Shown here in pieces: positions 1 to 64,000 of a stretch of 64,000 bases of DNA. This stretch comes from Mesostigma viride (Eukaryota > Streptophyta > Mesostigmatophyceae > Mesostigmatales > Mesostigmataceae). Under the pieces are notes generated by a model, which saw only the letters and a list, made by a program, of their open reading frames with translations, made no database searches and was not told where the DNA came from. Positions within the stretch are counted from its first letter, which is position 1; each line of letters opens with the position of its first letter. Location: the NCBI GenBank assembly GCA_009746045.1, contig RPFO01000206.1, forward strand, positions 24,748-88,747, in the 5' to 3' direction. Position numbers and translations under genes: made by a program.

Positions 1-308
1 GACAACCCTACTCGTCGGCTCGATCGCGGCTAACAGGCTTCGGGGACAGCCCCTAATAAACAGTCCCCAGGCTGTTTCACTCCCATGCCTCGACCTAGCA
101 GTCGGGTGATAGACATGGTGGTGCCGGTATTTCGGGCTACAACTTCATCTGGCAACTGTCAGATTCGTAAAACCCAACGAGTGCTAGATTACCTCTAGAG
201 ACGCCTCGGCGTTGTGCAATCACCCCCGAATACCCCGAGTGAAGCGGCAGGCTCGCATACTACGCTTGCAGGACAAAATCAATGCGATGATATTCATCCA
301 TTCAGTTC
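1..308. other. Unassigned sequence at window start
   Basis: I see no convincing gene, repeat or element end here. The short open frame at 212-400 runs into the LINE 3' end that follows and has no recognisable domain. Confidence 0.4.
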
Positions 309-660
309 AATTAAATTATAACATGCCTCCGAACGTTGGGAGATCATGTAGCACATATTCCTTGCTGGATGGATGGAGGTGGGCAAAGCCGCGACGGTAA
401 TCGAACGAACCTAACTCTTAGCTATCTAGTCTAGAAAATCCTAACTACACTACTCAGCAAAACGCCCCTTCCTCTTGGGGGGGCCGGCCGGGCTGGCTTG
501 CCCACAGGGGCTGGCGTGTGAGCCTGGACAATCGTCTGCCACAGCTTGTTCTGCATGGCAGTCCAAAGAAGGGAGAGAGAGTGCGGGATGCGGTGTTCAA
601 ACTGGGCTGGGACCACTAGGTCGGCCAGCAACATCTGGGTGTAGTTCATGGCAGGTTTAC
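309..660 (-). mobile_element. LINE 3' end with ORF2 C-terminus (fragment)
   Basis: On the minus strand this is the last part of a LINE ORF2 followed by its 3' UTR. The peptide at 431-649 contains VVPAQFEHRI, LWTAMQNK and a proline/basic tail, which recur in at least four other places in the window (828-1163, 5541-5674, 36097-36291, 39840-39990). The 3' UTR ends in the family hairpin (329-345) and an AT-rich tail. The fragment stops where the tail of the next LINE begins at about 661, so it is either 5'-truncated or interrupted. Confidence 0.75.
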
Positions 661-2066
661 CTAAATTAAAAATTAAATAAATAACTACATAAATTAAATT
701 AAATTAAATAACATGCCCGGCTCCGTTGGGAGATCATGTAGCACATATTCCTTGATGGATGGTGGGGTGGAGAGAGCCGCGTAATCGAACTAACCTAACG
801 CTAATCTAGGCTAGTCTAGAAAAAATCCTAACTCCTACTCATCAAAACGCCTCCTCCTCTTGGGGGGAGGTGCCTTGCCGGCACAGGGTCGGGCGTGTGA
901 GCCTTAATTGACAATCTTCTCGGCCACCGCGTCTTGTTCTGCATGGCAGTCCAAAGAAGGGAGAGAGAGTAGATGCGGTATTCAAACTGGGCTGGGACCA
1001 GTAGGTCATCCAGCAACATCTGGACGTAGTTCGTGACATGTTTCCCTACCCTTTTGGGAATGCCCTTGGGGCCAGGCCAGGTTGAGAATATGCCGCCCTG
1101 GCTGGCCAAGCCGCTGGGGGCCGGCCAGACCGAGGGCGGTGTCGACCTGGCTGGTGCGAGCAAGGCGTCCTACAAATGCTATCCTACGCTGTCTAATCTC
1201 GTCCGAAATACGAGGCATGCCCTGCAGGCATGATACAAAGACTCTAATGACGGGCGCTTGGAAAACCCTACTACATTCAGGACCTGTCGGAGCATCCTGT
1301 AAACGGTGCCGTCTAGCCTAGATGCCAGTGTGGGTGTGAGTGTCCACTCCTCGGCGCCATATGTGAGCACCGTGAGGACGAGGACCTTGAAGAGCATGCG
1401 CTTGCGGTGCTCACCCAGGCCCTTTGAGCGCCAGTAGGTGGTGAGCGAACGGAGCCTGGCCCAGGCCAGGCCGATGCGGATGTCCACATCGTCGGCGGTG
1501 TCAGGGAGCATGCTCCCCAACAGTTTGAAGCGGTCACGGAACGAGACCTCCGTCCCGTCGAGCAGGCGCGGCAGCGGTGGGCGACTGGAGGCCCCAATCG
1601 GCACCATCGCCTCAGTTTAATTTGACACTAATCTCCAACCCCACCGCCCTCGCCTCGATCCAAGCCCAGACATGCAGTCTGAGCCAGGTCTGAATGTGCT
1701 CGGGGGCCGGGCGCGATGAGGGTGGTGTCGTCCGCATAAATCAGGTCGGCCAGGCGATAGCCAGTGCCAACCCCGCCGTGCTTGCGCGATGTCCAAGCCT
1801 GGCTCGAACCCCTTAAGAGCAGTAAAGCGCGCACGTGCCCGGCGTGCATGACGTGATCCACGACAGTAATGAACAGGTATGGGGACAGGACACAACCATG
1901 CCACACCCCGTGGTGAAGGGGGAATGGTGGGGTGGTGCCTTCCGCAGTCCGCACTACTGCCTGTGAGCCCTCATACAGTCGACGAATGGCAGCAATAAAC
2001 GCTGGTGGTACCCGATCCAGAGCTAGGATGGCCCAAAGAGCTTCCCAGAGGACCGTGTCAAAGGCC
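661..2066 (-). mobile_element. 5'-truncated LINE with reverse transcriptase remnant
   Basis: A minus-strand LINE copy. Reading from 2066 down to 661 it holds the second half of the reverse transcriptase, the ORF2 C-terminal region, a 3' UTR with the family hairpin (724-739) and an AAATT-type tail at 661-712. Its 5' side ends at the TTAA-type tail of another minus-strand LINE at about 2067. The copy is dead because the reading frame changes several times. Confidence 0.85.
828..2066 (-). pseudogene. LINE ORF2 reverse transcriptase pseudogene (C-terminal part)
   Basis: The protein copies LINE RNA into DNA at a nicked target. In order on the minus strand I see the end of RT motif A (about 2050-2066), motif B (GCVLSPYLF, about 1860-1900), motif C (LIYADDTTLI, about 1725-1750, with the YADD catalytic pair), a thumb-like segment with LLGSMLPDTADD (about 1490-1525) and YGAEEWTLTP (about 1335-1365), and the C-terminal module ending at the stop near 828. 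The pieces lie in at least three frames (1628-1954, 1179-1607, 1006-1218, 828-1163), so frameshifts have inactivated it. The fingers domain and any endonuclease are missing. Confidence 0.85.
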
Positions 2067-2746
2067 TTGATATAATTAATTAATTCATTAATTAATTAAA
2101 ACACGTGCTCCCGTTGGGGAGTCACGGAGCACCGAAGTGCTTTTAATCCCTGTGTGTGCACAACAGGAGAAAGGGCAGAGACCCCCAGTCTCCTTCATGC
2201 CCAAGGCATGCCACGACAGCTGCATTCGGGCGCGCTAGCTAAAACGCACATGCTACCGATCCGGCAAACTGTGGATGCAATAAGAACCATGTGAGCGTGG
2301 CATAACAAGTAGCATGTGCAAGTGATCTGAACATAGCCAGGGCGTAGCATGGCTGTAAGAGGACTGCTAGTAGGCTAAGGCTATGGCTGGTTGTGTACAG
2401 TGCGTTGGCGGCACGTGACTAGGTATGTTGGCACAGCTAGGCAACATTCTAACTACACTGTAAGCATGGCTAACTACACTGTAGTAAGCCGCATGGCTGC
2501 CTTAGCGGCAGTGACTCCAATGGATACAAGCTAGGGCTATTGCTACTACTAGCCCGCTGGGGGCGTCCGGCACATCTTGTGGTTGATCATCAGGTCCCCG
2601 CCCCTCCAGTACACCTTGGGCTTCTGCATGGGGGTCCTCAGTGCTTATGGTGGAGGTATTCCGGCCACAGGTCGCGTCGCTGCTGTTGCTGAGCGGGGGT
2701 CAGGTCGTCATCCAGAGTCCAGGTGAGGTCGTGCAACCTCTTGCGA
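2067..2746 (-). mobile_element. ORF1-only LINE copy, 3' part (split by CACTA element A)
   Basis: On the minus strand the last part of a LINE ORF1 (about 2560-2746, with the motif TLDDDLTPAQQQ) runs directly into a 3' UTR, the family hairpin (2109-2127) and a tail of TTAA repeats (2067-2098). No ORF2 lies between ORF1 and the 3' UTR. The 3' UTR matches 14607-14910 in inverse orientation. ORF1 is cut at 2746 by the CACTA terminus. It resumes at 21061-21194 and again at 23111, because two later insertions split it. Confidence 0.75.
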
Positions 2747-2799
2747 CACTATACTTTTCGTCCGAGGGTGGTAAAAAGGATCCGAGGCGTAAATTACCA
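2747..2799 (+). repeat. Left 53-bp terminal inverted repeat of CACTA element A
   Basis: It starts with CACTATAC and is the exact reverse complement of 21008-21060. The two copies diverge after the word AAATTACCA. Confidence 0.92.
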
Positions 2800-3060
2800 C
2801 GCGGTAATCTTACCACGCACGATCCCACGCCTGAGATCCAAGGCGGTAATAATTACAACGTCGAGTCTTAGGTAGTAAATTTACTAGCCGTAACGTTACC
2901 ACGACGTATCTTTCGTAGTACTGTACCGACACGGGAGATTACCGCGACGGATCTTAGTTGAGAAGTTACCACCGGTAAATTAGGTGCCAGTGATCCGATG
3001 CTGTAAGATTACGTTTTAGTAAGTTACTAAGGGGGTCTTTGCCTGTCCACGGCCAGATGG
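2800..3060. repeat. Left subterminal repeat region of element A
   Basis: It holds degenerate copies of TTACCACG, GGTAAT and ATCTTA in both orientations, matching the word set at 20740-21007. By analogy with CACTA elements these would be transposase-binding sites; that role is inferred. Confidence 0.6.
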
Positions 3061-3669
3061 ATAATTATATATTGTAATGGTGAAGTGGGAGAACGTGCGT
3101 GTCTATTAGCAAATGCAGCGAAATATAAAAATGTAGTTATCAGCCTTTGTCGCCTGTTCAGCAGTTGTCGTTGTCGGCCGTTGTCAGTAAGCGGCTATAG
3201 ATTATGTGTGCTGGGGCCGGTGAAAAGACGCTAGCAAAGTTCGTCTGAATGGCGTCCAATAGAGGGGATTTCATTCTTATAGTGGATTGTTCGACGAGGA
3301 GAAGGCGAGGTTGCTGGCGGAGAATGCGAAAGAGCAGAGGGAAGCAGCGGAAGCCGTGCGTGGAAGATGAGGTAACGGGATGGAGTGTGGGCCCTGGCTT
3401 CTGGTTATGAAATGATGGCGGTTGCAGGCCAGCCGTGCTCGCTGGTAATGGGTGTGTGGTGTTGAAATCCAAGTTCTGCGCTTATTCTCTTCTTTGGTCA
3501 ATGATTGAAGGGATGTCGCCTTTTTTATTTTTGTGCATCTGCGTCCCGTCGTGACTGCCTCGTCATGGACGCCCAGGCGTAGAAGTTCGAACGAGGGAAT
3601 GATTTTTCAAACGCCTGGATATGTTATGATGGTACGAATAAATGGTAATGGGTAGAGGCGGCCAAAATT
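3061..3669. other. Unassigned interior of element A, possible upstream exons
   Basis: Open frames at 3158-3501 on the minus strand have no recognisable domain. On the plus strand this stretch lies upstream of the broken gene at 3670. It may hold its promoter or first exon, but I cannot place splice sites with confidence. Confidence 0.25.
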
Positions 3670-4423
3670 TTGTTGGAAGTGTGCCAACGCCGCACATACG
3701 ACTTGAACAACCCTAGGTATCTTAGGAAAAGGAAGCACGGATACGTCGGAGTGGAGGAAGAGGAAGACGGTGACGATGGTGAAGACGGAGAGGTTTACAA
3801 TGGAGGCCTTGAGAATGGGGAGACATTGAAGCAGGAGAGCAGGCTAGCGGTGAGTGGCCCGTCATGAATTACATTGTGGTTGCAGTTGTTAGCTAGGCGT
3901 GTTGATTGCTTCTTGCCGCGGGTAATCGCTAGCATGCATAACCTTCTTTTTTCAACAGGTGTTCTGGTGCATTGACTGCCGCAAAGCAATTAATGGGACT
4001 GATTATGTGCCTATCATGCCGTTTGGGAATCATACATTGCCAACAATTTGTGTTTAGAAGGCGCGCCTTCAGAAGCATATTCAGCACCGCACGAACCAGG
4101 TGCTGAAGGCGTGCTTGGAGAGGAAGGGGTATAAAGTGCGCATGACTGCATCGAAGAAGAAGAAGCAGCAGGAATCGGGCAAGACCATGATAACCGAGCC
4201 AGGATTGGCTTTCGTGCATGCAGTACATGGTGCGGCGCAGGCAGTGAATGCTGCATCGATTGCAGCGGTGCAGCCTGTGGCCATGGCGGTGCAGCGCACG
4301 GGTCCTGATGTGTGGGCGTTGGCGAAGGAGATTCACGATGCTGTCATGGCCACATTGTCAAGCCAAGGAATGGGTGTTGGTTCCAGTCAGGTGCCTCGCC
4401 CGGAGGAAGCTTTTCTTCTGTAA
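3670..4423 (+). pseudogene. Two-exon gene of CACTA element A, inactivated by a stop
   Basis: Exon 1 (about 3670-3849) encodes a basic stretch (YLRKRKHGY) followed by a strongly acidic run (VEEEEDGDDGEDGE). It ends at a good donor (CTAGCG/GTGAGT). The acceptor TTTTTTCAACAG at 3946-3958 leads into exon 2 in the same frame, giving a phase-0 intron of 109 bp. Exon 2 begins VFWCIDCRKAI, with a CxxC pair, and ends PRPEEAFLL at 4423. It contains a lysine run (ASKKKKQQ) and an alanine/valine-rich segment. A TAG stop at 4055-4057 breaks exon 2. I do not recognise the family. Position inside the CACTA element and composition suggest an element-encoded DNA-binding protein, which is inference. The start is unknown; an in-frame TAA lies at 3646. 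Confidence 0.5.
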
Positions 4424-4431
4424 GCAGAGGT

Positions 4432-4570
4432 GCGGCATCAAGCATTTGCAATCGCCATGAGAGCAGTGGAGATGTCTGCGGCATGAAGCATTTGCAATCG
4501 CCACGAGAGCAGTGGAGATGTCTGCGGCATTTGGAGATCTGCAGACAATTGCAGGAGGACATTGTGCGGT
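4432..4570 (+). repeat. 46-bp tandem duplication
   Basis: The word GCGGCAT starts at 4432, 4478 and 4524, giving two full 46-bp units and a partial third. It lies just after the stop of the broken gene and changes the frame. Confidence 0.7.
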
Positions 4571-5340
4571 ACGCTTGTAGGGTGTATGCTGTGTTCCGCT
4601 CGCTAATGGACATGTGCCCCTGTAACCTCTTCCAGGCTAGTATCTGCTATCCACCTGTTCAGGCTTGAAAAGTAAATTGCTGTACGGTTCACAATTGGCA
4701 TGGCTTGACATGCACGCGTCCTTGACTGTGTTCTGCATGGGTTTGGGTTTTAGCGGTTTACATCAGACTCTGCTGTGTATCTGCTTAATCAGCCGACGTG
4801 TCACATAGGGACAGCAACGGCGCTGGGATGCCGCCCGGTGTGAATGCGAGTGAGGTACGCGCTGTCATGCATGGCGGATGGGGCGTGGAAGCCACGACCC
4901 ACGTTTTTGTGTTTGCACGGGGGGCTAGGGTGCAAGTTGTTGTGTTGCCCTGTCATTCATATGGCCATGGATACGCGGGAAGCTTTCCCCGTACCCATAC
5001 TTAATGATGCATGGACTGGTTGTCACAGCCAAGGGTTTAGCTGTCGTGGGTTTGCTGAGTAATCATGGCAGGCTGCTAGGCTGGTGCTAGAACAGCCATA
5101 GCGCGGTTACTGCTATGTCTTGCCCGTGCTAACTGATGCTGCAGCCACATGTGCGTGGAGCGCGAATCGTCCCGTGAGGAGAAGGAGGAGGCGGGGCCGG
5201 TGCACCCACGGTCAGGCCGGTCCGGAGAAGAAGGAGGCGGAGCACCCAGTGTGGGAGAAGGAGAAGGCGGGGAAGCACTGAAGCTCCACCCCATGTCAGG
5301 CCTCTAGTATAGGTGGCAGTTAACTAAACCCATGCACCTG
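4571..5340. other. Unassigned interior of element A
   Basis: Open frames of 68 and 72 codons (4798-5062) have no recognisable features. I see no element ends in this stretch. Confidence 0.3.
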
Positions 5341-5470
5341 CAGGTTGTAGCTCAGAATGTATTAAAAATCATATGCCCCTTTGCAGGTATATGTGTAACA
5401 GTGACTCCCAACGGATATATGTTCCTAATTTGTTAAATTCTTACTGAATAATTGTTGTCTTTATGAACCC
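5341..5470 (+). mobile_element. LINE 3'-end fragment
   Basis: The stretch AATCATATGCCCCTTTGCAG followed by GTGACTCCCAACGGAT resembles the 3' terminus of the ORF1-only LINE at 35760-35830. It keeps the hairpin core but no coding sequence. Confidence 0.45.
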
Positions 5471-5800
5471 ATGAAGAGCAAAGCCCGGTGGGGAGTACAT
5501 GTAACGCATTACCACGAGAAGGGGTCCCCACACCGCATTTCTTTGCTCTCTGTTCCTACTATGCAGAACAAGAAGAGGTGGAAGACCAATGTCCCGGCTC
5601 ACACGCCAGCCCCTGTGGGTAAGCCCCCTCCCCCAAAGCGGAAGGGGCGCTTTGGGGAGAAGTGTAGTTAGGATTTTGTAGACTAGATAGCTTAGAGTTA
5701 GCTTATTTCGATGTCGCGGCTTGACCCACCTCCACCCATTCAGCAAGGAATATGTGCTACATGATCTCCCAACGGAGGCATGTTATAATTTTATTTGATT
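5471..5800 (+). mobile_element. LINE 3' end with ORF2 C-terminal tail
   Basis: 5560-5674 encodes KKRWKTNVPAHTPAPVGKP and a basic tail (PPPKRKGRFGEK), the plus-strand counterpart of the ORF2 C-terminus seen at 36097-36291. The 3' UTR follows (GTAGACTAGATAGCTTAGAG), then the hairpin core CTCCCAACGGAG (5768-5779) and an AT-rich tail. The copy is strongly 5'-truncated. Confidence 0.75.
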
Positions 5801-5890
5801 GTTTAATGTAGTGTCTTGGGGCATGATGCAGATGAGATTTGTAACTTCCGTGTAATTATGTTTCTATAGAGATTAGCATAGTACTATAAA

Positions 5891-5950
5891 CATCCATCCA
5901 TCCATCCATCCATCCATCCATCCATCCATCCATCCATCCATCCATCCATC
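5891..5950 (+). repeat. CATC microsatellite, left of the gypsy element
   Basis: This is a pure tetranucleotide run. The array continues at 14063 beyond the gypsy element, so the retrotransposon inserted into it. Confidence 0.95.
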
Positions 5951-6524
5951 TGTTACGTCGCGTAACTTTTGTCGTTGTTACGGACGTAAATTAGGTCCTT
6001 CGTTGCCTCAGCCATTCGGGAGCAGTTCGCTGACTTTCCTAGGCTTACGTGTAGTTAGGACCTTTTGGCCGGTCGGTACCGGGCCTTGTGACGTGGCAAG
6101 TGTACAGTATGGTGGTTCGGTGCAGTCGCGTCGCGCTGCGTACTTTAGTAGTGGTCCTTTTATCCTGCGTGTGAACCTTGTGGACATGCGTTGGTCCTGT
6201 AGGCGAGGGTCGATGTCGGCCCGAGCATACACGCCTGTCGGCGATCATTTATGCAGCAGTTGTCCTTCGTGAATGGCACTCGGCGTGTATTATGGAATTG
6301 TAATACATCGTTTTGGGTCGTGAATTTACCAGTGCTTACTTCGTAGTGTCCCGGCATTATTTGGTATATGGCGTACAGTAACCGCATGTATCGGAATGCA
6401 TTGAGAGCAGAGTCGTCGCGTCCTAGGTCTTATAGCCAATACAGCTCCTCATCGCTAGGTACCCTCACTAGTTTAGGTAAGGTTAGGCGCGGGGTTTGGG
6501 ATCGAGTAGAGCCTGGGCGTAACA
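5951..6524 (+). repeat. 5' LTR of the gypsy element
   Basis: 574 bp, TG...CA termini, no difference noticed from 13489-14062. A diverged relative begins at 45183. Open frames inside the LTR (for example 6003-6272) occur identically in both copies and are not regarded as genes. Confidence 0.93.
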
Positions 6525-6525
6525 A

Positions 6526-6537
6526 TGGTAGCGGAGA
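6526..6537 (+). promoter_or_regulatory. Primer-binding site, initiator-tRNA-Met type
   Basis: TGGTAGCGGAGA lies one base after the LTR. It would pair with a tRNA 3' end of the type CTCYGCTACCA, which fits initiator tRNA-Met with about one mismatch. The assignment is from memory of tRNA ends. Confidence 0.6.
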
Positions 6538-7366
6538 TAGTTTAGGTGGACGCGACGATATTCCCTTGCACTCACCTTATACGCCAGAGACCTTCCGCGG
6601 CCAGGGCACAAAAGAAGACAACCTCTTGACAGGTAATGGGCGGGTCGCCTGCAAGCTAGGGGGGTAGTGCTGCCCGATTCGGGACACGCCCTGCCTAGAA
6701 GTTAGACCTGCTCAAAGCGGATGAACTCCTCACGTAGCTAGCTTCTTTTCCTTTTCCCTCTGTGTGTGCATTTCCTTGCTGGGTGCTGTTTGACGTTAGC
6801 TAGTGGGTTAGCCGGTTCAGTGGGTTAGCTCCTTTTCTTCCTGTGTATACACGCGTTTCCTTTGAATGTTGTTTGATTACGTTAGCTAGGATTGACGGTT
6901 CAATAGGGCTTGATAGTGGGACGATTAGCGTCTCTTTAGACTACACCTCTTTTCCGTGCATGCTGCTGTGTTTTCTTATGTGCTTTCTCGTGCAGAATCT
7001 GGAGCCGGATGTTTATTTACCAACGGGCGCTGGTTTCAGGCGTCCTCGGCATTTCGGTAACAATAAGCTACAATAATGCATGTGTGTTTTCCTTTGTTTC
7101 CTTTTTATTTTCTCCTTGATCAGATTTTAAATCATTCCTTCCTTTTCCTTGCTGAAGTGGTAGCCACTCCCCTTTGTTTTCTTGGTCATGCCCCATTTGA
7201 TCTGATTTTATTTCCTCCTTGACCTGATTTTCTTTTATCCTTGATCTGATTTTATTTTAGCTTTGGTCAGATTTTTATTTTGTCCTTGACCAGATTTTTA
7301 TCTTATCCTTGTTCAGCTTTTTAACCTTTCCTCGTCCAGTGTATTTCTTTCCTTTGCACCTCAAAC
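6538..7366 (+). other. Gypsy leader region
   Basis: This is the region between the primer-binding site and the gag start. The first 220 bases match 47536-47760 of the second LTR element. 7080-7340 is a T-rich run of degenerate copies of TTGATCTGATTTTATTTT. It is likely untranslated leader with packaging signals; function is inferred. Confidence 0.5.
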
Positions 7367-8035
7367 ATGTCCTCGCAAACGTCTCTTGGTGGGGGTATGT
7401 CTCCCATTAACCAACGTTCCTCAGGTGTTACTCCTGGTGTTAATTCTAGTACTCCTCAATTGGCTATGGGTAATAGACGTGATTCCTTGGACACTGTCCA
7501 TCACTTGAGTCCTCCGTCTCAGAGTGTACGTTCTGACAGTACTACCTCTACTCCGTCCTTTCACCGTTCACCTATTATTCCTCCTACTACGTTTGAGGCA
7601 TGTGCTAGGTCTACTGCCCCAGCCTCTGCTATTCCTCCTGTTAATTCTGGGAAGCCCTCTGTGTCTGTCCCCTCTCAGGCTCCTCAGGTGCCAGCCCCTC
7701 GTATTGTACGTAGTCTCGCTCCTGTGGGCCCTACTGGGTATCCTACTGCCGTTCCTACACATCCTCTTGCTTCCTGGGCATACCCTGATACGGCCTATGA
7801 GGCAGCCCAAATCCCCTCACGTGTAGCAGAGCTAGAGATTAATCAGGATTTTAGCACCATGCCTCTCCATGATAAAAACTATGATCATTTTTCCTATTCC
7901 ACAATCAGAGAAGCATATACTGTTCCTCACACCTCTGGTCACCACCCTGACTCTGTGGTGCCCTCACGTCCTCTTCCTAAGACCTATCATGCTCCTCATA
8001 ATTTGTTACTGCCTGAGTATGTGCCTGTGGAGTAG
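7367..8035 (+). CDS. gag: Gypsy gag N-terminal frame
   Basis: This frame of 222 codons starts at ATG (MSSQTSLGGGMSPINQ). It is rich in Ser, Pro and Thr, typical of the disordered N-terminal part of algal and plant gypsy Gag. It ends at a TAG (EYVPVE stop), after which homologous-looking sequence continues, so the frame is probably a truncated Gag. In an intact element the product would form the particle that packages the RNA. No catalytic motif is expected. Confidence 0.6.
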   Translation: MSSQTSLGGGMSPINQRSSGVTPGVNSSTPQLAMGNRRDSLDTVHHLSPPSQSVRSDSTTSTPSFHRSPIIPPTTFEACARSTAPASAIPPVNSGKPSVSVPSQAPQVPAPRIVRSLAPVGPTGYPTAVPTHPLASWAYPDTAYEAAQIPSRVAELEINQDFSTMPLHDKNYDHFSYSTIREAYTVPHTSGHHPDSVVPSRPLPKTYHAPHNLLLPEYVPVE

Positions 8036-8920
8036 AGTGGGCCTATGGATAAAACTGATCCTTCTCGTGCATCTAAGCCCCCTCTCCTTCCCACCTTTGC
8101 TAGTGTGCCTAAGTTAGATATTAGTCTACCCCTCAGCAGCTAGTTTTTCACCTTTCTTATGCTCCTCTCTCAGTAGACGGCCTCTTGGGAACAATATTAT
8201 AGGTGGAAACTCCCTGATGCTGTTCTTGTCCCTCATTACCTTACCACGTGTGTGGCTCCTGCCCTTGCCACCCTTGTTCACTGTGAGTCCCTCGCGTCCC
8301 ATGCATACCCTAACTCAGTAGCATAATTGTTTAATTAGGAGATTGGAAAATCATGTAGTGCCTCCAGACGCTGACTGGCAAGAGCGCCTTAGATTTGGAT
8401 CCCTCGAGCAAGGCAATGAAACTTATAGGGAATAGCAATGGGAATTTGATGCCCAGATGGTACGCATTCGAGACCTCTCGGGTGCGGAAGTCCGTGCTCG
8501 CTTCTTGCAAGGTCTTAATAAAACCTCTTGCGTGAAGTTAAGAAACAGTTTTTTGCGTATAGTTTTCGTGACCTTCCTCTGGCTGCTGTTCCTACCCATC
8601 TCCTCCGTGTTGCTGATTTTATGTATGCTCATGCTCCTGTGTGTACTAGGGTCCATAACCTTGTCCTCACTCCTGAAGAAGAAGAGGCATATGTAGAAGA
8701 ATTAGATATTTGTGTTACAGATATATCTGCATTGGATGTGTCTCACGTCACGTGTTATCACTACATCAGGAGGTGGGCCATCTTAGGGGGAGTGCCCCAA
8801 GTTTCCTTTTGGCCCCCCCCCCTCATCCCAATGCCCGCCCTCCGCGTACTTCTCAGCGAGCCTCTCCCCTTCGCCCACCCTCTGGTCGTTCCTCTTCTGC
8901 TCCTTAACCCTCTAGGTTAA
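8036..8920 (+). pseudogene. gag: Gypsy gag remainder with zinc-knuckle remnant
   Basis: Capsid-like pieces are spread over two frames. QMVRIRDLSGAEVRARFLQG (about 8455-8515) leads into KKQFFAYSFRDLPLAAVP (about 8537-8590) after a frame change. Stops occur at about 8139, 8429 and elsewhere. Near 8755-8800 a CYH...HQE.GHLRG pattern split over two frames looks like a decayed CCHC zinc knuckle. The order and spacing fit Gag. It cannot be translated as it stands. Confidence 0.6.
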
Positions 8921-9135
8921 ATGCTGTACAGACAGGCTCCTTAGTGAATCCCCATTCTGATCAGGATGCCGTCCCCTCTCAATACCCTCGTGATTCTCCA
9001 ACAATGGCTTTCTCACCGGGGTTTCCTCCAGGGTTCGTTCCCTTGGATGATGTGGGGGGGAGGGAAAACAATAGAGCTGTCAGCAGGGTGTAGCCTGGTA
9101 AGGTCCTCAGCTAGTACCCCAAGCTCAGAAAATCT

Positions 9136-9378
9136 TTGTTTACCTGTTTTGTCACTACTGTGGATGCTGCATCCTCTGCACCCCTACGTGTTCGTCCTTT
9201 GATGTGTCTAAATGGTGGCCTTACCGCTCCTACTACCGTAGTAGACCCTCTTCTGCACCCTCATGGTATCCTCAATGTTTCTGTCCTCGTAGATAGTGGG
9301 GCTGCCACCTCCTTTGTGAGCGAGGCCCTTGTTAGGAGACTAGGATTACATAAGCTATCCCTCCTGCCTCTCATGTGA
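9136..9378 (+). pseudogene. pol: Gypsy aspartic protease remnant
   Basis: The segment contains VLVDSGAATSFVSEALVRRL (about 9287-9346), with the retropepsin active-site DSGA motif. The protease would cleave the Gag-Pol polyprotein. The frame ends at TGA after SLLPLM. Further pieces of the pre-RT linker follow (GLDWHQGHKITINYN, about 9517-9561) in another frame, so pol is broken. Confidence 0.75.
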
Positions 9379-9561
9379 CTCTGCACTATATATGCTGATG
9401 GTCGCACTAGTCACTCTCAGGGACTGTATCCTTACCACTCCTCATTCTTCAGGGTCGCCAGATTAAATTAGTGGCGACCATAGGCCCTATAACGATTGTT
9501 GATATTTTGTAGGGCTTAGATTGGCATCAAGGCCATAAAATCACTATTAATTATAACACTA

Positions 9562-9765
9562 TGGTCCTAGGTTCGATTCCTTGCTGGTAGCTTCTAGGCT
9601 TTCTTACTTTCAGTGTTCCGCGGAATCTCAGATTTGGGCAACTAGCGTTTTCACATTTGTTGCCTTCTGACGAGAACATGACACCATGGTTATAGTAAGA
9701 TGAACGCAAATGGTTTTCACCTTTGCGGCGTGCCAAATCAGAATAATAAGCCTCGGAACGACAAT
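9562..9765 (+). mobile_element. tRNA-derived SINE-like insertion in pol
   Basis: It begins with a B-box-like GGTTCGATTCC (9571-9581). The body (TTCCGCGGAATCTCAGATTT) is shared with the minus-strand copy at 41955-42095. The 3' part (GAACGCAAATGGTTTTCACC) is shared with the copy at 36038-36075. It sits exactly between the protease/linker and RT parts of the gypsy pol, so it is an insertion. A clear A box and target duplication are not seen. Confidence 0.6.
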
Positions 9766-10620
9766 GTAAGGTAGAGAATTTATCCTTAGTAGATGTAACC
9801 CCTATTGAGTTACCCGGTGATCCTCCAGTATGACCTATGGCTGGTCATTAATGACCAACAATGACAATATATGTTTTATTGCGTATGTTCCTCCGTGTCT
9901 TACCAATAAATTCCGTTACATGTCTATTATAGATTCCTGTCGGGTCTTTGAAGAAAAGACTCCCTCATACCCTCCTCCTCGGGTGGTTTTCTCCGATGTA
10001 TCGTATCATTCGTATGGGCCCCTCCGAATTATAAGAGTTATAACAAATACTTGTGTCGTTATTAGAAGCAGATCTAAGGGATCTTAGTAATTCCCCATAT
10101 TCTACTAGTGTTTTGCTAGTCCCTCTGCCCAATGGCAAATTTATCCTAGTTACAGGCTATTGAAAAGTTGATTATGATAATAGCCGTGCAAAATACTACG
10201 CAGACATCACTTCCTCATGGTCTAGTATTTTCCTTTCTTGGGCTGATGCACGTATTGTGATTAATAGCCCCTCCGTTTACGTGATTAGGTATAAGAAGTT
10301 TCACCTCTTTGAAGAAGCACAGCAGTTCTGTCTTTGGTATCAAAGAGACATTCATCAGCAGTTCATGTCTTTGGTATTAATGGTATAGTCAAACCGACAT
10401 AGGAATATGTACATCCTCGTCCTGCAGGTCCTCCTACAATTCGTACAGAAGCTGTTCCTTCTCCATTTCATATCCCTGACAGATTTCTTACTCCTTTACC
10501 TTCTCCAACCCACGAACGGGGTTTTCTTCCTCCTATATTGAGACCCCTCTTACTGTGGAATTTGGTCCCTTATCAATCACGGTGACTAGGAAGGAGTGAG
10601 CTAAATAGTCCTTTCCTTTC
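9766..10620 (+). pseudogene. pol: Gypsy reverse transcriptase region, degenerate
   Basis: By position this holds the RT between linker and RNase H. Upstream text such as VDVTPIELPGDPPV (about 9790-9830) fits the start of a gypsy RT. I could not find an intact YxDD catalytic box or a continuous frame; stops are frequent. This region alone makes the copy unable to replicate itself. Confidence 0.5.
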
Positions 10621-11063
10621 TGCGTGGTTGAAGTTTTTGTTGTCAGCAGACTCCGACCGGCGATCCTCGTCTTGCCAGATACCTCGAAACTGTTTGTATT
10701 AGCTACTGACACTAGTAAGGTAGCCATTGGGGGTGTTCTCCTCCAAGACCAAGGTCATGGTTTGCAACCCATCGAATACATCTCTAGGACTATGTTACCT
10801 GCTGAGCGCAAGTACCCTGTTCACCAACAAGAGTATTGGCTGTGGTATATTGCTGTCATGCATGGCAACATTTCCTTAAAGGTGCCCAATTCGATGTCTG
10901 TATGTGTGAGCCTTGTGATGCTGACCCTTACCTGTTGGTTATTCAAACCGACCATCGTCCTCTGATTCACCTTCTGTCACAACCCAACCTCACTCCTCGG
11001 CAAGCGCGGTGGATGGAATTCCGTGCGCAATTTGCCCCTGCAATACGTCAAGGGTGTCAATGA
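10621..11063 (+). pseudogene. pol: Gypsy RNase H remnant
   Basis: The pieces TDTSKVAIGGVLLQDQ, YISRTMLPAERKYPVHQQEY (about 10707-10830) and TDHRPLIHLL, LTPRQARWMEF (about 10948-11030) are the standard order of gypsy RNase H, including TD and TDH catalytic-site neighbours. A frameshift lies between them near 10840-10930. The enzyme would remove RNA from the RNA-DNA hybrid. Confidence 0.8.
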
Positions 11064-11740
11064 TATTGTCTTTGATGCTTTATCCCGACGTCCTGACTTA
11101 GTATTCCTTTTTCGAGGATCTAGATGTCCTCACTACCACCCTCGTTCCTACTCCTCTTGGTGTTTTCCCCTATGGTGACATCCCTCATGACGGGCAGTAT
11201 ACAAGACTACCTTTTCCATACCTGTGTTCGTTTTCCTGATCTCCTCTCTCATGTGGGCCTTTCTCTTCGGTGTGAGGGCACACCTGTCACCTCGGTGGGG
11301 TGGGAGGATACTAATAAAATTATTTCTTTTCCCCTCCGTCATGTGTCCACTCGGGCTGGGAAGTCGTTTGGTAATCTTGTTCCTTCTAGTCCACCCCTCT
11401 TTTTGGTAAAGTTGTGGGTGACTTCCTGTAGAACCTTCTGTAGATGCCTCGGTAGCCAGTCCTACGTCAGATTTAGAGCGTCTTATCAGTGTTTACGGCC
11501 ACTGAGCTGGAAGCCTTAGTCGCAATATCATCACACCCTCGAAAATTCGGGAAGTACCCGTGCAAGTTTGTGGGTAGCTTCTTGTATGTGCTGTTAAAGG
11601 ATGATCCTCTGCAATGACGTTTGTATTTTCCCCTTTATTTGCCGCTCGTCCTTGTTGTTTGAGTTACATGATTTAGCTGCTCACCAGCTAGGGCGGGAAG
11701 CGTGTGCGGGATTTGGTAACCCGTTCATACTTCTGGCCCT
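11064..11740 (+). pseudogene. pol: Gypsy pol linker, degenerate
   Basis: This lies between RNase H and integrase. It is full of stops, and I recognise no domain with confidence. Confidence 0.4.
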
Positions 11741-12218
11741 CCCTCCTCAGCACTTGATGTGGATGAATATGTTGGTAGGACATGCCAATCATGCCAGGAG
11801 ATGAAACCTAGTAATGTGGGTCAGATAGCAGATCGAGCCTCGTACCCTCCATGATCCTATTATAATGCCTTGGGATTCCATTATGACGGATTTTGGGGGG
11901 GGCCAAAATAGAATGCCAAAGGCAATTGATGCGCAGATCCTCGTGTTTGTAGACCGCCTTACTAGACGTTGTCACCTTGTCCCTTGTCCCTTGGAGCTTA
12001 CTGCTCGAGTGACTGTGCAGCTGTACCTTCTAAACGTTTATCGTTACCATGGGTTGAGCAGGCAGTTTATCTCCGATAAGGACAAGCTGTTTACCTCGGA
12101 CTTTTGGACAGAGTTCTTTGCTGCTATTGGTACTAAAGTGACGTTTGGCACTGCGTACCATTCCTCCTCCTCACACCTAGTAGAGCGATTAAATAGAGTG
12201 GTGGAAGAAGCCCTATGA
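11741..12218 (+). pseudogene. pol: Gypsy integrase remnant
   Basis: The zinc-binding end (TCQSCQEMK, about 11779-11805) is followed in another frame by the catalytic core at 11865-12218. The core contains WDSIMTDF (first Asp), FISDKDKLFTSDFW (second Asp) and an Asn/Glu-type end HLVERLNRVVEEAL (candidate Glu), the D,D35E arrangement. The integrase inserts the cDNA copy. The C-terminal domain is not visible after the stop at 12218. Confidence 0.8.
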
Positions 12219-12316
12219 CATTGTAAATGGACCCGTCTGGTAGTGACTGGGAAGATTACCTATGTTTGGTTGAGTGAAAACCTGCGCAACCTCTAGTTGT
12301 TTTTCTTCCTTGCCTT

Positions 12317-13117
12317 ATGTTATTTCCTGGGGCTGTGGGTCGGTTGGTTGTCCCCCGCCCTCCGCAGCCATCATGTCAGACGACGCCTGCTCAGCCAGCC
12401 GCTATCGCTCCGTCCGTGGCTCCCTCCGTCGCGCATGCTCAGCCGGCCGCTGTCGCTCCGTCCGTGGCTCCCTCCGTCGCGCCTGCTCGGCCGGTCGAGC
12501 CTCAGCGTCATCCAGATTTGGGCAAGGCGTCGACGGGCAAGTGGGTGTTTGACACTATACCGAGGATACGTATGATTCGGCCATGGGTGATTGGACCTCT
12601 AGCTGCCCGACCGGCCACGACGTCTTCCCCTGTCGCCGCTCCTGCCGCTACCGCTTCTTCTGTCGCGCCCGCCTCCGCCGTCATCCATCAACCGCGCGTT
12701 GCTCCTGTTGGGAAGTCCTCAGCTTCGGTCACGCGTGTTAGCGAGAGTCGTGAGATCCGGCACGTGCGTCTGTGGCCCGACAACGTGGAGCGTTTCCTGG
12801 ACTTGTTTTTCACCTCCGTTGCTCGTGGTGAGCTGGTCTTCTATCGGTTCCTCCTAGTGCGCGCCCTCCTTCTGCTGTCGGCAGAGCCCTTCGTGCGACA
12901 GTTTCAGTGTGGGTTCCTTGACTGGGCCCGTGGACAGGTGGTCCTGACACAGCATCGTTACTACTGGGCTTTCCTCGGCATGTATCCTGATGGCGTCTGG
13001 GAGGATGTGTTCCTCCATGTAGACAGGCATGATAACCCTGCTGATGTTGCTCATCACCGGGCGTACCTGGATGTGCTTTTGGCCACCCGTGGTACTTTTC
13101 AGGCTACTGGTGTGTAG
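12317..13117 (+). CDS. Intact 266-codon extra ORF between integrase and polypurine tract
   Basis: This is the only long clean frame in the 3' third of the gypsy element. It starts MLFPGAVGRL; the true start may be later. The N-terminal third is low complexity (repeats of APSVAPSVA, from two tandem 54-bp units near 12390-12490). The C-terminal half looks globular, with LWPDNVERFLDLFFTSVARG, a hydrophobic helix-like segment (FLLVRALLLLSA) and RYYWAFLGMYPDGVWEDVF. It is not in frame with the integrase. I do not recognise the domain. It could be a 3' accessory protein of the element or a captured host segment. No signal peptide or clear membrane anchor typical of an envelope protein is visible. 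Confidence 0.55.
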   Translation: MLFPGAVGRLVVPRPPQPSCQTTPAQPAAIAPSVAPSVAHAQPAAVAPSVAPSVAPARPVEPQRHPDLGKASTGKWVFDTIPRIRMIRPWVIGPLAARPATTSSPVAAPAATASSVAPASAVIHQPRVAPVGKSSASVTRVSESREIRHVRLWPDNVERFLDLFFTSVARGELVFYRFLLVRALLLLSAEPFVRQFQCGFLDWARGQVVLTQHRYYWAFLGMYPDGVWEDVFLHVDRHDNPADVAHHRAYLDVLLATRGTFQATGV

Positions 13118-13478
13118 ACAGAGGGCTCTAGGCCCGACCTGAGGGTGTTGTCCCTCCGGTATATAGAGTCGCCCTCATATTCTGGCCAGTTGATTGGTCG
13201 TTCTTGGTCCTTGGTACTGATTTGTTTACTCTGTGTGTCCTGCCCAGTGCCGTCCCCCCCGGCAAGGACTCTGTTCCAGGCAGTTAGGGGAACCTCCCAC
13301 CAGGCTTGGTGCTGGCTAACCCTACACCTCCCGGCGTGGTGGTGGAGACCGAGTTAACATGTTGGTGCTGTGTACCTTGGATGGCCTGTCGATTGTGTTA
13401 GGCTTTGTTGGGTGCTTTAGATCCTCCTTCTCCTTTGGTTTCCTCCGTGTACGTAGGGCGAGGGCTCCCTACCTTTGT
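13118..13478 (+). other. Gypsy 3' untranslated region
   Basis: I see no coding signal here. It leads into the G-rich tract in front of the 3' LTR. Confidence 0.5.
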
Positions 13479-13488
13479 GGGGGGGAGG
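13479..13488 (+). promoter_or_regulatory. Polypurine tract
   Basis: GGGGGGGAGG lies directly before the TG of the 3' LTR, the expected place for plus-strand priming. Confidence 0.8.
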
Positions 13489-14062
13489 TGTTACGTCGCG
13501 TAACTTTTGTCGTTGTTACGGACGTAAATTAGGTCCTTCGTTGCCTCAGCCATTCGGGAGCAGTTCGCTGACTTTCCTAGGCTTACGTGTAGTTAGGACC
13601 TTTTGGCCGGTCGGTACCGGGCCTTGTGACGTGGCAAGTGTACAGTATGGTGGTTCGGTGCAGTCGCGTCGCGCTGCGTACTTTAGTAGTGGTCCTTTTA
13701 TCCTGCGTGTGAACCTTGTGGACATGCGTTGGTCCTGTAGGCGAGGGTCGATGTCGGCCCGAGCATACACGCCTGTCGGCGATCATTTATGCAGCAGTTG
13801 TCCTTCGTGAATGGCACTCGGCGTGTATTATGGAATTGTAATACATCGTTTTGGGTCGTGAATTTACCAGTGCTTACTTCGTAGTGTCCCGGCATTATTT
13901 GGTATATGGCGTACAGTAACCGCATGTATCGGAATGCATTGAGAGCAGAGTCGTCGCGTCCTAGGTCTTATAGCCAATACAGCTCCTCATCGCTAGGTAC
14001 CCTCACTAGTTTAGGTAAGGTTAGGCGCGGGGTTTGGGATCGAGTAGAGCCTGGGCGTAACA
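13489..14062 (+). repeat. 3' LTR of the gypsy element
   Basis: 574 bp, no difference noticed from 5951-6524. It is followed by the CCATC target duplicate and the CCAT array. Confidence 0.93.
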
Positions 14063-14606
14063 CCATCCATCCATCCATCCATCCATCCATCCATCCATCC
14101 ATCCATCCATCCATCCATCCATCCATCCATCCATCCATCCATCCATCCATCCATCCATCCATCCATCCATCCATCCATCCATCCATCCATCCATCCATCC
14201 ATCCATCCATCCATCCATCCATCCATCCATCCATCCATCCATCCATCCATCCATCCATCCATCCATCCATCCATCCATCCATCCATCCATCCATCCATCC
14301 ATCCATCCATCCATCCATCCATCCATCCATCCATCCATCCATCCATCCATCCATCCATCCATCCATCCATCCATCCATCCATCCATCCATCCATCCATCC
14401 ATCCATCCATCCATCCATCCATCCATCCATCCATCCATCCATCCATCCATCCATCCATCCATCCATCCATCCATCCATCCATCCATCCATCCATCCATCC
14501 ATCCATCCATCCATCCATCCATCCATCCATCCATCCATCCATCCATCCATCCATCCATCCATCCATCCATCCATCCATCCATCCATCCATCCATCCATCC
14601 ATCCAT
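14063..14606 (+). repeat. CCAT microsatellite (about 544 bp)
   Basis: A pure tetranucleotide array of about 136 units. It is open in all frames and therefore produces false frames of about 200 codons on both strands. Confidence 0.97.
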
Positions 14607-14910
14607 GATCGGGGTATAGTCCTAGTACAGCCATGCTACGTCCTGGCTATGATGAGATTACTTGCCCACGCTCCTAGTGTTATGCCATGCTCACATGGGT
14701 CTTATTGCACCCACAGATTGCCGGATCGTTAGCGTGTCCGTTTAGCTAGCGTTCCCGAATGCAGCTGTGGCATGCCTTAGGCATGAAGGAGACTGGGGGT
14801 CTCTGCCCTTTCTCCTGTTGTGCACACACAGGGATTAAAAGCACTTCGGTGCTCCGTGACTCCCCAACAGGAGCACGTGTTTAATTAATTAATTAATTAA
14901 TGAATCGGGG
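14607..14910 (+). mobile_element. LINE 3' UTR and tail
   Basis: This matches the reverse complement of 2067-2400 closely. It ends with the hairpin GTGCTCC...GGAGCAC (14849-14876) and a TTAA-repeat tail (14880-14902). No coding sequence remains. Confidence 0.8.
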
Positions 14911-14990
14911 TTAGCTAATGCTCCTTGACTCCCTAATGGGGGCATGAGTTTAATAAATGAATTAAGTAGTTAGTTAATTAATCAGGTTGA
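14911..14990 (+). mobile_element. Second LINE 3'-end fragment
   Basis: It holds a diverged terminal hairpin (CTCCCTAATGGGGG, 14931-14944) and an AT-rich tail. The text before it (CGGGGTTA) matches the pre-hairpin text of the LINE at 23051. Confidence 0.55.
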
Positions 14991-16134
14991 TTCAGATGAG
15001 GTCTGTGCTGGTTCCTTGTGGACTGGCCAGCCAGGGAGATATCTTCTTACATGGTCAGGCCCTTGCCGACCATGTAAGAACCTGTTAGGCGGCGCAGTGG
15101 CCAACATTGGACATACCGCCATATGTTTGTCTCCGCGATATGATTTTAGCTGACATGCAGAGCACAGACACTGTTGGCGTCATCCGCTCAACCCCTCTTA
15201 TTCAGACATGGGACCTCGGATGTGTAGGATTAGTAGCGTTGCCCAGGCGGACATTGTCAAAGACTACGACCCCCCAGTTGTGGGTCCTAGGAAATTTAAC
15301 AAGCATGATTGTCTCCTTGTTGATAGGCATTAATTAATCCTTGATGATAGGCATTGCTTGCGTGCAAGATTAGCTCGAGGCCCATATTTTAGACTACTAG
15401 CTGAGCTGTGGACATACATGTTGTTATTGACGTCTTGACGGATATTGACGTCTTGGGGTGACTTCCACTATATCTTCTTTGGGGAATTCAGAGATCCCGG
15501 TCCCCCAACATGGACATGAGACTAATTAAAATCAATTAATCAATGTCATGAATAGAGCGCGTTCATGACGTTCAGTCATGAACAGAGTCCTAACCTTAAA
15601 CACATAAGAAAACAATTATGGCGGGCCATGTGACCAATGTAAGAAGCTTAGCCCCCAAACATATTGTTGTCTCACGTAATGAATCACTTGCTGATCAACA
15701 AATCGATGATTATCTCATAGGCACAATGTACCTCTGACCATCATTGCTGGCCCATGCATGCATGCACCAATGGCAGCCTACATGACACATACATCGCTTA
15801 TTTGCCATGTAAAAAATGCGACAAAGTGTCCATATAGGTACTCATAGATTAGCACAAATTCCTTAGCACGATGTGGACAACTTTACTTAACGGTGAAAGC
15901 CTGTCTCGCCCTTATTGCCTTGAGGGTTCCCGGCGATAGGTCCTGTCTGTTGGTCGACATTTTTCTTTTGCAGCTGGCCATCGTCGGTAGGTATGAATGA
16001 TCTCGATGCTAGCAATTACGATGATGATACCCGAGGTAGTCTATACCTAGGATCGAGAGCTTCTTCTTGTATGGCAATGCCGGCAGTTAACTATTACTCC
16101 GAATAAAGAGTTAAGAGGTTGGCCCTCGGCAGTC
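14991..16134. other. Unassigned interior of element A
   Basis: A small inverted pair (TCTTACATGGTC / GACCATGTAAGA, 15045-15080) is visible. I see no gene. Confidence 0.35.
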
Positions 16135-16800
16135 GGCATGGCGATCACGGAGCGATGACGGGGCGATGACGGGGCGATGACGGGGCGTTGACGCGCGTGA
16201 TGAATAGGATCTGTTTGACAGGCGGCGGCTATTGGTAATATAGATTGTTGATTAAGAGAAGAGTTTAGATGTTGGCCCGTGGGCGATGACGGTGACGGCG
16301 TCACCGTCATCGCCCTCGACGGGCGTCATGAATACGACCTTTTTGATATGCGGCGGCTATTGGTAATATAGGTCGTTGACTACTACTCCGAATACAAATG
16401 TAAAGAGGTTGGCCCTCGGCTGGCTCGGCATGGCGATCACGGGGCGATGACGGGGCGATGACGGGGCGTTGACGCGCGTGATGAATAGGATCTGTTTGAT
16501 AGGCGGCGGCTATTGGTAATATAGATTGTTGATTAAGAGAAGAGTTTAGATGTTGGCCCGTCGAGGGCGATGACGGTGACGGTCGTCACCGTCATCGCCC
16601 TCGACGGGCGTGATGATAAGCCCATGTTTGATATGCGGCAGCTATTGGTAGTATAGGTCGTTGACTATCACTCCGAATAAAGAGTTAACAGGTTAAGGCC
16701 CTCGGCCGGGCGATGACGGGGCGATGACGGGGCGTTGACGCTCGTGATGAATAGGACCTGTTTGATAGGCGGCGGCTATTGCTAATATATAGGTCGGATA
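16135..16800. repeat. About 260-290 bp repeats with GC-rich hairpins
   Basis: Three diverged copies of a unit beginning GATGACGGGGCGTTGACG (about 16165, 16457 and 16720). Two copies include a long hairpin. At 16556-16609 the arms are 26 bp with a 2-base spacer. A similar one lies at about 16277-16326. Confidence 0.75.
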
Positions 16801-17260
16801 TTTGTGTACCACCCCCCTCCTTCCCGCGGCAGGTACGCAGCGACCCGCTGTTGCATGTCCTGGCTGCAATTGTGTATCACTTGTACGGTATTTGTGTATC
16901 ACTTGTAGCGTATTTGTGTATCACTTGTCCTCCTTCCCACGGCAGGTACGCAGCGACCCGCTGTTGTCCTGGCTGCAATTGTGTATCACTTGTACGGTAT
17001 TTGTGTATCACTTGTAGCGTATTTGTGTATCACTTGTCCTCCTTCCCACGGCAGGTACGCAGCGACCCGCTGTTGTCCTGCCTGCAATTGTGTATCACTT
17101 GTACGGTATTTGTGTATCACTTGTAGCGTATTTGTGTATCACTTGTCCTCCTTCCCACGGCAGGTACGCAGCGACCCGCTGTTATACTGGCGGTATTTGT
17201 GTATCACTTGTAGCGTATTTGTGTATCACTTGTACGGTATTTGTGTACCACCACCCTCCA
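16801..17260 (+). repeat. 109-bp tandem repeat, four copies
   Basis: The word CGACCCGCTG recurs at 16841, 16954, 17063 and 17172. Each unit contains three copies of TTTGTGTATCACTTGT. The open frames over it are by-products. Confidence 0.9.
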
Positions 17261-18442
<1,182 letters not shown>

Positions 18443-18499
18443 CACCCCCGCTCTCTTGTCCCTCCCGCACCCCTCCTCTCTCTTTCCCTTTCCTTGGCT

Positions 18500-18583
18500 G
18501 TTGAGAAGGACTGGGGTGAAAAATCCAGACCGTTGGTGGCTGCCTTCAAGCAGGAAGTTTCAAGGATCAACAAGTTTTTGTGA
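18500..18583 (+). other. Possible terminal exon
   Basis: A short frame reads VEKDWGEKSRPLVAAFKQEV then SRINKFL and a stop at 18581. The composition is protein-like, and the preceding pyrimidine-rich text could be an acceptor tract. There is no family match, so this is a weak call. Confidence 0.2.
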
Positions 18584-19159
18584 GCTGTCTCATATGGTCA
18601 CTGCTGCGACAAAGGTGAGTTATCTTGTTTTTCATGCAATTTTTTTGCTGTAGCTAGGTAAGCCGGCCGTTTTGTACTCCTCTTTCTTTTGCTCTCACGA
18701 TTATTCTTGTTGTGGTTTATATGGTCCCGTTAAGTGGCATGCATTATCATTATCCACATTAGTGTGAGAAACCATCAGCAGTGTTGTAGCTTGCATCTAC
18801 AACAACAGTTTTTGCTGCCGCCACCACTGCTATTACCAACATAAAGTCATTCTTGCTTTCTAAGCACTCTTTTTCCTCTTGGGCTGTTGGTTGGGATACC
18901 AGCCACCCTTGCACGCATAAATTCAAGCACCGGGTGCATGTGAAAACACAACCAAGGCAAGAATGTCCCCCTATCGCAATATCCCACCCACGCAACGCAC
19001 CCAATGCAGCAAGAATGGGACCACCTTGTTGCCATGAGCTCTAGCACCGTAGCCACCTCTAGCTTTCTACTGTTCCCGTCCATCCTTATTTACACTGGCT
19101 GCTTTGCTTGCATTTCTGGCTCAGTGCCAGTTTGCACTTGCTAGCTTGCTAAGACAATA
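18584..19159. other. Unassigned interior of element A
   Basis: Nothing recognisable was found here. Confidence 0.3.
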
Positions 19160-19560
19160 ATGCAGCTTGCAAACGGCAAGGGCAAGCACCCGGGTAAGAG
19201 CAAAGGCAACCGCACGAGCAAAGGAAAGGGAAACTGGAAGAGCAAGCACAAGGCCAAGGAAAGGATTAAGGCACTTGTGCTTGCCAAAAGGGCAGGCTCA
19301 AGGGAAATGACAAGGGCAGGGGCAGGCACAAGGGAAGCGGATAAGGGCAAGGGCAGGCGCAAGGGAAAGAGATTAGGACAAGTCAAGCACGAGGGAACGG
19401 ACAAGGGCAAGGGCAGGCACAAGGGAAAAGATGAAGACAAGGGCAGGCACTAGGGAAGGATGAGGGCAACGGCAAACACTGGGGATCAAAGGATAGGGGC
19501 AAGGGCAGATGCTAGGGTAACAGTTAGGGCAAAGGCAGGCACAAGAGAAGAATAAGGGGC
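19160..19560 (+). repeat. Degenerate GGGCAAGGGCAGGCACAAGG minisatellite
   Basis: A short purine-rich unit of about 20-36 bp is repeated with variation. The 97-codon frame over it is Lys/Gly-rich for that reason and is not regarded as a gene. Confidence 0.7.
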
Positions 19561-19789
19561 CGTGAAGTATAAGTGGAAATGCGGGTGGCGACATGGGGTT
19601 CGATCGGGCCTGCTGATGCAAATGCAGATTTCAACTGCAGTGACAAACTCAAGCGTAGACATAGGCAACGACAAATTCCTTGCATGCGTGCCTTGCTCTT
19701 CACCGGCTGGCTCGTTTGCTAGTTGTCTAACAGTTTCTACCGATAAACATCACTTGCCATTGTAAGGTCTGCCTTGCTGCCGTGCTAGT

Positions 19790-20030
19790 GGGTAGCTGGG
19801 TGATCGTGCTTGTTCCTTGTCAAGGGAGGGATGCATGTGGAGTAGGTGGGTGGGTGTGCTTGTTCCTTGCCAAGGAAGGGATGCACAAAGGTTAGATAGG
19901 TGCACGTGCTTGTTTCTTGTCAAGGGAGGGACGCACAAAGGGTAGGTGGGGGCACATGGTTGTGCCTCGTCAAGGGCGGGATGCACGAAGGGTAGGTGGG
20001 GGCATGTGGTTGGTCCTTGTCTTTTCACCG
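19790..20030 (+). repeat. 50-bp tandem repeat, about 4.5 copies
   Basis: Units start at 19808, 19858, 19908, 19958 and 20008 (GCTTGTTCCTTGTCAAGGGA and variants). Confidence 0.88.
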
Positions 20031-20570
20031 CCCAAGCGATGGCGATGTAGCATGCATTATACATTTATTCGTGCATTAAAAATCACTTTCCTTACAAGCG
20101 GCCTTAGCCGACTCCATCTGCCGTTGCCATTTCTCCGTATTGCATTGTCCGGACACGGTTTTTGTGTCGCAGGTCTTCCCCCGTAAAGGCACAAGCTGCC
20201 TGCGCGCGGAATTCTGTGCAGACACCTCGGTTTCCAACACGACGGCATCCCGCACATATCGAGCTCTGGATGTACAACATCTTCCCCCGGCGCACTTGCT
20301 CCCGGATGGAGCTTCTGTGCGGTGCCGACATCCCCGGAGCTGTCCTAAGCACTGCATGGAAACAGTATTTCAAGCCACGAAGAGAAGCCACGACTTTGAT
20401 ATTGACTTGATATTGTCGTCAGAAGACTTGATATGCTCTTTCTGTGAAGGCGTTGGATTTTTGTGCATGACATGTAATCCTGCATGTAATAATGAAATGG
20501 TTTATGAAATCGAAACTTGTCTTGCATGAGCCTTGCTGCAAATGCCATTCATTTTTATTTTTTTTTCCGG
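20031..20570 (+). other. Unassigned; 129-codon open frame of unknown status
   Basis: 20140-20529 is open and ends with a cysteine-rich piece (LICSFCEGVGFLCMTCNPAC). It overlaps other open frames and has no recognised family. It might be the last exon of a gene of element A, but I see no proof. Confidence 0.25.
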
Positions 20571-20739
20571 GTAAATGGGTGTTAGGGGTTAGGTTGACCG
20601 AAATGATAAGTGAAATTCCTTCAGTGAAATTCTAAGTGACATGCGTACTGCAATTCAGAACGACATAGCGACATGATAGTGTAGTACCGGTAGTGTACGC
20701 GAGAAGCATACGACGTCGTAACCTACGGGACCGAGTACC

Positions 20740-21007
20740 GGGATCGTAAACTACCAGGTGGTAAATTACCGTACGTACATTACCACGTCGGAATCTTACC
20801 ACGTCGGAATCTTACCACGTCGTAATCTTACCACGTCGGAATCTTACCACGTCGGAATCTTACCACGTCGGAATCTTACCACGTCGTAACTTACCACCTC
20901 GTAACTTACGGCGTGGGATCGTAGGTGGGATCTCAGCGATAACTTACTGCGTGGGATCGTAGGTGAGATGTATATAGTAAGAATGAGCCGAGGCGTAATT
21001 TACCACC
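20740..21007. repeat. Right subterminal repeat region of element A
   Basis: About seven tandem copies of the 16-mer TTACCACGTCGGAATC (20785-20900) are followed by variants in both orientations. This is the classical architecture of CACTA transposase-binding regions. Confidence 0.8.
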
Positions 21008-21060
21008 TGGTAATTTACGCCTCGGATCCTTTTTACCACCCTCGGACGAAAAGTATAGTG
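21008..21060 (-). repeat. Right 53-bp terminal inverted repeat of element A
   Basis: The exact reverse complement of 2747-2799, ending GTATAGTG and followed by GA. Confidence 0.92.
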
Positions 21061-21194
21061 GACGAGAGAGGAACCGCTGCTTATCCTCAGGGGAGGGGAA
21101 CTATGAGGTGAGCAGGACTGGTACGTGGGGGAGCCGGCGCCTTGTCCCGTGAGTGGGTCCGAAGGCGGTGGCACCCACGCAGTTTTACCTTGAG
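21061..21194 (-). pseudogene. Middle part of the split LINE ORF1
   Basis: On the minus strand this continues ORF1 from 23111 and leads into 2746. The codons across the element A insertion read FLSRRKRLHDL, matching the position of SFLKCRKKLSR in the intact ORF1 at 34470-35423. There is at least one internal frameshift or stop. 21184-21194 is the left copy of the target duplication of the next LINE. Confidence 0.75.
21184..21194. repeat. LINE target-site duplication, left copy
   Basis: TTTACCTTGAG; the right copy is at 23111-23121. Confidence 0.85.
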
Positions 21195-22893
21195 TTTTAC
21201 CCCCCGCTGGTCGGCCCACTTGGCGACCCGTCTGACATGCCTCCTTTCACCTCTCGCGAGGTCACGGAGGCGGTCCAGCGCCTGCGTTATGACGCAGCCA
21301 CCGGCTCTGACGAGATTCCGGCTGCAGTTGTAAAACTTGCAGCCGAATTCGAGGACACAGGTGTTATGCTGCTCTTCCGGGACCGGCATCTGCAACCGCC
21401 TTCTGCTGTCGTCGCAACCACCTCCAGCGGCCTGGCAACACAGTTTTCGCACGATGCTGTACAAGAACAAGGGGTCGCCTGCCGACCCCGGCAACTACAG
21501 AGGGGTGTGCATTCAAAGTGCCCCCCTCAAGCTTCTTATGCGGCTCATCCTGAACCGCCTGCGCACGGCCCTGGACGGACGTCAAGTCAGCGAGACTCAG
21601 CACGGCTTCCGTTCAGGTCGCAACACAGTACAGGCGCTCTTCGCTACTCGCCGACTGGTGGAGGAACTGCAACGCCTTCAGCCTGGTGAGTCCCCTTTGC
21701 ACCTTGTGCTGGTGGACTTCATCAAAGCCTTCGATTCGGTTTTCTGGCCTGCGCTTTGGGACATCCTCGAGTTGTTCCGGATCCCCCGCCCCCTGATTGC
21801 TGTCATCCGCAACCTGTATGAAGGGTCCACCACTTCGGTGCGCACTTCTTACGGGACCACGCCCCCATGCCCTTTACAGAAGGGTGTGTGGCAGGGCTGC
21901 GTGCTGTCGCCCTACCTGTTCATTATTGTTGTCGAATACGTAATGATTCAGGCGCGCAAGCGATTTGCCCGCATCGTGGGCAGGGAACCAGGAGTGCAGG
22001 TTGCTAACAAATTCTGGCATGGCGGTGCGGACACGGAGATTCGGCTAGCAGACATCATTTACGCAGACGACACCACCCTCTTCGAGGACACTGAGCACGT
22101 GCAGACATGGCTTGACTGCCTGGCTCTCGAGGCCCATGCAGTGGGGCTTGAGGTCAGCAAGAAGACAGAGGCCCTGGCGGTTGGGCTCACCAACTCACCG
22201 CCGCCCCTCTATCTCCTAGACGGCTCTCGAGTCCTGTATCGGGACCGCGTTAAGCTGCTGGGCAGCCTGCTCCCGAGCTGCGAGGTTGATGTGGACCATC
22301 GCATCTCCCTCGCCTGGCACGCTTTACGCCAGTACCGGGCCCTGTGGCGCAAGCCCCTGGGCAAGATCGAGAAACAGGACCTGTTCAAGGTCCTCGTCCT
22401 TCCTGTTCTCACGTATGGCGCCGAGACGTGGCCCCTCACCGCCGACCTGGCCCGCAAGCTGGACGGCGCGGTCACCAGCATGCTGCGTTCCATTTTCAGA
22501 GTACGGGATATGCTGCTCATGTCCGCAATGAGGACCTGTACCAGGGCATGCCCTATATCACCAGCACCATTAAGCAACGCCGCCTGCAGCTAGTAGGGCA
22601 CCTAGCTCGCACCAACCAGGTAGACACCTCACGTGGCCCCCCCGCAGGACTGCCGGACCAGCCCAGCCTGGCCGGCACCTCCTGACGTGGGCTGGGCCCA
22701 GTGATGTTAGACGCCGCAAGGCCCGCACCTTCAAAGAACAGCTAGTAGAGGACATGGGGGGCCTAGGCCTCTCCGTGATTTGGAAGAAGATGATGGACAA
22801 GGCCAAGTGGGCCCCCAGGTCATAGACGACAACGAGCCCCCCCCAGTGGGGAAGCGCCCGCGTGTGCAATCCCGCGGGAGGCACGCCAGATAG
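21195..22893 (+). pseudogene. LINE ORF2 reverse transcriptase
   Basis: The fingers region starts in one frame (MPPFTSREVTEAVQRL, DAATGSDEIPAAVVKL; about 21238-21340) and shifts near 21340. It then runs open to about 22500: YKNKGSPADPGNYRGV, TQHGFRSGRNTVQALF, motif A VDFIKAFDSVFW (about 21713-21748), motif B GVWQGCVLSPYLF (about 21884-21922), motif C IIYADDTTLF (about 22055-22084), KLLGSLLPSCEVD and TYGAETWPLT. A second shift near 22500 moves to EDLYQGMPYITSTIKQRR and GHLARTNQVDTS. The tail (PVGKRPRVQSRG) is in a third frame and ends at 22893. No apurinic endonuclease domain is present in this truncated copy. The RT core residues are intact, but the frame is not. Confidence 0.92.
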
Positions 22894-22920
22894 CTCCCCC
22901 TAGGGCAGCGTGCGGCTGCC

Positions 22921-22967
22921 TAGATAGATGTTGTAGTTAGAATCATTCTAACTACAACATCTATCTA
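22921..22967 (+). repeat. Perfect hairpin in LINE 3' UTR
   Basis: Two 23-bp arms (TAGATAGATGTTGTAGTTAG...) with a single-base loop (C at 22944). It could be a foldback formed by template switching or a structural element of the LINE RNA. Confidence 0.85.
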
Positions 22968-23110
22968 ACAGGCTGTTAGATAGATGTAGTATGTAGCCAA
23001 TGTAGATAGATTAGACCGGTAGGAATGTTTGCACCCATCCATCCATCCATCGGGGTTAATGCTCTGTGACTCCCCAACGGGAGCACGAGTCTAATTAATT
23101 AATTAATTAA

Positions 23111-23365
23111 TTTACCTTGAGCACCTACCAGGCCCATGAGGGTAAGAAGCTGGTTCTTGAGCTCGTCAGCAAGGGAGGTTGACGTCTCACCTGGCTTCTG
23201 GGGGAAGCGACGTAGCACCACTCGGCACTCGCGGCGAGCGCGGTCGGTGACAGTCCCGTTGCTGGGCCGGCCTGGCGGTGGTCCTCCAGCTCCTGGAGCT
23301 TCGTGGCGATGGCGTCGGTGGTACGTGGAGGCGGTCGCCACATCAATCCGGCGCAGCGCCGGTAG
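23111..23365 (-). pseudogene. Upstream part of the split LINE ORF1
   Basis: On the minus strand it encodes RRECRVVLRRFPQKPGETST and LADELKNQLLTLMGLVGAQG. It aligns by eye with RRSHNVIVKHFDQPAGETST and LLEAFKRDILAPMLLTGELD of the intact ORF1. A coiled-coil-like piece (DAIATKLQELEDHRQAG) precedes it in another frame. It joins 21194 when the plus-strand LINE is removed. Confidence 0.7.
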
Positions 23366-24264
23366 GTTCCCCGGTAATTCCCGCGCGAAAGTTGACGAAA
23401 TTCGGTGCGCGCGTGCAATGTTGACTGAAATTCGGTGTGCACGGCTATGGTAGCTGAAAATTTATTGCTCACGGAATACGAAGCCATTGTGTACTGGATT
23501 TCGCTTGTTCGAACGGCATTGTCATATAGGGAAAAATAATATTCACAAAAAAACTCGCGGAACGCTGCTGTATTGGGTGTGAATGAGGACAAGCACGCAG
23601 TTGGCGCAGTTTTTGCTCGCCGTCCGACCAGCCCCGTGCATCTTTAAGGTAAGGTCTCGTTGCCCAAACTACTTGACGGTGGAAGCGAACACGTTCTACC
23701 AGTTCCTTACATCATTTCAAAGAAACCCAGCGTAGGATTTCCCTTAATTTTTCGTTTCCGATTTTTACGCCCCTTCCGCGAAAAAGTGAGAATTATAGGA
23801 GCGCTGACAGGGGCAACACTGCATGTCGTGCTTTTAATCGCTTTTACGTCTTTTCTTGCAGCTATATGACTTCGCTTGGGCGCAGCAACATCGCCCGGTG
23901 TTTACTCCTGCGGGCGGGGCTTGCTGGCCCCGTCCGGAGTGTGCTCGGGGTGCGGGAAAAACCACAGCTACTGGTTTATAACGTCGACAACCCCCCATTT
24001 TCTGGTCATTAACCGGCGTATTCTTGTGGTTTAAGCTTGCGGCGACGGGCGAAAAGATCTCTTACCATGACGGCATGCTCTGGGGAGGCGTTCCGAGAAG
24101 GACTGGGGCGGGCAGGCAAATTTACACGCAACAGTGCCCGCACGTCGCCTGCGCACCCCGGCGTACAAGGCAAAGCGCAGTGTTTCCCTCCTGGACGGCC
24201 CATCGCTGCCTTTGCCGGGCGGCATGTTGGGGAGGCGGCTCCTTCTTCCCGTTTCTTACCGCCC
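23366..24264. other. Unassigned region
   Basis: Overlapping short open frames on both strands, none with a recognisable domain. Confidence 0.35.
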
Positions 24265-24330
24265 GTTTCATAGTTCATACCCCGTGAGTTTCCCAACGGA
24301 GGCGTGTTAATGATGAGCGGCTGCATGCAT
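24265..24330 (+). mobile_element. LINE terminal hairpin fragment
   Basis: GTGAGTTTCCCAACGGAGGC resembles the LINE 3' hairpin but lacks a clear tail. Confidence 0.35.
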
Positions 24331-24351
24331 GAATGAACGGGTGTATGAATG

Positions 24352-24424
24352 AGGGAGGGGGGGAGGCCGGGAGGGAGGGAGGGAGGGAGGGAGGGAAGGA
24401 GGGAGGGAGGGAGGGAGGGAGGGA
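24352..24424 (+). repeat. GGGA microsatellite, left of element B
   Basis: A GGGA/GGGAGG run that resumes at 30748, beyond the CACTA element. Confidence 0.92.
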
Positions 24425-24436
24425 CACTAGGAACTC

Positions 24437-24800
24437 GCTACTGAGAAAACTGAGATTTCCTGAGATTTCCTGAGATTTCCTGAGAAAAAAACTGAGATTT
24501 CCTGAGATTTCCTGAGATGTTCCTGAGATTTCCTGAGATTTCCTGAGATTTTCCTGAGATTTCCTGAGATTTCCTGAGAAAGTGACCTGAGATTTCCTGA
24601 GATTGGCCTGAGAAATTTGGCTTTTTCTCAGGAAATCTCAGGAAATCTCAGGGCTAAGTGGAAACTGAGATTTTACGTGGACACTGAGATTTTTTTTTCT
24701 CAGGCTGAAAATCTCAGGGCATTTTCTCAGGCGCTTAAAATCTCAGGGCATTTTCTCAGGCGCTTAAAATCTCAGGGCAATTTCTCAGGCATGCCATTGC
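24437..24800. repeat. Left subterminal repeats of element B
   Basis: Many copies of TGAGATTTCC and its complement GGAAATCTCA. The left half is mostly in one orientation and the right half inverted, so the region can fold. Confidence 0.9.
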
Positions 24801-25259
24801 CAGAATTAAATGTGTATTCTAACAAGCATAACACCATCATGCAATAAATCCAACAATTCATTAATGAATTAAATACGTTATTAGCACATCTTGTGGTATT
24901 AGGCGTGGCATTCATGGCATCACGCTGTTTGATAGTAATGAACTTATGTTTCATTGTGGCATTCTGTGACTCATCGTTTCAATACCATCAAAATATAAAA
25001 CATCGACTCAAAACTGCTCTCATCCTATTTCTGGATTGCTAGCTGATGGCTCATGGCCATATAACAGCTGGCATGCCAGAGCCCAGCAACGGTGGTTTCA
25101 CTCAATATTGATGTGTACGTCTTCTCGTCGAGCTTGTATGCTCCACGATCTGCATCAAGTAATCCCCCAAAGAAAGAAAGCATACAGAAAGCAAGGAGTT
25201 AAATTTACAAACATGATAATAATGCCATATGCAACATGATATTCCAAGAATGATATAGA
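24801..25259. other. Unassigned interior of element B
   Basis: AT-richer sequence with no recognisable coding signal. Confidence 0.35.
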
Positions 25260-26420
25260 AGGCGGGCATGCTGCCATGCATTGCGTGACTGCGTGCAGGC
25301 GTGCAGCTAGGTGTGCGTGCGTGGGCTAGTGTGTGCAGTTGTGCATGAGTGCGTTTGTGCAGGCGTGCCTTGGCGGGTGGGTTGATGGCTGTGTGCAGGC
25401 GTGCGTGCGTGAGTGGGTGCGTGAGAGTGTGCAGCTATGTGTGCGTGTGCGTGCACTTGTGCATGTGTGCGTTTGTGCAGGCGTGCCTTGGTGGGTGGGT
25501 TGATGGCTGCGTGCATGCGTGCGTGCGAGGGTAGGTGCGTGGGAGTGTGCAGCTAGGTGTGCGTGCGTGCAGTCGGTGGGCGTGGTGAAGTCTCCGGGGT
25601 GTCGCTGTGGACATGGGTGGGGCACTGGACTCGTGGGTGATACTGTTGTGGGAGGTGAATTGGGTGGGTACTCGTGGTCCTGGGTATTGTAGAGTGTGTG
25701 TGTGTGTGTTGGACTATTGGGGGCCCCCCCCCCCCTTTGGCGGGGGTCATGGGGGACATTGTTATGGGTTGATTATGTAGTAGTTGTGAGTCGCAGTTGT
25801 AGGTAGCTCGTGCGTAGGTCACAGGTTCGTGTGAGGGTTGGGGATGCTTGGGTTGCGTGGGTGGCTTAGGTATGGTACGTAGGCGGGCTTGCCGGTGGTC
25901 GGTGCAGCAGTGTCAGTTATGGTTGAGTGGACAGCTGATTGGTTGCCCCGGAGGCCGGGGTGGATGGTTATGCTTCACGTGGATGGTGGGGTGGAGTCAT
26001 CGTATGTTGGGGCAGCGGGGGGCGGGGTGGGCGGGGTGCAGTGGTGTAGGGGAACCTCGTTGTGGGGCGGTAGGTTTGTTTAGTAGGTGGTTTGTTATGT
26101 TGGTGTGGAAGGTGGTGTATGTAATACGGAAGGGTGGTAGTCAGATAGGTTGGTTTGGGGGGACTCAAGGTGGATGGTCGGGTGGGTCATCGGATGGTTT
26201 GGGGGAGGAGGGCGGTGTTGCGGTGTTGTGGGGGACCTCAGCGTGGGGGCGAGAGTAGTCCGTAGTCAGGTGGGGATGGATAACGGCATGCGGATGTCTG
26301 TGACGTATATTTGTGGGTGGGGCGGGTATGGAACAGGCAGGGGAGTGGGGCGAGTGGGAGTTAGCGGGGTGGAGGGTGCTGGCATTGTGGCGGGATGGTT
26401 GGAGGCACACGGACACACGT
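25260..26420 (+). repeat. G/T-rich minisatellites
   Basis: 25260-25600 holds about 120-bp units with GCGTTTGTGCAGGCGTGCCT twice. 25600-26420 is a degenerate GGTGG/GGATGG-rich stretch. The long open frames on both strands here reflect composition. Confidence 0.65.
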
Positions 26421-27160
26421 AATGGCAAGAGTAACTGCATGCATAGCAACATTGGACCAGCTGTTCCTAGAACATCTGCAACCCTCAGCATGCAACAACC
26501 AACAGCAACTGACAACTGGCGACAGTGACAACGTTAGCAAGATGTGACGCCAAGTCCACTGTAGACCCCGATGTAATTTCAGGTGGTTCCCAGTCCTGCC
26601 GTGTACTTCACTTAATTCGGGGCCGCACACTTCGTTTGGTGCAGCAAGGGCTCGTGGCCGGTATGGTGGTAGCCGGTAGGCTTGATTGCCAAGGATATCC
26701 GGCGTGGCGGAGGGGCCGCAGGGAGCGAGGCACCATGGAGGAGGCGATGGAGCGATTTAAGAAATGTAGGCAGTAGCCCGGTGCCCAGCAGCAGCGGAAG
26801 TGGAAATATTGCTTGACGCGGTGCATGCGGGGGGATGGGTAGGCACTGCCTGCCATCACCCGGACATTTCCTGTTACGGCACAGCCCGCAGTCGGCCATA
26901 TTGGAGGAGACGGGCCTTGCTGCGAATCGAGGGCGTGATATTGCACGGGAAAAATCATGCCGAGAGTCTCAGGGCGTCTCGCATGGTGACAGCTGCAGCG
27001 TGAGGGCCGACAAGCTCGAGCCGGATGCAGGTCTCGTCGGTACATGTGGGCCACTGGTGAGGTCGCCAATGTGATGGAGCCCTCTCCATCGTGCCAGTCG
27101 GACATCACTCAACAGCCAACAACGATCTTTTGTGCGACCAGCAGCCTCCGAATTCCTTAA
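26421..27160. other. Unassigned interior of element B
   Basis: Open frames of 80-166 codons overlap on both strands (for example 26608-27108 minus), with no identifiable domain. Confidence 0.3.
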
Positions 27161-27792
27161 CCCCTCAACCGTCTCTGACTCGTACCTAGAATGAGTCACC
27201 AGTTGCACGCTACGCCACAAGTGCCCCCATTCAGCCTGATTATTATTTCCATACCATACTAGGAACCAAGCATACCCATATGAGGGCCCACCTGGGGGTA
27301 TAGTGGGTGGTCCCAGTACTAGGCCCCCCTGCTCTATAAATAGCCCCCCCCCTCAGGGGGGTACGCTGAGTGTGCACAGTGACACCCTTATCTGCATGAT
27401 AGACACCTTTCCTTAATGGTTTGACCCTGGGGTTGGTTTTGTAGATAGATTTACTAATTAGGATGGCATACCAACACAAAAAATTAAAATTTTCCCAGGG
27501 ACTCACCAGATGGTGCTAAAAATAACTAGTTATAAGTGGTGCAAAACTGGTGCAAAACTCTTGCACCAGGGACCCCCTAGTTGACTTTGACCAGGGTTTC
27601 CACCATGGTCCGGTTGTCAGATATGATCAGACAAGTGTGCTACGGATAGAGTGAATCTAGATCTTTCCGTTGGTCCAATTTTTTCCCGAAAAAACCTTCC
27701 CGCCAGATCCCTACAGGGCGCACAAACTCGTGCCGATTTCGAGTCATGAGTAAAACTCGTGGTCGAAAATCGGCACGAGGACGGTTTAGGGG
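27161..27792. mobile_element. Short piggyBac-like element with TTAA target duplication
   Basis: It is flanked by TTAA (27157-27160 and 27793-27796). The left end CCCCTCAACCGTC and the right end (reverse complement CCCCTAAACCGTC) match at 12 of 13 positions. TTAA targets and CCC-starting ends are the hallmark of piggyBac. 632 bp with no transposase, so non-autonomous. The relative at 36901-38589 has similar ends and shares the word GAAAATCGGCA near the right end. Confidence 0.78.
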
Positions 27793-28076
27793 TTAAGTCC
27801 GGACTCCGGACGCAGCGCCCCTCTCCAACGGACTGCACGCGGAAATTTGAAATTCAGCCCGGAGGGCACGCGCCGCGCCAGAGCTGGCACAGGAAGTGGA
27901 CGTTGCACGTGAATTGGAGAACGCCACCGTGACAAAGACCAAGGCGATAACGGCAGGTACGCAGCCTTGGCAGCGCCATAATTTTACTTGGACACCATGC
28001 GCGGTGCTGTAGGCAGCCATATATATATCATTCACAGTGACTCGATGTAAAGTCGGGTGGTGTAATAGCGACATCA

Positions 28077-28109
28077 CCGGGCCCGCTACGTTTTTTGTAG
28101 CGGGCCCGG
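28077..28109 (+). repeat. Strong GC hairpin
   Basis: 13-bp arms CCGGGCCCGCTAC / GTAGCGGGCCCGG around a 7-base T-rich loop. Confidence 0.85.
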
Positions 28110-28305
28110 CACCAACCAAGTGACGTGACTCTGCCAGATGATGATTTGATAACGCAGTTCAGCATTATCAAACGTGAACGTCAAGCACTCAATCGGCGAG
28201 TTTTTCGTGAGCCAGGAAGCGCTCTTCTCTAGGTATTCCTGTGGTTTCGCAGTTCCCTACATCTTGTGAGGTACATAGGGACAGTTTAGGTGAGAATACC
28301 AGGCC

Positions 28306-28430
<125 letters not shown>

Positions 28431-28782
28431 CACTATCTCACTTTCTCGGTCCAAAAATCAAGCCATCACTCACAAACAGCCACGCGACTGCTGTGCTCTC
28501 ACGCCGTCTCATTACACACAACTGATTTAGGTAATGCAACGTTGTTGGCGCGTCAAGGCGTCGGGTATTCATCTCACTTAAGATCGTTGTGTGTTCCCTT
28601 TGCTGCTTTGCTGGATAACGCATGTTTCCCTTGCATGCAGGCAATCTACCTAACACAACCATGGCGCACACATCGGCCAGCCCAGCATGGCGGGGAGGGC
28701 ACCTGCGGACACAGATTTTGTAGGCTCTGAGCCCTCATCACATCGCTGTAGCACTGGACAGTCTCCTGCGGTAAATTTCTAG

Positions 28783-28951
28783 AAAGTCGTCCATTAATTT
28801 CAGCAATGATCGCTGGGACAGCCCTACGCGGATGTTATACTGCATTTGTAAGATGCTTGTGGCTGTGCATCTTGCCCGCCACCCTCGGACTGTGATTGAG
28901 TGCACTTCTCCTTCATGTGTTTTGTCAGTACAGTTTGTCATGCTAATGTAA
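28783..28951 (+). pseudogene. Exon-like fragment resembling the element C gene
   Basis: After a possible acceptor TTTCTAG the frame reads INFSNDRWDSPTRML, then CICKMLVAVHLARHPRTVIE and CTSPSCVLSVQFV, with a stop at 28949. By eye it follows the pattern of the element C protein around LFDRLHVAHLPHERLVVISS and APRSSCLVLPG. The order (this piece upstream, acidic tail downstream) is also the same. The alignment is short and needs a real comparison. The stop after MLM suggests decay or an unrecognised intron. Confidence 0.4.
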
Positions 28952-29857
28952 TGCAGAAAACCGCAATTCAGGCAGCAAGGTAGCAGCCATGTTGATTTTG
29001 ATGATGATGATGATGATGACTTGGTTTAGGTGGTCTTTTGAACTTGTTGATTTTAATGAAATAAGTTTACCTGTGCGTGGTGTTGATTTGTCAGTTTGCT
29101 ACGCCTTTGGTTGTCATGTTGACGTTTGTCATGTTAACATTTGTGGACATTTTGTCATGTTAACAATTTTTTTGGCCTTCGTTTGTTAACGTCTTGACAT
29201 TTCTTGACACATCACCTTGGTTTGTCAGTGTATTGACATTTTTTTCCGTGTTGATATGTTGATATTTCAAAGATTGTCAAGGTTTTGTCAACCTTTCAAC
29301 ATTCTGTCAAGGTTTGTCAAGCCTTTGATGTTATCATGTCAAGCTTTTGTCAAGTTCTGTCAAGGTTTGTCAAGGTCATGTCAGTTGATATGTCAAGAAT
29401 CTATATTACTAATTTGGCAATGTAAGGTAATCCGACACTATTCAGGGCATCACCGAGTACGCGGCCAATCCAGAAGGGGCGGACTGACTGACCACCAATC
29501 CGCGCCAAGCCAGCGCACGGAAGAACTGCCAACCAATCCGCGCAAAGCTCCCAGCGAGCGAAGCGAGCGGCCGCTTTAGCGGCCTCCTCTCTGGAGGGCA
29601 GCGAAGGAGACCGTCAGTCCGTCACGATTCCTCTCCGGAGTGCAGCGAAGGAGTACGCTTCTACGAACTACAGTATGCGTCTACAGCGGGCAGCGGGCAG
29701 TCCCTCCATGGTCTCTCTACCGCCAAAAATTGATTAAATTTTTTTTTTTTTTGGCTGTGTGAAGCCAGCGGGTCACACTAGAACTATTTGACAATTCTTG
29801 ACAAACAATTGTCAAAGTTTGTCAACACTCCGTTCCTAGTGTGGCAGCGAGGATGGC
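28952..29857. other. Unassigned interior of element B
   Basis: Includes a GAT repeat (about 29001-29022) that would encode an Asp run, many TTGTCAAG words at 29270-29400, and a GC-rich part at 29440-29700 with a small inverted pair (GCGGCCGC...GCGGCC). No gene call. Confidence 0.35.
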
Positions 29858-30273
29858 ATGCCTGCACCAAGGAAGAGGAGGGGTAAGCAGCCTGCAGCAG
29901 AAACTGATTCCTCCATCTGCAGCGGCAGTGATAATGGTAGCCAAGAGGATGTGGCTCCACCTAGCAGCGACAGTGATGACCCATGCAGCTACAATGCGTC
30001 TGAACCTGCACGGGGAAGCGTGGACGGAGGGGGAGAGGAAGGAGGCAGCCTGCAGCAGAAAATGCTGCTGATTCTGCCCGTGGTGGCGATGGCCGCGAGT
30101 ATGCGGCTGAACCTACGCGGGGGAATCGTGGGCAGAGGGGGAGAGGGGGTAGGCAGCACAAGAATGTGGCTGAACCTAGCCGGGGCGACCTTGCACCAAC
30201 GAGGAGAAGTGCAAGGGCGTATGGAAAAGTGAGCTACGCTGAAGCAGATTGTAGCAACTCGTCTAGTGACTGA
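29858..30273 (+). pseudogene. Element B gene, basic/acidic C-terminal tail, frameshifted
   Basis: The first frame from ATG 29858 reads RKRRGKQPAAETDSSI and an acidic/serine stretch (SSDSDDP). Between about 30010 and 30050 the sensible frame shifts by one. The second frame reads RRQPAAENAADSARG, then EYAAEPTRG and RRSARAYGKVSYAEADCSNS, ending SSD stop at 30271-30273. The QPAAE word occurs once in each frame, so the gene has an internal repeat split by the shift. The tail (basic, aromatic, then acidic/serine) resembles the end of the element C protein (RQRKAVNYCDTSGDD). It is likely a DNA-binding, nuclear protein of the transposon; this is inferred. Confidence 0.5.
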
Positions 30274-30389
30274 AATTGATGTTCTTATTAAACTTGAAGA
30301 GCTGTACTCCAACTGCACAAGAAATTATTATAATTTGTAATCAAAGTGATTTCTGGTTGCGTGGTATGAATGCGATTTCTCTGTGTGCA

Positions 30390-30735
30390 TGAGGTTTCTC
30401 AGTTTTTCTCAGGCCTTAAGTTTCCCAGATTTTCTCAGTCTCAGATTTTCTCAGGCAGCAACCTGAGAAAAAAACGGGCGCCTGAGAAATTTCGTTCCTG
30501 AGAAAAAAAAATCTCAGGCCAGGCGACTTTCTCAGGCTGATCTCAGTTTTTTCTCAGTTTTCTCAGTTTTCTCAGGTGATTTTCTCAGTTTTCCTGAGAA
30601 AACTGAGATTTTTCTCAGTTGATCTCAGGAAATCTCAGGAAATCTCAGGACATCTCAGGAAATCTCAGGAAATCTCAGGCAGCCTTCCTGAGAAAACTGA
30701 GAAAACTGAGAAAAACTGAGAAAAATCTCAGATCT
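30390..30735. repeat. Right subterminal repeats of element B
   Basis: Dense CTCAGTTTTCTCAG and GGAAATCTCA words and their complements, mirroring 24437-24800. Confidence 0.9.
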
Positions 30736-30747
30736 GAGTTCCTAGTG

Positions 30748-31703
30748 GAGGGAGGGAGGGAGGGAGGAGGGAGGGAGGGAGGGAGGGGGGAGGGAGGGAG
30801 GGAGGGAGGGAGGGAGGGAGGGAGGGAGGGAGGAGGAGGGAGGGGGAGGAGGGAGGGAGGGAGGGAGGGAGGGAGGGGGGGGAGGGAGGGAGGGAGGAGG
30901 GAGGGAGGGAGGGAGGGAGGGAGGAGGGAGGGAGGGAGGGAGGGGGAGGAGGGACGGGGAGGGAGGGAGGGAGGGAGGGAGGGAGGGAGGGAGGGAGGGA
31001 GGGAGGGAGGGAGGGAGGAGGGAGGGAGGGAGGAGGGAGGGAGGGAGGGAGGGAGGGAGGAGGGAGGAGGGAGGGAGGGAGGGAGGGAGGGAGGGAGGGA
31101 GGAGGGAGGAGGGAGGGAGGGAGGAGGAGGGAGGGAGGGAGGGAGGGAGGGAGGAGGGAGGGAGGGAGGGAGGGAGGGAGGGAGGGAGGGAGGGAGGGAG
31201 GGAGGAGGGAGGGAGGGAGGAGGGAGGAGGGAGGGAGGAGGAGGGAGGGAGGGAGGGAGGGGGAGGGAGAGGAGGGAGGGAGGGAGGAGGGAGGGAGGGA
31301 GGAGGGAGGGAGGGAGGGAGGGAGGGAGGGAGGGAGGGAGGAGGGAGGGAGGGAGGGAGGGAGGGAGGGAGGGAGGGAGGGAGGGAGGGAGGGAGGGAGG
31401 GAGGAGGGAGGGAGGGAGGGAGGGAGGGAGGGAGGGAGGGAGGGAGGAGGGAGGGAGGGAGGGAGGGGGGGAGGGAGGGAGGGAGGGAGGGAGGGAGGGA
31501 GGGAGGGAGGGAGGGGGAGGGAGGGAGGGAGGGAGGGAGGGAGGGAGGAGGGAGGGAGGAGGGAGGGAGGGAGGGAGGGGAGGGAGGGAGGGAGGAGGGA
31601 GGGAGGGAGGGAGGGAGGAGGAGGAGGGAGGGAGGGAGGGAGGGAGGGAGGGAGGGAGGAGGGAGGGAGGGAGGGAGGGAGGGAGGGAGGGAGGGAGGGA
31701 GGG
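30748..31703 (+). repeat. GAGG/GGGA microsatellite (about 956 bp)
   Basis: A purine-only array with unit slippage (GGAGG, GGGGG). It yields false frames of over 400 codons on both strands. Confidence 0.97.
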
Positions 31704-31713
31704 TATGTATGAC

Positions 31714-31749
<36 letters not shown>

Positions 31750-31753
31750 TACG

Positions 31754-31820
<67 letters not shown>

Positions 31821-31930
31821 CTACGTTTGTCGTTTATGCATGGGTGGGTGGATACATGTGTATGTGTGTGTGTGTGTGTGTGTGTGGGTAAGGGATCGAC
31901 GTGTGTGTGTGTGTGTATGTGTGTGTGTGC
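31714..31930 (+). repeat. TGCG and TG microsatellites
   Basis: A GTGC array (31714-31820) followed by TG runs (31857-31930). Confidence 0.95.
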
Positions 31931-32130
31931 TTCTCTGCTTAGGCGTTGGAGCACACGCATGCACTGGAGGAAGGGGGTGATGAAAACCCAGACCAACTGT
32001 CGCACCCACCCCTCCACCTTCACCAAGCGTAAGGCCAAGCGTGCCATGGGAGGGGATTCATAGGTGTTTGCTCAATTTCACAAGTCTTCAAATGAGTAAA
32101 AAAAAAATCTTTCAGATCTGAGGGTACCTA
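31931..32130. other. Unassigned spacer
   Basis: Short unique sequence between microsatellites and the 173-bp satellite. Confidence 0.4.
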
Positions 32131-33790
32131 AAGCTGGACTGTTGCAGGCAGCATGTAGACCATGAAAATAGACCACCCACGAAAATTGGGCTCATTCTGA
32201 GCTCAAATGGTGACATGTGACAGCATACATGTGCAGTTTTTCGTCATTTCCCCCCTTTACTTACATGAAACAAATATGAATAGTGGACAAATGAACTCAT
32301 TTCAGGCTGGATTCTTGCAGGCAGCATCTAGACCATGAAAATAGACCACCCACAAAAATTGGGCTCATTCTGAGCTCAAATGGTGACATGTGACAGCATA
32401 CATGTGCAGTTTTTCGTCATTTTCCCCCTTTTCTTACATGAAACAAATATGAATAGTGGACAAATGAACTCATTTCAGGCTGGATTCTTGCAGGCAGCAT
32501 GTAGACCATGAAAATAGACCACCCACAAAAATTGGGCTCATTCTGAGCTCAAATGGTGACATGTGACAGCATACATGTGCAGTTTTTCGTCATTTTCCCC
32601 CTTTTCTTACATGAAACAAATATGAATAGTGGACAAATGAACTCATTTCAGGCTGGATTCTTGCAGGCAGCATCTAGACCATGAAAATAGACCACCCACA
32701 AAAATTGGGCTCATTCTGAGCTCAAATGGTGACATGTGACAGCATACATGTGCAGTTTTTCGTCATTTTCCCCCTTTTCTTACATGAAACAAATATGAAT
32801 AGTGAACAAATGAACTCATTTCAGGCTGGATTCTTGCAAGCAGCATCTAGACCATGAAAATAGACCACCCACAAAAATTGGGCTCATTATGAGCTCAAAT
32901 GGTGACATGTGACAGCATACATGTGCAGTTTTTCGTCATTTTCCCCCTTTTCTTACATGAAACAAATATGAATAGTGAACAAATGAACTCATTTCAGGCT
33001 GGATTCTTGCAAGCAGCATCTAGACCATGAAAATAGACCACCCACAAAAATTGGGCTCATTCTGAGCTCAAATGGTGACATGTGACAGTGTAAATATGCA
33101 GCTTTTCGTCATTTGCACCGGTTTCTTACATGAAACAAATAGGAATCATGACCAAATGAACTCATATCGAGCTGCCAGGATTCTTGCAAGCAACATTTAA
33201 ACCATAATACTACACCACCTACAAAAATTGGGCTCATTATGAGCTCAAATGGTGACATGTGACAGTACATAAATATGCAGTTTTACGCCATTTTCATCGT
33301 TTTCTTACACGAAATAAATAGGAATCATGACCAAATGAGCTCATATCGAGCTGGATTCTTGCAAGCTACATTTAAACCATAATACTAGACCACCTACAAA
33401 AATTGGGCTCATTATGAGGTCAAATGGTGACATGTGACAGTATAAATATGCAACCTTTTGTCATTTGCACCGGTTTCTTACATGAAACAAATAGGAATCA
33501 TGAACCAATGAACTCATATCCAGCTGGATTCTTGCAAGCTACATTTAAACCATAATACTACACCACCTACAAAAATTGGGCTCATTATGAGCTCAAATGG
33601 TGACATGTGACAGTATGAATATGCAGTTTTACGCCATTTGCACCGGTTTCTTACATGAAACAAATAGGAATCATGACCAAATGAACTCATATCAAGCTGG
33701 ATTCTTGCAAGCAACATTTAAACCATAATACTAGACCACCTACAAAAATTGGGCTCATTCGATCTGAGCTCAAATGGTGACATGTGACAG
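32131..33790 (+). repeat. 173-bp satellite, about 9.6 copies
   Basis: The monomer word GGCTGGATTCTTGCA recurs at 32305, 32478, 32651, 32824 and 32997, exactly 173 bp apart. Diverged copies start at 32131 and about 33170, 33347, 33520 and 33692. The left copies are nearly identical; the right copies carry shared changes (CATTTAAACCATAATACTA). Confidence 0.95.
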
Positions 33791-33795
33791 TATAT

Positions 33796-34003
33796 GAAAA
33801 GAGACAACAAACGTGGACTGAAGCATTGGCACGCTGAGCCCCGTGCATGTCTGAGACCAGTTGTCTGAAAAGAGACAACAAACGTGGCAGCATGGCACGC
33901 CGAGCCCCGTGCATGTCTGAGACCAGTTGTCTGAAAAGAGACAACAAACGTGGAAGCATGGCACGCCGAGCCCCGTGCATGTCTGAGACCAGTTGTCTGA
34001 ACT
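33796..34003 (+). repeat. 66-71 bp tandem repeat, three copies
   Basis: GAAAAGAGACAACAAACGTG starts at 33796, 33867 and 33933, directly joined to the last 173-bp monomer. Confidence 0.9.
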
Positions 34004-34109
34004 GAAACGTAAAAAGCGCGGATCCGCGTAAGGCGCGATGTCTACTGGCTCAGGACAGTATATATATATATATAAGTAACATTTAAACTCAGCCCAGTTT
34101 TGACGTCAT

Positions 34110-34215
34110 TTCCAACTGAAAAAATTATTAATTAAATAATTCATTGATAAAACACGCGCTCCTATTGGGGAGTCGCAGAGCACAATAATACATGTTAAAG
34201 TGCTTCTCATCCCTG
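34110..34215 (-). mobile_element. LINE 3'-end fragment
   Basis: Minus strand: the terminal hairpin (GCTCCTATTGGGGAGTC, 34167-34183) and an AATTAATT-type tail at 34121-34145, as in 2067-2130. Confidence 0.6.
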
Positions 34216-34289
34216 TATGTTGCACGCTGGGATCTAAAACTGAAAAATTTAAACTCACATCAATAAGGCTAGTCTGAGTCTGAGTCATC

Positions 34290-35850
34290 AATTATGTGGG
34301 GAGGGCGGCGCTTGTGGCGCGGGGTCGCCTTCGCTTGCTTGCTAGCCGTGCCCCGGTGTGCGACCTGCTTCGATCCGAACGCACTCTACTATCTCCGCCT
34401 AACCTCGCGCAGTCGAGTCGGGTACAGGCCCCTGGCTTTCCTGCCAGCCCCTGGCTTTCCTCCGGCGCCATGCTTGGCTGCACCCGCCCCGAACTCCAGC
34501 ACGCCGTCCTCAACTCCCTTCTTCAGCGCTCTGACGGCGAGATCTGGGCTCCATCCATCTGCGCATCCACCCTCCGTTCCATCCTCACGGAAGCCTTTCA
34601 GCAGCACGTGACCCCCCTTGCTGCCGACATTTCAGCAATCGGCGGCACGCTGACTGCTGAACTTCCTCACATTTCCACCGCCGCCGCCTCCACCTCCACC
34701 GCCGTTTCCGCCTTCACTGCCGACATCAAAGCCCAGCTCCTCGACCTCGACCAACGCCTTGAAGCCACCGCCACCGCCCTTGAGAGCTTGCATGACACCG
34801 CCGGCCTCACCGCCCAAGCGGTGCAGGAAATCGCTGCCCAGCCGGCACCTGCTGGCCCGGCCAGTGATGTTCCCTCCACCTGGGCGGACTTGCTTAAGCA
34901 GCACACCACCTCCACCACCTCCACCATCTCGGCACAACTCAAGCAACAAGCCCTCGACCTTCGCGAGGAAACCGACATCGCCCGGCGCAGCCACAATGTC
35001 ATCGTCAAGCACTTCGACCAGCCGGCAGGTGAGACCTCCACGACCCTTCTTGAGGCATTTAAGCGCGACATTCTTGCCCCCATGCTACTCACTGGTGAGC
35101 TGGACATGTCGGCTGTCCGCCTCCCCCGCGCGCGGGGGAAGGCTGGCCCGGCACCCGTGCTCCTCACCTTTAAGTACATGGCGGACAAGCTGTCGTTCCT
35201 TAAATGCCGCAAGAAGCTCTCGAGGACTCGCTTCACGCTGGACGACGACTTGACCCTGGCCCAGCAACAGCGGCGACGCGAGCTATGGCCGACCTACCTT
35301 CAGCTCCGGCACAGCGCAGGGGGAAAGCCGGTATACTGGAGGGGGCGGTCATCCACGTTGACCACAAGCCCTGGCAGCCCCCTCCTGCCACCCCAGACTA
35401 GGGAATTCATACCAGTAGTGTAGATTAGTCAGGCTTAGCCTAGCATGTGGCCCACGCGCATGTGCGCCCATAATGGCCCCCATGGATGTTGTCTACAGAA
35501 TTTAGCCAAGCCCTGCCTATAACGGGACCCCCATGGATGTTGCATTAAGAATTGAGCCATGCTATGCCATGCAGAGAGATGCTCTCTGTCGAGAAGCCAT
35601 GTCCTAGCTCTTGTATAGCCATGATGATCTTCCTCCCTCACAGGCATGCTCCCCCCTTACCCGGGCATAGCGTGATAGACCATGAGGGTGCAGGTGCCCT
35701 GGTGCACCTAGAGCAGGGGTAGCTTACATTCCCACCCTTGCATGAAGTAGCCTAGAATGTATGATAGGCCATATGCCCCTTCTCTGGGCTATGTGCTACA
35801 TATACTCCCAACGGAGTTATGTTACAATTCAATTCAATTCAATTCAAATC
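34290..35850 (+). mobile_element. ORF1-only LINE (nearly intact)
   Basis: A complete ORF1 is followed directly by about 400 bp of 3' UTR, the family hairpin (ACTCCCAACGGAGT, 35806-35819) and a tail of AATTC repeats (35826-35850). There is no ORF2 between them. The layout repeats at 2067-2746 and 39141-39676. Such copies resemble the ORF1-only half-LINEs known in other genomes and would need an ORF2 protein in trans. Confidence 0.75.
34470..35423 (+). CDS. LINE ORF1 protein (intact frame)
   Basis: From ATG 34470 (MLGCTRPELQHAVLNSLL) the frame gives 317 residues. An in-frame ATG at 34296 would add 58. I prefer 34470 because the same N-terminal pattern is seen in the fragment at 45138-45180. 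Residues 30-140 are Ala/Thr/Ser-rich with heptad-like Leu and Ile (a possible coiled coil for trimerisation). Around residues 175-275 lies the conserved part: HNVIVKHFDQPAGETSTTLL, LTGELDMSAVRL, KLSFLKCRKKL, FTLDDDLTLAQQQRRRELWP. This resembles the RNA-binding and C-terminal domains of L1-type ORF1p. The product would coat LINE RNA. The intact frame suggests recent activity or selection. Confidence 0.7.
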   Translation: MLGCTRPELQHAVLNSLLQRSDGEIWAPSICASTLRSILTEAFQQHVTPLAADISAIGGTLTAELPHISTAAASTSTAVSAFTADIKAQLLDLDQRLEATATALESLHDTAGLTAQAVQEIAAQPAPAGPASDVPSTWADLLKQHTTSTTSTISAQLKQQALDLREETDIARRSHNVIVKHFDQPAGETSTTLLEAFKRDILAPMLLTGELDMSAVRLPRARGKAGPAPVLLTFKYMADKLSFLKCRKKLSRTRFTLDDDLTLAQQQRRRELWPTYLQLRHSAGGKPVYWRGRSSTLTTSPGSPLLPPQTREFIPVV

Positions 35851-36089
35851 CGAAAGGCTTGCATCACTCCCCGGACAGGAGAACTTTTGCGGATGACTGT
35901 AGGTGTAAGTTGGCGATGCCATGGTAACCGGAGACGTCCGTCCTATAGTCAGCAAAATTGGTGCGAGAGGTCCCCAGTTCGATTCCGGTCGGATTCATTT
36001 GCAGATCGCGTTTTTCCGCGTTTTCCGCGGCCCGGCACTGAACGCAAATGGTTTTCACCTTTGCGGAGTGCCTGATCAGAATATTGCAG
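35851..36089 (+). mobile_element. tRNA-derived SINE-like element
   Basis: A B-box-like AGTTCGATTCCGG (35970-35982) is preceded about 35 bp upstream by an A-box-like TATAGTCAGC. The 3' part GAACGCAAATGGTTTTCACC (36038-36057) is shared with the copy inside the gypsy pol. It lies between two LINE 3' parts. Confidence 0.6.
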
Positions 36090-36420
36090 CTTCATATTGA
36101 TGATCTACGTTCAGATGTTGCTGGACGACCTAGTGGTCCCAGCCCAGTTTGAGCACCGCATTCACTCTCTCTCCCGTCTTTGGACTGCCATGCAGGACAA
36201 GACGCGGTGGAAGAAGATTGTCAAGGCGCACACGCCCGACCCTGTGGGCAAGCCACCTCCCCCCAAGCGGAGGAGGCGTTTTGATGAGTAGTGTAGGTAG
36301 GATTTTCTAGATAGAGTTAGGACAGTTCGATCACGCGGCTTCCTCCAACCCATCCATCATGAAATATGTGCTACATGACCTCCCCACGGAGGCATACATT
36401 ATAATTTAATTTAATTTAAT
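36090..36420 (+). mobile_element. LINE 3' end with ORF2 C-terminus
   Basis: 36097-36291 encodes YVQMLLDDLVVPAQFEHRIH, SLSRLWTAMQDKTRW, AHTPDPVGKP and KRRRRFDE stop. The 3' UTR with hairpin core CCTCCCCACGGAGG (36379-36392) and an AATTT tail follow. This is the cleanest example of the ORF2 C-terminus in the window. Confidence 0.85.
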
Positions 36421-36454
36421 ATTGATGATGACATTTTGGGGAATTTTTTTTGGA

Positions 36455-36574
36455 CATTATGCAATTAAATTAAAAACTAAATTAGAACATATCTCCGTGG
36501 AGAGCATATGTAACACATATCCCTTCCCCTGTAACACATAGCCCCAAAACGGAGGCCCTGGCCCTCGGCACGGC
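36455..36574 (-). mobile_element. LINE 3'-end remnant
   Basis: An AT-rich tail followed by ATCTCCGTGGAGAGCATATG on the minus-strand pattern. No coding part. Weak. Confidence 0.35.
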
Positions 36575-36639
36575 AGGGCCCCCACCCACACTCCGCCTCT
36601 TAGACGACGCCGATCGAGGTCCCCTACCCTACTTCAGGC

Positions 36640-38830
36640 CGCTTCAAGCTGCTCGGCAGTTGGCTACCCGACTGCGAGGACGACCTGACGACACGGATCG
36701 GCATGGCGTGGGCGCACCTCCATGACCACCGCCGCTGGTGGAGCAACCCCGCCCTACCCCGGATCGTCAAGCGTGACGTCTTCAAGGTCGTCATTCTGAC
36801 GATCCTGACCTACGGCGCCGAGACCTGGACACTGACGCAGGAGCTGGAGCAACGATCGACTCGACGGCACCGTCGCCAAGATGCTGCGCAAGGCCCTTAA
36901 CCCCTAAATGGTCTGAGATCCTGCCGATAAATCGGCTGGATCTTCACAATTTTGCAAACCAGATGCCATCCAACCTACCCACATCCAATGGCTGTCCTTG
37001 GGGGCCAAGCATGTTCATGAGTTGCCCTTCGGGTTGGTATATCACAACCTCACATATATGCAGGGTAGGCCATGTTTAAATGCCGTCAAAGTCAGGGGGG
37101 TCAAGACGCGCGTTTTCATTTTTGGTAGAATGTGCATTTTGAATTATGTTATAAGACCTAGGCACCTACCACTTCAGGGATGATAAACAATTAGTTGCTG
37201 AACAGTTTGAGCCATTGGGGTCATCATTTGGGTGGGTATACCAGCAGTTACACCCAGTACAGCCCATAGGGGTACCGTTGGTAAAAAGCAACCAAGGGAG
37301 TAGGGGTGGGCATACTACCTCCTAATATGGCCACCAACCATGCCAAACAATACATTTCCCTTCCACAATGATGGGGAAACATAACTGCATCATCACACTG
37401 CCCTTACATGGCACCTATGTGCAGGTGCCACCGTGTCCATGCACGTAGGTAACGTGGTACGGACACCCTACGCAAGGCATGCATTCTAGGAGGCAGCCAC
37501 CAACAAACTAGTGGTGTTGAGCCTATTTCAGCCTGCCCTAGCAAGGATAAACTAGGCCTAAGCTGCTATAGCTTGCCAGGTGATGGCCAGCACACCTGGT
37601 GGCACATGCTGTCAATGGGAAGCTTTTACTCACCAGTTACGTGCTTGATGATGCCACAGAGACCAGCCAACTGCCTCACACTCATGCAATATGTGTATGG
37701 GAAATGAATAACAAACATATATGGAGGTATTCAAACCCATACAGCCTCTCAAACTTATCACCATCACCCTGTGGCAGGTCAACTGACTGAGGGAAGCATC
37801 TAAGAAGGGTGTTTTAGAAAGGGGCCAGGCCAGGGTCAAGAAAGAGCATGAATAGTGCAAAAAGAATGTGCTACACAAGCTAGAACGTATATATAAACGT
37901 CAAACATCGATAGGAAAACGATGCTTAAGCTTTACCAGGCATGGATGGCGTTACCTTGGCCCAGGCGGTGGCCGCAAAATGGCGCATTTCGGCACACCAA
38001 AGTTGTGCAGCATGGTCGCTGGATTCGGCGATTTCTGGCCACCCTTGCACGTTTACGACTACTATGTATCATAAAAAGTACAAAGAAACCAATATATACT
38101 TTGAAATACGCCGGAAAGGTATTGCTGTCAACGTTTCTATCGTCCGGCCTGATCGCAGTTTTTTCCAGCAAGAACGCTGCCGACACCTATCAAATGGCAT
38201 TCCCGCGAACCAAAAATTGGCCTGTATGATCTTTAGGACGTTTAAAATCAATATCCTAAGTTTGGCCAGAAAATTCGAACGCAAACGTAAATGCCATGCG
38301 TGGGCGCAAGCCGCCATGGCCAGGTCGTCGTTTTCCGGAATGCACGTTGTACGTGAAAAAGTACCCTGACCCCTTGTACTTTGACCGGCCAGAACACCTC
38401 TATAACTTTGTCAAAAGTATGCAAACCCTAGTACCATGCTGTGAAGAATTTTATAAACTTTCGATCTTCTCAGCTAAACTTTTCCTAATTCTCAATAGAT
38501 TTCGCGGCATCTGGTCCCCCGAGAAGGGGCCGATGCATCGGCTGGAACTCGATTTTTGGCGGAAAATCGGCAGCAAGACCATTTAGGGGTTAACGTCCCC
38601 TTTGGTTTGCACATTAGTAATGAGGATTTGTACGCTGATTTGCCCTATGTTTCCCCTATTATTAGGCACAGGCGCCTGGGCCTAGCCGGGCACCTGGCCC
38701 GCACAGATCAGGTAGACACATCAGATAGACTAGCTGGCACCCAACCCGCCCATGCAGCCTGGGCGATATGTCCTCACCTGGCGTGCCCCAGGCCGCGCGC
38801 GGCAGGGTCGCCACCCGTGGACTTTTCGTG
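36640..38830 (+). pseudogene. LINE ORF2 C-terminal half, interrupted
   Basis: Left piece: FKLLGSWLPDCEDDLTTRIG, MAWAHLHDHRRWWSN, VILTILTYGAETWTLTQELE, KMLRKAL. Right piece: NVPFGLHISNEDLYADLPYV, SPIIRHRRLGLAGHLARTDQ. Across the insertion the codons read KALNVPF when one TTAA is counted. A frameshift is present near 36850. It matches the thumb and C-terminal segments of the 21195-22893 copy. Confidence 0.82.
36901..38589. mobile_element. piggyBac-like element with TTAA target duplication (1.69 kb)
   Basis: TTAA flanks lie at 36897-36900 and 38590-38593. The ends are CCCCTAAATGGTCT and, on the other side, AGACCATTTAGGGG (14-bp inverted repeats with one interposed difference). Removal restores the LINE frame, which proves the boundaries. 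No transposase frame is recognisable; the open frames at 37921-38369 look unrelated. Non-autonomous. Confidence 0.9.
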
Positions 38831-39140
38831 ATAGACTCGGCATGGCTACACTAGACGCGACGGGCTCACGCCCGGGCAGCCTCCTGGTTTGTCTGTAATA
38901 TGGAGGCAGATGGTACGCAAGGATAGATGGCAAGTAGTCATGAAGGAGACCACCCCCAAGCCTGTGGGGGCTCCACGTGTGACCGCGTATGGCATCAGCA
39001 TAGCGATTCGGGCCGCGGTGCCCACACCCCTGTAACTAGCTAGGACCTAGATAGCTTACACCATCCATTCCATCCCATGTTCCCCTCCCACTGAGGACTT
39101 ATCCTCACGTGACGCAGTCACGTGTCTATTTATTAATTAA

Positions 39141-39676
39141 TTAGTATCCCTGCGAAGGGGAATATGGTTTTTACAGGCGACAACCTGCCGGCAGGTGGGG
39201 GACGTGAACAGCCACCTACTCTGGTGCACCTGCACCACCATGATGTTTCATACCCAAAAGGCCTGGCATGGGGTGGAAGATGATTGTGGCTAGGCAATAG
39301 CTAGCTAGGTGTAGGAGGTCGATCCCCGGCAAGCCACTTGCGACGCTTGGGGAACTCCAGCTTATCCGCGCCTTGGTGCCAAAGGTGAGGAGAAGCAGGG
39401 GCGGTCCAGCCTTACTCCCGCGAGCGGGGAAGGCGGGTCATGCACCCCCCGCGGCTTGACCTCACCATTGAGAGCCATGGGGGCAAGGACGGTGTTCTCA
39501 AACGCCTTGGCAAGGAACCCGGAGTTCTCACCTTCAAGCAGGGCGAAGTGCTTGATGATGACGTTGCGCAGCGGCGCTTATCGAGCTCGGCCTCCTCACG
39601 GAGGTCGAGCGTCTGTTGCTTGAGCTGGGCGGCGATGGCGGATGGAGGTGGCGGTGGTGGTGTGGTTCAGCAGCAT
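39141..39676 (-). mobile_element. ORF1-only LINE fragment
   Basis: Minus strand: 39320-39676 encodes ORF1 pieces in changing frames (NVIIKHFALLEGEN, FLAKAFENTVLAPMALNGEV). These match VIVKHFDQPAGETS and LEAFKRDILAPMLLTGEL of the intact ORF1. A short 3' UTR and an ATTAATTAATA tail at 39128-39143 follow directly, with no ORF2. The tail of another LINE cuts its 5' part at 39677. Confidence 0.65.
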
Positions 39677-40745
39677 TAAATTAAATAAAATTAAATTAAA
39701 TTAAAGTATAACATAACTCCGTTGGGAGATCATGTAGCACATATTCCCTTGCTGCAGATGGATGGGGGTGGGCGAAGCCGCGAAACCGAATTAACTAATC
39801 TAACTCTAAGCTTATCTAATCTAGAAAACCCGGTTAACTACTCTACTCAGCAAAGCGCCCCTTCCTCTTGGGGGGGGGGGGGCTTGCCCACAGCGGGGGC
39901 TGGCGTGTGGGCCTGGACAATCGTCTTCCACCTCTTTTTGTTCTGCATAGCAGTCCAAGCAAGAGAGAGGGAGTGAATGCGATGTTCAAAAGGGCCGGGC
40001 TGGGACCGTACTAGTTAGGTCAGCCAGCATGCAAGTGCAGCTGCATGTGGATAGGTCATGGCATGTTTACCCATCTTTCTAGGGATGTCCTTGGGGCCAG
40101 GCCAGGTCAGGACATGCCGCCCTGGCTGGCCAAGCCGCTGGGGGCCGGCCAGACCGAGGTCGGTGTCTACCTTCATGACTGGTGCGAGCAAGATGTCCTA
40201 CGAATGCTATCCCACGCTGTCTAATCTCGTCCGAAGTGCGAGGCATACCCTGGTACAAAGATTCTAAAGACCGATGTGTGGAAACCCCTACGTTCAGGGC
40301 CTGGCTGAGAATCCTGGTTACCGTGCCGTTCAGCCGTGTGGCCGGCCAGCGTGTCCGTGAGCGTCCATGCCTCGGCGCCATAGGTGCTAGCACCGTGAGC
40401 CAGACCAGGACCTTGAAGAGCATTCGCTTGCAGTGCTCCGGTCGGCGCACAGGTCTTTCGAGCGTCAGTAGGTGAACATTGAGCGAACGATGCCTAGCCC
40501 AGGCCAGGCCGATGCAGATGTCCACGTCGTCGGCGGTGTCGGGGAGCATGCTCCCCAACAGTTTGAAGCGATCACGGAACGGGACCTCCGTCCCGTCAAG
40601 CAGCCGCGGCAGCGGCGGGCGACTGGTAGCGCCTCAATCACCATCGCCTCAGTTTTGACACTAATCTCCAACCCCGCCGCCCACGCGCCTCCAAGCCCAG
40701 ACAGTCCAGCCAGGTCTGAATGACAGTGCTCGGGGCGCTCGATGA
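39677..40745 (-). mobile_element. LINE with ORF2 remnant, cut by element C
   Basis: Minus strand: tail (39678-39706), hairpin (39718-39731), C-terminal region (39840-40000) and thumb region. The order resembles 661-1700. Upstream coding sequence stops at 40745 where the CACTA terminus begins. Confidence 0.82.
39840..40745 (-). pseudogene. LINE ORF2 C-terminal half
   Basis: The frame at 40079-40558 reads GSMLPDTADDVDICIGLAWA, then after changes SLESLYQGMPRTSDEIRQRG and AFVGHLARTSH. 40465-40720 adds GLEISVKTEAMVIEALPVA, the segment just after the YADD box. Multiple frameshifts. RT motifs A-C are missing because element C interrupts the copy. Confidence 0.8.
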
Positions 40746-40757
40746 CACTAGGAACTC

Positions 40758-41095
40758 GGCTTTGAGAATGGGTGAGAAATGGTGAGAAAAAGGGTGAGAA
40801 AGGTGAGAAAAAGGGTGAGAAATGGGTGAGAATGGGTGAGAAAGGTGAGAAAAAAGGGTGAGAATGGGGTGAGAATGGGTGAGAAAACACGTTTCTCACC
40901 CGGGTGAGATTGCCCCAAAAAGGTGAAAAAAGGGGAAAAACGTGAGAAAAATCTCAAAAAACAGGACGTGAGATAAGTGAGAAAAACGGGAGGTGTGAAA
41001 CGTGAGAAAATCAGGACGTGAGAAAAGTGAGAAAAGTGAGAAAAACAGGACGTGAGAAAAGTGAGAAAAGTGAGAAAACACAGCGCTGAAAAACA
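40758..41095. repeat. Left subterminal repeats of element C
   Basis: Many copies of GGGTGAGAAA and GTGAGAAAAGTGAGAAAA in one orientation. Confidence 0.9.
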
Positions 41096-41954
41096 CACCC
41101 ATAATGCAATATGCTGGCAGCAGACACATGCATGCAGTGCCAGTAACAACCGCTGTTCAAAACAGCACGAACAATAATGATTTTTTCATTAAATGTTTGA
41201 ATAATTTTAATGTTTACAGCTGCAAGAACCCGTTGATTCAACTATTCAACACTGTTATGGCGTTATGTACATCTTCGGCATTCAAATATGCCTTTTCAAC
41301 ACAGTCTGTTATGGCGTTATGACATCTTCGGCATTCAATGCCTGTTCAACACAGTCTGTTATGGCGTTATGACATCTTTCGCATTCAATGCCTATCATCA
41401 AATACTATATGGTAGCTAGCTAACAAAGCGGGCCGGTCGACAGGGCGTCACATGCTGACTTGAAAGTGGAACCGCTTGCATTTTACTCTCGTGGTCCCTG
41501 CAAGAAATAAAGCAAACCGACACAATATACGCAAGAGGAAAAGAAATCAGATCCTTGACATAGATGTAAGCGTTCTACAAGGATCTTGAGCTCAGCAAAT
41601 GTGTATGGCAAATCATAATTCCATCAACATACAATTCTACACATCCATGCATGCAAGAGGCCGGGGGAAAAAAAACAGGCCCTTGCAGATAAACATCTAT
41701 ACCTTCAAATGCCAAAATAATGACACCTATAATTCCCCCTAAAATGAAAGCAGTGCAAGAGACAAAAAAGACATCAGATCCTTGACATAGACATCACCAT
41801 TCTACAAGGAAGAGCTCACCAGCACCTAACGGTCCATGCAGCAAATGTGTAGAACCCAACACTCACTCTTATGGCAAAGCAGCCCCATGTGGCAAGGCAG
41901 CACCATACACATGAATCACACCATGCGCCAGATGTCACACGAGCAAGGCACAAC
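41096..41954. other. Unassigned interior of element C
   Basis: Contains short duplications (CAGTCTGTTATGGCGTTATG at about 41303 and 41352; GATCCTTGACATAGA at about 41550 and 41779). No coding signal. Confidence 0.4.
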
Positions 41955-42095
41955 GTTGTCGTCGGATCAGAAAGCAACAAACGTGAAAACGCTAGCGGCC
42001 CAAATCTGAGATTCCGCGGAACACAGAAAATAAGAAAGCTCAGAAGCTACCAGCAAGGGATCGAACATATGACCTTTGGCATGATTTCGCGGCTG
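41955..42095 (-). mobile_element. SINE-like copy in element C
   Basis: Minus strand: GTTCGATCCCTTGCTGGTAG, then TTCCGCGGAATCTCAGATTT and the same downstream words as 9571-9660, with about 85-90% identity by eye. Confidence 0.65.
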
Positions 42096-42303
42096 TGTGA
42101 GTCTCCTGATCCGAAGGCATCTCACTTAATTAACGTTTCGAAACAGCCAAACTGCGGAAAATCTCTTACCGGAGAGAGTTGCCAATATCAAGGAGACAAC
42201 CAGCGCAGGCCAGAAATCGGGAGAATCCGGACCATGGTAGCTCGAGCCTGCCGTTATCTTGTCCGCGTTTTCGAGTCGTGCAGGATTATGAATATGAATG
42301 GAG

Positions 42304-42410
42304 ATGGAAATGTGTAGCCTTGTGCATTGAAATTACGGCTGGCTGACGTGAAGAGCGACTACATGACCTACACGGTGGGGCCGGAAACGGCTTGCTTGAT
42401 TGTGTTTCAT
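42304..42410 (+). repeat. Left arm of an inverted duplication in element C
   Basis: It matches the reverse complement of about 43135-43258 with scattered differences (GGGGCCGGAAACGGCTTGCT versus GGGGCCGGAAACAGCTTGCT). The spacer is about 725 bp. Confidence 0.8.
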
Positions 42411-42630
42411 CGTGGGCAACGAGTCCAACAACTACTTTCTCTGGGCGGCAAACTGCGGCAAATTGAACGCAAACCTCATCATGAAATCTTGACCGTCGAA
42501 ATGTAACAATCCGACGACTTATGCAGTATGCCGCGTAATTTTCTGTTGCGGGAGAGCCGTTGGGCCGGTTCCCGACGCGGGCGACCAGTGGTTTGCGTTA
42601 AGTTAACTTAGCTGAAGTTCCCCAAGCCGC

Positions 42631-42924
42631 ATGATGGCTCTCATCGACGGCCTCAGTCTATTGACGCGTCGGCCCGATTTTGGCGGCACCCAATTTGACC
42701 CCAACGGCACCTACCGACAAAGGGCATACGTACGTTTCACGCGCACCACGACCTTCGAGCTCTGCTATGGCGGTGGTGCCGTGGGGCCCGCATCAGACTG
42801 CGGGCCCTTATCTGCTTTGGCGGTGCTGCCGTTGGGCCCGCATCAGAATTCAGGCCCTTTATGCATGCGGGCCATTAATGCATGTTACTTTTTTAGTCTT
42901 CTGCATACAAATATGAAGCAATGA
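42631..42924 (+). other. Open frame of 97 codons in element C, status uncertain
   Basis: Starts MMALIDGLSLLTRRPDFGGT and continues VRFTRTTTFELCYGGGAVGP. The second half covers a local duplication (GGGCCCGCATCAGA at about 42785 and 42835), which lowers confidence. It could be an upstream exon of the element gene. Confidence 0.3.
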
Positions 42925-43256
42925 GGTCGTGTCCTCTGGATTTTTGCACTGCAAATGGCATTTGCACCGTGTGCAGTTCCTGGACGTTTGGAAACATGCA
43001 TGATGGCATGTGGCTAATGTAATGACTGACTAGCTAGACCGTTTCAGTGGTTTTTCATTTGCGGGTATTTCCTCGTAAATGGTGGGAAAGCGATCGCAGC
43101 AATGGTTCTCACCACTAGACACTCCCGGCCAGTGAAGCTCGAAAAACACGCCCTGATCAAGCAAGCTGTTTCCGGCCCCACTGTATAGGTCATCTTACAG
43201 TCGCTCTTTGCGTAAGCCAGCCATAATTTCAATGAACAAGGCTACACATTTGCATA

Positions 43257-43711
43257 CTCTTTGCTTGGTTATCGGTGTGCCTTTGTTTGGATGCAGGGGG
43301 GATCGCTGTGCTGACACAACGCGGCAAGGGATTTGCTGGTAGAAGATGCCCTTCCCAAGGCTGATTACAGCGACCCTGCGAATGGCGACGAGGCCTACTG
43401 GTGAGCCTTGTTTTTTGCAAATGCTACTTACGCCGTCTGCTTTGGTTATTTTAATTCAGTCCTATTGAAAGGCGCCTTGGGATTAGCCATGCAATCATGT
43501 TTTACTGTCACAAAGCCAGCCCTAGTAATTAATATCTAGTTTGTTTGGTTTTACCCATCCGGGTGCCATGATCTTGCCGCCAGTAAAAGCGTCCTGTGTT
43601 GTATCTGTTCTATTTTTTTTAATAACCAATACTTGCAATAATAATACTCTTTGCTGGGTTATCGGTGTGCGTTTGTTTGAATGCAGGCGAGATCGCTGTG
43701 CTGACACAACG
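43257..43711 (+). repeat. Duplicated 64-bp segment with intron-end look
   Basis: 43257-43320 and 43648-43711 are near-identical: GGTTATCGGTGTGC, TTTGTTTG(G/A)ATGCAG and GATCGCTGTGCTGACACAAC. Both copies look like a polypyrimidine-poor intron end plus the start of an exon, suggesting a tandem exon duplication in the gene. Confidence 0.75.
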
Positions 43712-43725
43712 TTCAACGTGCTTGC

Positions 43726-44628
43726 ATGGGCATCATTAAACCTGACGCCGCTTGTGCCGCAAGGCATTGTAGCGGCGTGTGGGGGCGTGAAGCGCTACGC
43801 GGATTCTTTCCACAAAGTCAGGATACACGGTTCAACTACCGCACGGAGGCTGCGGACCAATCCCAGGGAAAGCGGCACAAGAATGCGGGAGTTGCGGTGC
43901 ATGGCCCGGGCGGTGTAGACTTTGGTTTCATTACACACATTCTGAAGGCCAGGTTAGAGTACCCACGAGGGGGCTGGGAATGGCAGCTGTTGTTGAAGGT
44001 GGAGCTTTTTGATCGCCTTCATGTCGCTCACCTGCCCCACGAGAGGTTGGTGGTCATCAGCAGCGCACAGGCCCCCAGGTCGTCGTGCCTTGTGTTGCCA
44101 GGTGCAGTGAGCTCAGTTGGGTATGTCGTCGATGAATGCTATGCTCCCGAAATGGTGGTAATCCCTGCCAAACTGCCATGGAGCATGGCACATCAGGCGC
44201 AATCTGCCCTCAGTAACCATGTGTATCACAGCGTGGCAGCAGATTTCCCCACCATGCCGCAGTTTGAAGTGATTGAGGAGGGTGAGCCGATGCCACCGCC
44301 ACCGCCTAGTGGCAAGAAGAAAGGCAAGAAGAAGGGGTCCAAGAAGAAGAAGGTGGCAGCGGCAGACCTAGGTGATGGCGACGTGGTGCGCCGCGCTGGC
44401 AAGGCACCTGCTCGAGGGCGCAGCCGCAAGCGTGGTGCTCCCACAGATGCTGGACCTAGCCAGCCCACCGTTGTAATTGAGGAGGTCCCTATGGCAAAGA
44501 GGGCCAGTGGAAGGCAGCGTAAAGCTGTGAACTATTGCGACACTAGTGGGGATGACACTATGTCATCAGAAGATGATGTTGATGCAAGCAACCCCTCGGA
44601 CAGCAGTTCTGAAGAAGATGACTATTGA
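43726..44628 (+). CDS. Element C gene, 300-codon frame with basic-acidic tail
   Basis: The frame is open from ATG 43726 (MGIIKPDAACAARHCSG) to TGA 44626, and probably is the last exon of a longer gene. Residues 1-165 look globular (GGVDFGFITHILKARLEYPR, LFDRLHVAHLPHERLVVISS, VVDECYAPEMVVIPAKLPWS). Residues 185-235 are a proline run then lysine-rich (PPPPPSGKKKGKKKGSKKKK), a likely nuclear localisation signal. The tail holds RGRSRKRGAP, RASGRQRKAVNYCDTSGDD and an acidic end (DSSSEEDDY). Element B carries similar pieces in the same order. I do not recognise the globular family and see no DDE triad. It is likely a transposon-encoded DNA-binding or transposase-associated protein. An overlapping frame at 43541-43918 may be the true reading of the first part. 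Confidence 0.65.
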   Translation: MGIIKPDAACAARHCSGVWGREALRGFFPQSQDTRFNYRTEAADQSQGKRHKNAGVAVHGPGGVDFGFITHILKARLEYPRGGWEWQLLLKVELFDRLHVAHLPHERLVVISSAQAPRSSCLVLPGAVSSVGYVVDECYAPEMVVIPAKLPWSMAHQAQSALSNHVYHSVAADFPTMPQFEVIEEGEPMPPPPPSGKKKGKKKGSKKKKVAAADLGDGDVVRRAGKAPARGRSRKRGAPTDAGPSQPTVVIEEVPMAKRASGRQRKAVNYCDTSGDDTMSSEDDVDASNPSDSSSEEDDY

Positions 44629-44764
44629 TTTAATTTGGGCATGACAGCATTGTTTATGGAATGATGTGCTGTTTTATATTGTATGACAACCCTATATTAA
44701 TTGCACCTTTGTGCACCCTATAATGCATATCAAAGTGGTGTTGAGTTTTTTTTCACGTTAAGGA

Positions 44765-45125
44765 CTTAATGAAATAAAGCTCATGATTTTTCTCGTGTTA
44801 CACTCTTGGTGAGAAATTTCTCACCACGTTGACTTGTGATTTTTCTCGTGTTAGTGATTTTTCTCGTGTTGGTGAGAAACTTCTCAATTTTCTCAATTTT
44901 CTCAAATTTTCTCACTTTTTCTCACCCATTCTCACCTTTTTTCTCACTTTAGGGTTTTTTCTCACCCCAATCTCACCAAAACCCCCTTTTTCTCACCAAA
45001 ATCTCACCCTGGTGAGATTTCTTGCCTAGCGTTTGCGGAAAAAAATTGAGATTTTTCTCAATTTTCTCAAAAAATTCTCACAAAAGGTGAGAAAATTGAG
45101 GGTTTTGAGAAAATTCTCAGAATCT
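44765..45125. repeat. Right subterminal repeats of element C
   Basis: TTTCTCACC / TTTTCTCAATTTTCTCA words, complementary to those at the left end. Confidence 0.9.
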
Positions 45126-45137
45126 GAGTTCCTAGTG

Positions 45138-45180
45138 GAGGAGGGAGTTCAGCAGCATGACGGCCCAGGTCTGGGTGCAT
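45138..45180 (-). pseudogene. LINE ORF1 N-terminal fragment
   Basis: On the minus strand a short piece ending AVMLLNSLL resembles the ORF1 N-terminus (ELQHAVLNSLL). It is cut by the LTR element on one side and by element C on the other. Short, so moderate confidence. Confidence 0.45.
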
Positions 45181-45182
45181 GG

Positions 45183-45643
45183 TGTTACGTCGCGTAGCAA
45201 TTTGTTGTAGTTACGGACGTAAATTAGGTCTTTTGCCTCGGTTGTCCCTAGGTTTACGTTTAGGCTCCTACCGGGACATTATTGTCCTCGTAACAGTACC
45301 GTGGTACATTGGGTGCCGTTGGGCGCCGCGCCGCGTACTTTACTAGTAGTGGTCCTGATCCGGTGGTGGAATGTAGTGGACCATCGTGCATCAGTAGATG
45401 TAGTGGACCAGCGTGCATCTGTAGGCGAGGGCCATGTCGGCCCGAGCGTGTTGGACCGTTGGTGACCATTTATGCGCGTTCTACCCCTTGTGTGTGCACT
45501 CGGCGTGTGTTAAATGAATTGACACATTTAGGCTTGGGTCACGGCAGTGTAGTTGTGTTTCCTTCCTCTATTCCTGGAGTAAACGGGTTTTGATAAATGG
45601 TTGTATGGCGTATTATAGTAACACTTACTGTTAGCCATACCAC
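45183..45643 (+). repeat. LTR, left part
   Basis: Diverged copy of 5951-6370, with internal differences including a duplicated ATGTAGTGGACCA word (about 45372 and 45400). Confidence 0.75.
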
Positions 45644-47380
45644 GGTCCTTAATTTAGGACAAAGTCCTAAATTAAGGACCAATTTACTAAAACCGAGGTA
45701 CCGGGGGGGGGGGGTCACTATATGGACCGTACCCCATGTGGACCGTACCCGGCATGATGTACCCGACCCGTGGTACCGGCACATGGTACCCGGATTCCGT
45801 ACCCGGGTACCGGGTATAATGGCGGGAAAGTAGGTACCTCGACCAAAAATATAACCGATTTTGGAGCGAAAAAGTGGGTGCGGGAATGATCTGAGGTGGA
45901 TATGGCGACCTGACAATCGTGGCCGGCGTTTTCACGTGCGTTCATCATTTCGGGCGCCCAGTAGCAAAAACGAAAGGTCGTTAGTTATGCTTAAAGGCTG
46001 TGAAATTTTCTGCGCAAGTTTTTATGTGTAGCGCTGTAGCACAGCGGCACATCACAAATGGGTCGCAGATCGCCTGCTCGCGGAGGGTCGATTTTGGCAC
46101 AAACATGTTAGTGTATTAGCAATGGTGGTGCGAATCAAGCCAGGAAATTTTTGTGGACGATTTTGATAATAGTCTGGAGTTTAGAAACGGAGTATTTGAC
46201 ATGGGAGCGCCTGGGCTGTGATATTCTTGCCCGATTTCCATTGTCGACCATGTTTTAGGGACGTTCAGGCTGGGCAGCGAGCGCACCTTATAGGTCTTCA
46301 CTTTCGGTATTTCTTGGACCTAGAACGCATCACAAGCGTGGTTTATATCATTTTCGAACCGGTTGGCCAGCTTTGGTGCGCTCAGCTCTCGGAAAGCTGA
46401 CCTCGCTGCGGATTTCAGCGACTTTTTTGCAACCATCTGGAATGAGGCGACGGAAGTAGCAGGTAAGTGCCGGTTTGTCCTAGATCATGAGTGTAACTGG
46501 CAACGCTGTCGTGGTGTTTTGAGTCAGCCAGCTATGCCTAAAAAGAGGGGACGCTCTCTGTGCACATAACTGTCACACATAGTTGGTTTACGTCATACAA
46601 TTTTTTACGTCTCTATCTTCGTCGTCCGCTGCAGCTAAAACACACATGCGTAAGAGCAGTTTTACTCATGTGTTAGTTATAAACCATGGTCCTATGGCCT
46701 GCAGTCGTTCAGGGTGTTCTCAGACAGTATATAGAGTATGGTTTACGTGTTACATGCACCCTGAATTCACTCACAAAGCGTTGCATGTTAGCACAACGTT
46801 GTTCTGTAACTTGATTTGGCTGCATTCATGTGTTAGTTGCAATGCAAATGCAATGTTTTTTCATCGCTGGGTGGTGGCCAGCATGTCCGTGATGTCAAAG
46901 AAGGTTTGGCATATGCTTAGAGAAAGTTTACCGCAAGGGGTGGGCCATGTTCAAGCCGGGCAACCTCAGCAACCATGCAACCGTATATTGCATTACCTGC
47001 ACCATCTGTGACACCGTTAAGCACGCGCATATATAGAGGCAGCCACAGCAGGGTATGGCCTTGTTATACGCTGCCCCGCCATCCCAAGGCCTCGTAGGGT
47101 CCCCTAGCGCTTGTAAGATGCTCAAGGGACCGTGTGGATAGCATGGTCATGCGTTGACACTAATTGGTCCTATTGGTCCTAAATTCTCATTTTGACCAAA
47201 TTCGCGGTTTGAGGCCTGCCATGGGCCAGGGTCCATTCAGGCACTAAATGTAATTATTTGAACCCAGGTTTTTGTCCAAAATTCAAAAAGTGTGTTATCT
47301 GTCAGTGGTAAAAATGCCAGGGTCGAAATTTGATGTTTGCACATATATTTTTTAATTCAAACTGGTCCTAAAATAAGGAC
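45644..47380. mobile_element. DNA insertion in the LTR with palindromic ends
   Basis: The left end is a 37-base hairpin: GGTCCTTAATTTAGGAC, AAA, then its exact complement (45644-45680). The right end has a related semi-palindrome GGTCCTAAAATAAGGAC (47364-47380). Reverse-complementing the right end gives GTCCTTATTTTAGGACCAGT, similar to GTCCTAAATTAAGGACCAAT inside the left end. The ends are approximate and the target duplication is not resolved. The interior has no recognisable gene. Confidence 0.55.
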
Positions 47381-47389
47381 TTTTCTTGG

Positions 47390-47534
47390 TAACATGGACA
47401 TTACGTTAATGCATTGAGATCAGCTCCGTCACGTTCGTCTTTCGCCAGAGGGTTGAGTAGAGGAGGCCTGACTAGTTTAGGTAGTATCAGGCCCATTAGA
47501 GGTAGAGGCGGAGGTAGATATCCGCGGCGTAACA
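47390..47534 (+). repeat. LTR, right part
   Basis: It matches 6390-6524 and ends GTAACA, followed one base later by a TGGTTCC primer-site-like word. Confidence 0.75.
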
Positions 47535-47790
47535 ATGGTTCCGGAGGAACTTCAGTAGGTAGTGAACGAGACGACTATCCCTTGCCACATACACCTGTTC
47601 AAGACCCCTTCCGCGTCCAGGAACAAGAAGTCGACACTTCCTTGATAGGTAATGGGCGGGTCGCCTTCAAGCTAGGAGAGTAGTGCTGCCCGTTTCGGGA
47701 CACGCTCTACCTAGAAGCTAGACCTGCTCACAGCGGATAAATCCTTTCGTAGTTAGCCTGTCCTTCGCCTTGTTTTCCTGCTTACGGTTG

Positions 47791-48172
47791 TTTCCTGTCT
47801 TAGATAGGGGAGGGGAGGCCCACACTAAATCACTAATCGAAAATTACTTGGGAAATGTTGTCTCGGGCTGATGGACATGTGTGCCCCTCAATTGCGGAGT
47901 TAAATTGGATGTATAATTGAATGAAATACATTATTACATTCCATGCATCGATGCTCGAGTCATCGCGATATCTGAATATCTTACATAATTACAGACCCAT
48001 CAATTGGAAGATCAGAAAGCTCCAGTGCATCTGCTCTACGACCGGACGTCTCAATCGTACGTAGTGCTTTCGAGTTATAATTACCCTCAATGTATGTCTG
48101 GAAAATCCACGTGCAGGCAGTGTCAAATGCATGGTATATGAACTAGTTATGTACATGTCAAGATGATGACAG
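47791..48172. other. Unassigned region
   Basis: I see no gene or element end here. Confidence 0.4.
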
Positions 48173-48480
48173 TCAAGCGAGGCCATACATGTTGACGGAC
48201 AAGTGAGCCTGTAGACCTACGTCGATCCCCAGTTCCTCGATGTCGTGCGCAGCCCCGATATCATCAGATTTCCAATCCCCAACGGCCGTCGGCTCCGCAA
48301 AATCCACGTTCGCGATTAAACAGTGCAACCGCGAGGGCCGTTCTAACTTGTAATCCACCTATATAATGGGCTCCGTCTCGTCACCGTGCGTTCGCATCAA
48401 CAGGACAGCCACGGGTGTCGCGACGTCTCGGACGCTGTGCACTACACGCATCATCTCGGTCATCGCAGCCGTCGAGCACG
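48173..48480 (-). other. Protein-like open frame of unknown family, minus strand
   Basis: The minus-strand frame reads AAMTEMMRVVHSVRDVATPV and LLMRTHGDETEPII, has a TAG at about 48359 and continues LERPSRLHCLIANVDFAEPT, DWKSDDIGAAHDIEELGIDV and GLQAHLSVNMYGLA with a stop at 48173. The TAG lies in TTATATAG/GTGG, which could also be an acceptor. The composition looks like real protein more than its neighbours. No family recognised. Confidence 0.35.
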
Positions 48481-48900
48481 TCACAAGCATCAATTATTCT
48501 CTGGACGAATTCTCGTGACCGTGTTGATATTAATGTCTGCCAACTTCACGACTGTGAACAGCAGCCTCACGCACGTCCGGTCCATCCGACTCCGTCAGGC
48601 GGTGTTGCGAATGGCGTCCTGCGTGCAAAAACCAGTACATGAAGGACAATAATGTTAGCCCGTTAGACAGATTTGTCTGTGGTTCCGCTTACAGCAGTAC
48701 TAATCACCCGTTACGCGGATTTCGGGCAAGTGGGTATCCTCCTACATTACATGTATCCAATTATGGACGGGAGATTTAAAATGGGAAACAAGTATCAGCG
48801 AACCCAGAATCAAGGTATCCACGCAACGGTTTTGAAGAAACGGCTATGTACATATAGACACAATGAACTGAACAAAACTTTAGTAGCTCACTCGTCGTTC
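48481..48900. other. Unassigned region
   Basis: Short overlapping open frames on both strands. Nothing supported. Confidence 0.35.
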
Positions 48901-48908
48901 ACTTGTTA

Positions 48909-49034
48909 GTCGTAACGGAGGCAGTCATTCAGTCAGTTTGCAAGTTCAGTTGGCAAGTACGGAAACACACGCAAGTGCGTAACGGAGGCAGTCAGTCAGT
49001 CAGTTTGCAAGTGCAGTTGGCAAGTACGGACCAC
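48909..49034 (+). repeat. 66-bp tandem duplication
   Basis: CGTAACGGAGGCAGTC starts at 48910 and 48976. Each unit contains CAGTCAGTTTGCAAG and CAGTTGGCAAGTACGGA. Confidence 0.88.
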
Positions 49035-49320
49035 CAACCGCGTGTGTACGTCCATGATATCGCAATATAATCAAGAATAACAGGGAACGGTTAATGTATC
49101 CTTTACGCAGCTTTTTCGTTCAGGGCATGTTGAAATAACGAAAGTGGGGTCAGGTGTTCGAACCTTCCAAGTGCCGAATTTTTTACGAACCAGCGCATTC
49201 ACGAACCTTGCACTGGGGACGCGGTGGACGTGTACCATTACCCCGGCCTAATTCTAGCATTGTACACAAGGGGCGGTGGCTAGCAGTAAAGAAGGGCATC
49301 CTAGTCATAACGCTGGGCAA
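49035..49320. other. Unassigned region
   Basis: No supported feature. Confidence 0.4.
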
Positions 49321-50160
49321 GTTTAAAAGCACCAACGGCCGTTGAGTAGGAAAAAAAAAGAGCAGGAGAAGAGCACGTCGACGTTTCAACAGCAAGACAA
49401 AAATATTGAACCCCGAGTACCAATGAAAATGCTTTCATGCATGTCCACCCCGACGAGGCACAAATTCATGCATGCCCACCCCGACGAGGCACAAATTAAT
49501 GAACGACACATTTCTCACCCCCCCCCGGCACATGGAACAAGTGCCATCGCACGCACACACTTTGTAGACAGGAGAGTTTCGAGAGTCCAACGGCCGTTGG
49601 CTCGGAGAAATTGACAGTACACCAGTAAAGACATTAAAATTATCACTTTGTTGTCTTATGTGTGCCGTGTCATTTCCCAAGGTCAAAAGCCGTCAACTTC
49701 TGCACCTCTTGTCCCTCCCACCCGTACGCACTAAGCATGCCCACCTTACACTACCACATGTGGCTCTTGAGAAAACTCCCCCCGACGATGCACATGTGCC
49801 ATTCACGCACACACCTTCAGACAAGGCTATCAGTTTTTCGAAGTCCAACGGCCGTTGGCTCCGAGAAATGCTGTTACAACTCAAAATTACAATGGTGACA
49901 TCCACGAGCTAGTGGTACGCCGAACAAGTGCTTGTATGACATATGGCGACTGCCCGTGAGGAAAAGTCCACCACCACACACGGTCAGTTTTTTGAGTCCA
50001 ACGGCCGTTGGCTCCGAGAAATGCTGTTACAACGCAAAATTACAATGGTGACATACATGAGCTAGTGGTACGCCGAACAAGTGCTTGTATGACATATGGC
50101 GACTGCCCGTGAGGAAAAGTCCACCACCACACACGGACAGTTTTTTGACTCCAACGCAAG
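49321..50160 (+). repeat. Repeats carrying the palindrome CAACGGCCGTTG
   Basis: The palindrome occurs at about 49333, 49588, 49847 and 49999, with a variant at about 48279. 49833-49985 and 49985-50138 are two near-identical 152-bp units, with the start of a third at 50138. The earlier copies are diverged 250-bp units that share GAGTCCAACGGCCGTTGGCT and CGGAGAAAT. Confidence 0.85.
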
Positions 50161-50490
50161 AACAGACGTAATGCACACCAAGTGACCAAGTGGCAAGATA
50201 AAGACACCCTTGCCAATCTCTACCCACAAAAACTTAGCCCCGAAATCCGTAGCCCCGAAATCCGTGATTGATTTGTACATTGTAGATGACAATGCAGCGA
50301 TCACATGTATTCTGAAACCAACACGTTTTTACCTAGTTATCATGGTAACCAATTTATGGTTACCTAGTTATCCATGGCTAGAAAGTTGTAAATACACGAT
50401 GTGGCCACACACGCCATAGATGAAAATCATAACCAGATCACGCACATGATCATGGAAGGGGACTCTATTGATCTCAAAAAAGAAAGCTCA
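50161..50490. other. Unassigned region
   Basis: Contains a 15-bp direct repeat (AGCCCCGAAATCCGT, about 50236 and 50251). No gene. Confidence 0.4.
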
Positions 50491-50495
50491 AGACA

Positions 50496-50560
50496 CCCTA
50501 CACCCTACACCCTACACCCTACACCATACATCCTACAACCTACACCCTTAACTCTCCACC
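50496..50560 (+). repeat. Telomere-like CCCTACA repeats
   Basis: About five 7-bp units CCCTACA followed by degenerate ones (CCATACA, TCCTACAA). They differ by one base from the plant-type telomere unit CCCTAAA. Confidence 0.75.
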
Positions 50561-50584
50561 CTTAGCTTACGTGACCTTTTTTTC

Positions 50585-50653
50585 GGAGAAATGTCCGAGT
50601 GGAATGCTATGTATGGGGTAACTTTCCCAAGGGTTCGAATCCCTCTTTCTCCA
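50585..50653 (+). pseudogene. trnS-GGA: Truncated plastid-type tRNA-Ser(GGA)
   Basis: The acceptor arms GGAGAAA (50585-50591) and TTTCTCC (50646-50652) pair fully, followed by A. The D-arm start TGTCCGAGTGG and the T-arm AAGGGTTCGAATCCCTC are present. Between them only AATGCTATGTA and a long variable arm (TGGGGTAACTTTCCCA) remain. The D-arm end and the anticodon stem start and anticodon are deleted (about 20 bases compared with the 85-90 of a serine tRNA). The sequence resembles plastid trnS-GGA more than nuclear tRNA-Ser. No CCA is judged to be encoded. Confidence 0.7.
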
Positions 50654-50664
50654 TTAGAGTTTTG

Positions 50665-50870
50665 AGTTACGTTAAATAGTGCCGGAACCTTTTGCCGCCT
50701 GAGGCAAATCGGTCCGTAACACTATTTTGCCCGGAATAACCACTTCCGAGCACCCAAGTTAATTCGGCCGAATTAACTTGGGTGCTCGGAAGTGGTTATT
50801 CCGGGCAAAATAGTGTTACGGACCGATTTGCCTCAGGCGGCAAAAGGTTCCGGCACTATTTAACGTAACT
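50665..50870. repeat. 206-bp palindrome, copy 1
   Basis: Perfect, no spacer; the centre is CGG/CCG at 50767/50768. Ends AGTTACGTTAA...TTAACGTAACT. Confidence 0.95.
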
Positions 50871-51002
50871 AAAACCTGGCCTCGTGGAGGGGGGACGAAG
50901 AGCCCGAGACATCCGCCTAGGCCGCTGAGCACGCACCACTAAATGCGCCGGAGCTGCCTCAGTGAGGATTCGAACCCCTGACCTCCAAGGTGCACAGGTT
51001 TT

Positions 51003-51208
51003 AGTTACGTTAAATAGTGCCGGAACCTTTTGCCGCCTGAGGCAAATCGGTCCGTAACACTATTTTGCCCGGAATAACCACTTCCGAGCACCCAAGTTAA
51101 TTCGGCCGAATTAACTTGGGTGCTCGGAAGTGGTTATTCCGGGCAAAATAGTGTTACGGACCGATTTGCCTCAGGCGGCAAAAGGTTCCGTCACTATTTA
51201 ACGTAACT
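51003..51208. repeat. 206-bp palindrome, copy 2
   Basis: Same sequence with one mismatch between its arms. Its flanks are also inverted copies, so the symmetry extends through it. Confidence 0.95.
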
Positions 51209-51340
51209 AAAACCTGTGCACCTTGGAGGTCAGGGGTTCGAATCCTCACTGAGGCAGCTCCGGCGCATTTAGTGGTGCGTGCTCAGCGGCCTAGGCGGAT
51301 GTCTCGGGCTCTTCGTCCCCCCTCCACGAGGCCAGGTTTT
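51209..51340 (+). pseudogene. Spacer with a tRNA 3'-half-like sequence
   Basis: 51217-51255 reads like a tRNA 3' half: GCACCTTGGAGGTC, a T-arm AGGGGTTCGAATCCTC, then CTGAGGCA as acceptor strand. The 5' half is missing and the identity is unclear (TGC could be an Ala anticodon). The inverse copy is at 50871-51002. The rest of the spacer is not recognised. Confidence 0.4.
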
Positions 51341-51546
51341 AGTTACGTTAAATAGTGCCGGAACCTTTTGCCGCCTGAGGCAAATCGGTCCGTAACACTA
51401 TTTTGCCCGGAATAACCACTTCCGAGCACCCAAGTTAATTCGGCCGAATTAACTTGGGTGCTCGGAAGTGGTTATTCCGGGCAAAATAGTGTTACGGACC
51501 GATTTGCCTCAGGCGGCAAAAGGTTCCGTCACTATTTAACGTAACT
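51341..51546. repeat. 206-bp palindrome, copy 3
   Basis: Mirror image of copy 1 about 51105.5; same centre CGGCCG, one arm mismatch. Confidence 0.95.
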
Positions 51547-51642
51547 TTTTGTTTAGCTTCTATTCTCGTCTACACATAATTCACACGAAGTACGCTTGCA
51601 AATACTTTATTACTATTTTGTTTGATATACTACACTAATATT

Positions 51643-51810
51643 ATAATTGTTGTGTGTGTGTGTTGTTCACGTGTGCGTGTGTGTGTTGTGTGTGTTGTGT
51701 GTGTTGTGCGTGTGCGTGTGCGTGTGCGTGTGCGTGTGCGTGTGCGTGTGCGTGTGCGTGTGCGTGTGTGTGTGTATATAATTTTTTGTTGTGTGTGTGT
51801 GTTGTGTGTT
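51643..51810 (+). repeat. TG and GTGTGC microsatellite
   Basis: TG and GTGCGT runs that grade into the 40-bp satellite. Confidence 0.9.
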
Positions 51811-54800
51811 GTACGTGCAAGGTGTATGTACATGTGTGTGCAGCCGGCCCTTGCGTGCGCGGTGTGTGTACGTTTCTGTGCAGCCGCCCCTTGCGTGCGC
51901 GGTGTATGTACGTGTGTGTGCATGCCGGCCCTTGCGTGCATGGTGTGTGTACGTGTGTGTGCAGCCGCCCCTTGCGTGCGCGGTGTATGTACATGTGTTT
52001 GCACTCGCCCATTGCGTGCGCGGTGTATGTACGTGTGTGTGCAGCCGCCCCTTGCGTGCGCGGTGGATGTACGTGTGTGCGCACTCGCCCCTTGCGTGCG
52101 CGGTGTATGTACGTGTGTGTGCAGCCGCCCCTTGCGTGCGCGGTGTATGTACATGTGTGTGCATCCTTGTCCTTGCGTGCATGGTGTATGTACATGTGAG
52201 TGCCGTCGCCCCAACCGTGCATTGTGTATGTACGTGTGTGTGCAGCCGCCCCTTGCGTGCATGGTGTGTGTACATGTGTGTGCATCCTTGTCCTTGCGTG
52301 CATGGTGTATGTACATGTGTTTGCACTCGCCCCTTGCGTGCGCGGTGTGTGTACGTGTGTGTGCAGCCGCCCCTTGCGTGCATGGTGTGTGTACATGTGT
52401 GTGCATCCTTGTCCTTGCGTGCATGGTGTGTGTACATGTGTGTGCAGCCGCCCCTTGCGTGCGCGGTGGATGTACATGTGCGGGCAGTTGCCCCTTGCGT
52501 GCGCGGTGTATGTACATGTGTTTGCACTCGCCCCTTGCGTGCGCGGTGTATGTACATGTGTGTGCAGCCGCCCCTTGCGTGCATGGTGTATGTACATGTG
52601 CTTGCACTGGCCCCGTGCGTGCGCGGTGTATGTACGTGTGTGTGCAGCCGCCCCTTGCGTGCGCGGTGTATGTACGTGCGTGTGCAGCCGCCCCTTGCGT
52701 GCGCGGTGTATGTACATGTGTGTGCATCCTTGTCCTTGCGTGCGCGGTGTATGTACATGTGTTTGCACTCGCCCCTTGCGTGCGCGGTGGATGTACATGT
52801 GTGTGCAGCCGCCCCTTGCGTGCATGGTTTATGTACATGTGTGTGCAGTCGCCGGCCCCGTGCGTGCGCAGTGGATGTACGTGTGTGTGCAGCCGCCCCG
52901 TGCGTGCATGGTGTGTGTACGTGTGTGTGCAGCAGCCCCTTGCGTGCGCGGTGTATGTACGTTTCTGTGCATGCCGGCCCTTGCGTGCATGGTGTATGTA
53001 CATGTGCTTGCACTGGCCCCTTGCGTGCGCGGTGTATGTACGTGTGTGTGCAGCCCCCCCTTGCGTGCGCGGTGTATGTACGTGTGTGCGCACTCGCCCC
53101 TTGCGTGCGCGGTGTATGTACGTGTGTGTGCAGCCGCCCCTTGCGTGCGCGGTGTATGTACATGTGTGTGCAGCCGCCCCTTGCGTGTGCGGTGGATGTA
53201 CATGTGCGGGCAGTTGCCCCTTGCGTGCGCGGTGTATGTACATGTGTTTGCACTCGCCCCTTGCGTGCGCGGTGTATGTACATGTGTGTGCAGCCGCCCC
53301 TTGCGTGCATGGTGTATGTACATGTGCTTGCACTGGCCCCGTGCGTGCGCGGTGTATGTACGTGTGTGTGCAGCCGCCCCTTGCGTGCGCGGTGTATGTA
53401 CGTGTGTGCGCACTCGCCCCTTGCGTGCGCGGTGTATGTACGTGTGTGTGCAGCCGCCCCTTGCGTGCGCGGTGTATGTACATGTGTGTGCATCCTTGTC
53501 CTTGCGTGCGCGGTGTATGTACATGTGTTTGCACTCGCCCCTTGCGTGCGCGGTGTATGTACATGTGTGTGCAGCCGCCCCTTGCGTGCATGGTTTATGT
53601 ACATGTGTGTGCAGTCGCCCCGTGCGTGCGCAGTGTATGTACGTGTGTGTGCAGCCGCCCCTTGCGTGCGTGGTGTGTGTACATGTGAGTGCAGCCGCCC
53701 CTTGCGTGCGCGGTGTATGTACGTGTGTGTGCAGCAGCCCCTTGCGTGCTTTGTGTGTGTACATGTGTGTGAATCCTTGTCCTTGCGTGCATGGTGTGTG
53801 TACGTGTGTGTGCAGCCGCCCCTTGCGTGCATGGTGGATGTACATGTGAGTGCCGTTGCCCCTTGCGTGCGCGGTGTATGTACGTGTGTGTGCAGCCGTC
53901 CCTTAATTGCGTGCGCGGTGTGTGTACGTGTGTGTGCACTCGCCCCTTGCGTGCGCGGTGTATGTACGTGTGTGCAGCCGCCCCTTGCGTGCGCGGTGTA
54001 TGCCAGTGTGTGTGCATGCCGGCCCTTGCGTGCAAGGTGGTGTGTAAGTGTGTGTGCAGCCCCTTGCGTGCATGGTGTATGTACGTGTGTGTGCAGCCGG
54101 CCCTTGCGTGCATGGTGTGTGTACATGTGAGTGCAGCCGTCCCTTCCGTGCATGGTGTGTGTACGTGTGTGTGCAGTTGCCCCTTGCGTGCGCAGTGTAT
54201 GTACGTGTGTGTGCATGCCGGCCCTTGCGTGCATGGTGTGTGTACGTGTGTGTGCAGTTGCCCCTTGCATGCGCGGTGTATGTACATGTGAGTGCAGCCG
54301 CCCAAGAGTATGTACATGTGAGTGCCGTCGCCCCTAATTGCGTGCATTGTGTGTGTAAGTGTGTGTGCAGCAGCCCCTTGCGTGCGCGGTGTATGTACGT
54401 GTGTGTGCAGCCGCCCCTTGCGTGCATGGTGTATGTCCATGTGAGTGCCGTTGCCCCTTGCGTGCGCGGTGTATGTACGTGTGTGTGCAGCCGTCCCTTA
54501 ATTGCGTGCGCGGTGGATGTACATGTGCGGGCAGTTGCCCCTTGCGTGCGCGGTGTATGTACGTGTGTGTGCAGCCGTCCCTTGCGTGCGCGGTGTATGT
54601 ACGTGTGTGTGCAGCCGCCCCTTGCGTGCATGGTGAGTGTAAGTGTGTGTGCAGCAGCCCCTTGCGTGCGCAGTGTATGTACGTGTGTGTGCAGCCGCCC
54701 CTTGCGTGCGCGGTGTGTGTATACTGTGTGTGCATGCCGGCCCTTGCGTGCATGGTGTGTGTACGTGTGTGTGCAGCCGCCCCTTGCGTGCGCGGTGTGT

Positions 54801-57412
54801 GTACGTGTGTGTGCACTCGCCCCTTGCGTGCGCGGTGGATGTACAGGTGTGTGCAGCCGCCCCTTGCGTGCATGGTGTATGTACATGTGTGTGCAGCCGC
54901 CCCTTGCGTGCGCGGTGGATGTACATGTGTGTGCAGCCGAACCTTGCGTGCATGGTGTGTGTACCTGTGCGTGAAGTCGCTCCTTGCGTGCATGGTGTGT
55001 GTACGTGTGTGTGCAGCCGCCCCTTGCGTGCATGGTGTATGTACATGTGAGTGCCGTTGCCCCTTGCGTGCGCGGTGTATGTACGTGTGTGTGCAGCCGT
55101 CCCTTAATTGCGTGCGCGGTGTGTGTACGTGTGTGTGCACTCGCCCCTTGCGTGCGCGGTGTATGTACGTGTGTGCAGCCGCCCCTTGCGTGCGCGGTGT
55201 ATGCCAGTGTGTGTGCATGCCGGCCCTTGCGTGCAAGGTGTGTGTAAGTGTGTGTGCAGCCCCTTGCGTGCATGGTGTATGTACGTGTGTGTGCAGCTGC
55301 CCCTTGCGTGCGCGGTGTGTGTACGTGTGTGTGCAGCCGCCCCGTGGTTGCGCGGTGTATGTACATGTGTGTGCAGTTGCCCCTTGCGTGCGCGGTGTAT
55401 GTACGTGTGTGTGCAGCCGCCCCTTGCGTGCGCGGTGTAGGTACGTGTGTGTGCAGCCGCCCCAAGCGTGCGCGGTGTGTGTACATGTGTGTGCAGTTGC
55501 CCCTTGCGTGCGCGGTGTATGTACGTGTGTGTGCAGCCGCCCCGTGGTTGCGCGGTGTATGTACATGTGTGTGCAGTTGCCCCTTGCGTGCGCGGTGTAT
55601 GTACGTGTGTGTGCAGCCGCCCCTTGCGTGCGCGGTGTAGGTACGTGTGTGTGCAGCCGCCCCAAGCGTGCGCGGTGTGTGTACATGTGTGTGCAGTTGC
55701 CCCTTGCGTGCGCGGTGTGTGTACGTGTGTGTGCAGCCGCCCCTTGCGTGCGCGGTGTATGTACGTGTGTGTGCAGTTGCCCCTTGCGTGCGCGGTGGTT
55801 TTTCGTGTGTGTGCAGCCGGCCCTTGCGTGCGGTGTGTGTACATGTGAGTGCAGCTGCCCCAAGCGTGCGCGGTGTGTGTACATGTGTGTGCAGTTGCCC
55901 CTTGCGTGCGCGGTGGATGTACGTGTGTGTGCAGCCGCCCCTTGCGTGCGCGGTGTATTTACGTGTGTGTGCAGCCGCCCCAAGCGTGCGCGGTGTGTGT
56001 ACGTGTGTGTGCAGTTGCCCCTTGCGTGCGCGGTGTGTGTACATGTGTGTGCAGCCCCCCTTGCGTGCGCGGTGTATGTACATGTGTGTGCAGTTGCCCC
56101 TTGCGTGCGTGTGTGTACGTGTGTGTGCAGCCGCCCCTTGCGTGCGCGGTGTAGGTACGTGTGTGTGCAGCCGCCCCGTGGTGCGCGGTGGTGTACATGT
56201 GTGTGAGCCCCTTGCGTGCGCGGTGTATGTACGTGTGTGTGCAGCCGCCCCTTGCGTGCGCGGTGTGTGTACGTGTGTGCAGCCGCCCCTTGCGTGCGCG
56301 GTGGATGTACGTGTGTGTGCAGCCGCCCCTTGCGTGCGCGGTGTGTGTACATGTGAGTGCAGCTGCCCCAAGCGTGCGCGGTGTGTGTACATGTGTGTGC
56401 AGTTGCCCCTTGCGTGCGCGGTGGATGTACGTGTGTGTGCAGCCGCTTGCGTGCGCGGTGTGTACGTGTGTGTGCAGCCGCCCCAAGCGTGCGCGGTGTG
56501 TGTACGTGTGTGTGCAGTTGCCCCTTGCGTGCGCGGTGGTGTACATGTGTGTGCAGCCGCCCCTTGCGTGCGCGGTGGATGTACATGTGTGTGCAGCCGC
56601 CCTTGCGTGCGGTTATGTACGTGTGTGTGCAGCCGGCCCTTGCGTGCGCGGTGGATGTACGTGTGTGTGCAGCCGCCCCTTGCGTGCATGGTGTGTGTAC
56701 GTGTGTGTGCAGCGCCCCTTGCGTGCGCGGTGTATGTACGTTGTGTGCATGCCGCCCTTGCGTGCGGTGTATGTACATGTGTTGCAGGCCCCTTGCGTGC
56801 GCGGTGTATGTACGTGTGTGTGCAGCCCCCTTGCGTGCGCGGTGTATGTACGTGTGTGCGCACTCGCCCCTTGCGTGCGCGGTGTATGTACGTGTGTGTG
56901 CAGCCGCCCCTTGCGTGCGCGGTGTATGTACATGTGTGTGCAGCCGCCCCTTGCGTGCGCGGTGGATGTACATGTGTGGCAGTTGCCCCTTGCGTGCGCG
57001 GTGTATGTACGTGTTGTGCACCGCCCCTTGCGTGCGCGGTGTATGTACGTGTGTGTGCAGCCGCCCCTTGCGTGCATGGTGTATGTACGTGTGTGTGCAG
57101 GCCCCTTGCGTGCGCGGTGTATGTACGTGTGTGTGCAGCCGCCCCTTGCGTGCGCGGTGTATGTACGTGTGTGCGCACTCGCCCCTTGCGTGCGCGGTGT
57201 ATGTACGTGTGTGTGCAGCCGCCCCTTGCGTGCGCGGTGTATGTACATGTGTGTGCATCCGTCCTTGCGTGCGCGGTGTATGTACATGTGTTTGCACCGC
57301 CCCTTGCGTGCGCGGTGTATGTACATGTGTGTGCAGCCGCCCCTTGCGTGCATGGTTTATGTACATGTGTGTGCAGTCGCCCCGTGCGTGCGCAGTGTAT
57401 GTACGTGTGTGT
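51811..57412 (+). repeat. 40-bp satellite, first block (about 140 copies)
   Basis: The unit is about 40 bp (GTGTGCAGCCGCCCCTTGCG then TGCGCGGTGTATGTACGTGT). Variants of the middle word (CAGTTGCCCC, CACTCGCCCC, CATCCTTGTCC, CATGCCGGCCC) allow higher-order units to be followed. Since 40 is not a multiple of three and the unit lacks stops on both strands, every frame is open for hundreds of codons; none is regarded as a gene. 56040-57300 shows unusually many 1-3 base deletions. Confidence 0.97.
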
Positions 57413-57906
57413 CGGCGGGCCCACTTCAAATGTTCCGCCGTCCAAGCCAAGTGTGTGACACTTTTGGTCGTTTTTCGCAAAAAAAAAATAAAATTTCGCA
57501 CGAGTTCGCGTGATTTTCGCGTGATTTTCGCAAAATTTTCACACATTTTCGCACGATTTCGCACGATTTCGCACAATTTTGCATGATTTCGCACAATTTC
57601 GCATGGATTTCAACCAAGGGTCGTTTTGGGGAGTGACGTTTGACAAAATTTCGCATGAATTCACACACGTTGTGCACATCAAAATTTTTTACCGTCGACA
57701 TTTTTCACATGAAATTTCGCACAATTTCAGCAAATTTCGCACAAATTCGCACGATTTCAGCAAATTTCACACGATTTCAGCAAATTTCGCACAATTTGGC
57801 ACGATTTCGCACGACGAATCACTCTGCAGAGTGACGATCGTCGAAAAAGTAAAAAAAACGACCAAAAGTGTCACACTTTTCGGAACATTTGAAGTGGGCC
57901 CGGCCG
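57413..57906. mobile_element. 494-bp inverted-repeat element (MITE-like) in the satellite
   Basis: The left end CGGCGGGCCCACTTCAAATG and the right end (reverse complement CGGCCGGGCCCACTTCAAAT) match with a one-base indel through TGTTCCG. A second matched block GTGTGACACTTTTGGTCG (57451-57470 and 57857-57875 inverted) follows. The 3-bp flanks are TGT. The empty site GTACGTGTGTGTGCAGCC exists at about 53639 and 61699 and equals the flanks with one TGT removed. The interior is made of TTCGCACAATTTC words in AT-rich sequence. No coding potential. The superfamily is uncertain. Confidence 0.88.
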
Positions 57907-60900
57907 TGTGCAGCCGCCCCTTGCGTGCGTGGTGTGTGTACATGTGAGTGCAGCCGCCCCTTGCGTGCGCGGTGTGTGTACGTGTGTGTGCAGCAGCCCC
58001 TTGCGTGCTTTGTGTGTGTACATGTGTGTGAATCCTTGTCCTTGCGTGCATGGTGTGTGTACGTGTGTGTGCAGCCGCCCCTTGCGTGCATGGTGGATGT
58101 ACATGTGAGTGCCGTTGCCCCTTGCGTGCGCGGTGTATGTACGTGTGTGTGCAGCCGTCCCTTAATTGCGTGCGCGGTGTGTGTACGTGTGTGTGCACTC
58201 GCCCCTTGCGTGCGCGGTGTATGTACGTGTGTGCAGCCGCCCCTTGCGTGCGCGGTGTATGCCAGTGTGTGTGCATGCCGGCCCTTGCGTGCAAGGTGGT
58301 GTGTAAGTGTGTGTGCAGCCCCTTGCGTGCATGGTGTATGTACGTGTGTGTGCAGCCGGCCCTTGCGTGCATGGTGTGTGTACATGTGAGTGCAGCCGTC
58401 CCTTCCGTGCATGGTGTGTGTACGTGTGTGTGCAGTTGCCCCTTGCGTGCGCAGTGTATGTACGTGTGTGTGCATGCCGGCCCTTGCGTGCATGGTGTGT
58501 GTACGTGTGTGTGCAGTTGCCCCTTGCATGCGCGGTGTATGTACATGTGAGTGCAGCCGCCCAAGAGTATGTACATGTGAGTGCCGTCGCCCCTAATTGC
58601 GTGCATTGTGTGTGTAAGTGTGTGTGCAGCAGCCCCTTGCGTGCGCGGTGTATGTACGTGTGTGTGCAGCCGCCCCTTGCGTGCATGGTGTATGTCCATG
58701 TGAGTGCCGTTGCCCCTTGCGTGCGCGGTGTATGTACGTGTGTGTGCAGCCGTCCCTTAATTGCGTGCGCGGTGGATGTACATGTGCGGGCAGTTGCCCC
58801 TTGCGTGCGCGGTGTATGTACGTGTGTGTGCAGCCGTCCCTTGCGTGCGCGGTGTATGTACGTGTGTGTGCAGCCGCCCCTTGCGTGCATGGTGAGTGTA
58901 AGTGTGTGTGCAGCAGCCCCTTGCGTGCGCAGTGTATGTACGTGTGTGTGCAGCCGCCCCTTGCGTGCGCGGTGTGTGTATACTGTGTGTGCATGCCGGC
59001 CCTTGCGTGCATGGTGTGTGTACGTGTGTGTGCAGCCGCCCCTTGCGTGCGCGGTGTGTGTACGTGTGTGTGCACTCGCCCCTTGCGTGCGCGGTGGATG
59101 TACAGGTGTGTGCAGCCGCCCCTTGCGTGCATGGTGTATGTACATGTGTGTGCAGCCGCCCCTTGCGTGCGCGGTGGATGTACATGTGTGTGCAGCCGAA
59201 CCTTGCGTGCATGGTGTGTGTACCTGTGCGTGAAGTCGCTCCTTGCGTGCATGGTGTGTGTACGTGTGTGTGCAGCCGCCCCTTGCGTGCATGGTGTATG
59301 TACATGTGAGTGCCGTTGCCCCTTGCGTGCGCGGTGTATGTACGTGTGTGTGCAGCCGTCCCTTAATTGCGTGCGCGGTGTGTGTACGTGTGTGTGCACT
59401 CGCCCCTTGCGTGCGCGGTGTATGTACGTGTGTGCAGCCGCCCCTTGCGTGCGCGGTGTATGCCAGTGTGTGTGCATGCCGGCCCTTGCGTGCAAGGTGT
59501 GTGTAAGTGTGTGTGCAGCCCCTTGCGTGCATGGTGTATGTACGTGTGTGTGCAGCTGCCCCTTGCGTGCGCGGTGTGTGTACGTGTGTGTGCAGCCGCC
59601 CCGTGGTTGCGCGGTGTATGTACATGTGTGTGCAGTTGCCCCTTGCGTGCGCGGTGTATGTACGTGTGTGTGCAGCCGGCCCTTGCGTGCGCGGTGTAGG
59701 TACGTGTGTGTGCAGCCGCCCCAAGCGTGCGCGGTGTGTGTACATGTGTGTGCAGTTGCCCCTTGCGTGCGCGGTGTATGTACGTGTGTGTGCAGCCGCC
59801 CCGTGGTTGCGCGGTGTATGTACATGTGTGTGCAGTTGCCCCTTGCGTGCGCGGTGTATGTACGTGTGTGTGCAGCCGCCCCTTGCGTGCGCGGTGTAGG
59901 TACGTGTGTGTGCAACCGCCCCAAGCGTGCGCGGTGTGTGTACATGTGTGTGCAGTTGCCCCTTGCGTGCGCGGTGTGTGTACGTGTGTGTGCAGCCGCC
60001 CCTTGCGTGCGCGGTGTATGTACGTGTGTGTGCAGTTGCCCCTTGCGTGCGCGGTGGTTTTTCGTGTGTGTGCAGCCGGCCCTTGCGTGCGCGGTGTGTG
60101 TACATGTGAGTGCAGCTGCCCCAAGCGTGCGCGGTGTGTACATGTGTGTGCAGTTGCCCCTTGCGTGCGCGGTGGATGTACGTGTGTGTGCAGCCGCCCC
60201 TTGCGTGCGCGGTGTATTTACGTGTGTGTGCAGCCGCCCCAAGCGTGCGCGGTGTGTGTACGTGTGTGTGCAGTTGCCCCTTGCGTGCGCGGTGTGTGTA
60301 CATGTGTGTGCAGTTGCCCCTTGCGTGCGCGGTGTATGTACATGTGTGTGCAGTTGCCCCTTGCGTGCGCGGTGTATGTACGTGTGTGTGCAGCCGCCCC
60401 TTGCGTGCGCGGTGTAGGTACGTGTGTGTGCAGCCGCCCCAAGCGTGCGCGGTGTGTGTACATGTGTGTGCAGTTGCCCCTTGCGTGCGCGGTGTGTGTA
60501 CGTGTGTGTGCAGCCGCCCCTTGCGTGCGCGGTGGATGTACGTGTGTGTGCAGTTGCCCCTTGCATGCGCGGTGGATGTACGTGTGTGTGCAGCCGCCCC
60601 TTGCGTGCGCGGTGTGTGTACATGTGAGTGCAGCTGCCCCAAGCGTGCGCGGTGTGTGTACATGTGTGTGCAGTTGCCCCTTGCGTGCGCGGTGGATGTA
60701 CGTGTGTGTGCAGCCGCCCCTTGCGTGCGCGGTGTATGTACGTGCGTGTGCAGCCGCCCCTTGCGTGCGCGGTGTATGTACATGTGTGTGCATCCTTGTC
60801 CTTGCGTGCGCGGTGTATGTACATGTGTTTGCACTCGCCCCTTGCGTGCGCGGTGGATGTACATGTGTGTGCAGCCGCCCCTTGCGTGCATGGTTTATGT

Positions 60901-63900
60901 ACATGTGTGTGCAGTCGCCGGCCCCGTGCGTGCGCAGTGGATGTACGTGTGTGTGCAGCCGCCCCGTGCGTGCATGGTGTGTGTACGTGTGTGTGCAGCA
61001 GCCCCTTGCGTGCGCGGTGTATGTACGTTTCTGTGCATGCCGGCCCTTGCGTGCATGGTGTATGTACATGTGCTTGCACTGGCCCCTTGCGTGCGCGGTG
61101 TATGTACGTGTGTGTGCAGCCCCCCTTGCGTGCGCGGTGTATGTACGTGTGTGCGCACTCGCCCCTTGCGTGCGCGGTGTATGTACGTGTGTGTGCAGCC
61201 GCCCCTTGCGTGCGCGGTGTATGTACATGTGTGTGCAGCCGCCCCTTGCGTGTGCGGTGGATGTACATGTGCGGGCAGTTGCCCCTTGCGTGCGCGGTGT
61301 ATGTACATGTGTTTGCACTCGCCCCTTGCGTGCGCGGTGTATGTACATGTGTGTGCAGCCGCCCCTTGCGTGCATGGTGTATGTACATGTGCTTGCACTG
61401 GCCCCGTGCGTGCGCGGTGTATGTACGTGTGTGTGCAGCCGCCCTTGCGTGCGCGGTGTATGTACGTGTGTGCGCACTCGCCCCTTGCGTGCGCGGTGTA
61501 TGTACGTGTGTGTGCAGCCGCCCCTTGCGTGCGCGGTGTATGTACATGTGTGTGCATCCTTGTCCTTGCGTGCGCGGTGTATGTACATGTGTTTGCACTC
61601 GCCCCTTGCGTGCGCGGTGTATGTACATGTGTGTGCAGCCGCCCCTTGCGTGCATGGTTTATGTACATGTGTGTGCAGTCGCCCCTTGCGTGCGCAGTGT
61701 ATGTACGTGTGTGTGCAGCCGCCCCTTGCGTGCGTGGTGTGTGTACATGTGAGTGCAGCCGCCCCTTGCGTGCGCGGTGTGTGTACGTGTGTGTGCAGCA
61801 GCCCCTTGCGTGCTTTGTGTGTGTACATGTGTGTGAATCCTTGTCCTTGCGTGCGGTGTGTGTACGTGTGTGTGCAGCCGCCCCTTGCGTGCATGGTGGA
61901 TGTACATGTGAGTGCCGTTGCCCTTGCGTGCGCGGTGTATGTACGTGTGTGTGCAGCCGTCCCTTAATTGCGTGCGCGGTGTGTGTACGTGTGTGTGCAC
62001 TCGCCCCTTGCGTGCGCGGTGTATGTACGTGTGTGCAGCCGCCCCTTGCGTGCGCGGTGTATGCCAGTGTGTGTGCATGCCGGCCCTTGCGTGCAAGGTG
62101 GTGTGTAAGTGTGTGTGCAGCCCCTTGCGTGCATGGTGTATGTACGTGTGTGTGCAGCCGGCCCTTGCGTGCATGGTGTGTGTACATGTGAGTGCAGCCG
62201 CCCTTCCGTGCATGGTGTGTGTACGTGTGTGTGCAGTTGCCCCTTGCGTGCGCAGTGTATGTACGTGTGTGTGCATGCCGGCCCTTGCGTGCATGGTGTG
62301 TGTACGTGTGTGTGCAGTTGCCCCTTGCATGCGCGGTGTATGTACATGTGAGTGCAGCCGCCCAAGAGTATGTACATGTGAGTGCCGTCGCCCCTAATTG
62401 CGTGCATTGTGTGTGTAAGTGTGTGTGCAGCAGCCCCTTGCGTGCGCGGTGTATGTACGTGTGTGTGCAGCCGCCCCTTGCGTGCATGGTGTATGTCCAT
62501 GTGAGTGCCGTTGCCCCTTGCGTGCGCGGTGTATGTACGTGTGTGTGCAGCCGTCCCTTAATTGCGTGCGCGGTGGATGTACATGTGCGGGCAGTTGCCC
62601 CTTGCGTGCGCGGTGTATGTACGTGTGTGTGCAGCCGTCCCTTGCGTGCGCGGTGTATGTACGTGTGTGTGCAGCCGCCCCTTGCGTGCATGGTGAGTGT
62701 AAGTGTGTGTGCAGCAGCCCCTTGCGTGCGCAGTGTATGTACGTGTGTGTGCAGCCGCCCCTTGCGTGCGCGGTGTGTGTATACTGTGTGTGCATGCCGG
62801 CCCTTGCGTGCATGGTGTGTGTACGTGTGTGTGCAGCCGCCCCTTGCGTGCGCGGTGTGTGTACGTGTGTGTGCACTCGCCCCTTGCGTGCGCGGTGGAT
62901 GTACAGGTGTGTGCAGCCGCCCCTTGCGTGCATGGTGTATGTACATGTGTGTGCAGCCGCCCCTTGCGTGCGCGGTGGATGTACATGTGTGTGCAGCCGA
63001 ACCTTGCGTGCATGGTGTGTGTACCTGTGCGTGAAGTCGCTCCTTGCGTGCATGGTGTGTGTACGTGTGTGTGCAGCCGCCCCTTGCGTGCATGGTGTAT
63101 GTACATGTGAGTGCCGTTGCCCCTTGCGTGCGCGGTGTATGTACGTGTGTGTGCAGCCGTCCCTTAATTGCGTGCGCGGTGTGTGTACGTGTGTGTGCAC
63201 TCGCCCCTTGCGTGCGCGGTGTATGTACGTGTGTGCAGCCGCCCCTTGCGTGCGCGGTGTATGCCAGTGTGTGTGCATGCCGGCCCTTGCGTGCAAGGTG
63301 TGTGTAAGTGTGTGTGCAGCCCCTTGCGTGCATGGTGTATGTACGTGTGTGTGCAGCTGCCCCTTGCGTGCGCGGTGTGTACGTGTGTGTGCAGCCGCCC
63401 CGTGGTTGCGCGGTGTATGTACATGTGTGTGCAGTTGCCCCTTGCGTGCGCGGTGTATGTACGTGTGTGTGCAGCCGCCCCTTGCGTGCGCGGTGTAGGT
63501 ACGTGTGTGTGCAGCCGCCCCAAGCGTGCGCGGTGTGTGTGTACATGTGTGTGCAGTTGCCCCTTGCGTGCGCGGTGTATGTACGTGTGTGTGCAGCCGC
63601 CCCGTGGTTGCGCGGTGTATGTACATGTGTGTGCAGTTGCCCCTTGCGTGCGCGGTGTATGTACGTGTGTGTGCAGCCGCCCCTTGCGTGCGCGGTGTAG
63701 GTACGTGTGTGTGCAGCCGCCCCAAGCGTGCGCGGTGTGTGTACATGTGTGTGCAGTTGCCCCTTGCGTGCGCGGTGTGTGTACGTGTGTGTGCAGCCGC
63801 CCCTTGCGTGCGCGGTGTATGTACGTGTGTGTGCAGTTGCCCCTTGCGTGCGCGGTGGTTTTTCGTGTGTGTGCAGCCGCCCTTGCGTGCGCGGTGTGTG

Positions 63901-64000
63901 TACATGTGAGTGCAGCTGCCCCAAGCGTGCGCGGTGTGTGTACATGTGTGTGCAGTTGCCCCTTGCGTGCGCGGTGGATGTACGTGTGTGTGCAGCCGCC
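57907..64000 (+). repeat. 40-bp satellite, second block (about 152 copies, continues past window)
   Basis: The same unit as 51811-57412. Long stretches repeat the first block at an offset of 4259 bp (for example 54048-54974 and 58307-59233 look identical) and again at 3801 bp (58618 and 62419), showing a higher-order unit of about 3.8 kb. The array is still running at the last base. Confidence 0.97.

Follow-up and report, generated by a model that had tools for sequence, protein, structure and literature searches.

A dispersed mobile element built of mirrored 206-bp palindromes, with exact 5-bp target duplications, in Mesostigma viride

Large palindromes without a spacer are usually unstable. 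Parvoviruses, which use rolling-hairpin replication, have palindromic hairpin ends and form inverted dimers that are bridged by one specific end. Transposons of the Mutator and foldback type duplicate 9 bp of their target, SINEs have target duplications of variable length and a 3′ tail, and, to our knowledge, the ends of Galileo are not single perfect palindromes. MITEs are short, non-coding and homogeneous elements of high copy number, with inverted terminal repeats and a target duplication of fixed length, according to a study of such elements (PMC10664404). The same study describes the M1 and M2 repeats of Pithovirus, which are found in giant viruses, as palindromic, putative MITEs with a 37-bp internal sequence and a putative TA duplication, lying in clusters about 140 nt apart, and it discusses the homogenisation of their copies (PMC10664404). 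Galileo is described as an element with long inverted ends of dynamic structure and duplications of 7-8 bp (PMC4168063). Cassandra, a TRIM, forms tandem arrays with about three LTRs, as described in an excerpt of PMC7215508. Among open-access publications, titles and the openings of abstracts contained no account that was recognisable as an element of the kind described below.

The window analysed here, a stretch of 64,000 nucleotides, contains at positions 50665-51546 a block in which three copies of a 206-bp palindrome (P) are separated by two copies of a 132-bp spacer (S) that point in opposite directions, in the order P-S-P-S′-P. The initial annotation had described this block as an 882-bp near-perfect palindrome made of three 206-bp palindromes, and we confirm this: the arms of the whole block (50665-51105 and 51106-51546, 441 nt each and directly abutting) were reported, after rounding, as 100% complementary, with 2 of the 441 pairs mismatched. 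Three direct copies recur within the block at a spacing of 338 bp. The outer palindrome P1 (50665-50870) is perfect, whereas the central palindrome P2 (51003-51208), which forms the bridge of the inverted dimer, and the outer palindrome P3 (51341-51546) have one asymmetric position each, the change 189G>T; a single position distinguishes P1 from P3. As DNA, P1 is predicted to form a hairpin of -135.7 kcal/mol, against a mean of -26.85 kcal/mol for shuffled sequences (z = -35.3). Rfam matches of P to microRNA and other families fell below the gathering scores and were discarded as the signal of a long hairpin. The spacer S (50871-51002, forward strand) has inverted 8-bp ends, AAAACCTG and CAGGTTTT, and S′ (51209-51340, reverse strand) is, on sequence comparison, an inverted copy of identical sequence. 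The termini of the element read AGTTACG...CGTAACT, and none of the open frames of at least 200 aa overlaps its 882 bp. A nested insertion of P into S was considered and rejected, as inverted bases (CAGGTTTT / AAAACCTG), and not a duplication, border the window's inner P. The window locus is present twice in the assembly, the second copy being inverted and located on contig C753 (locus L009). This second assembly of the locus, together with near-identical copies of the block elsewhere, excludes a chance origin.

With at most one mismatch, the terminus of P, AGTTACGTTAAATAGTG, occurred 1640 times in the forward and 1659 times in the reverse orientation in the 440-Mb assembly (2243 contigs), and the reversed control 1 and 2 times. 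As each P has two termini in opposite orientations, these counts correspond to about 1640 copies of P, which are spread over many contigs, some of them several megabases long. Searching with the spacer gave 1176 candidates at first look, with 40 of the 40 scored at 100%. One place on contig C2 where the spacer apparently stood without P turned out to belong to a normal P-S-P chain in which a single terminal base was altered (L068). A viral source was also considered and rejected: neither the 20-base terminus AGTTACGTTAAATAGTGCCG nor a related terminus of 24 bases had an exact match in viral contigs, and a phage collection likewise gave no match.

Two samples of loci were compared. Sample 1, the top-hit sample, comprised the best matches to the window query and the window itself (39 elements, 37 of them complete); orientations in it were counted on 35 elements, after four flank duplicates had been dropped, and two more pairs among them have one flank in common. 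Sample 2, the contig-order sample, was taken from the first 100 places listed for the P terminus and comprised 17 loci (L048-L064), leaving out L044, L045 and L046, which were already in sample 1. It consisted of 15 elements of the family of the window element (family 1), a relative that is not P (L049), and L063, which was set aside because the start of the contig cuts its first piece; the element downstream at L063 has a 5-bp repeat too.

The window block is flanked on both sides by TTTTG (50660-50664 on the left; 51547-51551 on the right, by comparison of the flanks). Exact 5-bp duplications were found for 36 of the 37 complete elements of sample 1, the window included, the exception being L013, which lies at a contig end and has one flank in common with L021. 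In sample 2, all 16 elements scored had an exact 5-bp duplication (15 of family 1, and L049). Monomers of the form P-S-P and a solo P are also flanked by exact 5-bp duplications (L018, L021, L023, L044 and L045; L050 and L054), so that P ends alone suffice. Moreover, the uninterrupted target of the window, CATTAGAGTTTTGTTTAGCTTCTATTC, with a single TTTTG, was found 83+93 = 176 times elsewhere when one mismatch was allowed (control, 0/0), and each of the 100 places that were listed was exact. Five of the five empty-site copies that were fetched match all 205 bases of the joined flanks, with four extra bases in one of them, and a second empty site, the target of L041, matches at 99.7% over 300 bp. 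We conclude that the block is one insertion of a dispersed mobile element that joins target DNA duplicated over exactly 5 bp. A rule for the target site (a C as its first base or a G as its fifth), obeyed by 36/36 duplications of sample 1, was dropped: duplications in sample 2 break it (for example TACAT, GTCCA and GCGGC), and we take it to be a selection bias, since the query of sample 1 included flanking bases of the window.

The initial annotation had placed a truncated plastid-type tRNA-Ser 12 bases before the block. A tRNA-Ser-like piece does lie in the left flank (50585-50653, forward strand), outside the element and ending 11 bases before the block; its score against the Rfam tRNA model is 21.9 bits, below the gathering score of 29 bits. 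The piece, with paired acceptor ends and T-arm and a shortened middle, is part of a dispersed repeat (50560-50664) that served as the target. The 105 bp that contain it gave 183 candidates, with 40 of the 40 scored at 100%. As the piece belongs to the dispersed target repeat, its nearness to the element is incidental. ARAGORN detected no tRNA gene in the window and none at 51 of 51 other loci, a set that leaves out the window, L009, L024, L042, L043 and the sample loci without a family-1 element; intron-bearing or broken genes can escape this program. The suggestion that the element targets tRNA genes was therefore rejected, with no such gene detected at the 51 loci and with the trnS-like piece of the window being part of a repeat that occurs uninterrupted in 176 copies.

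The wider surroundings are repetitive. Tandem units of the CACCCTA type, telomere-like in look, adjoin the target repeat at 50494-50535. Some copies of the target repeat sit about 2-3 kb from contig starts, and the region may for this reason be subtelomeric. From 51640 to 64000 runs a long minisatellite, an array whose units are GT-rich and GTGTGTGCAGCCGCCCCTTGCGTGCGCGG-like, and flanks of the minisatellite type also surround elements on other contigs (for example L011, L018, L020, L021 and L028). Elsewhere in the window, at 21337-22593, there is a reverse transcriptase frame (RVT_1, E 1.7e-25). At L025 (274-3650), the element lies between a collagen-like frame and a frame with a sub-threshold match to snapin/pallidin.

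The spacer had been said to carry a piece resembling the 3′ half of a tRNA, and such a piece is present. At the border of P2 and S′ (51168-51256, forward strand), a tRNA-like structure scores 18.3 bits with the Rfam tRNA model, and its mirror image at the border of S and P2 (50955-51043, reverse strand) scores 16.2 bits; the gathering score is 29 for both. A 7-bp acceptor stem would be formed by GCCTCAG in P2 and CTGAGGC in S′, and the T-arm contains a B box, GGTTCGAATCC, at 51235-51245. Within this structure we found no convincing A box. The sole TTTT of S′ (51337-51340, forward strand) lies at its border with P3 and may serve as a Pol III terminator. A second family of elements, described below, has a tRNA-like match of 17.4 bits at the equivalent border; the B box GGTTCGAATCC is common to both families, and in both TTTT occurs in the spacer solely at its far end. 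The acceptor partner GCCTCAG appeared in 0.48% of 20,000 shuffled arms, a figure for a motif that was picked post hoc, and the position of the acceptor partner differs between families 1 and 2. Together, these features suggest a putative Pol III unit, tRNA-like in form, that spans the border of P and S, with every tRNA score under the gathering score.

Across the two samples, elements contain from one to six palindromes. When the orientation of S in the window is written "+" and that of S′ "-", 19 of the 20 two-spacer elements of sample 1 have the order "+-" (five of the 19 with an incomplete or cut P), the only other form being a direct dimer, "++", at L017. In sample 2, with L063 set aside, the order was "+-" in 8/8. 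Thus, the spacers are inverted in 27 of the 28 two-spacer elements of the two samples, and neither sample contained an element of the order "-+". This polarity means that it is the tRNA-like end of S that faces the central P. Longer chains had the orders "++-", "+--", "+-+-", "++-+-" and "++---", in which the outermost spacers keep the "+-" sense and some inner neighbours are direct. The fixed polarity could alternatively result from a transposase that prefers outer ends with the same spacer end.

The second family has the same design, with a palindrome P′ of 212 bp (arms 93% complementary at L069/L071) and a spacer S2 of about 198 bp. The two palindromes are identical at 151 of 195 aligned bases. 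A first look gave 309 candidates, and, when one mismatch was allowed, the terminus of P′, AGTTATTATAAATAGTG, was found at 458+458 places (control, 1/0). Among the matches listed, 40 family-2 elements could be read from the match coordinates, flank duplicates being kept in: 34 were mirror dimers with the tRNA-like ends towards the central P′, none was reversed, four had one spacer and two were longer. The three family-2 elements that were fetched are flanked by duplications (ATGGA, GGGAC and CTTGC), and in each of them (3/3) the outer palindromes are exact reverse complements. The two spacers of an element match fully in L072 and in L074, those of L073 agree at 190 of 198 aligned columns, and the spacers of L072 differ from those of L074 at 4 of 198 positions. 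Three lone family-2 termini proved to be a solo P′, an ordinary P′-S2 and a truncated copy, and none of the three belonged to a longer element; the solo P′ (L082) has, as read by eye, CCCCC on both sides. The relative L049 is 236 bp long and has ACATG duplicated; no second close copy of it was found among 40 candidates scored. That two families share one design speaks for a general strategy and against an accident.

We then compared the repeated parts within single elements. The two spacers were identical in 12 of the 19 two-spacer elements of sample 1 with complete spacers, whereas 10,000 permutations averaged 2.7 and never exceeded 8, a test that, like the random pairing of arms below, treats the copies as independent and ignores shared descent. 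In sample 2, the pairs were identical in 4/8; the spacers were therefore not identical in 7/19 and 4/8 elements, respectively. When all pairs within elements of sample 1 were counted, long chains included, 18 of 51 were identical, as compared to 293 of 2295 pairs between elements. The mean distance was 2.63 within and 2.40 between elements, hence no smaller within, which is mainly due to a diverged spacer in L039. A diverged spacer with much the same set of deletions is found in three elements (L053, 1571-1694; L039, 592-715; L059, 1598-1720), indicating that the same P moves together with two or more lineages of spacer.

The arms of P gave a similar picture. In sample 2, 46 of the 49 full copies differ from the P of the window, and 22 of those 46, representing 12 distinct sequences, are perfect palindromes. 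Identical arms were found in 23 of the 42 copies of 206 bp in this sample, whereas random pairing, with descent ignored, averaged 3.1 and gave no more than 10 in any of 2000 trials. In sample 1, in which one arm type is dominant, the excess was smaller (75/90, against 62.6 expected and a maximum of 70). The excess of identical arms implies that changes have repeatedly been transferred from one arm to its partner, with independent events fewer than copies owing to shared descent. The earlier suggestion of a recent origin or gene conversion is supported by this likeness, beyond chance, of palindrome arms and of the spacers of two-spacer elements. L010, L015, L051 and L061 contain hybrid palindromes in which each arm resembles a different neighbour, so that recombination inside P is also indicated. 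Dimers whose ends or spacers are not alike (L010, L015 and L030 are examples) need later recombination as well; simple fold-back copying alone is insufficient to account for them.

In its set of features (short, non-coding, with inverted ends and a fixed duplication), the P/S element works like a MITE: duplication of fixed length, inverted terminal repeats and many homogeneous dispersed copies are all found. It differs from MITEs in that each end is a complete 206-bp palindrome and in that the elements form chains of 1-6 palindromes, mostly with mirrored spacers and of fixed polarity. Neither a transposase nor a longer autonomous partner came to light at the loci examined, the three lone family-2 termini included. 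With the Pithovirus M1 and M2 repeats it shares palindromic repeats in spaced clusters and homogenisation, and it differs from them in its 5-bp duplications, spacerless palindromes and mirror dimers. Long inverted ends are common to the P/S element and the Foldback-like elements Galileo and Tm1 (the latter is the subject of PMC3169594). The initial annotation had offered a foldback element as one possibility; what we found comes close, namely mobile copies that are dispersed, end in long palindromes and are flanked by 5-bp duplications, but the length of the duplication is not that of the foldback or Galileo type. The difference from Galileo lies in the 5-bp duplication and in the fixed polarity of the mirror dimers. 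We therefore do not assign the element to foldback or Galileo, on account of the duplication length, nor to the TRIMs, on account of its ends and orientation.

We think it probable that the P/S element is non-autonomous and depends on a transposase, that the palindromes at its ends behave as hairpins, and that fold-back copying gives rise to the inverted dimers. A putative transposase or integrase acting in trans and making cuts staggered by 5 bp would recognise the P ends and insert the element. In the monomer, P-S-P, the terminal palindromes would snap into hairpins. A strand would be copied towards the tRNA-like end of S, and the P at that end would fold back and prime, or redirect, synthesis of the complementary unit, so that the product would be the mirror dimer P-S-P-S′-P with the tRNA-like end in its centre. 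P would remain palindromic through copying between its two arms, and recombination among copies of P would generate the elements with one to six palindromes. It is the mirror dimers of a single polarity, together with the identity of spacers and the sharing of arm variants beyond chance, that suggest hairpin-templated copying.

The main rival is an ordinary palindromic MITE that moves by cut and paste, its dimers being formed through recombination or slippage at the palindromes, and its transposase preferring outer P copies with the same spacer end. The exact 5-bp duplications of monomers and solo P agree with it, as do the hybrid palindromes with arms from two neighbours, which point to recombination within P. 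By recombination alone, however, mirror dimers of either kind and numerous direct dimers would be expected, whereas in the samples the opposite kind was found 0 times and the direct kind once (L017), and spacer pairs are identical more often than random joining would make them; we regard this explanation as unlikely. A miniature LTR retrotransposon of the TRIM type, in which P would correspond to the LTR and S to the internal domain, with solo P as a solo LTR and the chains as arrays like those of Cassandra, would account for the 5-bp duplications, for a short terminal repeat around a short internal domain, for chains that share P, and for solo P (L054) and solo P′ (L082) with 5-bp duplications. 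The resemblance to Cassandra, as it emerges from the excerpt, extends to a terminal repeat with an internal domain, chains sharing that repeat and Pol III promoter parts, but Cassandra arrays are tandem, whereas the spacers here alternate in orientation, the repeat is palindromic and the ends are AG...CT. While the 5-bp duplication is shared with LTR elements, the direct orientation of their chains is not (8/8 and 19/20 inverted; in family 2, 34/34 of those listed). The termini are AG...CT instead of TG...CA; S, read by eye, has no TGG primer-binding site directly at the P border, TGG lying 6 bases inside; and with spacers inverted in 27/28 two-spacer elements and a terminal repeat that is a palindrome with homogenised arms, a TRIM seems improbable.

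In a further alternative, the tRNA-like head of P+S would be transcribed by Pol III outward from the central P as far as the TTTT before the outer P, the RNA aiding mobility as in a SINE. The three tRNA matches (18.3 and 16.2 bits in family 1, 17.4 bits in family 2), the B box with TTTT at the far end, and the rarity of the acceptor partner GCCTCAG in shuffled arms (0.48%, for a choice made post hoc) fit such a unit. All these scores are below 29, though, and the acceptor partners are placed differently in the two families. The predicted RNA omits the outer P, and so cannot itself be the mobile unit. Also, unlike SINEs, P/S elements have a fixed 5-bp duplication and symmetric ends. We consider a Pol III element quite improbable. 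An assembly or library artefact arising from fold-back reads was a concern, since large palindromes are a known class of artefact; exact 5-bp duplications, empty sites, fixed polarity, the existence of two families and loci that were assembled on separate contigs (window/L009, L014/L024 and L032/L042/L043) make it very unlikely. The adjoining tRNA-Ser-like piece, together with the palindromic repeats that green-algal organelle genomes may have, had suggested an organelle palindrome moved to the nucleus, which we likewise judge hardly credible: the piece is part of the target repeat, copies with insertion scars (36/37 and 16/16) lie on many contigs, and the exact P terminus is absent from the three rbcL loci that were fetched (L065-L067). 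C602 and C900 each have two full rbcL frames in opposite directions, and C996 has one; these are either plastid inverted repeats or assembly duplicates. The rbcL of the assembly is of green type, its best match among solved protein chains being 1gk8, from Chlamydomonas, which makes a green-algal host probable.

By analogy, the hairpin-copied element that we favour resembles a parvovirus replicon with rolling hairpins, in that it has palindromic termini and inverted dimers that may be joined by one bridge end. It differs from parvoviruses in that it has no replication-initiator gene and in that its integrated copies carry target duplications of the transposon type. A stronger form of this reading, in which these are nuclear mobile elements that replicate by parvovirus-like hairpins, the palindrome at the tRNA-like end folding back and reversing the course of the polymerase, with mirror dimers as the normal product and the main inserted form and with the palindromes thereby kept perfect, is possible but doubtful. 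If true, it would mean a transposon with rolling-hairpin replication in its life cycle. The genome holds more than 1000 copies of P; about half of the copies in sample 2 are perfect, and most are unlike the P of the window in sequence. The family lets the upkeep of long perfect palindromes by arm-to-arm copying be tested directly, as well as the multiplication of an inserting DNA element through hairpin-primed mirror dimers, and its elements are natural markers for recombination within palindromes.
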